IMG/VR virus record: IMGVR_UViG_3300027749_000474
Coordinates: 1-24,279 of that record
Direction: 5' to 3' (one strand)
Length of the DNA stretch: 24,279 nucleotides
Source: a virus
Shown: piece by piece, positions 1-24,279 of the stretch
Layout: each line of letters starts with the position of its first letter
How positions within the stretch are numbered: the stretch's first letter is position 1
Translations under genes and position numbers: made by a program
The notes under the pieces: model-generated
What the model saw: only the letters and a program-made list of their open reading frames with translations
Database searches by the model: none
Told to the model about the DNA's origin: nothing

Positions 1-167
1 TTGGTGCCGTGGATCTCCCAGCCCAACATGATCTTGTGGAGGTACTTGATTTGACCCATGTACTCCGATTTTTGCGTACCCAAATCAATGATTCGGTAGC
101 AACGTGCTAAATGCATCCCTGACGGGGTAGCTTCAAAATTACCTTTATCTTCTACGTAAAAACTCAT
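1..167 (-). CDS. Conserved phage protein, 3' part missing (runs off window start)
   Basis: On the minus strand an ATG at 167-165 is preceded by a good ribosome site (TAAGGAG) and opens 55 codons with no stop before the window edge. The peptide begins MSFYVEDKGNFEATPSGMHL and continues ARCYRIIDLGTQ. I associate this opening with a conserved phage protein family usually found beside replication and recombination genes, sometimes suspected of single-stranded DNA binding. That functional idea is weak. It is transcribed leftward, divergent from the HTH gene at 379, from the minus-strand promoter at 202-218. It is probably the first gene of an early leftward operon. Confidence 0.8.
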   Translation of the reverse strand, partial: MSFYVEDKGNFEATPSGMHLARCYRIIDLGTQKSEYMGQIKYLHKIMLGWEIHGT

Positions 168-201
168 ATAAAGCTCCTTAAACGGTACATACCGCACGGC
201 A

Positions 202-218
202 ACTATAACACATAATTA
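202..218 (-). promoter_or_regulatory. Leftward extended -10 promoter of the shared phage motif
   Basis: Read on the minus strand this is TAATTATGTGTTATAGT: a TGn extension and a TATAGT -10 box. It matches four rightward copies of the same motif at 4669, 8059, 11426 and 12071. Seven bases after the -10 box a short hairpin begins (CGGT 194-191, ACCG 186-183), followed by GTTTA and the ribosome site, the same leader order as the 11426 and 12071 copies. Confidence 0.6.
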
Positions 219-232
219 AAACGCCGCGTCAA

Positions 233-261
233 TTGAATCTAACAAAGAGTTGTCGTAGAAT
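233..261 (+). promoter_or_regulatory. Candidate sigma-70 promoter for the HTH gene
   Basis: TTGAAT (233-238) and TAGAAT (256-261) are separated by 17 bases, giving reasonable -35 and -10 boxes. It would drive the Cro/YdaS-like gene at 379 with a leader of about 110 bases that contains a GC-rich hairpin (283-299). It lacks the extended -10 motif seen at the other promoters. Confidence 0.4.
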
Positions 262-378
262 GCAATTGTTGGTAGTGCGTAATGCGGGTTAGCGCCGCAC
301 CTTTACGTGTTGTGCAAATACTAAAGACGGAAACACTGCTTTATGTGAGTCGCACTGCCAACACCCATAAGGACAAAA

Positions 379-579
379 ATGACTCTGACAGAATATTTTT
401 CAACAGAGCCAAGGGGAGCAAAGCTGGAGATGGCCGAGCACCTTGGCATCACACCTACGTGGCTTTCCCTACTGATGAGCGGTAAGAAGCGCGCATCGCC
501 TTTGCTGTGTGTGAGGATTGAAGAGGCAACACAACAGCTAGTTACGAAAAAAGAACTTCGTCCAGATTTGTTTTCGTGA
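379..579 (+). CDS. Cro/YdaS-like helix-turn-helix regulator
   Basis: A 66-residue protein beginning MTLTEYFSTEPRGAKLEMAE. The segment AEHLGITPTWLSLLMSGKK (about residues 19-37) reads as a classic helix-turn-helix, and the ending LRPDLFS fits the Cro/YdaS-like prophage regulator group. Such proteins bind operators between divergent phage promoters and repress or switch early transcription. Its position at the edge of the divergent control region supports that role. The start is chosen for the AAGGA ribosome site just upstream. Its stop codon TGA (577-579) supplies the TG of the extended -10 promoter for the next transcript. No lysogeny genes are seen nearby, so whether the phage is temperate is open. 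Confidence 0.8.
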   Translation: MTLTEYFSTEPRGAKLEMAEHLGITPTWLSLLMSGKKRASPLLCVRIEEATQQLVTKKELRPDLFS

Positions 580-585
580 TATAGT
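577..585 (+). promoter_or_regulatory. Extended -10 promoter overlapping a stop codon
   Basis: TGATATAGT gives a TGn extension and TATAGT -10 box with no convincing -35. The predicted start, about 7 bases downstream (near 592), coincides with the first base of the hairpin that opens RNA element 1. The TGA of the upstream gene is part of the promoter. Confidence 0.5.
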
Positions 586-590
586 TTTTC

Positions 591-693
591 AACGCTTGGC
601 GGCGTTTTAGAGTAAGCCCTAGACGGGACTCTGCACCTACTCGGTGTCCGCCAACATTCCACAAGAATGAGAGTCTCGCCTAGGGCTTTTTTA
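591..693 (+). ncRNA. Structured RNA element 1 (pseudoknotted, terminator-ended)
   Basis: P1: AACGC (591-595) pairs with GCGTT (602-606), loop TTGGCG (596-601). P2: AGCCCTAGACGGGACTCT (615-632) pairs with 670-687, 17 of 18 positions (one G-U pair, one A-C mismatch), followed by T6. Inside P2: hairpin P3 (CACC 634-637 with GGTG 643-646), then CGCCAA (649-654), the exact complement of the P1 loop, then hairpin P4 (CATTC 655-659 with GAATG 665-669). The stem plus T-run would act as an intrinsic terminator just ahead of the ParB-like gene (ribosome site near 696), so it may be an attenuating leader, a free small RNA of about 100 bases, or both. Element 2 at 4285 has the same plan. Confidence 0.65.
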
Positions 694-704
694 TTGGAGA
701 AAAA

Positions 705-1604
705 ATGAGACTACAACATTACCTGAGTAAAGCATTCCCACCCATGACGGATGAGGAGTTTCAGGAGACAAAAGACAGTATTGAGGACATGGGTGTTCAG
801 GTACCTATTGTTATTTTTGAAGATGAAGTATTAGATGGTTGGCATAGATACACCGCGGCTAACGAACTTGGCATGCCATGCCCAGAAGTTGAATTGGCAG
901 AAGACATTGATCCCCGTGAGTTTGTGCGTATCCACAACGGCAAGCGTAGAAGCATTACCAAAAGCCAAAAGGCAATGTCCTATACAAAACTCAATGAATG
1001 GGTTCCTAGCAAGAAAACTTCTAGGGGTGAACTGGGTTCACCCCAAAAAACAAACGAAGAGTTAGCTGAGATGGCTGGGACAAGTACAAGAACGATCCAG
1101 CAGGCTAAGACTATTTTGACTAAGGGCGACAAGGCTGTCGTTGAGGCTGTAGAGAAGGGCAAGATCAGTTTAAAGCGTGGCGCTCAAATTACCAAGTTGC
1201 CCAAGGAACAGCAAGAGCAAGCCATCACCGCGCCACCAGAGCCAAAGCCTTCTATCTTGGACGGCAACGCGCCTAGTGACGACGAACTCAAAGCAAATGA
1301 CTTAGCCATGCAGGCTGACCTAGAAGCCCTCAACAAGCTGTTAGAAGCTGACGAGCCGCTCAAAGTAGCTCATGCAGAGATCAAGCGCCTGAACTTTTTA
1401 CTAGCCCAACAAGAAGTGCGTTTAGCCTCCATCATGCGTGAGAAGAGCGAATGCATCAAACTTTGCAAGAAGCAACAAGTACAACTCGATAAATTTTATT
1501 ACGGTGTGATGATGGAACAACCTTTCCAACACCACGACCATTCCAACTATCCGCTCACGAAGCCCTGCGTCAGGGTTTCAGAGACGGCCACAAACGACAG
1601 TTGA
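705..1604 (+). CDS. ParB-like protein with HTH domain
   Basis: A 299-residue protein. Residues 1-100 read as a ParB N-terminal/sulfiredoxin-like domain, with the hallmark LDGWHRYTAANELG around residues 43-56 and a later KRRSITKSQKA segment. Residues 117-140 (NEELAEMAGTSTRTIQQAK) form a helix-turn-helix, and residues 215-265 look coiled-coil. Phage ParB-like proteins bind DNA and are usually regulators or partition-like proteins rather than true chromosome-segregation factors. A GGAGA ribosome site precedes the ATG, and the gene sits directly after RNA element 1. The linker between domains (residues 107-114, RGELGSPQ) is encoded by a perfect 21-bp palindrome that recurs near 16150. The C-terminal end overlaps the helicase reading frame. 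Confidence 0.85.
   Translation: MRLQHYLSKAFPPMTDEEFQETKDSIEDMGVQVPIVIFEDEVLDGWHRYTAANELGMPCPEVELAEDIDPREFVRIHNGKRRSITKSQKAMSYTKLNEWVPSKKTSRGELGSPQKTNEELAEMAGTSTRTIQQAKTILTKGDKAVVEAVEKGKISLKRGAQITKLPKEQQEQAITAPPEPKPSILDGNAPSDDELKANDLAMQADLEALNKLLEADEPLKVAHAEIKRLNFLLAQQEVRLASIMREKSECIKLCKKQQVQLDKFYYGVMMEQPFQHHDHSNYPLTKPCVRVSETATNDS
1024..1044 (+). repeat. Perfect 21-bp palindrome inside the ParB-like gene
   Basis: Arms GGGGTGAAC (1024-1032) and GTTCACCCC (1036-1044) flank TGG. Including flanking bases, 1020-1040 is identical over 21 bases to the reverse complement of copy B near 16180-16203, and 1029-1044 is identical over 16 bases to the reverse complement of copy A. It lies in the linker between the ParB and HTH domains. 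It could be a binding site for this protein or a short mobile palindromic repeat tolerated in a linker. Confidence 0.8.
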
Positions 1605-3001
1605 TCATGGCGCCTACGGGTGCTGGCAAGACTTACCTTGGATTACGAATTTGTAATGAAGCATTACAAAAGGGTAAAAGAGCAGTATTCCTGTGTGACC
1701 GCACCACGCTGATAAACCAGACCTCTACTGTGGCCGACGGCTATGGGCTGAAGGAGCATGGCGTTATACAGGCGAACCACTGGCGGCGTATGCCTGACCT
1801 GCTGTTGCAGATTGCCTCTGCGCAGACTATCGCCAAGCGAGAGTACTGGCCACAGCTAGACGTATTGGTGGTGGACGAAGCTCACACGCAGTACAAGGTT
1901 TGGACTGACTACGCTTTGGAGAGCGGTGCGGCCATCATTGGCTTATCTGCTACGCCATTCTCTAATGGCTTGGGCAAGATATTCACAAACCTGATTAACG
2001 CTACCACGATGCACGATCTGACAGAGTCAGGGGTGTTGGTGCCTATGCGGATTTTCTCTTGCACAAAGCCAGACATGACAGGCGCGGCTACCGCAGGCGG
2101 TGAGTGGACAGACAAGGCCGCTGAAGAGCGCGAATTGGGTATCGTGGGTGACGTTGTTAGAGAGTGGGTGAAGTTTGCTGAGAACCGCAAGACGATTGTG
2201 TTTGGTGCAACGATCAAGCACTGCGAAGAGTTAGCCAAGTCATTTATTGACCAAGGCGTCATGGCCGCGGTGTTTACTTCTAACACCACCGACAAAGAGC
2301 GTGAAGACCTCCTAAAAGAGTACCGCAAGCCTGATAGCTATCTACGGGTTCTTATCTCTGTAGAGGCGCTTGCAAAGGGCTTTGACGTGCCTGACGTGGG
2401 TTGTGTGTGTGATGCACGCCCTCTGCGTAAGTCGCTGTCTACGGCCATCCAAATGTGGGGTAGAGGGTTGAGGTCGCATGAGGGCAAGAAGGATTGCTAC
2501 TTGCTGGATTTTTCAGGCAACATCATTCGCTTTGCTGAAGACTTTACTGACGTGTTTTTTAATGGTCTTGAGAAGCTAGACGACGGTGAGAAGCTCGACA
2601 AAAAGATCCGTAAAGACGAAGAGAAAGAGATGAAGGGTTGCCCTAAGTGTGGGTACAAACCTTTTACCAAGCGCTGTATGGGCTGTGGCTATGAGCGTCC
2701 TGCTAAGGCTATGGAAGACGCCGCCCACGGCATCATGTCTGAGATATTTATCGGTGAAGGCAAGAACAAAAAGAAACTTGCTGACAACGCTGAGCACCTA
2801 TGGCATCAGGTTGTACGTTATGCAAGAGAGCATAGCCAGCCTGAGAAGCAACAAGGGCGTGCGTATCACCTGTTCAAGAAAATTGCAGGCTACGACCCTA
2901 TTTGGAAATTCAGTACTGCACCAGCAGTAGAGATCACACGTAATGTGCAAAACAAAATATTGCAGATGAACATGGCATACAAGAAGGCGGTTAAGAAATG
3001 A
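1601..3001 (+). CDS. DEAD/DEAH-box SF2 helicase with zinc ribbon
   Basis: Superfamily 2 helicase that would unwind or remodel nucleic acid during replication or recombination. Numbering from the TTG at 1601: motif I APTGAGKT (4-11), motif II DEAH (92-95), motif III SATP (116-119), motif VI QMWGRGLR (284-291), and a four-cysteine zinc ribbon (C347, C350, C359, C362). The start is uncertain. The frame is open back to 1493, and codons 1535-1579 encode RPFQLSAHEALRQGF, the usual N-terminal Q-motif-like region of this family, so 1601 is too late. No ATG, GTG or TTG lies between 1493 and 1601. The upstream part overlaps the end of the ParB-like gene in another frame. It shares an ATGA overlap with the next gene. 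Confidence 0.85.
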   Translation: MIMAPTGAGKTYLGLRICNEALQKGKRAVFLCDRTTLINQTSTVADGYGLKEHGVIQANHWRRMPDLLLQIASAQTIAKREYWPQLDVLVVDEAHTQYKVWTDYALESGAAIIGLSATPFSNGLGKIFTNLINATTMHDLTESGVLVPMRIFSCTKPDMTGAATAGGEWTDKAAEERELGIVGDVVREWVKFAENRKTIVFGATIKHCEELAKSFIDQGVMAAVFTSNTTDKEREDLLKEYRKPDSYLRVLISVEALAKGFDVPDVGCVCDARPLRKSLSTAIQMWGRGLRSHEGKKDCYLLDFSGNIIRFAEDFTDVFFNGLEKLDDGEKLDKKIRKDEEKEMKGCPKCGYKPFTKRCMGCGYERPAKAMEDAAHGIMSEIFIGEGKNKKKLADNAEHLWHQVVRYAREHSQPEKQQGRAYHLFKKIAGYDPIWKFSTAPAVEITRNVQNKILQMNMAYKKAVKK

Positions 3002-3405
3002 GTAAAGAAGTTGAATACTGCCCACACTGCCAAGCCAAAATGGTAGAGTACCGCCACACTTTTAACAAAGGGTTAGCCAACGGTTTGTATGAGTTATACG
3101 CTTCAGGCGGTGGCCCCATCAGCTTGCGTGATCTTAAAATTTCTCGCACAGAGTGGACTAACTTTCAAAAGTTACGTTACTGGGAACTGGCCTCCAGAAC
3201 CAGAACCGAGGGCGAATGGGTTCTAACCAATCTTGGGCGTGATTTTATTTTTACTAAAACTGCTATACAAAAATGGGTGTGGACGTATCGTGGAAGTACA
3301 GTACGTTTTGATGGAGACACTGTTTACTTTAATGATATACATGATCCAGTTTTTGAAACAAAACAGGATTACGTTGCCAACTCACAGGCGCGAGGTTACA
3401 GATGA
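2998..3405 (+). CDS. Small phage protein with N-terminal CxxC
   Basis: A 135-residue protein I do not recognise. It opens MSKEVEYCPHCQAKMVEYRH, a CPHC knuckle without an obvious second cysteine pair, so a complete zinc site is not visible. Residues 28-80 (ANGLYELYASGGGPISLRDL then RTEWTNFQKLRYWEL) resemble a small winged-helix-type fold; that is inference from the pattern. It overlaps the helicase stop by ATGA and the primase start by ATGAG, so the three genes are translationally coupled and likely work in one replication operon. Confidence 0.8.
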   Translation: MSKEVEYCPHCQAKMVEYRHTFNKGLANGLYELYASGGGPISLRDLKISRTEWTNFQKLRYWELASRTRTEGEWVLTNLGRDFIFTKTAIQKWVWTYRGSTVRFDGDTVYFNDIHDPVFETKQDYVANSQARGYR

Positions 3406-4280
3406 GCTTTATTGACTTTGCACGTGGCCACGGCGTAGAGATTGACCAGTCTCACCTGTACCCATCCGAACGTATTCGCCGCTGTGGCACAACAGAGAAA
3501 CCACGCTCAACTAACGGCGCCTTCTTTTGGGATGGCGACCGTGGCTGGGTGTTTAATTGGTCAGGAGAAGCAAGAGTGTGCTGGTATGAATCTACACGTC
3601 CATGGACAGACGAAGACAAGCGCGCATGGGCGGCTAAACGTCAGGCGGCTAACTCTGACCGTGATCGCTCATACGAAATGGCCGCAGATCGTGCGGATAT
3701 TCTTTTGCGTACTGCAAAGATGGAAGTGCATCCCTACTTAGAGATCAAAGGCTTTTCGGACATGCAGGGCTATGTGATGGGTGGCAAGTTACTGGTGCCT
3801 ATGCGCAACGTGGTGACTGACAAGTTGCAAGGCTTTCAGGAAATCTATTGGGACATGCCAAACCGCAAGTATGAGAAGAAGATGCTCCACGGTATGCGTG
3901 CTAAGAATGCTGTGCTGTACATGGGCTCCAAAGAGGCGCCAGAGACATGGTTTGTCGAGGGGTATGCCACAGGTTTATCCTTGCACAAAGCCCTGCGTAG
4001 CACTGGCTCTAACGCCGCGGTGGTGGTTTGCTTCTCAGCATCAAACATGGTGCAGGTGGCCAGCCAAGTCAAAGGCGATCGCTATGTGTTCGCTGATAAC
4101 GACGAGAGCAAGACTGGCGAGAAGTCAGCGATCGAGACTGGCCTACCTTGGACGATGGCCGATGAGGTCGGTTACGACGCCAACGACATGCACGACAAGC
4201 TAGGCTTGATGGCAGTTGTAAAGAAAGTTATGGATCTCCGCAAAAAGGTATTGACAAACAAATTAGAAATGTCTGTATAA
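3402..4280 (+). CDS. TOPRIM-domain DNA primase
   Basis: A 292-residue protein with a TOPRIM catalytic core. The glutamate is in WFVEGYATGLSLHKA (E186), and the acidic pair is in YVFADNDESKTG (D232, D234), followed by YDANDMHD (259-266). This is the arrangement of TOPRIM primases that make RNA primers at phage replication forks. The N-terminal 100 residues (FFWDGDRGWVFNWSGEARV) replace the classical zinc finger; no four-cysteine zinc site is seen. Primase and helicase are neighbours in one coupled operon, as in other small phage replication modules. The stop codon TAA (4278-4280) lies inside the -10 box TATAAT of the next promoter. Confidence 0.85.
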   Translation: MSFIDFARGHGVEIDQSHLYPSERIRRCGTTEKPRSTNGAFFWDGDRGWVFNWSGEARVCWYESTRPWTDEDKRAWAAKRQAANSDRDRSYEMAADRADILLRTAKMEVHPYLEIKGFSDMQGYVMGGKLLVPMRNVVTDKLQGFQEIYWDMPNRKYEKKMLHGMRAKNAVLYMGSKEAPETWFVEGYATGLSLHKALRSTGSNAAVVVCFSASNMVQVASQVKGDRYVFADNDESKTGEKSAIETGLPWTMADEVGYDANDMHDKLGLMAVVKKVMDLRKKVLTNKLEMSV

Positions 4281-4281
4281 T
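4251..4281 (+). promoter_or_regulatory. Consensus sigma-70 promoter for RNA element 2
   Basis: TTGACA (4251-4256) and TATAAT (4276-4281) both match the sigma-70 consensus exactly, with a slightly long 19-base spacer. The promoter is embedded in the 3' end of the primase gene, and its -10 box contains the primase stop codon. Transcription would begin near 4288, inside the first hairpin arm of RNA element 2, leaving at least seven pairs of that hairpin. It is the best promoter in the window by consensus. Confidence 0.75.
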
Positions 4282-4284
4282 AAA

Positions 4285-4382
4285 AACTGTTGTAGTCGTG
4301 TACAACAGTTGAAAGCCGTTACTCATGCATTGGCCTCCCCTCAAAGGAGGACACGACCCAGTGCAGTAGTAACGGCTTTTTG
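4285..4382 (+). ncRNA. Structured RNA element 2 (pseudoknotted, terminator-ended)
   Basis: P1: AACTGTTGTA (4285-4294) pairs perfectly with TACAACAGTT (4301-4310), loop GTCGTG (4295-4300). P2: AAGCCGTTACT (4313-4323) pairs perfectly with 4368-4378 and is followed by T5 (4377-4381). P2b: GCATTGG (4327-4333) pairs with CCAGTGC (4358-4364), one G-U. P3: CCTCC (4334-4338) pairs with GGAGG (4346-4350). One base later, CACGAC (4352-4357) is the exact complement of the P1 loop. P3 contains AAAGGAGG, a perfect Shine-Dalgarno-like string locked in a stem. It probably makes a small RNA of about 95 bases. There is no credible open frame. The design matches element 1 at 591. Confidence 0.7.
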
Positions 4383-4634
4383 CATTTCACACGACCGCTG
4401 TATCGGACGCGCACTGGCGGTAGCGATACAGGGACACCTCTACTACGGGATAGATGTTGAGATAGAGGCATGGGTGGCGAAGATAGCGCCCTAACATCGA
4501 ACGGCTGTCGGGTCATGTGGCTCCAGTTAGCAGAAACATGTGAAGGCTTAGCCCCCTGTGGGAGGGCTGAGTCTGTCCACCAGAAAGCAGTCAAACAGGA
4601 ATTAAGAAAGGCTTAATAAGGTAATAAGGAGTAC
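4383..4634 (+). ncRNA. Structured noncoding stretch between RNA element 2 and a terminator
   Basis: About 250 bases with no convincing gene. It holds several stems: CTGTATCG (4398-4405) with CGATACAG (4424-4431), perfect; CCTCTA (4437-4442) with TAGAGG (4463-4468); CATGT (4514-4518) with ACATG (4536-4540); and GGCTTAGCCC (4545-4554) with 4564-4573, ten pairs including two G-U. It could be the body of a longer RNA of about 370 bases formed by read-through from element 2, ending at the terminator at 4635. I recognise no known RNA family in it and no tRNA fold. Confidence 0.45.
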
Positions 4635-4656
4635 AGGGGGGGTGACCCCTTTTTTT
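4635..4656 (+). terminator. Intrinsic terminator
   Basis: AGGGG (4635-4639) pairs with CCCCT (4646-4650), loop GGGTGA-type, followed by a run of T to 4656. A shifted pairing (GGGG 4639-4642 with CCCC 4646-4649) is also possible. It closes the noncoding RNA stretch and insulates it from the promoter at 4669. Confidence 0.75.
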
Positions 4657-4668
4657 AACTATTACCTG

Positions 4669-4706
4669 TAATTTCCTGTTATAGTCGGATCACCACGATG
4701 TTGTGG
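4669..4706 (+). promoter_or_regulatory. Shared-motif promoter with 5' hairpin, glycosyltransferase-like gene
   Basis: TAATTTCCTGTTATAGT (4669-4685): extended -10 TGTTATAGT with the upstream TAATTT block. Seven bases later CCAC (4693-4696) pairs with GTGG (4703-4706) around the 6-base loop GATGTT, so the transcript should start with this stem-loop. The ribosome site GGGAG follows directly. Confidence 0.65.
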
Positions 4707-4718
4707 GAGCAGAAAGAT

Positions 4719-5735
4719 ATGAAAACTTTAATCATTGAATCGTGTGAGAAAAGAATGACGGCGGATGCGGTTACATCGATCGTTCACGTTAAGAACTCGC
4801 TAATTTTGCGAGATTACCTTGGGTGTGATTTTGTCAGCCACGAGTCTGAGATACCGCAGGCTATGGAGAAGAGCTACGACAAGATTATTTGCGCCTACTC
4901 TTCGCCGTACATGAAGTACAACAAGTACCTCGACATACTCAACAACAACCCCAACGCTGAGATGTACTGGCTGGTCAATGACCACGACATCGAGGACAGC
5001 ATCTTGTTGCGCAAGTGGCTCTTGATGAACCACAAGCAGTACCACATGATTTGCAATAACCCACGCGAAGGCTATCGCGGTTGGATCCTGCGCAAGAAGC
5101 TAAACGGATTGACTTTGAACGACTGGATCAAAGACTGGCACACAGTAAACCTGAACACTCTGGTGTTTGACGAGCAGGCGTTTTACAGTACAGCTACGGT
5201 CGATAAGAGCGACATCATCTATTACGGCACGTTCCGTAAACATAGAATTAAAGATATGCTGAATTACAACGGCGTTAACTACGTACTGAGTTCATCTCTA
5301 AAGAACCACCTGAAGTACAAAGACGCTGGAATACAAGCTCGGTTTATTGAGAAGATTATGTGGACGGAAAAAGAGGCTGACATGTTTGAGCCTATTGGAC
5401 TCAGGCTGAAGGACTACAAGTATTCGATTTACCTAGAGGACGAGCATACCCACACAAACTACGCCTTCATGGCCAATCGATTCTATGAGTGTGTGATGAA
5501 TAACGTCTTGATGTTCTACGACAGTCGTTGCAATTTGGTGATCGAGATGAGCGGCTACGCCATCGATCCATTTCAGGTTGTCAAAGACGGTGAAGAGCTA
5601 AAGCAAAAGATGGAGATGCTGGACTCTGACAAGCAGTCTTATCAGCACTACTTAGGCATTCAGCAGTCAAACGCTGAAATCATCAAGTCTGAAAAGGCTT
5701 ACGTACTTCAAACAATTAAAGGAATATTTCAATGA
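4719..5735 (+). CDS. Putative GT-B glycosyltransferase-like phage protein
   Basis: A 338-residue soluble protein. I chose the ATG at 4719 (MKTLIIESCEKRM) because GGGAG lies 9 bases upstream; an ATG at 4698 sits in the leader hairpin loop. The layout suggests two Rossmann-like halves. The first has KTLIIESC, YDKIICAYSSPYMKYN and AEMYWLVNDHDIED; the second has DIIYYGTFRKHRIKDM, NYVLSSS and a late EDEHTHTNYAFMANRFYE segment, which recalls the donor-binding end of GT-B enzymes. Some phage GT-B enzymes glycosylate modified bases in viral DNA. No catalytic residue can be assigned with certainty and no base-modifying enzyme is in the window, so this is a moderate-confidence fold guess. It has its own promoter after a terminator. 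Confidence 0.6.
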   Translation: MKTLIIESCEKRMTADAVTSIVHVKNSLILRDYLGCDFVSHESEIPQAMEKSYDKIICAYSSPYMKYNKYLDILNNNPNAEMYWLVNDHDIEDSILLRKWLLMNHKQYHMICNNPREGYRGWILRKKLNGLTLNDWIKDWHTVNLNTLVFDEQAFYSTATVDKSDIIYYGTFRKHRIKDMLNYNGVNYVLSSSLKNHLKYKDAGIQARFIEKIMWTEKEADMFEPIGLRLKDYKYSIYLEDEHTHTNYAFMANRFYECVMNNVLMFYDSRCNLVIEMSGYAIDPFQVVKDGEELKQKMEMLDSDKQSYQHYLGIQQSNAEIIKSEKAYVLQTIKGIFQ

Positions 5736-5932
5736 AAGATATACCAGCATTTCCAAGACCGTATAGCGGTACTTCACAGTTTGCGCAAGAAGGCATGACT
5801 TTGCGTGATTACTTTGCGGCTAAGGCTATGCAAGGTTTATTAGCATCTAACCGAGACTTGTCGTGGCGAGAACTTGGTGGGTTGTCTTACGATGCGGCAG
5901 ACGCAATGCTGAAAGCGAGGTCTGAAGCATGA
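5732..5932 (+). CDS. Small conserved phage protein (QEGMTLRDYFAAKAM type)
   Basis: A 66-residue protein with the conserved core QEGMTLRDYFAAKAMQGLLA (residues 19-38) and a tail YDAADAMLKAR. This short family is very widespread in phages and prophages of Proteobacteria and has no established function that I know of. The N-terminal AFPRPYSG is also typical. The start overlaps the previous stop by ATGA, which implies translational coupling with the glycosyltransferase-like gene. The next gene overlaps its stop in the same way. Confidence 0.85.
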   Translation: MKDIPAFPRPYSGTSQFAQEGMTLRDYFAAKAMQGLLASNRDLSWRELGGLSYDAADAMLKARSEA

Positions 5933-6243
5933 CACAAGATGAAATCATTGAGATGGCTAGACAGGCAGGTTTTCATAAATATTCTTTTGAAAGCCAAATA
6001 GAACAATTTAACCGTTTTGCCAAACTGGTAGCAGAGCGTGAGCGTGAGCGATTAACTGATGCCGCAATGAAAGCGGCTGAGAAAGCAGTTGATTTAGCAA
6101 TCGCTCTTGAGCGTGAGGCGTGTGCAAAGTTATTAGAAACAACAGACTTAGGTGGACTAAAAGATAACCCAGCAATGCAGAGTTGGGTTGCAGAAATGTT
6201 GTTGGCTTACGTAAAAGCAATCAGAGCAAGGGGACAAGCATGA
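5929..6243 (+). CDS. Small phage helical protein
   Basis: A 104-residue, mostly helical protein opening MTQDEIIEMARQAGF, with a central charged helix (LVAERERERLTDAAMKAAEK) and EREACAKLLE, ending AIRARGQA. This pattern (an opening about AxxAGF, a middle EREACAK, an end AIRARG) is common among phage hypothetical proteins. No function is known to me. It overlaps both neighbours by ATGA-type junctions and belongs to the 4719-7981 operon. A second gene at 10180 shares the EREECAKLA segment, so the two may be distant paralogues. Confidence 0.8.
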   Translation: MTQDEIIEMARQAGFHKYSFESQIEQFNRFAKLVAERERERLTDAAMKAAEKAVDLAIALEREACAKLLETTDLGGLKDNPAMQSWVAEMLLAYVKAIRARGQA

Positions 6244-6524
6244 CTGAAGAAGAAATTGAAATGGCTACGGCCAAGCACAGCAGTCGGTCAAAAGCATTTA
6301 TGGATGCTGGACTTACCCCTGAAGCGGCATGGTATTTAGCGGACAAACTGTTTGAGCGTGATGCAGATCCACAAGACGACAGGCGCCTATGCTTTGAGTG
6401 CAGGCTCTTTGACACCAAATCTGGGACTTGCCCAAAAATTGTTGACAAGAAGGGCAAGCCTCAGCCAGCGTTAAAGTTTGTTTTGCAGAGGTGTGATTGG
6501 ATACAACTTAAAGGAAAAAAATGA
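6240..6524 (+). CDS. Small cysteine-containing phage protein
   Basis: A 94-residue protein starting MTEEEIEMATAKHSSRS at an ATG overlapping the preceding stop (ATGA). The longer frame from 6183 is disfavoured because it would run deep into the upstream gene. The C-terminal half has CFECRLFD, then GTCPKI, then LQRCDW: four cysteines spaced like a small zinc-binding site. No enzyme motif is visible. The gene abuts the resolvase gene with an ATGAG overlap, so it may be an accessory to recombination; that is context only. Confidence 0.8.
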   Translation: MTEEEIEMATAKHSSRSKAFMDAGLTPEAAWYLADKLFERDADPQDDRRLCFECRLFDTKSGTCPKIVDKKGKPQPALKFVLQRCDWIQLKGKK

Positions 6525-6982
6525 GACGCATAGGAATTGACCCGGGGATCTCTGGCGCGATAGTCGTGCTGGAAGACAACATACCCGTTGAATGGGCTTT
6601 GATGCCCACCATGAAGATTGGATCCCAGAACCGCGTAAACGCAGTTGCTTTGGCGGCACTGCTTCGCGGCTATGGCCAGAGCTACCGCCAGATATTTGCA
6701 TACGTCGAGCAAGTGCACGCAATGCCTAAGCAAGGCGTAGCCAGTATGTTCAGCTTTGGACATTCCTGCGGTGTTATTGCAGGCGTACTAGGTGCGTTTG
6801 AGATACCTGTGACTTACGTCACTCCACAGATGTGGAAGATGCGCGCGCACTTGACAAACAAGGACAAAGATGCGGCTCGGTCGTTGGCTATACAAATGTG
6901 GCCACACTGGCGTGAGTTGGATAAGAAGGGTCAGGGGCAAGCTCTGGCGGATGCGGCTTTATTAGCGAGGTATGGACTATGA
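6521..6982 (+). CDS. RuvC-like Holliday junction resolvase
   Basis: A 153-residue protein with the RuvC/RNase H-like fold signature. The first aspartate is in RIGIDPGISGAIVV (D7), the glutamate in YVEQVHAMPKQGVASMFSFG (E63), and the C-terminal aspartate in ALADAALLARYG (D144). YVTPQMWKM also fits the family. Phage resolvases of this type cut branched DNA before packaging or during recombination. Length matches short phage RuvC proteins. It begins by ATGAG overlap with the preceding gene and shares an ATGA junction with the small gene at 6979. Confidence 0.9.
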   Translation: MRRIGIDPGISGAIVVLEDNIPVEWALMPTMKIGSQNRVNAVALAALLRGYGQSYRQIFAYVEQVHAMPKQGVASMFSFGHSCGVIAGVLGAFEIPVTYVTPQMWKMRAHLTNKDKDAARSLAIQMWPHWRELDKKGQGQALADAALLARYGL

Positions 6983-7158
6983 CCAAAGACGACTTGGTGT
7001 CGCTTTTAAGAAGCGCAGGCGTAGAAGAGAACGCCGTTAACTTAGCAATCAATGCATTTGACATTGGATACGAAGCTGGCGAAATCGCTGGCTATCACAG
7101 ACACTTAGAAAATTTAAGAATCATAGGAGAACGATATGAACCAAAAACAGATAAATGA
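6979..7158 (+). CDS. Small unknown protein (59 aa)
   Basis: An ATG at 6979 overlapping the resolvase stop opens a 59-codon frame beginning MTKDDLVSLLRSAGVEENAV and ending YEPKTDK. It contains NAFDIGYEAGEIAGYHRHLE, giving a short helical profile like the many phage accessory proteins here. It overlaps the next gene by 23 bases. ATGA coupling and absence of any other frame support it as real. Function unknown. Confidence 0.65.
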   Translation: MTKDDLVSLLRSAGVEENAVNLAINAFDIGYEAGEIAGYHRHLENLRIIGERYEPKTDK

Positions 7159-7474
7159 TGCAGTTGATTACATATACACCCATGGACAAAAGTACGCCCA
7201 AGCAAAGGCTGAACTGACGTACATGGAGGAGTACCGTAAGACCCTCAAAGCCAAGCTCATGAAGCAAGCCCTCGCCAATGGCTGTAGATCAGCCGCTACG
7301 GCGGAAATGGAAGCCTACGCTGACGTTGCCTACGAAGAGCACCTACAAGCCCTGAAAGAGGCCGTAGAGGTCGCAGAAGGCTTTCGCTGGGGGTTGGTGT
7401 CAGCACAGGCACGCGTAGAGGTCTGGCGCTCTTTGGAGGCTTCTAACCGCCTCATGGATAGGTCGGTGGCGTAA
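7136..7474 (+). CDS. Conserved phage coiled-coil protein
   Basis: A 112-residue helical protein (MNQKQINDAVDYIY). The C-terminal segment FRWGLVSAQARVEVWRSLEA then SNRLMDRSV matches a conserved family in phages of Betaproteobacteria, often beside HNH/Ref-like genes. The long central region (AKAELTYMEEYRKTLKAKL, then EEHLQALKEAVEVAEG) is likely coiled coil. The ribosome site is TAGGAG before the ATG. No catalytic motif is seen, and its role in recombination is suggested only by neighbourhood. Confidence 0.85.
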   Translation: MNQKQINDAVDYIYTHGQKYAQAKAELTYMEEYRKTLKAKLMKQALANGCRSAATAEMEAYADVAYEEHLQALKEAVEVAEGFRWGLVSAQARVEVWRSLEASNRLMDRSVA

Positions 7475-7716
7475 TGGAAGAGCAACTCTTAAAAATCACA
7501 GGCCAGAAGTACAACAAAGCCATAGCAGGCATCGCCTCTGTATGGCAAGGCAACCAGCGTGTTGAAACCCTCATCTACAGTGGCCAGAAGCTCATGGAAA
7601 TATTCATGGACGAAGGCATGACGGATGAGGAGGCCATAGAGTGGATCGCGTTCAACATCGAGGGCGCCTACATGGGGCTATCGACGCCAATCATCATGTG
7701 GGAATACGATGAATAA
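7474..7716 (+). CDS. Small acidic phage protein
   Basis: An 80-residue acidic protein (MEEQLLKITGQKYNKAIAGI) with VWQGNQRVETLIYSGQKLME and a C-terminal DEEAIEWIAFNIEGAYMG. I do not recognise a domain. It starts at the previous gene's stop (TAATG) and overlaps the next gene by 8 bases, so it is part of the same coupled operon. No membrane segment or cysteine motif is present. Confidence 0.8.
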   Translation: MEEQLLKITGQKYNKAIAGIASVWQGNQRVETLIYSGQKLMEIFMDEGMTDEEAIEWIAFNIEGAYMGLSTPIIMWEYDE

Positions 7717-7981
7717 CAGCATGACTGCTAAGGAGCGCGCATACGTGGGCTTGGTGAAACTTATGCCCTGCTCCGTATGCGATGCCTCTGGCCCAAGCGA
7801 TGCACACCACGTAAAACAGCATAGGCAATACACAGTTGTTGCCCTGTGCAAGTCCTGCCACCAAGGCTCAAAGATGGGCTGGCATGGTGAGAAGCGTGCA
7901 TGGGCTATTGCAAAGATGGACGAATTGGATGCCCTCAATAAAACAATTGAGAACGTCATTCATTACATAAACCAAAACTGA
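7709..7981 (+). CDS. Ref-like HNH-type recombination nuclease
   Basis: A 90-residue protein resembling Ref (recombination enhancement function), a RecA-dependent nuclease family of phage P1. Features: CSVCDASGPSDAHHVKQ (C21, C24, H33, H34) and ALCKSCHQGSKMGWHGEKRA (C47, C50, H51), a zinc-bound HNH-like fold, then MDELDALNKTIE at the end. In phages these proteins are thought to cut DNA at recombination intermediates. Neighbouring RuvC-like resolvase fits a recombination module. It is the last gene of the operon that begins at 4719. Confidence 0.75.
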   Translation: MNNSMTAKERAYVGLVKLMPCSVCDASGPSDAHHVKQHRQYTVVALCKSCHQGSKMGWHGEKRAWAIAKMDELDALNKTIENVIHYINQN

Positions 7982-8123
7982 AAACACAAGTATACAAACT
8001 AAGGGTGCGTATTAGGGTTTTCCTTAGAAAAATAGTCTGTTTAGGGTGTTTCAAACTCTAATTTCCTGTTAACATTCCTTTACCGCAACAGAAAGCGGGT
8101 TCATCAACTTAAAGGAAATTATC
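7982..8123 (+). promoter_or_regulatory. Intergenic region with shared-motif promoter and 5' hairpin
   Basis: No gene. CTAAGG (from about 7999) and CCTTAG (about 8022) can pair across a large loop, a weak terminator candidate for the preceding operon. TAATTTCCTGTTAACAT at 8059-8075 is the fourth rightward copy of the phage promoter motif, with a weaker -10 (TAACAT). Seven bases on, CCGC (8083-8086) pairs with GCGG (8095-8098). The ribosome site AAAGGAA precedes the next ATG at 8124. Confidence 0.55.
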
Positions 8124-8414
8124 ATGACAGTATCCACAGCACTCAAGGTCGTAGACCAACTCGGTTTAATCCAAGACCAGATCGAAGCATTGACAGAGCA
8201 AGCAGAGTCTTTAAAAGACCAAATCAAATTGCTCGGTGCAGGCACCTACGCTGGCACTATGTACGTCACCATCGTCAAGCACACTCCAGAAAAGAAAAGC
8301 ACAGCATGGTCTGCTGTAGCTAAGGAGTTGAATGCTCCTGCTGACTTGGTTGCTAAGCACACCAAGATCACCAAAGACATCATGTCTGCCACCACCGAAG
8401 CCTTGTCTAACTAA
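8124..8414 (+). CDS. Small phage protein with N-terminal coiled coil
   Basis: A 96-residue protein: residues 1-36 form a clear heptad-like helix (VVDQLGLIQDQIEALTEQ), followed by a short beta-like part (GTYAGTMYVTIVKHTPEKKS) and a helical tail with DLVAKHTKITKDIMS. The pattern resembles small phage proteins of unknown role that assemble through their N-terminal helix. It has its own promoter at 8059 and an AAAGGAAATTATC ribosome region. It is the first gene of the small-gene region. Confidence 0.8.
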   Translation: MTVSTALKVVDQLGLIQDQIEALTEQAESLKDQIKLLGAGTYAGTMYVTIVKHTPEKKSTAWSAVAKELNAPADLVAKHTKITKDIMSATTEALSN

Positions 8415-8425
8415 GGGAGTCGATC

Positions 8426-8689
8426 ATGAACCGCAAGATCAAAAAATTAGATATGTACGAAGGCATGTTGGTAGTTACATCAGACTTTTTACATGCCCAA
8501 GTAAGAACCATTACACATGTGTTCAAAGATTCCAACATGGTTGAAGTGCAATGGTATGAAGGCGAAAAGATGTGTGCTCAAGGCATCGACGCATCAATGC
8601 TGATGACTCCGACCATCAAGCAGGTCGAGCACTCTATCAGCACCCATGGCCCGTTGGTTGGTATCAACGACATCTTCTGTTTAGGTTAA
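8426..8689 (+). CDS. Small unknown phage protein
   Basis: An 87-residue protein (MNRKIKKLDMYEGMLVVTSD) rich in beta-type segments (FLHAQVRTITHVFKDSNMVE). VQWYEGEK and GINDIFCLG are other notable segments. It has no motif I know. A GGGAG ribosome site precedes the ATG, and a strong UUCG hairpin follows at 8696, which may mark an mRNA 3' boundary or protect the upstream transcript. Confidence 0.75.
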   Translation: MNRKIKKLDMYEGMLVVTSDFLHAQVRTITHVFKDSNMVEVQWYEGEKMCAQGIDASMLMTPTIKQVEHSISTHGPLVGINDIFCLG

Positions 8690-8695
8690 TCAATC

Positions 8696-8711
8696 GGGGG
8701 CTTCGGCCCCC
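8696..8711 (+). other. Stable UUCG hairpin between genes
   Basis: GGGGGC (8696-8701) and GCCCCC (8706-8711) close a TTCG tetraloop, an exceptionally stable RNA hairpin. There is no T-run, so it is unlikely to be a simple terminator. It may stabilise the upstream mRNA end or mark a processing point. The next ribosome site (AGGAGC) follows at once. A similar hairpin lies at 12778. Confidence 0.7.
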
Positions 8712-8725
8712 ACTAGGAGCACAAC

Positions 8726-8929
8726 ATGATTCGATTTAGCAAAGAAAACTTAATCAATGCATTAGAAACAAAAATTGCAAAGATGGAAGAGATGTGGGGC
8801 TTTGTTACCACTAACGGTACAAACCAAATTAAAGATAAAACAGATTTTGATCGCGTCATGGCTTATGGCGAATACATCTCATTGTTGGATATTTACGAGT
8901 CTGTCAGAGACAACACGTTTTTAAATTAG
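8726..8929 (+). CDS. Small unknown phage protein
   Basis: A 67-residue helical protein (MIRFSKENLINALETKIAKM) ending DIYESVRDNTFLN. No domain recognised. AGGAGC before the ATG is a good ribosome site, directly after the UUCG hairpin. The following gene starts 9 bases after its stop. Confidence 0.7.
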   Translation: MIRFSKENLINALETKIAKMEEMWGFVTTNGTNQIKDKTDFDRVMAYGEYISLLDIYESVRDNTFLN

Positions 8930-8938
8930 GAACACACC

Positions 8939-9130
8939 ATGACAAATTATCAGTACACATTATTGCGCAACGCACACCAGAGAAAAGCTACCAAGCTTGG
9001 TTGTACGTTTGGAAACTTTGGCTGGGTGGTTGACCACGGCGCCATCTGTAGCAAAACAAGTATGGGTTACCTGACTACCAAGCATGTTGGTCATGGTAAG
9101 TATGAGCATCAATTAGAAGCCTACGCGTAA
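8939..9130 (+). CDS. Small unknown basic protein
   Basis: A 63-residue protein (MTNYQYTLLRNAHQRKATKL) rich in Gly, His and Lys, with CTFGNFGWVVDHGAICSKTS. Two cysteines and several histidines are present, but there is no clear metal motif. Ribosome site GGAACACACC. Unknown function; it could be a host-takeover protein by location, but nothing in the sequence shows it. Confidence 0.65.
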   Translation: MTNYQYTLLRNAHQRKATKLGCTFGNFGWVVDHGAICSKTSMGYLTTKHVGHGKYEHQLEAYA

Positions 9131-9140
9131 GGAGCACAAC

Positions 9141-9398
9141 ATGAAACGCGCATTTATCAAAGCATTCAATGAACTTAAGAAGCTGGGTTGCCCAGTGTTC
9201 GAGCGTAGCGACTATGAAGGCCGATTCCTGATTAGCGCTGAGGATCCAGAGTCATACAAGTGGGCTGACTACTACGCCTACGCAGATGGCCGCTGGAAGG
9301 GCGAGAACACCAGCCCTAAGCTGGAAGAAATCATGAAGAAGCATGGCCTGTACTGCGAGTGGGAAAACGCAGGCTGTTTAATCGTTTGGGAGAATTAA
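9141..9398 (+). CDS. Small unknown aromatic-rich protein
   Basis: An 85-residue protein (MKRAFIKAFNELKKLGCPVF) with many aromatic residues (YKWADYYAYADGRW) and a C-terminal HGLYCEWENAGCLIVWEN. The compact alpha-beta pattern is typical of small phage host-interaction proteins, but no family is recognised. The ribosome site AAGGAG is strong. The next gene begins immediately after its stop. Confidence 0.75.
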   Translation: MKRAFIKAFNELKKLGCPVFERSDYEGRFLISAEDPESYKWADYYAYADGRWKGENTSPKLEEIMKKHGLYCEWENAGCLIVWEN

Positions 9399-9671
9399 AT
9401 GAAAAACGTAACCATATCAAAACACATCAGACTTGAGCTAACTGCTGAAGACTGGGATCTATACACCAACATGAAGGGCAGTAGCAATGCCGCCAACTTC
9501 TTGAACCTAAACGTAGCTCAGGTTCTCAACACAACAGAAGACTTCAGAGAAGCTGTGCGCGCCTGCGACAAGTTCATGGATCGCATGTCTGAGTACGGCG
9601 CCAGTGACACAGAGCCAATGCATGTGCTTGGCAAGATTATTTCTAAATTTTATGAGGTTGAATATGTCTAA
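9399..9671 (+). CDS. Small unknown phage protein
   Basis: A 90-residue protein (MKNVTISKHIRLELTAEDWD) with DFREAVRACDKFMDRMSEYG in the middle and a short C-terminal helix. No known motif. It begins directly after the stop of the preceding gene and overlaps the next gene by 8 bases, which suggests coupled translation. Confidence 0.75.
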   Translation: MKNVTISKHIRLELTAEDWDLYTNMKGSSNAANFLNLNVAQVLNTTEDFREAVRACDKFMDRMSEYGASDTEPMHVLGKIISKFYEVEYV

Positions 9672-10023
9672 TCGATACTGGGACGACAGAGGTCGTTACA
9701 ACGAGGAATCTAAGGCTTTGCAGGCGATTATTCCTATGGTGGGTGCCGTACCCTACCGCCGCACAAAGAACATGCATCTAGAGCGTTTTCGCAAGGCTGT
9801 GAACGCGTACTACGACCTGTACAACAACGGACTGTGGAACCGCGCACGCGAGTTTGCAAACCTGTTCAAGCTGTACGGTTTGCGCGAAGTAATGCGCTAC
9901 GGTGACCTCAATGAGAGCACTGAAAGAGTCATTGAAACCACCATGGACGAATACGTGCTACTCGCGTATAAAGAGCAGGTTGCGCTCGGCAACATCAAAG
10001 CAAAGGAGGAAACCCATGCTTAA
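9664..10023 (+). CDS. Small unknown phage protein
   Basis: A 119-residue protein starting MSNRYWDDRGRYNEESKALQ. I chose the ATG at 9664 because it overlaps the upstream stop region by 8 bases; a start at 9604 would lie deep in the previous gene. It is helical and rich in Arg and Tyr (RFRKAVNAYYDLYNNGLWNR). No family is recognised. AAAGGAGGAAACCC near its end is the ribosome site of the next gene. Confidence 0.75.
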   Translation: MSNRYWDDRGRYNEESKALQAIIPMVGAVPYRRTKNMHLERFRKAVNAYYDLYNNGLWNRAREFANLFKLYGLREVMRYGDLNESTERVIETTMDEYVLLAYKEQVALGNIKAKEETHA

Positions 10024-10180
10024 TCAAACCACCAAAGTGTTCCCACGTAACGTGGAAAAGAATCCAGTGATCGAGGGGCCGTTCCACAAGAAGCCATCCG
10101 AGTTTGGAATCTTGATGGCTGTTATTTTTGTGGTCGCGGTAATTGCAATCATTTTTGATTTATTTATTTGGAGAAGTTAA
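10016..10180 (+). CDS. Small single-span membrane protein
   Basis: A 54-residue protein: a hydrophilic N-terminus (MLNQTTKVFPRNVEKNPVIE) and one hydrophobic segment near the C-terminus (GILMAVIFVVAVIAIIFDLF), then WRS. AAAGGAGG is an excellent ribosome site 5 bases upstream. The membrane segment suggests an inner-membrane microprotein. Roles such as superinfection exclusion or lysis timing are possible for such phage proteins, but nothing specific is shown. Confidence 0.75.
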   Translation: MLNQTTKVFPRNVEKNPVIEGPFHKKPSEFGILMAVIFVVAVIAIIFDLFIWRS

Positions 10181-10425
10181 TGAAAGAGACAAGCCAACTT
10201 GCGCGCCAATTACTTGGCCAAGAACATGTGAAGTTTTTCACACAACAAGAGTTTGACGGTGAACTGGCAATAGCTAAAGCAGAGATCATGGCGGTGGCCA
10301 TCGAGACGACCAAGCGCGCCATCATGATCGAGCGTGAAGAGTGCGCCAAGCTAGCCGACGAATGCGTGGACATTGAGAAGCTGGGCGAGGCTATCCGTAA
10401 CCGTATACCAACACAGAGGCAGTAA
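10180..10425 (+). CDS. Small phage helical protein
   Basis: An 81-residue protein (MKETSQLARQLLGQEHVKFF), mostly helical. It contains IETTKRAIMIEREECAKLAD, like the EREACAKLL segment of the gene at 5929, and an AIRNRIP end like its AIRARG. These are probably distant relatives. The ATG at 10180 overlaps the preceding stop (TAATG) and has GGAGAAG upstream; the longer TTG start at 10168 is less likely. No function known. Confidence 0.75.
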   Translation: MKETSQLARQLLGQEHVKFFTQQEFDGELAIAKAEIMAVAIETTKRAIMIEREECAKLADECVDIEKLGEAIRNRIPTQRQ

Positions 10426-10649
10426 TGACTGAAATAACGCCTATGGAAGCCTACGCTACAAGCGACGGCAAATTATTCCCCAATAAGATAGAAGCCCAAG
10501 CATATCAGCATGGGCTCGACATCACCCCTACGGTTAAAACATTTTTGGATGCAGAAAACTATTTTTCTTTCACCAGCTACCGTGAAGTGCAGGCCATCAT
10601 CAATTGGGAAGTGCAAAAAAAGCTAGCAGAATTAAAGGGGCATATATGA
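10425..10649 (+). CDS. Small unknown phage protein
   Basis: A 74-residue protein (MTEITPMEAYATSDGKLFPN) with KIEAQAYQHGLDI, TVKTFLDAENYFSFTSYREV and a C-terminal charged helix. The SDGKLF..KIEAQAYQ pattern resembles small phage proteins that sense nothing obvious; no domain is assigned. It begins at the last base of the previous stop (TAATG) and overlaps the next gene by ATGA. Confidence 0.75.
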   Translation: MTEITPMEAYATSDGKLFPNKIEAQAYQHGLDITPTVKTFLDAENYFSFTSYREVQAIINWEVQKKLAELKGHI

Positions 10650-10900
10650 CACCAGAAGACGAAGAGTTCAACCGCATAGAGATGGAGTCTCGCATCAAGC
10701 AAGACTATGTGCGCGACATGAAGCAACCATCCAGAGAACAACTAATGGCAGAGGTTGCTATCCTGACTGAGCTGGTGCGCGTGCTGACTGATAGGGTTGC
10801 TGAGCTGGAAAAGAACGCAGGCGCCGCCGCTACGTTAGAAGAGATGCGTAATCGCTATGACAACCACTTTGCAAAAGCGATGGGGATAAAAAAAACATGA
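10646..10900 (+). CDS. Small coiled-coil protein
   Basis: An 84-residue acidic helical protein (MTPEDEEFNRIEMESRIKQD). Residues 33-57 form a clear leucine-rich coiled coil (MAEVAILTELVRVLTDRVAE). The ATG at 10646 overlaps the preceding TGA (ATGA) and is preferred over the longer frame from 10604. It overlaps the next gene by ATGA. Probably self-associates; partner unknown. Confidence 0.75.
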   Translation: MTPEDEEFNRIEMESRIKQDYVRDMKQPSREQLMAEVAILTELVRVLTDRVAELEKNAGAAATLEEMRNRYDNHFAKAMGIKKT

Positions 10901-11292
10901 TTGACCTCATAAGCACACAGGAGGGCATAGAAGAGGAAACACGCAGTGCGGCACATCTAGTCGCAGGCGTGATCGCTATGGCCATAGAAGACTTGTGCAT
11001 GATCCCCACCGACGAAGAGCTTAGGCACAACTGCAACCTGAACCACCATGCAATTGGATCGCTCAACTTTTTCTTTGGTGACAAGTCAATGTTCAGAGCT
11101 TACGCATCCATGATTGGGCTGGAGCCCACCAGCTTCAGGGCGGCATTGGAGCGCCGTACATATGAGGACGAGAGCGACAAGAAGACCAAGATCCCTTACC
11201 TCAAATACAACGAAGTCAAAGCCATGCGTATGCGAATCCACTGGTGGCAAAAAAGCCCTGTACAAAGCAGGCAATTAGAATTAGAACTTTAG
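10897..11292 (+). CDS. Unknown phage protein with phage-typical helical core
   Basis: A 131-residue protein (MIDLISTQEGIEEETRSAAH). Its middle resembles a phage family with the pattern FFFGDKSMFRAYASMIGLEP (compare the D-F-x-x-V-C-x-L-A-G-L-D-P form), followed by TSFRAALERR, which might be a short DNA-binding helix pair. The C-terminus is basic (YNEVKAMRMRIHWWQKSPVQ). It has no enzyme motif. Starts by ATGA overlap. A short membrane gene follows after AGGAGGA. Confidence 0.7.
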   Translation: MIDLISTQEGIEEETRSAAHLVAGVIAMAIEDLCMIPTDEELRHNCNLNHHAIGSLNFFFGDKSMFRAYASMIGLEPTSFRAALERRTYEDESDKKTKIPYLKYNEVKAMRMRIHWWQKSPVQSRQLELEL

Positions 11293-11301
11293 GAGGACAT
11301 C

Positions 11302-11403
11302 ATGCTAGAGACAGTTGCTTGGGTTGTACTACTCTTGTGTTCAGGATTTGTGATATTTGCACTGGTGGCAGTGGTCATGCTGATGATGGATCAGGATGAT
11401 TAG
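11302..11403 (+). CDS. 33-residue single-span membrane microprotein
   Basis: A short frame with a near-perfect ribosome site (AGGAGGA) 5 bases upstream. It codes MLETVAWVVLLLCSGFVIFA, a continuous hydrophobic stretch to VVMLMM, and the acidic tail DQDD. This looks like a single membrane helix with acidic cytoplasmic or periplasmic end. Its strong ribosome site argues that it is expressed. It is the last gene before the promoter at 11426. Confidence 0.65.
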   Translation: MLETVAWVVLLLCSGFVIFALVAVVMLMMDQDD

Positions 11404-11425
11404 TGAAAACACCTAGTAAATAATC

Positions 11426-11471
11426 TAATTTTCTGTTATAGTTCCTATCACTGCAATGACGCAGGTTTAGG
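11426..11471 (+). promoter_or_regulatory. Shared-motif promoter with 5' hairpin and SD pairing
   Basis: TAATTTTCTGTTATAGT (11426-11442), extended -10. Eight bases on, CTGC (11451-11454) pairs with GCAG (11461-11464) around the 6-base loop AATGAC. CCTA (11444-11447) can also pair with TAGG (11468-11471), part of the ribosome site TAGGAG, so translation of the 11480 gene may be tuned. The 21-base leader core is 19/21 identical to that at 12094. Confidence 0.65.
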
Positions 11472-11479
11472 AGAATCAA

Positions 11480-12073
11480 ATGGCAACAAACTTTTCACCC
11501 ATCATTGAAAATCCAGTAGCTTATGAGAATGCCGTCAAAAGCTACATCATTGGTAACGCACAAAAAACATGGCGTGCTAAAACTGAGCGTGCTAGTGAGA
11601 TTGAAAGCGCTTTGGTAGTTGGTATGCTTCACAACGATCGTGGCGGATTCAGAGGCTATACCGACGACTTCATGGGTTCCATGGCTCAAGCCTTCTACAC
11701 TTATGGCAAGCTGTCCCCTAAGCAGTGCGAAGCCATCCTAAAGGGCATAGACGCCCGTGCCGCACGCAAAGCAGAATGGGCTGACAAGAAGGCCGCTATC
11801 GACGCTACACGCGACTTCGTAGGCACCGTAGGCGAAAAGATCACCCTTACCCTCAAAGTCGTTCACATTGTCGAACTGGACGGTAGCTTTGGCACCGTGT
11901 ACATCAACATCTGCGAAGACGCAAACAACAACACGATCATCTACAAAGGCAACGCCAAGGGCTTCCCAGAGAAGGGCGAGACTGCCACCATCACAGCTAC
12001 CGTAAAAGAGCACGGTGTACGTAACGGCGTCAAGCAAACCGTTATCCAGCGCCCCAAGCTTGCAACACTCTAA
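11480..12073 (+). CDS. Phage protein with C-terminal OB-fold-like domain
   Basis: A 197-residue protein. The N-terminal half (residues 1-100) is helical and contains YTYGKLSPKQCEAILKGIDA. The C-terminal half (about 110-197) alternates beta strands: VGTVGEKITLTLKVVHIVEL, DGSFGTVYINICED, GNAKGFPEKGETATITATVK, then EHGVRNGVKQTVIQRPK. The ending is like OB-fold domains of phage and plasmid nucleic-acid-binding proteins, so single-stranded DNA or RNA binding is plausible but unproven. It has its own strong promoter at 11426 and ribosome site TAGGAG, and is probably well expressed. Its stop lies inside the next promoter motif. Confidence 0.75.
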   Translation: MATNFSPIIENPVAYENAVKSYIIGNAQKTWRAKTERASEIESALVVGMLHNDRGGFRGYTDDFMGSMAQAFYTYGKLSPKQCEAILKGIDARAARKAEWADKKAAIDATRDFVGTVGEKITLTLKVVHIVELDGSFGTVYINICEDANNNTIIYKGNAKGFPEKGETATITATVKEHGVRNGVKQTVIQRPKLATL

Positions 12074-12108
12074 TTTTCTGTTATACTGTCATTACTGCAA
12101 TCAAGCAG
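12071..12108 (+). promoter_or_regulatory. Shared-motif promoter with 5' hairpin
   Basis: TAATTTTCTGTTATACT (12071-12087), overlapping the stop of the OB-like gene. Seven bases later CTGC (12095-12098) pairs with GCAG (12105-12108) around AATCAA. The stem and flanks match the 11426 copy; only the loop differs (GAC versus CAA). GTTTAG follows, then the ribosome site AAAGGA. Confidence 0.65.
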
Positions 12109-12127
12109 GTTTAGAAAGGAAATCAAA

Positions 12128-12772
12128 ATGCAATCATCAACACAACTCCGCGGTAACTGCCAATGCTGTGGTAACTGCCAATGCTGTGGCCGCCAGCAGG
12201 CCGTAGTAGGTAGATGGATGGCCAAGCACGGCTACACAGTCGAGCACGGTTGGTTCCAAGGCGCCTGCTCTGGCGAGTCTAGTGAGCCTATGCAAAAGAG
12301 CCGCACACGCACAGACGGCATCGTGGCTCAAGTCCGCGCTGATGTAGCTAAGCTGTTAGAGCAAAAGAACAAGCTCGAAGCAGGCACAGCTAAGCCAGAG
12401 TTCATCAACCGCGGTACAGAGCGCAAGCCTGACCTAATCCCATTTGCTGAAGGCGATGAGTATCAGCAACGCATGACCACCAGAAAAGTCATTCACGAGA
12501 TGACATTTAAAGCTAGCATGGGCGCCCAGTTCGCTGACATGCTGGTAGAAGTGGCCGACAAGTACCACGGCACACCATTGATCGAGGTAGAGAAAAAAGA
12601 GCCACCAACACCCATCTATCGCGGCGATAAGAAGATATCCCAGAACAAGAGCTACACATACGAATGCAGACGCGTAGAAGGTGGCCGTGTGTACTACGTG
12701 CTAGACAAGAACGGCGCTAGCCTCAATGGATGGATCGGTACACAAGCTTGGCGCAAGCTAGAGAACGCATAA
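12128..12772 (+). CDS. Phage protein with duplicated cysteine knuckle
   Basis: A 214-residue protein. Near the N-terminus GNCQCCGNCQCCGRQQAVV holds two copies of the CQCCGN unit, then GWFQGACSG: an apparent zinc-binding domain. The duplication comes from an exact 18-base tandem repeat (12152-12187), likely a recent slippage. The middle is a coiled-coil-like helix (IVAQVRADVAKLLEQKNKLE), and the C-terminal part is beta-rich (YECRRVEGGRVYYVLDKNG). No catalytic motif. It has its own promoter at 12071 and is the last gene before the GC-rich hairpin at 12778. Confidence 0.75.
   Translation: MQSSTQLRGNCQCCGNCQCCGRQQAVVGRWMAKHGYTVEHGWFQGACSGESSEPMQKSRTRTDGIVAQVRADVAKLLEQKNKLEAGTAKPEFINRGTERKPDLIPFAEGDEYQQRMTTRKVIHEMTFKASMGAQFADMLVEVADKYHGTPLIEVEKKEPPTPIYRGDKKISQNKSYTYECRRVEGGRVYYVLDKNGASLNGWIGTQAWRKLENA
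12152..12187 (+). repeat. 18-bp in-frame tandem repeat
   Basis: GGTAACTGCCAATGCTGT occurs twice without a spacer (12152-12169 and 12170-12187). It adds one CCGNCQ-type unit to the cysteine knuckle of the 12128 gene. Identity of both copies points to a recent duplication. Confidence 0.9.
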
Positions 12773-12777
12773 CAACA

Positions 12778-12792
12778 GGGGGCTCAGCCCCC
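12778..12792 (+). terminator. GC-rich hairpin, possible terminator
   Basis: GGGGGC (12778-12783) pairs with GCCCCC (12787-12792) around TCA, then ATCTTTTA. The T-run is short and interrupted, so it may be a weak terminator or an mRNA end stabiliser, like the 8696 hairpin. Confidence 0.55.
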
Positions 12793-12823
12793 ATCTTTTA
12801 ACTTTTAATTATTGGAGAACACA

Positions 12824-13027
12824 ATGACGACAACAGAAGACTTTCAAACGCAGGTCAAAGGCCGCGAGTACAACAGCCACTTGTTTGTGGATGTATATGA
12901 TGATGATGGCGTATGGTTGAGCGTTAATTCAAGCGCTGGCGGTACACGCATGATCATGAACAAACAGCAGGCCAAAGACATGATCGCCGCATTGATCCGC
13001 ATCGTTAACCACATTGAGGCAGAATAA
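12824..13027 (+). CDS. Small unknown acidic protein
   Basis: A 67-residue protein (MTTTEDFQTQVKGREYNSHL) with a beta hairpin-like VDVYDDDGVWLSVNSSAGGT and a C-terminal helix (KQQAKDMIAALIRIVNHIEA). The ATG at 12824 with GGAGAACACA is preferred over the TTG at 12812. Function unknown. The next gene starts by TAATG overlap. Confidence 0.75.
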   Translation: MTTTEDFQTQVKGREYNSHLFVDVYDDDGVWLSVNSSAGGTRMIMNKQQAKDMIAALIRIVNHIEAE

Positions 13028-13128
13028 TGTGGCCATTCCCTACACACCCATTGGTACCGTGGACGCCTAAGCAGATCCGCGAGTATGAGCAAAAGCAACG
13101 CAACCAACTGCCAGAGGCGCCACTATGA
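13027..13128 (+). CDS. 33-residue proline-rich small protein
   Basis: A short frame starting MWPFPTHPLVPWTPKQIREY and ending PEAPL, rich in Pro, Trp and Gln. Its start overlaps the preceding stop (TAATG) and its stop overlaps the next start (ATGA), which supports translation in a coupled chain. The pattern PWTPxQ then REYE resembles short phage peptides of unknown role. Confidence 0.6.
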   Translation: MWPFPTHPLVPWTPKQIREYEQKQRNQLPEAPL

Positions 13129-13595
13129 GCGTAGAAGCAATGAAACAGGCGCTTGATTTTATTGAGCGTATCAATAAAGACGGTTGGATATTGGCAGACT
13201 TTGAGCCTCAAATGTATGACACCATCACATCCCTACGCCAAGCCATCGCAGAGGCAGAGAATCAAGTGTCCTACTCAAGCAACGGCACTGCTGGCAGAGA
13301 GAACATGACAGCACCAACTGGGTTTTTCTTTCAGATGCCAAAGGCAGAGAAGCAAGATGATGAATTGCAAAAGGTTCATAGCGCGTTAGCGTGTGCAATA
13401 TGGGATCGAATGGAAGTTGAGGAATTGTTGTTCAAACTGACTGGCGTAAAGTTGATACCTAAATCAAACACACCACAAAAACGCACATGGGTAGGACTGA
13501 CAGATGAGGAAAGCGTTGAAATTCAAAAAATCAGCATTTGTTACGAACAAGCGGTTGAATTAACCGAAGCCAAACTCAAGGAGAAGAACGCATGA
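13125..13595 (+). CDS. Unknown phage protein
   Basis: A 156-residue protein (MSVEAMKQALDFIERINKDG). The N-terminus reads like the small phage helix family MKQALDFIE..., and the C-terminal RTWVGLTDEESVEIQKI is a recurring phage motif. The middle (LQKVHSALACAIWDRMEVEE) is helical. No enzyme motif is seen. Starts by ATGA overlap and ends just before a tiny membrane gene (ATGA overlap at 13592). Confidence 0.75.
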   Translation: MSVEAMKQALDFIERINKDGWILADFEPQMYDTITSLRQAIAEAENQVSYSSNGTAGRENMTAPTGFFFQMPKAEKQDDELQKVHSALACAIWDRMEVEELLFKLTGVKLIPKSNTPQKRTWVGLTDEESVEIQKISICYEQAVELTEAKLKEKNA

Positions 13596-13666
13596 CAGTG
13601 GATGTTTTAAACAACGCTTTTTTGTTTTTTATGATTGGATTTTTTATATGGGCAATAAACAGATAA
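13592..13666 (+). CDS. 24-residue membrane microprotein
   Basis: MTVDVLNNAFLFFMIGFFIW then AINR: nearly all hydrophobic after the first eight residues, one likely membrane helix. The ribosome site AAGGAGAAGAACGC precedes the ATG, and the start overlaps the preceding stop (ATGA). Very short frames can occur by chance, but the ribosome site and coupling favour translation. Confidence 0.5.
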   Translation: MTVDVLNNAFLFFMIGFFIWAINR

Positions 13667-13678
13667 GGAGAAGAACAC

Positions 13679-13891
13679 ATGACAACAGCTAAAAAACCCG
13701 CGTCAAAGAAAACAACAAAGACAGAACCACAGTTTGCTATGCCTATGGAGGTAAAAGAATGGATAGACCAAGCATCCAGCAGAATGGCACACATGACATC
13801 AGAAATCGCGCGCCTCAAAGAAGAGAACAAACAACTCAAACGTACCCACAAGCTAATGGAGCAAAGAGTAATGGGGATGAGCAGTGAATAG
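13679..13891 (+). CDS. Small basic coiled-coil protein
   Basis: A 70-residue protein with a Lys/Thr-rich N-terminal tail (TTAKKPASKKTTKTEPQ) and a leucine/methionine-patterned coiled coil (ARLKEENKQLKRTHKLMEQR). The basic tail could contact nucleic acid; no family known. The ribosome site is AAGGAG. The next gene overlaps its end by 8 bases. Confidence 0.75.
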   Translation: MTTAKKPASKKTTKTEPQFAMPMEVKEWIDQASSRMAHMTSEIARLKEENKQLKRTHKLMEQRVMGMSSE

Positions 13892-14069
13892 CCTAGACAA
13901 GTTCACACAGCTACAAAGCCTGATGATGGGCTACGACAGATGTGGCTTGTATTGGAATAAACGCCTAAAAAGATGGGCGCTCATAACAGACGATGAGGAG
14001 CACACAGCTACTCTCATCGACACAGACCTAGACAGGCTTATAAACTTATTGTTAAACTCAGACCTGTAA
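13884..14069 (+). CDS. Small unknown protein (GTG start)
   Basis: A 61-residue protein from GTG at 13884, coding MNSLDKFTQLQSLMMGYDRC and ending LDRLINLLLNSDL. GGGGATGAG lies just upstream. There is a central YWNKRLKRWALITDD segment. No family is recognised. It overlaps the preceding gene by 8 bases. A short gap with AAAGGA leads to the packaging module. Confidence 0.65.
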   Translation: MNSLDKFTQLQSLMMGYDRCGLYWNKRLKRWALITDDEEHTATLIDTDLDRLINLLLNSDL

Positions 14070-14101
14070 TGCGCTGAAAGCATGCGCGAAAGGACTGAAA
14101 C

Positions 14102-14407
14102 ATGACCGAAGAGAAAAGAAAAGTTGGCCGCCCAATGGGTAAGCTACATCAGGACGATATACGCAAAAAGATACAAGTAAGTCTTTTAATAAAAAAGCTT
14201 GAGGAACATGCACTTAGTGCTGACGATCAGGCAGAGATATCTAATAGCAAGATGAGAGCTATACAGATACTGCTAGGTAAGGCATTACCTGACCTAAGTA
14301 GCGTACAAATAAGTGGTGACGACAACCAACCATTGGTGATTGAGAACAACGTCAATGTATTTGGTGAGTTGCTCAAGAGCATCAGACTGCAACGACAGGC
14401 AGAGTGA
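14102..14407 (+). CDS. Probable small terminase subunit-like protein
   Basis: A 101-residue protein: KVGRPMGKLHQDDIRKKIQV at the N-terminus, then helices (LLIKKLEEHALSADDQAEIS), then SKMRAIQILLGKALPDLSSV and a tail with SGDDNQPLVIENNVNVFGEL. This GRPxG ... ILLGKALPDLSSV pattern is common in short phage proteins directly before TerL, which recognise phage DNA as small terminase subunits. The gene order (this gene, one small gene, TerL) supports it. The DNA-binding helix-turn-helix is not obvious, so the role is inferred. Confidence 0.6.
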   Translation: MTEEKRKVGRPMGKLHQDDIRKKIQVSLLIKKLEEHALSADDQAEISNSKMRAIQILLGKALPDLSSVQISGDDNQPLVIENNVNVFGELLKSIRLQRQAE

Positions 14408-14721
14408 TCATGATTCATCACACACCTGAAGGCCACCACATCAAGTTAGGGCTGAACTTCAGCCGAGCCAAGGGCGGCTTACGCCTGCTGTGGGCTTGGT
14501 ATGACTTTGCCACCCATACGGCCACAACTTACCGCTTGCGCATCCGCTTACACATGGCGCCTCGCATCATGTGGGAGGTTAAAAAGTTCAATGTGATCGA
14601 TAGCTACCTGATGGCTCATGATCTTGAGCTTGTGCACAAAGAGGTTCTGGAAGACCTTAATGCCATGGAGTGCACCGTAAAGCGCACTAATGAGCCATAC
14701 GCCCTAATTAAGCCGACATGA
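14404..14721 (+). CDS. Small protein between TerS-like and TerL genes
   Basis: A 105-residue protein from GTG at 14404 (overlapping the previous stop) or ATG at 14410: MIMIHHTPEGHHIKLGLNFS. Many histidines and aromatic residues (LLWAWYDFATHTATTYRLRI). It overlaps TerL by ATGA. No domain recognised; position suggests packaging or head function, but nothing in the sequence proves it. Confidence 0.7.
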   Translation: MIMIHHTPEGHHIKLGLNFSRAKGGLRLLWAWYDFATHTATTYRLRIRLHMAPRIMWEVKKFNVIDSYLMAHDLELVHKEVLEDLNAMECTVKRTNEPYALIKPT

Positions 14722-16148
14722 GCGCCTTAGACGAGATCCTCTCCGACCCCGCGGTCATTGAGGAGTTTGCTCTTAGGACGCCTATCGAGCAGACTGTCAT
14801 CAACTGGCAGTTGAAGTGGCTGAGCACACAGGCACACAAGCATCAGATAGAGCCTAACGGTGATTGGTGGAGCATATGGCTAATGCTGGCTGGCCGTGGT
14901 GCTGGTAAGACTAGAGCGGCGGCAGAGACGCTAGCATGGTGGGCATGGGAGCAACCTAATACCAGATGGCTTGTATCAGCGCCTACTAGCGGAGACGTGA
15001 AGGGCACCTGCTTCGAGGGTGACTCTGGACTGCTCAACGTCATACCAAAGGAACTGGTAGCCGACTACAACAAAGCACTGCACGAGATCAGGCTTATCAA
15101 TGGATCGTTTATCAAAGGCATACCAGCGTCGGAGCCAGAGCGCTTCCGCGGTCCGCAGTTCCACGGTGGATGGCTAGACGAGCTTGCGGCTTGGGACTAC
15201 CTGCAAGAGTCGTGGGACATGATCCAGTTCGGTATACGTCTGGGCAACCGTACTAAGCTCATATGCTCGACCACGCCTAAGCCAAAGGACGTGGTGCTCG
15301 ACCTGATAGGACGTGAGGGTGACGACGTGACTATCACGCGCGCCAGCACGTACAGCAACATCAAGAACCTAGCTCCATCGTTCCAGAAGCAGATCTTGCA
15401 GTACGAGGGCACCAACCTAGGCCGTCAGGAGATCCATGCGGAGATCATCGACCCTGAAGAGGGTGGCATAGTCAAGCGTGATTGGTTCCGCCTGTGGCCA
15501 GATGGCAAGCCCTTCCCCAAGCTGGAGTACATCATCCAGTCCTATGACTGCGCGACCAGCGACAAGACCATCAACGACCCTACAGGATGCATCACACTGG
15601 GTGCATTCAAGCCATTGGATGGTGGCATGTGCGTGCTGGTGCTGGACTGCTGGCAGGAGCACCTACAGTATCCTGACCTACGCCCCAAAGTGATCGAGGA
15701 GTTCGAGGTGTTCTATGGCGATGGACGTGAGAAGAAACGCGTTGACCTATTGCTGGTGGAAGATAAGAGCGCTGGCATAAGTCTTATACAAGACTTGCAA
15801 CGTGCGCACCTACCCGTGATGCCCTATAACCCCGGTCGCGCTGACAAGACGCAAAGGCTCAGCATCGTGGCCAACATCATTAAAGCTGGCCGTGTTTGGG
15901 TGCCAGAGCACAGCCAACGCAAAGGCTACGTGAGGGACTGGGCTGAAGGCATGGTGAGCCAGATCTGCTCCTTCCCTGAGACAGTACACGACGAGTTTGT
16001 AGACTGCATCAGTCAGGGCTTACGGTACATGAGGGATGCTGGATGGATCAGCATTGATGTGGCACCGCGTGATGACTACGACGATGATGACATCTTCGAC
16101 GCTGAGGAGTACAACAAGCGTAAGAAGGGCAACCCATATGCTGAGTAG
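14718..16148 (+). CDS. terL: Terminase large subunit
   Basis: A 476-residue DNA-packaging motor. The ATPase has Walker A AGRGAGKT (58-65), Walker B GWLDEL (151-156) and the coupling STTPKP (184-189). The nuclease has an RNase H-like acidic triad: SYDCAT (D277), LVEDKS (E348) and TVHDEFVD (D425 or D429). It cuts concatemers and pumps DNA into the prohead with energy from ATP, docking on the portal encoded at 21035. Length and motifs fit phages with headful or cohesive-end packaging; I cannot tell which. It starts by ATGA overlap, and its TAG stop lies in the palindrome repeat. Confidence 0.93.
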   Translation: MSALDEILSDPAVIEEFALRTPIEQTVINWQLKWLSTQAHKHQIEPNGDWWSIWLMLAGRGAGKTRAAAETLAWWAWEQPNTRWLVSAPTSGDVKGTCFEGDSGLLNVIPKELVADYNKALHEIRLINGSFIKGIPASEPERFRGPQFHGGWLDELAAWDYLQESWDMIQFGIRLGNRTKLICSTTPKPKDVVLDLIGREGDDVTITRASTYSNIKNLAPSFQKQILQYEGTNLGRQEIHAEIIDPEEGGIVKRDWFRLWPDGKPFPKLEYIIQSYDCATSDKTINDPTGCITLGAFKPLDGGMCVLVLDCWQEHLQYPDLRPKVIEEFEVFYGDGREKKRVDLLLVEDKSAGISLIQDLQRAHLPVMPYNPGRADKTQRLSIVANIIKAGRVWVPEHSQRKGYVRDWAEGMVSQICSFPETVHDEFVDCISQGLRYMRDAGWISIDVAPRDDYDDDDIFDAEEYNKRKKGNPYAE

Positions 16149-16202
16149 GGGTGAACCCAGTTCGCGGCACAACAATTAGGGATGAACCCAGTTCACCCCT
16201 AG
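16146..16202. repeat. Two imperfect copies of the ParB-gene palindrome
   Basis: Copy A has arms GGGGTGAAC (16148-16156) and GTTCGCGGC (16160-16168) around CCA. Copy B has GGGATGAAC (16179-16187) and GTTCACCCC (16191-16199) around CCA. The outer bases TAGGGGTGAAC (16146-16156) and GTTCACCCCTA (16191-16201) also form an 11-bp inverted repeat that could make a long hairpin after TerL. Copy B matches the 1020-1040 sequence exactly over 21 bases in reverse complement. The TerL stop codon lies within copy A. Confidence 0.75.
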
Positions 16203-16256
16203 ACTTGACATAGTTGCAAAGGCATAATCGATGCATCCCACAATGAAGGAATAGCC

Positions 16257-19200
16257 GTGGCTGACAACCAATCCGTTCCCATGCCCCCACACATCAAAGC
16301 AGAGCTAGCAAGGCTACGTGCTCTTATGGTGCCTGATGCTGAAGCCTACCGCCGACGTGAGATCGGATCTAAGCGTATGGAGGAGGAGGCTAAGAAGATA
16401 CAGCCTCTGCGCCCATTGAGTGCGGCAGATACTGGCGACCAGTATCCATTGGCGGCAGAGGGCGGATCGATCAGGCGCTTTGATGTAGGTGGCTCCAACA
16501 GCATCAGCTTGGATGACTTAAATGAGGCGCTTAGAGATCGAGCACCTACTATTCCTGAGCAGTTCAACAGATACATAGCGCCGCATATCCAACGAGGCTT
16601 AGACGCCATGTTGCCGTTCCGCCAGTTGGCGCAGAAGACATTCGAGCGAAACGTGTACAACCCTTTGAATGAGTCTGTAATCAATAACATAAGCTCGGCG
16701 ATTAAAACATCAGGTACAAATGCAAACGATGTCAACGATGCCAAAATTCACATAGCTAATGCGGCCAGAAAAGCGATTGGCATGGAGCCACGGCCTGTTG
16801 AGTTTGATGCGCAGAAAGCACTGGGCAATATTAACGAAGGTGAGTTTGACAGGCAGTACGTTGACATGGACAAACGCCACGCACAACGTCTTGAAGAGTT
16901 AAAGAAACTAATAGCACAGCGCAAAGCCAACGGCGGTCAAGTAGACATGGACAGGATGCGCCTTGAGCTGATGAACAGGAAGTCCAAAGGCGGTGTAGCT
17001 CACCTTGCTATCGGAGGCCAAGGCCCACGCAATTGGGTGAGCGGATCCGTTGAGCAAGTCTTGCATCCATTGAAGCAAAGAACAGCGGTGGGAAGCGACC
17101 CTGCTGAGACTTTGGCAGAGATGAACCAAAAGTGGACACCAGAAGCAATCGAGCAAGTAGCACAGACACAGCCCAATGTCCGCGAGATGATTCCTCGCCA
17201 AAAGACAGAGCTAGAGCACAAGGTTCACCTGAACAAATGGATTCAGAGCAACTTAGGCAACTACATCAAAAAGCAGATGGCCACACAAAACGATCCAATC
17301 CGCAACCTAGCGGAGCAAGGCATCGTCCACATTCCTAGCGAACAAGTTGGAATAAACAGATACAAAGCTGGCGAACATCGGACTACTCATGGTGGTGAGA
17401 GCTTTGGCAAGTCAGAAGAGGCAAAGGCTTGGGAAGATGCCGCAGACGTAGCGATTACTCCTACATCGATAGAGAAGTTACACAAGCGATTCCAAGAACC
17501 TTGGATGGAGAAGGCTGACCCAAGCACTAAGTTGTTACATGCAAGCAGTAACATGCAAGCCAGTAGTTTGGGCTTTGATCACTTGGTGGATGTATTAAAA
17601 GAAGACTTAGCCAGTGGGCGTATTCGTCCTGAGCAGTTGAATAAGGTCAGCATTGAGCAGGCTGTACGTCGTGCACATGAGTACGATCAAGAGAAGAAGA
17701 AGGCTATGGCTGAGACGGCTCTCAAGGCTACCGAAGGCATGGCAGTCCACAAAGAGTATCCAGAAGGTTACAAGTGGATTGAGTTGGCCAAGCCAAAGAT
17801 TGATGTCAACAAACCATTGCCAGAAGGATTTAGATGGGTTGAGCCAAAAAGTGGTTATGAGCGCTTAGAAGGCCCAAGCATTCTTGATCCTCAAAGAACC
17901 CGTAGATACCTTGGTGAAACAAAAGAAGAAGCCCTCAAGGTGGCGCATGAAAAATCAACGATTGGTGCTGAAGATGAAAAAGCTCTTGAGGAAGCCCTCA
18001 AGTACGAAGGCAACACCATGGGTCATTGCGTTGGTGGATATTGCCCTGACGTGCTGGAAGGCCGTACACGCATCTTCAGCTTGCGTGATGCCAATAATGA
18101 ACCACACGTAACGATTGAGGTTAGACCTAACCAAGCGCGAAGCAAGTACGAAACTGATTGGTTCACAAGTCAACCTGAAGAATTGCAAGATGCAATTACA
18201 AAGCAAGCGCTTGCTGAGCACGAGGCGACAAAACAAAAGCGTACCCCAGAAGAGGATAGATTTACTTGGGGGCAGGCACTAAGCAACGCCATCAAGTCCC
18301 ATATGGGTGAGGTGCCACAACAGATTGTTCAGATCAAAGGCAAGGGCAATAAGAAGCCCAAGAAGGATTACATTCCATTTGTTCAAGACTTTGTAAAGAG
18401 TGGTAATTGGTCTGACGTTGGTGACATACATAACGCTGAATTGCACAAGTGGGGCAAAAGATATTTGAACAAAGAAGATATAGAAGCTTTAACACCTGAA
18501 GAAGAAAGCGCATTCGCTAGTAGGAATCTAAACAAAGCGAATGGCGGGATAATACGTAAAGCCGAAGGAGGCGCTGTGAACCCATTTGACTATGAGAACC
18601 CTGAGCATGTAAGTACAGTTGCTGGGCATGTATCCAAGCACAAAGACTTTAAAGATCTGCCTGAAGCCCATACACGCTTAGGCGAAGTGCTTTCCTCTGG
18701 TAGCTACAAGCACATGGAAGACCCACGCGTACAGATGGGGCTACGTAAGGCTGGCCACAACTCTTACTACACACAAGAGAAGACTGGCAAGAAGCTCAAC
18801 AAGATGGTGATCAACAAAGCCGTCGGCGGTGCTGTGCCATCAATGAATCAAATGCGTGCAGAGCTAATAGGCAAGAAGCCTGTAAGCCTGTCTGACTTAT
18901 CTACCATCGGTGCTAACGAAGCGCCTAGCATGAACGTCAAGGCTTATGTCCCACCATCTGGCGGTGAACTACCTGTAGGTGGTGTGAGCATGGGTGACCA
19001 GCCATTGCCTATCGGCGGCATTGATATGAGCCAACAACAAGGCGGCCAACAGTTAATGCCTGCTGGCATGGCTCCACCACAAGGAGCGCCACAAGGCCAG
19101 CCCCCACAAGCTGGTGGTATGCCCTCCCCTTTGGGCGCAGGAGCACCATCTCCACAGCCACCAAGCAACATCTTGCAGATGACTAAGCAAGGGCAAGCAT

Positions 19201-21038
19201 TGAACGCTATGAGCCCACCACAGGCGCCTCCACGCATGGCTGTGGGCGGATCTGTACCTGCACCATACAAGATTGGTGGAAGTGACAACATGGCTCCAGT
19301 AGACAATGGATGGAAGCCAGACAACGGTGTTACTACATTTAATATCGATAACGTACAGCAAATTGCTAAGGGTGGTTCTATTGAGAAGATGAAGCAAGAG
19401 ATGAAGTCCAAGGGCACGCCATGTATGACGCATGACCATGGATATGCTGATGGAGGGCGTGCAGGAAAAAAGTCTTCTAAGGAACCAAAGAGCACGGTTA
19501 AGGCGTACAAATTGTTCCGCGTACACAAGAAGCATCCCGGCAAGTTGTTCCCTCTTTTTGTCAACGCCAACGATCCCGTAGAGATGAACAAATGGGTGGA
19601 CGCTCAAGAGGGTGAGATGGCTGGTAGCAAGGTGAAGAGCAAGATTGGCCCGCTGGCGTATCGACCCGGTTGGCACGCTGGTGATCTACCCGTCGCTACC
19701 CACATCGGTGAGAAGTCTGACCCTGAACTAACAGCACCAGACGTCCGTCCCCACAACCACGTATGGGCTGAGGTCGAGATGCCTAACGATGTCGATTGGC
19801 AAACAGAAGCCAATGAGCGTGGCATGAACCCCAAGGGCAAGCTGATCGCACGCGAAGCACACATCACTGACCAGATCCCCAAGGGCGGTCACTACAGATA
19901 CAAGACCAATTCCAACATGACAGGCAACTGGCTGATTGGTGGAGCGATGAAGGTCAACCGTATATTGCATGACAAGGAAGTCAAAGCAATCAACAAGGCG
20001 GCAAAGGCAAAAGATCTGCCACGTATGCAGAAACAAAACTTGGCTGACTATGGATTTAAAGAAGGCGGATCGGCAAGCCCTACGCAGAAGAGCCCAGACA
20101 AGTTCAGACCTAAAGTCACAAAGGCATCGGAGGCGTTGGGTAAGCATGAGGGAAAGCATTTGAAGGTTACACAGTCTGATCGCACAAAGGTGGGTGGCGG
20201 GTTCCTCGGAGGCCCGGGGTTTTCTGGTCTGCAACACCTTTACCCTTCACACAAAGACGTCGCGTGGGGCGTGAACTCATCAGGCGCCGCCTCCAAGATC
20301 GCTAACGCCAATGCCGCTCACCCAGAGGGTGATGTGTTGTGGTCTACATTGCTCGGCGCTCCTAACCAACACACATCAAACCAAATGGTGTTTGATATGC
20401 TGATGAAGCAGTTCAAGAGTGGTATTAAGTCTGGCAAGATGACGCCTGAATTGCGTGATCGCATCAATGCTCAATTGGCCATGGCGGCAGACAGCGAAGG
20501 CAAGCCAATCTTTTCTAACGCAGACATTGCAAGCAAGAACTTCTTTAAAAACCTCAATACTTTCGATCAACGTCGCGTTATGGCTGACTTAATGGGCGGT
20601 AAAGCTGTGGGTGGTAAGAAGGGGCAAATCTTGAACTACGACAAGACAGTGGCCGACACAACAGAGCCTGAGTTGCTTGGTGCACCTACACACGCAATTG
20701 GCCCTCGCCTATTTCAGTTGAGTGGACAGCGTTCTGTACAACCAGATCTAAACCCAGCATTCCCTCACATGTTGCATGGAGAAGACTTAGGTCAGATGTT
20801 CCATCCAGTTCCACGTCAGATCATGTTGCCTGAGTTTCATGGCAAGATCAAACAAGCAAAAGGACGTGATGTTGGCTTTATGGACTTAACACGCAATACA
20901 CCGTCACAGCATTTGTCTGAAGAATTTCTCACACACTTGCAAAGACATGGATATAAAAAAGGCGGCAAAGTGAACCTATCCACAAATATGGATACCATTA
21001 ACTTAGAATTAAGCCGCAGAACAAAGAAAGCTAAATGA
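16257..21038 (+). CDS. Large polyvalent protein with PcfJ-like domain (1593 aa)
   Basis: Starts at GTG 16257 with GAAGGAA 8 bases upstream (MADNQSVPMPPHIKAELARL). Domains in order: an N-terminal helical part (1-225); a PcfJ-like domain (about 560-690) with EGNTMGHCVGGYCPDVLEG (H590, C591); a Pro/Gly/Gln-rich linker (about 925-1000); a conserved module at 1070-1255 (TVKAYKLFRVHKKHPGKLFP, GPLAYRPGWHAGDLPVATHI, YRYKTNSNMTGNWLIGGAMK); and a C-terminal domain (1280-1550) with FSGLQHLYPSHKDVAWGVN and ending GGKVNLSTNMDTINLELSRR. This fits the class of large polyvalent phage proteins that may enter the cell with the DNA. Gly-Gly motifs recur at domain borders. It lies between TerL and portal, overlapping the latter. 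Confidence 0.75.
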   Translation: MADNQSVPMPPHIKAELARLRALMVPDAEAYRRREIGSKRMEEEAKKIQPLRPLSAADTGDQYPLAAEGGSIRRFDVGGSNSISLDDLNEALRDRAPTIPEQFNRYIAPHIQRGLDAMLPFRQLAQKTFERNVYNPLNESVINNISSAIKTSGTNANDVNDAKIHIANAARKAIGMEPRPVEFDAQKALGNINEGEFDRQYVDMDKRHAQRLEELKKLIAQRKANGGQVDMDRMRLELMNRKSKGGVAHLAIGGQGPRNWVSGSVEQVLHPLKQRTAVGSDPAETLAEMNQKWTPEAIEQVAQTQPNVREMIPRQKTELEHKVHLNKWIQSNLGNYIKKQMATQNDPIRNLAEQGIVHIPSEQVGINRYKAGEHRTTHGGESFGKSEEAKAWEDAADVAITPTSIEKLHKRFQEPWMEKADPSTKLLHASSNMQASSLGFDHLVDVLKEDLASGRIRPEQLNKVSIEQAVRRAHEYDQEKKKAMAETALKATEGMAVHKEYPEGYKWIELAKPKIDVNKPLPEGFRWVEPKSGYERLEGPSILDPQRTRRYLGETKEEALKVAHEKSTIGAEDEKALEEALKYEGNTMGHCVGGYCPDVLEGRTRIFSLRDANNEPHVTIEVRPNQARSKYETDWFTSQPEELQDAITKQALAEHEATKQKRTPEEDRFTWGQALSNAIKSHMGEVPQQIVQIKGKGNKKPKKDYIPFVQDFVKSGNWSDVGDIHNAELHKWGKRYLNKEDIEALTPEEESAFASRNLNKANGGIIRKAEGGAVNPFDYENPEHVSTVAGHVSKHKDFKDLPEAHTRLGEVLSSGSYKHMEDPRVQMGLRKAGHNSYYTQEKTGKKLNKMVINKAVGGAVPSMNQMRAELIGKKPVSLSDLSTIGANEAPSMNVKAYVPPSGGELPVGGVSMGDQPLPIGGIDMSQQQGGQQLMPAGMAPPQGAPQGQPPQAGGMPSPLGAGAPSPQPPSNILQMTKQGQALNAMSPPQAPPRMAVGGSVPAPYKIGGSDNMAPVDNGWKPDNGVTTFNIDNVQQIAKGGSIEKMKQEMKSKGTPCMTHDHGYADGGRAGKKSSKEPKSTVKAYKLFRVHKKHPGKLFPLFVNANDPVEMNKWVDAQEGEMAGSKVKSKIGPLAYRPGWHAGDLPVATHIGEKSDPELTAPDVRPHNHVWAEVEMPNDVDWQTEANERGMNPKGKLIAREAHITDQIPKGGHYRYKTNSNMTGNWLIGGAMKVNRILHDKEVKAINKAAKAKDLPRMQKQNLADYGFKEGGSASPTQKSPDKFRPKVTKASEALGKHEGKHLKVTQSDRTKVGGGFLGGPGFSGLQHLYPSHKDVAWGVNSSGAASKIANANAAHPEGDVLWSTLLGAPNQHTSNQMVFDMLMKQFKSGIKSGKMTPELRDRINAQLAMAADSEGKPIFSNADIASKNFFKNLNTFDQRRVMADLMGGKAVGGKKGQILNYDKTVADTTEPELLGAPTHAIGPRLFQLSGQRSVQPDLNPAFPHMLHGEDLGQMFHPVPRQIMLPEFHGKIKQAKGRDVGFMDLTRNTPSQHLSEEFLTHLQRHGYKKGGKVNLSTNMDTINLELSRRTKKAK

Positions 21039-23572
21039 TGGATGAACTAGACCCACAGATCACAGAGAACGAAGACGGCAGTGCCGCAGTAGATCTACCT
21101 GAGATTGAAACGGAAGAACAGCCTGACGGTAGCGCCATAGTTACTATGGAGGAGGATGGCCCAGAGGCCAATCCAGACTTCTACGCCAACATGGCTGAAG
21201 ACTACGACGACTTCAAGTTGATGACGTTGGCTAGTCGGTACGTTGATTTGCTGAAGAAGGACAAAGATGCGCGTGAGCAAAGAGACAAGCAGTATGAAGA
21301 GGGTATTCGGCGCACTGGTATGGGGAATGACGCGCCCGGCGGTGCCACCTTCATGGGCGCTAGCAAAGTGGTACACCCTTCTATGGCTGAAGGATGTGTG
21401 GACTTCGCGGCACGCGCTATTAAAGAGATGTTTCCGCCTGACGGCCCCGTCCGAACCAAAATCCTAGGCAAGATGGATGAGATCAAGTCCGAGCGCGCAG
21501 AGCGTAAGCGTGACTATCTCAACTGGCAAATCACCGAACAGATCGAAGAATTCCGTGACGAACAAGAACAATTACTTACACAATTACCGCTAGGTGGCTC
21601 ACAGTACTTTAAGTTATGGTTTGATGAGCAGAAAAAGCGCCCATGCGTAGAGTTTTTGCCTATCGATCGTGTGATTCTGCCCTTCGCGGCCAGTAACTTT
21701 TACACCGCAGAACGTGCGGCGGAAGTGCATGAGATTACGCACTGGGAATTCAATCGACGTATAGCTAGTGGCATGTATCGTGATATCGATATGGTGCAAG
21801 CCACCATGTCACCTGAGCTTACAAGACCACAGAAAGCCAACGACAAGATTGAAGGCAAGAAGTGGGAAGACAACGAAGATGGACTGCGCAAGGTCTATCA
21901 CGTCTACACCTTCTTGGAGTTGGACGACGACAAGTACACCAAGGGTGAGATGGCGCCTTACATCTTGATGATCGATGAACTTGATAACGAAGTCATTGGT
22001 TTGTACCGTAACTGGGAAGAGCAAGACGAAACCATGACCAAGTTAGATTGGATTGTGGAGTTCAAGTTTATTCCTTGGAGGGGCGCATATGCGATTGGGT
22101 TACCTCATCTTATCGGTGGCTTGTCTGCCGCTCTTACTGGTTCTTTGCGTGCCCTTTTGGATAGTGCTCACATTAACAACGCCGCGACGATGCTCAAGCT
22201 CAAGGGAGCGAAGATGTCGGGGCAGAGTCAGTCGGTGGATGTGACGCAGATTGTGGAGATAGAGGGCGCGCCGGGCGTCACAGACATCCGCCAGATCGCT
22301 ATGCCTATGCCCTTTAACCCACCCAGCGCGGTTCTATTCCAGCTCCTAGGCTGGCTTGACAACGCGGCCAAGGGGGTAGTGACCACCAGTGAAGAAAAGA
22401 TCGCTGACGTCAACGCTAACGCGCCTGTAGGCACCACACAGGCTTTGATTGAGCAAGGCGCCGCGGTGTTTAGTGCTATTCATGCACGATTACACGAAAG
22501 CCAAGCACGCGTATTGAAAATCTTATGCCGCCTAAACCGTTGGCACTTTGATGAGATGCGCAAGTCTGACGTGGTGGCAGATCTAGAGATCAACCGCCAA
22601 GACTTCTCAAAGAACACAGACGTGGTGCCAGTCTCTGACCCACACATCTTCTCTGAGACTCAGCGTATGGCTCAGATGCAGGCTGTGATTCAGTTGGCTG
22701 AGAAGCATCCTGACCAGTTCAACATGAGCGCTGTGTTGTCTCGTTCACTCAAGCAGATGAAGGTGCCTAACATCAATGAGTTGATGAAGGATGTGCCTGC
22801 GCCTGAACAGCGGACTTCTGCTGACGAAAACGCGGCTATGCTGATTGGACAGCCAGCCTACGCGTACATGCAACAGGATCACATCGCTCACATACAGGAT
22901 CACTTGCAGTTTGGCTTAAACCCATTCTTGGGACAGTCGCCATTTGCGGATCCACAGTACCTAAACCACTTGATCGAGCATTTGAAGCAACACATGACTT
23001 TGTGGTACTTGAACCGCTCTAACGGCTATGTGGCTCAAGCTAATAAGGGCAAGCCTGTGGATAACTACGATGATCCAAAGATGACCGCGGTAATCGACCA
23101 GTTGTACACAACGGTTGGCGCCCACATCACGTTGGATGTTAAAGAAGTGTTCCAGCAGTTCATACCTGCCTTCCAGCAGTTGATACAGCAAGCACAACAG
23201 CGCGCACAGTCTGCCAAGCAGAACCTGCCACCAGATGCACAGGTCGTTCACGACACAAGCATGGCAGAGACGCAACGCAAGACACAGGCAGATCAACAGC
23301 GTGCTCAAGAAGCACAATTGAAAATATCTGCTCAATCTGCTGAGCACGACAAAGAGATAGCCGCCAAAATTGCAATAGAAAACGCTAAGATCACTGGTCA
23401 AGTGATTCAACAAAACACAGCCCAGCAAAACGCCTTGCAGATGCATGGCGCAGAGCAAGCTAACGACATGCAGAAGCACGCACTGGAGCAGGAAACAGCC
23501 ATGCAACAAGCGGCTATGCAACAACCGACGGAAACGTCACAACCTCAAGGAGCCGAAAATGGCAATATCTGA
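21035..23572 (+). CDS. Portal protein, P22-like type
   Basis: An 845-residue portal protein that forms the dodecameric DNA channel at the capsid vertex. Early conserved segment: GATFMGASKVVHPSMAEGCV and FAARAIKEMFPPDGPVRTKI, typical of this family. The centre has PLGGSQYFKLWFDE, DRVILPFAASNFYTAERAAE and FKFIPWRGAYAIGLPHLIGG (clip/stem/wing region). The last ~130 residues (from FQQLIQQAQQRAQSAKQNLP on) are Gln/Ala-rich and helical, matching the long barrel extension of P22-like portals. It starts by overlap with the polyvalent gene (AAATGATGG). The ribosome site AAGGAGC of the next gene is in its end. Confidence 0.88.
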   Translation: MMDELDPQITENEDGSAAVDLPEIETEEQPDGSAIVTMEEDGPEANPDFYANMAEDYDDFKLMTLASRYVDLLKKDKDAREQRDKQYEEGIRRTGMGNDAPGGATFMGASKVVHPSMAEGCVDFAARAIKEMFPPDGPVRTKILGKMDEIKSERAERKRDYLNWQITEQIEEFRDEQEQLLTQLPLGGSQYFKLWFDEQKKRPCVEFLPIDRVILPFAASNFYTAERAAEVHEITHWEFNRRIASGMYRDIDMVQATMSPELTRPQKANDKIEGKKWEDNEDGLRKVYHVYTFLELDDDKYTKGEMAPYILMIDELDNEVIGLYRNWEEQDETMTKLDWIVEFKFIPWRGAYAIGLPHLIGGLSAALTGSLRALLDSAHINNAATMLKLKGAKMSGQSQSVDVTQIVEIEGAPGVTDIRQIAMPMPFNPPSAVLFQLLGWLDNAAKGVVTTSEEKIADVNANAPVGTTQALIEQGAAVFSAIHARLHESQARVLKILCRLNRWHFDEMRKSDVVADLEINRQDFSKNTDVVPVSDPHIFSETQRMAQMQAVIQLAEKHPDQFNMSAVLSRSLKQMKVPNINELMKDVPAPEQRTSADENAAMLIGQPAYAYMQQDHIAHIQDHLQFGLNPFLGQSPFADPQYLNHLIEHLKQHMTLWYLNRSNGYVAQANKGKPVDNYDDPKMTAVIDQLYTTVGAHITLDVKEVFQQFIPAFQQLIQQAQQRAQSAKQNLPPDAQVVHDTSMAETQRKTQADQQRAQEAQLKISAQSAEHDKEIAAKIAIENAKITGQVIQQNTAQQNALQMHGAEQANDMQKHALEQETAMQQAAMQQPTETSQPQGAENGNI

Positions 23573-23717
23573 TGCAGAACAAAAAGGCCCAATGGTGCGT
23601 TATCACGCACGCTTGGCTCAAGGCGTAAAGCTGGACGGCACAAGCTTGGAGCCAAAGGGCGGAAGCCAAAAAGACAAGAAGCCACAAGGCGGTTTGTCGC
23701 AAGCTAAAAAGAAATGA
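23559..23717 (+). CDS. Small basic protein downstream of portal
   Basis: A 52-residue protein: MAISDAEQKGPMVRYHARLA, QGVKLDGTSLEPKGG and a Lys-rich end SQKDKKPQGG then SQAKKK. The ATG at 23559 overlaps the portal end and has CAAGGAG upstream. It carries two Gly-Gly motifs beside lysines (PKGGS, PQGGL) that resemble the linker motif of the polyvalent protein. Likely a head or injected accessory protein by position; not proven. Confidence 0.7.
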   Translation: MAISDAEQKGPMVRYHARLAQGVKLDGTSLEPKGGSQKDKKPQGGLSQAKKK

Positions 23718-23893
23718 TTGACCCCGTTATTCACGTATTGAAGCTACGCCAAGGAGAGATTGCCTCATCTCTTGCTGTTGGCAACGCAATTACGTGGGAA
23801 GCGTATCAACGAATGGTTGGTGAGTATCAGGGACTGCAATTTGTGCTTGATACCATTAACCGAATGTTAGACGAAGACAGAAATCAAGAATAA
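23714..23893 (+). CDS. Small unknown head-region protein (59 aa)
   Basis: An ATGA overlap with the previous gene opens 59 codons: MIDPVIHVLKLRQGEIASSL, AVGNAITWEAYQRMVGEYQG, ending LDTINRMLDEDRNQE. The pattern resembles short phage proteins near portal and head genes that have no established function. It ends directly before the GroES-leader hairpin. Confidence 0.7.
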   Translation: MIDPVIHVLKLRQGEIASSLAVGNAITWEAYQRMVGEYQGLQFVLDTINRMLDEDRNQE

Positions 23894-23966
23894 GTCCCCC
23901 TAAAGGACGAGGCCGCGTTGAAAAACGCATAAATGACGCATCTGCAATTATGGTGCATTTTAGGAG
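23894..23966 (+). promoter_or_regulatory. Structured leader of the GroES-like gene
   Basis: GTCC (23894-23897) pairs with GGAC (23905-23908); part of the loop, CCTAAA (23899-23904), is complementary to TTTAGG (23959-23964), the ribosome site of the next gene. Between them lie GCGTT/AACGC with a GAAA loop (near 23916-23929) and a weaker GCATC/GGTGC stem. The leader could form a pseudoknot that hides the ribosome site. No clear promoter is seen. Confidence 0.4.
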
Positions 23967-23971
23967 TTAGT

Positions 23972-24279
23972 ATGAGTGAGAAAGAAAAGATCCCAACGAT
24001 CGAGGGAAGCGCGCAAGCGTCTGATCCTCAAGAGCTGGAGTGGGCATTCCCGCAAGTGAATGCAGGTCAGACACCTCTTGGAGGGCGCGTAATTGTTCAG
24101 TTACGCCGCATCAAAAAGAAGGCTGGAATGATCATCATCGTCGATGAAACCAAAGAAAACGAAAAGTGGAACAACATGATCGGTAAGGTCGTGGCACTTG
24201 GGCCTTTGGCATACAAAAACCGCGACACCATGGAGTCTTGGCCAGAGGGAACTTGGGCACAAGTAGGTGATTTCGTGCG
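23972..24279 (+). CDS. GroES-like phage co-chaperonin (3' end missing)
   Basis: The visible 102 codons include TPLGGRVIVQLRRIKKKAGM, then IIIVDETKENEKWNNMIGKV and VALGPLAYKNRDTMESWPEG, matching phage co-chaperonins that cap GroEL with a GroES-like beta-barrel. Phage examples such as T4 gp31 help fold the major capsid protein. The mobile-loop part is the segment around KKKAGMIIIVDETKENEKW. Position next to the portal, probably before the capsid gene, fits. The start follows TTTTAGGAG. Confidence 0.82.
   Translation, partial: MSEKEKIPTIEGSAQASDPQELEWAFPQVNAGQTPLGGRVIVQLRRIKKKAGMIIIVDETKENEKWNNMIGKVVALGPLAYKNRDTMESWPEGTWAQVGDFV

Follow-up and report, generated by a model that had tools for sequence, protein, structure and literature searches.

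A candidate autonomously transcribed, pseudoknotted phage RNA between a primase gene and a noncoding RNA

The locus downstream of the primase gene

The stretch of DNA analysed here (the window; 24,279 nucleotides, positions 1 to 24,279 of IMG/VR virus record IMGVR_UViG_3300027749_000474) carries two structured elements, of which element 2 (RNA A) lies between a primase gene and a noncoding RNA, RNA B (Table 1). The promoter predicted for element 2 overlaps the stop codon of the primase ORF, and it was missed by our consensus promoter scan because that scan admitted only spacers of 16–18 nt. RNA B probably extends to a terminator near 4635–4658. Further along the window, a repeated motif, TAATTTyCTGTTA(t)AgT, stands ahead of genes at 4666–4685, approximately 8057–8076, 11422–11443 and 12068–12088, and is possibly a phage-specific promoter; an ORF of 1593 aa that adjoins the terminase (16257–21038) has a short PcfJ-like match.

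Table 1. Features of elements 1 and 2 and of their surroundings in the window
Feature	Position	Strand	Description
Primase ORF	3402–4280		Directly upstream of element 2; PHROG DNA primase
Predicted sigma70 promoter	4251–4281	+	TTGACA 4251–4256, 19-nt spacer, TATAAT 4276–4281
Element 2 RNA	4285–4381	+	About 97 nt; predicted own promoter and terminator
P1 hairpin	4285–4310	+	AACTGTTGTA-GTCGTG-TACAACAGTT; loop GTCGTG 4295–4300
P1 loop-side pairing stretch	4295–4301	+	GTCGTGT
P2 terminator hairpin	4312–4381	+	With U-tract
P2 lower stem	4315–4323/4368–4376		Optional A:U extension 4312–4314/4377–4379
P2 internal loop	4324–4325/4366–4367		2x2, conserved
Upper P2 stem (P2b)	4326–4333/4358–4365
P3 hairpin	4334–4350	+	CCTCC-CCTCAAA-GGAGG, inside P2
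Pseudoknot strand	4351–4357	+	ACACGAC; between P3 and the P2b 3' arm, abuts 4358
Element 2 terminator U-tract	4377–4381		TTTTT
Second copy of pseudoknot strand	4389–4395	+	ACACGAC, complete; just 3' of the terminator
RNA B	4396–4513	+	Rfam RF02932 Betaproteobacteria-1, 103.2 bits, E 8.8e-19
Element 1	580–692	+	RNA approximately 588–693; 19-member alignment
Element 1 -10 box	580–585	+	TATAGT
Element 1 P1	591–606
Element 1 P2 terminator	615–692
Element 1 PK1	596–602/648–654
Element 1 PK2	610–614/638–642

On re-reading the sequence, the coordinates and letters that a sequence-only reading had given for element 2 were borne out, including the complement CACGAC of the P1 loop at 4352–4357, one base past P3 and within the terminator stem. 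That reading had understated the match at 6 nt, as the full match covers 7 nt (GTCGTGT/ACACGAC). The predicted fold has an energy of -49.6 kcal/mol, with a z score of -8.7 against 200 dinucleotide shuffles. Rfam 15 gave no match at 4285–4382, either at the gathering threshold or at E<=1; the RF02932 model does not reach element 2, its match beginning at 4396, past the terminator, and the GOLLD and ROOL models did not match element 2.

Comparative support for the loop–strand pairing

A search that began with the primase protein and continued with a 15-homologue alignment gathered relatives at 80 viral loci and 23 loci from bacterial genomes. Many of these primase loci carry TTGACA-N18/19-TATAAT and an RNA of 97–154 nt with a terminator directly 3' of the gene, the set of relatives at this locus having been chosen by presence of the promoter. 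The RNAs sort into group I, which resembles that of the window, group II, which forms the majority and carries an additional hairpin, P4, group III (approximately 150 nt) and a few others. The sequence-only reading had put forward selection on the fold, with the loop–strand pairing as part of it, and had named compensatory substitutions in related phages as the check; such changes proved abundant. In group I (11 relatives with the same upstream gene), all 77 cells of the pseudoknot alignment were standard-paired, 20 cells were altered on both sides, and compensatory changes fell at four of the seven positions. The covariation value of 0.70 compares with 0.135 after shuffling and at most 0.22 when the strands were slid. 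In group II, 89% of cells were paired and 41 were altered on both sides, several of the misfits being one-base alignment shifts, and support in group III was less clear. An all-against-all complement test was too weak because the interiors of relatives share sequence, and column counts and an anchored test were used instead; kinship among the phages is only partly removed in the permutation tests, which can inflate significance.

An independent set was obtained from IMG/VR with the DNA pattern TTACWCATGC-N27-57-GCAGTWGTAA, built solely on the P2 internal-loop motif, which the scan therefore imposes on its own members. At least 120 stretches matched, where a rough estimate that assumes a size for the collection gives about 11 by chance. 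Among the matches listed, a terminator T-tract was present in 111 of 112 distinct stretches, and the exact complement of the loop 7-mer lay inside P2 in 82 of the 105 elements whose loop could be placed, loops being placed from the P1 arm alone; the corresponding frequencies were 1.2% on the interiors of other elements and 0.11% on shuffled interiors. Most of the 23 failures were anchoring errors, since the complement is visible once the loop is correctly placed, and one (L199) was a false positive. The set contains at least 25 distinct loop 7-mers, in which positions 1, 2 and 4 (GTxG) are nearly fixed and positions 3, 5 and 7 vary freely. A plain terminator whose loop match arose by chance had to be weighed, since each 6-nt match is roughly a 1% event (50/4096), as the sequence-only reading had fairly estimated, but the 82 exact 7-nt matches and the complete pairing in group I rule this explanation out, and we regard it as scarcely credible. 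Well over a hundred other phages share, by sequence comparison, a design in which the letters differ and the pairing is preserved.

Among the matches listed, the lower P2 pairs of 107 relatives comprised 474 Watson–Crick, 58 G-U and 0 A-C cells, and selection therefore acts on the plus-strand RNA; this asymmetry rules out a DNA hairpin or an antisense RNA. The comparison as a whole shows a predicted sense-strand RNA composed of a sigma70-type start, P1, a 7-bp pseudoknot and a terminator.

Covariation by itself fits pairing within and between molecules alike, and is thus compatible with loops and strands of different molecules joining into dimers or larger assemblies, like the bridges of GOLLD and ROOL (PMC12286853). 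The geometry bears on this point. The loop lies approximately 13 nt from P2 and the strand approximately 19–20 nt from the foot of P2, and the loop-to-P2 length increases where the strand lies further from the P2 base (Pearson 0.65; Spearman 0.43, p 0.008, distinct value pairs), although long-arm members are few and outliers, mostly misparsed group III elements, were left out. Because the P1-linker segments lengthen together with the P2 stems, docking inside one molecule is favoured; intermolecular pairing would not need such a correlation, and we consider it improbable. The A-tract before P2 is probably unpaired in the docked form predicted here.

Predicted transcription of element 2 and RNA B

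Among the matches listed of the pattern set, a TAnnnT box ends 5–6 nt ahead of P1, and promoters scoring at least 10/12 were found in 49% of elements versus 0.8% after shuffling, an approximately 60-fold excess. At a score of at least 9/12, promoters stood upstream of RNA A in 72% of cases, and no promoter-like site of that score lay between the terminator and RNA B in any of the 108 elements among the matches listed. The 450 nt 3' of element 2 are usually noncoding and alike from phage to phage; one single-linkage similarity cluster takes in 134 of the 160 downstream stretches among the matches listed. Several noncoding RNA families of approximately 250–450 nt, seemingly unrelated to one another, trail element 2, at 4389–4660 in the window and in loci L032, L042, L050, L192, L213 and L224; RF02932 was the only family that Rfam recognised among the downstream RNAs scanned. 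RF02932 is also found directly 3' of primase without RNA A, at several loci of bacterial genomes as well as in Acidovorax phage AP1 (loci L113, L115, L119, L126 and L131 have this arrangement), and RNA A thus looks like a module added ahead of RNA B.

We propose, as the reading that we judge on balance probable, that element 2 is a structured phage RNA transcribed from its own promoter, and that its terminator controls how often transcription continues into the RNA that follows. The transcript would start at the sigma70-type promoter and its first nucleotides would fold as P1, which may fold back along P2 and dock through the 7-bp loop–strand pairing within one molecule. Most transcripts would end at P2, yielding a compact small RNA as the main product, and a minority would continue into RNA B, itself promoterless; such read-through is suggested by the absence of a promoter between the two RNAs. 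RNA A may accordingly be termed the first half of a noncoding cassette of two RNAs. The pseudoknot would serve as a structural lock in which most letters can drift, and the conserved P2 internal loop (TTACWCATGC/GCAGTWGTAA) is a likely candidate site for a conserved host factor. The upstream operon could be an alternative source of RNA B transcription, as where RF02932 follows primase without RNA A.

The absence of a promoter between terminator and RNA B would equally suit a cis-acting leader or attenuator, in which the folding of P1, pseudoknot and P2 sets read-through, into RNA B for element 2 and into the replication operon for element 1, with the short RNA as a by-product. In the copies of element 1 that were read, the terminator is followed by an RBS and ATG within approximately 15–25 nt, and in locus L241 an element-2-type RNA stands immediately before an ATG, both of which fit such a role. 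The second copy of the pseudoknot strand offers the loop another partner; in relatives, partial copies after the terminator were more frequent than in permutation controls (43/70 versus 21.7 expected), an excess possibly inflated by phage relatedness, which suggests that the copy may be a competing partner for the P1 loop. Loop pairing with RNA B past its first 60 nt showed no excess. However, we found no antiterminator pairing that would exclude the terminator, with which the pseudoknot is compatible on paper. The neighbour genes, late ones among them, are unrelated: they include YqaJ, RusA, primase and a DNA methylase besides terminase, scaffold/capsid, T7-type capsid assembly and major capsid. 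We hold attenuation to be plausible, though not what we would expect.

A trans-acting regulator or decoy, a stable RNA that would target a host protein or RNA, or block a defence system, without RNA B, would account for the predicted own promoter and terminator, the compact fold and the occurrence at unrelated loci in a single copy per phage (one group I copy in each of the 15 searched records with a match). The group I pattern occurred in 0 of 401 Burkholderiaceae genomes, which disfavours a host origin of element 2 and fits a trans-acting role. The near-constant adjacency to RNA B would be left unexplained by that role, to which we give real but limited credence. The data separate neither attenuation nor a purely trans-acting function from the gated read-through that we prefer. 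More speculatively, and in our view rather unlikely as a whole, a mobile protein-free two-RNA cassette may spread among unrelated phages and act in trans in host takeover or phage competition; in it, RNA A, a docked pseudoknot with diversifying letters, would precede any one of several kinds of large RNA B, and its loop could pair either with its own strand or with the first part of RNA B.

Element 1, known systems and carriers

The loop TTGGCG of element 1 and its complement CGCCAA, described by the sequence-only reading, were confirmed, and their pairing covaries among the 18 further distinct relatives found in other phages. PK1 was paired in 100% and PK2 in 95.6% of cells, with double changes at five pairs; PK1 covaries at one position (TTGGCGG/CCGCCAA to TTGGCAG/CTGCCAA), and PK2, which joins the P3 loop with the linker before P2, at four. 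Element 1 has no Rfam match. The same architecture had been claimed for both elements: the -10 box, P1, the loop-to-terminator pseudoknot and the terminator are indeed shared, but element 1 has an extra hairpin and PK2. A second pseudoknot of the element 1 type in element 2 was rejected, as matches between an element's own linker and loop were, in groups I and II, no more frequent than cross matches. The contexts differ as well, element 1 standing like a leader before a start codon (in the window directly before the RBS of a ParB-like ORF at 705) and element 2 before the noncoding RNA RF02932. By eye and without statistics, the marine phages BS5, HS2 and Pq0 combine the P2 motif of element 2 with an element-1-like linker pairing; since these members mix both designs, common descent of the two elements is plausible on sequence grounds.

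RNAs of the element 2 type were undescribed in the literature searched, a coverage that leaves out most subscription journals. The put RNA of phage HK022, approximately 70 nt with two stem-loops in an elaborate fold, follows an early promoter and acts on termination (PMC9378689). Like put, element 2 consists of two stem-loops by a promoter, P1 lying within a few nucleotides of the predicted start and P2 following; unlike put, which has no intrinsic terminator (PMC9378689), element 2 ends in one, and it has a loop-to-second-stem pseudoknot with drifting letters, which is not described for put. IsrK of Gifsy-1 is a phage locus at which one promoter gives rise both to a short sRNA that ends at a terminator and to a read-through transcript (PMC4825925). 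Element 2 resembles it in predicted arrangement (promoter, putatively leaky terminator, promoterless downstream unit); the read-through product of IsrK is an mRNA, and the downstream unit of element 2 is a noncoding RNA. RF02932, also found without element 2, is a distinct RNA of the same noncoding block. GOLLD and ROOL, which form multimeric cages with covarying bridges (PMC12286853), are likewise phage-borne structured noncoding RNAs with covarying pseudoknots or kissing loops, but many GOLLD RNAs exceed 800 nt (PMC12286853), as against approximately 100 nt for element 2. ToxI of type III toxin–antitoxin systems is also a small pseudoknotted RNA, but has repeats beside a ribonuclease toxin gene; Pfam and PHROGs scans of the element 2 neighbours, the upstream primase and a downstream ORF (4698–5735) without a match, revealed no toxin. 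Element 2 represents a structured RNA class in well over 100 phage contigs, with compensatory pseudoknot changes, that is new to Rfam 15 and to the literature searched; conserved blocks of noncoding RNA, irrespective of the genes around them, are present in both freshwater and marine phages.

BLAST of single elements against named phages gave almost no matches because the letters diverge. One named carrier is Siphoviridae sp. ctpbd312 (MW202545), with a group II element; directly upstream of that element, at approximately 5000–5700, lies a run that reads like several tRNA genes (locus L132). Expression and function are directly testable, since cultured carriers exist in the Pseudoalteromonas phages BS5, HS2 and Pq0. 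Vibrio phage 1.131.O matches BS5 across RNA B; ahead of that match, a similar hairpin–pseudoknot–terminator (GTGAAAG/CTTTCAC) that lacks the P2 motif can be read by eye. Compared with BS5, HS2 (L313) has an insertion of approximately 790 nt near the end of the block (1015–1808). The int-alpA RNA (RF02996) was also observed in relatives of the phage studied here, at L011:47-114 and L108:2355-2422.

Follow-up and report, generated by a model that had tools for sequence, protein, structure and literature searches.

Stabilising stems at the 5′ end of mRNA are known from single genes, and the ompA and papA stem-loops of Escherichia coli belong to single host genes with longer leaders. Among phages, the N4 virion RNA polymerase uses promoters with a DNA hairpin that precedes the start and is recognised by its sequence. 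Stems of the ompA/papA type are reported to prolong mRNA life by hindering 5′-end-dependent decay (Emory 1992; Bouvet 1992; Arnold 1998; Bricker 1999; all as cited in an excerpt of PMC3997798). In the filamentous phage SW1, the 5′ UTR was shown to affect RNA stability (excerpt of PMC4762005). The Pseudomonas phages YuA, LKO4 and PAE1 contain 28-bp promoter repeats annotated as 'putative sigma70 promoter requiring phage-encoded cofactor'.

Our results describe a promoter-hairpin module in viral record IMGVR_UViG_3300027749_000474 of IMG/VR, of which positions 1 to 24,279 (24,279 nucleotides, hereafter the window) were analysed, and in its relatives. The module would resemble the ompA/papA stem-loops in that its stem is predicted to lie at the extreme 5′ end of the mRNA, and here too structure matters whereas sequence does not, as is apparent from compensatory changes and variable loops. 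In contrast to ompA and papA, however, it is a short stem at a fixed offset on a recurrent phage promoter, found in several operons and many phages. With N4 it shares the association of a hairpin with phage promoters, but its stem follows the -10 box instead of preceding the start, its loop is variable and its sequence is free. The SW1 UTRs, as far as the excerpt describes them, are exceptionally long, whereas our modules consist of a minimal terminal stem. The YuA repeats are likewise a repeated phage promoter, but they have another upstream sequence, and three of the five annotated copies (10500, 22639 and 31098) have no stem, while those at 7722 (with a 12-nt loop) and 29058 do. In the open-licence literature, we found no maps of YuA 5′ ends and recognised no described phage promoter-hairpin module. 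The principle that terminal stems stabilise mRNA is known; what is new, as far as the literature was searched, is that a phage group has such a stem as a regular component of its promoters.

The earlier note had reported five copies of one promoter motif in the window, each followed by a hairpin, with spacings of 7, 7, 7, 8 and 7 nt between -10 box and stem. All five motifs, spacings and stems lie where it had placed them:

183..195, minus strand: predicted +1 G (195), stem CGGT/ACCG (194-191/186-183), loop ATGT
202..218, minus strand: promoter motif TAATTATGTGTTATAGT, with TATAGT as -10 box
4669..4685, plus strand: promoter motif TAATTTCCTGTTATAGT, with the -10 box at 4680-4685
4692..4706, plus strand: predicted +1 A (4692), stem CCAC/GTGG (4693-4696/4703-4706), loop GATGTT
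8059..8075, plus strand: promoter motif TAATTTCCTGTTAACAT, the weakest of the five copies
8082..8098, plus strand: predicted +1 A (8082), stem CCGC/GCGG, loop AACAGAAA
11426..11442, plus strand: promoter motif TAATTTTCTGTTATAGT
11450..11464, plus strand: predicted +1 A (11450), stem CTGC/GCAG, loop AATGAC
12071..12087, plus strand: promoter motif TAATTTTCTGTTATACT
12094..12108, plus strand: predicted +1 A (12094), stem CTGC/GCAG, loop AATCAA

With up to two mismatches, the motif TAATTNNNTGTTATANT matches five times in the window; 100 shuffles gave a mean of 0.46 and a maximum of 3 matches, and none gave five. The copy at 8059 has two mismatches and a weak -10 box (TAACAT). A mechanical rule (GTTANNNT, a YR step, a C-initiated 4-bp stem and an RBS with ORF) returned exactly the five modules, and none when the stem was shifted by 10 nt. 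From +1 to +28, the window leaders have predicted folding energies of -4.7 to -6.7 kcal/mol, four pairs making a modest stem. Over positions +2 to +5, predicted pairing averages 0.88, compared to 0.37 in shuffles. No Rfam family was found at the five hairpins, even at E-values up to 5. In the 4669 unit, the ATG at 4698 falls inside the hairpin, and the likelier start codon is the one at 4719, about 10 nt past GGGAG. Just 5′ of this promoter, at 4636-4656, a GGGG-TGA-CCCC hairpin with a T-run resembles a terminator-like unit boundary, similar to what is seen in L062 and L084. Shortly upstream, the window also contains the Rfam RNA RF02932 'Betaproteobacteria-1' (4396-4513, plus strand; 103 bits against a gathering threshold of 49). 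It recurs in related phages (L053, 2267-2384; L095, 5829-5946, minus strand), and this sRNA family may be carried by phages.

The module is real, conserved and widespread. Sites were drawn from relatives of the gene at 11480 and from scans with four promoter-only patterns, chosen blind to the hairpin, and an ORF start was required 12-90 nt downstream for sites counted as having an ORF. Among the matches listed for the four patterns, a stem at offset 6-8 was present in 10/13, 16/33, 31/54 and 36/50 sites with an ORF (shuffle means 0.5, 0.9, 1.9 and 1.8) and in 0/16, 2/79, 1/71 and 4/41 sites without one. A wider set, defined by TAAYTNNNNGTTANNNT plus RBS and ORF, comprised 175 distinct sites among the matches listed, of which 142 have a Watson-Crick stem 6-8 nt past the -10 box (146 if G-U pairs are allowed); other offsets gave 2-9 stems, and shuffles a mean of 6.8 and a maximum of 14. 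These sites are related rather than independent, and were deduplicated by sequence, not by contig. According to the earlier note, relatives that keep the -10 motif should keep the pairing as well. As a rule they do: without the loci fetched by hairpin-bearing patterns, 117 of 148 sites among the matches listed have a perfect stem at 6-8 nt (121 with G-U). The expectation fails in part for L225 (compared to L300), for the three promoters of the MDQLEEF gene and for the three stemless YuA repeats.

The stem is strictly positioned relative to the promoter. Among the matches listed, the offset from the -10 box is 7 nt in 103, 8 nt in 31 and 6 nt in 8 of the 142 stem sites (sd 0.50 nt), while the distance from stem to start codon has an sd of 6.9 nt. 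This bears out the proposal that promoter and stem form one module, in which the stem keeps a fixed distance to the expected start site but not to the start codon. A pyrimidine-purine step, the usual start position of sigma70 polymerase, precedes the stem in 132 of these 142 sites (CA 101, TA 21, TG 8, CG 2, among the matches listed), and the stem is conserved from the predicted +2. Because a purine after a pyrimidine precedes the stem at the canonical start position, the predicted RNA would begin with pppA (or pppG) and enter the stem at once. The base after the stem is G facing +1 A in 122, T facing +1 G in 10 and T facing +1 A in 3 of the 142 sites; put differently, G follows the stem in 122 and T in 3 of the 125 sites with +1 A, and T in 10 of the 11 with +1 G (all among the matches listed). 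In the window, T182 next to the minus-strand stem could likewise form a G-U pair with the +1 G. Since +1 A mostly faces G, the +1 base is at most weakly paired, and it could form a standard pair in only 16 of 66 aligned leaders. That A facing G is preferred over an A-U pair is not explained by simple sealing of the end.

The position, diversity, compensatory pairing and register of the stem are direct observations. We consider it probable that the module is a sigma70-type promoter fused to a 5′-terminal stem-loop that would shield phage mRNA from decay by RppH and RNase E, where we infer the start site, the opposing enzymes and the effect on half-life. The predicted start is the purine that follows the -10 box by 7, sometimes 8, nt; the stem would open with a C-G pair at +2, so that no more than one 5′ base would remain unpaired. 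RppH requires at least two unpaired 5′ nucleotides, according to excerpts on the E. coli (PMC10667835) and Bacillus (PMC3997798) enzymes; the phage hosts here are uncultured and their own RppH may differ. RNase E favours 5′-monophosphate ends (excerpt of PMC10667835). Because a single free base precedes a C-G-closed stem, the transcript should resist both enzymes: such an end would be a poor RppH substrate, the 5′-monophosphate-dependent route of RNase E would be hard to enter, and phage operon mRNAs with a terminal stem would live longer. This shielding is the best-supported reading, and roles in translation, protein binding or at the DNA level are less likely.

An alternative explanation might be that the hairpin raises translation, by keeping the leader open or positioning the ribosome as a standby site or insulator. 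A purine-rich SD, after which GGTTTA is common, does lie shortly downstream of the stem, and in four of the five window leaders the stem does not pair with it. Yet the stem is in register with the -10 box (sd 0.50) rather than the start codon (sd 6.9), and there is nothing upstream of the stem to insulate, which makes this explanation unlikely. A terminator was ruled out because no T-run follows the stems, and an SD-occluding switch because SD pairing is absent except near the minus-strand start.

In line with the earlier note, which had seen different stem bases with pairing kept, the changes are compensatory, and this extends across the leaders of orthologous genes. Core stems include CTGC, CCGC, CGCC, CCAC, CGAC, CGATCA, CGGC, CGGT, CGGTC(A), CGTTC(A), CGTCG and CGCCG, CTGC being the commonest (58/142 among the matches listed). 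In the orthologue group of the gene at 8124, downstream of the 8059 promoter, CCGC is replaced by CGGTC(A) or CTGC with pairing kept (leaders orthologous to the 8059 unit carry CGGTC or CTGC), and that of the minus-strand gene has CGATCA, CGGC, CGGT, CGGTC or CGTTC(A), again paired. Similarly, L058 has CGCCG-ATA-CGGCG where L155 has CGTCG-ATA-CGACG. With stems this diverse and the pairing nevertheless intact, even in front of orthologous genes, selection evidently acts on stem structure and not on sequence. This is further supported by a structure-blind test, in which the arm was taken as the 4 nt after YR at the expected start without looking for pairing; 19 of the 148 sites lacked YR there and were dropped, and deduplication reduced the remaining 129 to 101 (among the matches listed). 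The arm's own complement was present in 85 of the 101 distinct leaders, compared to 96 of 7928 (1.2%) for the different arm of another site, among the matches listed. When 68 leaders, among them some that do not pair, were aligned with MAFFT (24 of 92, the CTGC leaders beyond the twelfth, were dropped first), 82.0% of stem cells were paired versus 59.3% after shuffling, double-sided changes numbered 77 versus 25.3, and the covariation score was 0.597 versus 0.227, or 0.07-0.16 when slid. RNAalifold recovered three of the four stem pairs unprompted.

Another possibility is that a phage or host RNA-binding protein recognises the hairpin and controls these operons together. Such a site could account for the preferred CA before the stem, the G after it and the loops, which often begin with AA. 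However, loop sequence, loop length (3-10 nt) and three of the four stem pairs are free to vary, and we regard a protein site as quite improbable. A sequence-specific operator at the hairpin was ruled out, as the stem sequences vary.

The promoter itself shows features of regulation. The -10 hexamers (TATAGT, TATACT, TAGAAT, TAAGAT and similar) fit TANNNT, which is itself part of the search rule. A sigma70 -35 element (TTGACA at ~17 bp) is generally lacking: among the matches listed, 29 of the 146 stem sites agree in at least 5/6 bases with a 19-bp spacer and 7 with a 16-bp spacer, the majority show no such agreement, and some have an upstream box instead. The 17-mer motif is longer than a -10 box needs, and includes the dyad TAAY-N5-GTTA, as TAAC..GTTA in 64 and as TAAT..GTTA in 111 of the 175 sites among the matches listed, where GTTA and Y are fixed by the search rule. 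The promoter is probably regulated through this dyad. Candidate regulatory features in the window are:

379..579, plus strand: YdaS-like HTH protein (PF15943), encoded divergently to the minus-strand module
8013..8026, plus strand: TAGGG..CCTTA box, with its centre near -62 relative to the predicted 8059-unit start
11401..11415, plus strand: TAGTGAAAACACCTA box, centred at about -40.5 of the 11426 unit

The YdaS-like HTH protein is a candidate regulator of the dyad, putatively a repressor. Among the loci examined, its relatives have 45 distinct upstream sequences, and in seven of these TAAY-N5-GTTA lies 29-43 nt ahead of the start codon; the gene in the window has no such dyad at that distance. 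Between this gene and the minus-strand module, at 240-252, lies a TAAC-N5-GTTG half-match. In 53 of the 175 sites among the matches listed, a palindromic box of the TAGGG-N-CCTA type lies no more than 61 nt upstream. These boxes, which resemble LuxR/NarL-type activator sites, cluster near -40, -44, -52, -56, -62 and -66. Their spacing suggests sites of an activator that would act from helix-phased positions.

These features raise the question whether the stem is a DNA-level element as well, i.e., an operator dyad, an N4-type hairpin promoter or a promoter part that a phage factor recognises. Its tight spacing to the -10 box, the 17-mer's own dyad and the nearby HTH gene would fit. But only complementarity is conserved and not the stem sequence, promoters of the same class exist without a stem, and the stem comes after the predicted start, not before it as in N4; a DNA-level role is therefore very unlikely. 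Common descent from a few leaders whose stems arose by chance, for which the relatedness of many sites and the dominance of CTGC (58/142) might speak, is hardly credible, as stem-bearing promoters occur in 46 of 65 protein groups (both counts among the matches listed), stems are swapped between orthologues with pairing kept, and the structure-blind complement test and covariation contradict it.

Returning to shielding, we give an even chance to the wider view that a large, mostly betaproteobacterial phage group uses a 5′-terminal hairpin as a standard promoter part, a structure-only RNA 'cap' at +2 of several early/middle operons kept by compensatory evolution. If true, 5′-end-dependent decay would be a strong selective pressure on phage mRNA. 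A stem that belongs to a recurrent promoter, keeps strict register and covaries strongly across tens of gene families would offer a natural experiment on the number of unpaired 5′ bases that the decay machinery can tolerate. A review of T4 lists the role of RppH in phage infection as not yet investigated (excerpt of PMC3014915); phages of the window type, together with the cultured YuA and PAE1, make it testable.

The carriers of the module are a family of freshwater bacterial viruses. The window phage is tailed, with ParB-like, helicase, primase, RuvC-like, terminase and portal genes. Of the named relatives found, the closest is MW202545, a metagenomic phage of 57 kb (terminase 81.6%). Whole-window megablast against phages gave no match, and blastn with 60 nt of one module gave only MW202545 and two weak microvirus matches. 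The bacterial genome collection yielded two matches, on contigs in Burkholderiales/Betaproteobacteria MAGs; L453 is probably itself phage DNA, because one of its ORFs resembles the window terminase by eye. The mechanical rule found 5 modules in the window, 4 each in G003, G012, G023 and MW202545, 2 in G001 and 0 in YuA (1-45000), although it misses offset-6 stems and the YuA motif differs from its own; with the stem shifted by 10 nt, these genomes had none. The cultured phages PAE1, YuA and LKO4 have a homologue of the gene at 12128 (YuA gp42/PAE1 orf81), with a leader of TATACT, 6 nt, A, CGTTC-AACAA-GAACG and G. Upstream of its homologues, we saw no promoter or stem in Xanthomonas phage XcP1 and a 3-bp stem only in Acidovorax phage ACP17.

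To call the device phage-wide, as the earlier note did, was too strong. Near-complete genomes have about four modules each, none was seen upstream of structural genes in the window, G003, G012, G001, G023, MW202545 or YuA records, and some promoters with the same motif are stemless. A general 5′-hairpin habit of all promoters in these phages was ruled out: scans without the GTTA context gave 0-2 extra matches per genome, about the shifted-stem background.

Even with G-U pairs allowed, 29 of the 175 sites have no stem, among the matches listed. Some are chance matches in other phages, whereas L225, L266, L309, L068 and the MDQLEEF group lie in leaders of the family. L225 has no hairpin while the otherwise near-identical L300 has one, and has evidently lost it. 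Also stemless are L266, L309 and L483 (MRLLTEEE group), 3/3 MDQLEEF and 3/3 MNFTEAV promoters, and both YdaS-gene promoters. The stem is therefore separable from the promoter. Among the matches listed, the start codon lies within 28 nt of the -10 box in 15 of the 29 stemless sites versus 7 of the 146 stem sites; these shorter leaders may lack room for a stem, or the initiating ribosome may cover their 5′ end.

Five leaders of one gene (L364, L340, L356, L370 and L397) have a second short hairpin of the GTCC-TACG-GGAC type, with a UNCG-like loop, between the 5′ hairpin and the RBS. The window also contains palindrome repeats of the GGGGTGAAC..GTTC type, at ~1023-1045 inside the ParB-like gene and at 16148-16165 and 16184-16204 in the gap after the terminase gene, which are possible ParB or nuclease sites.
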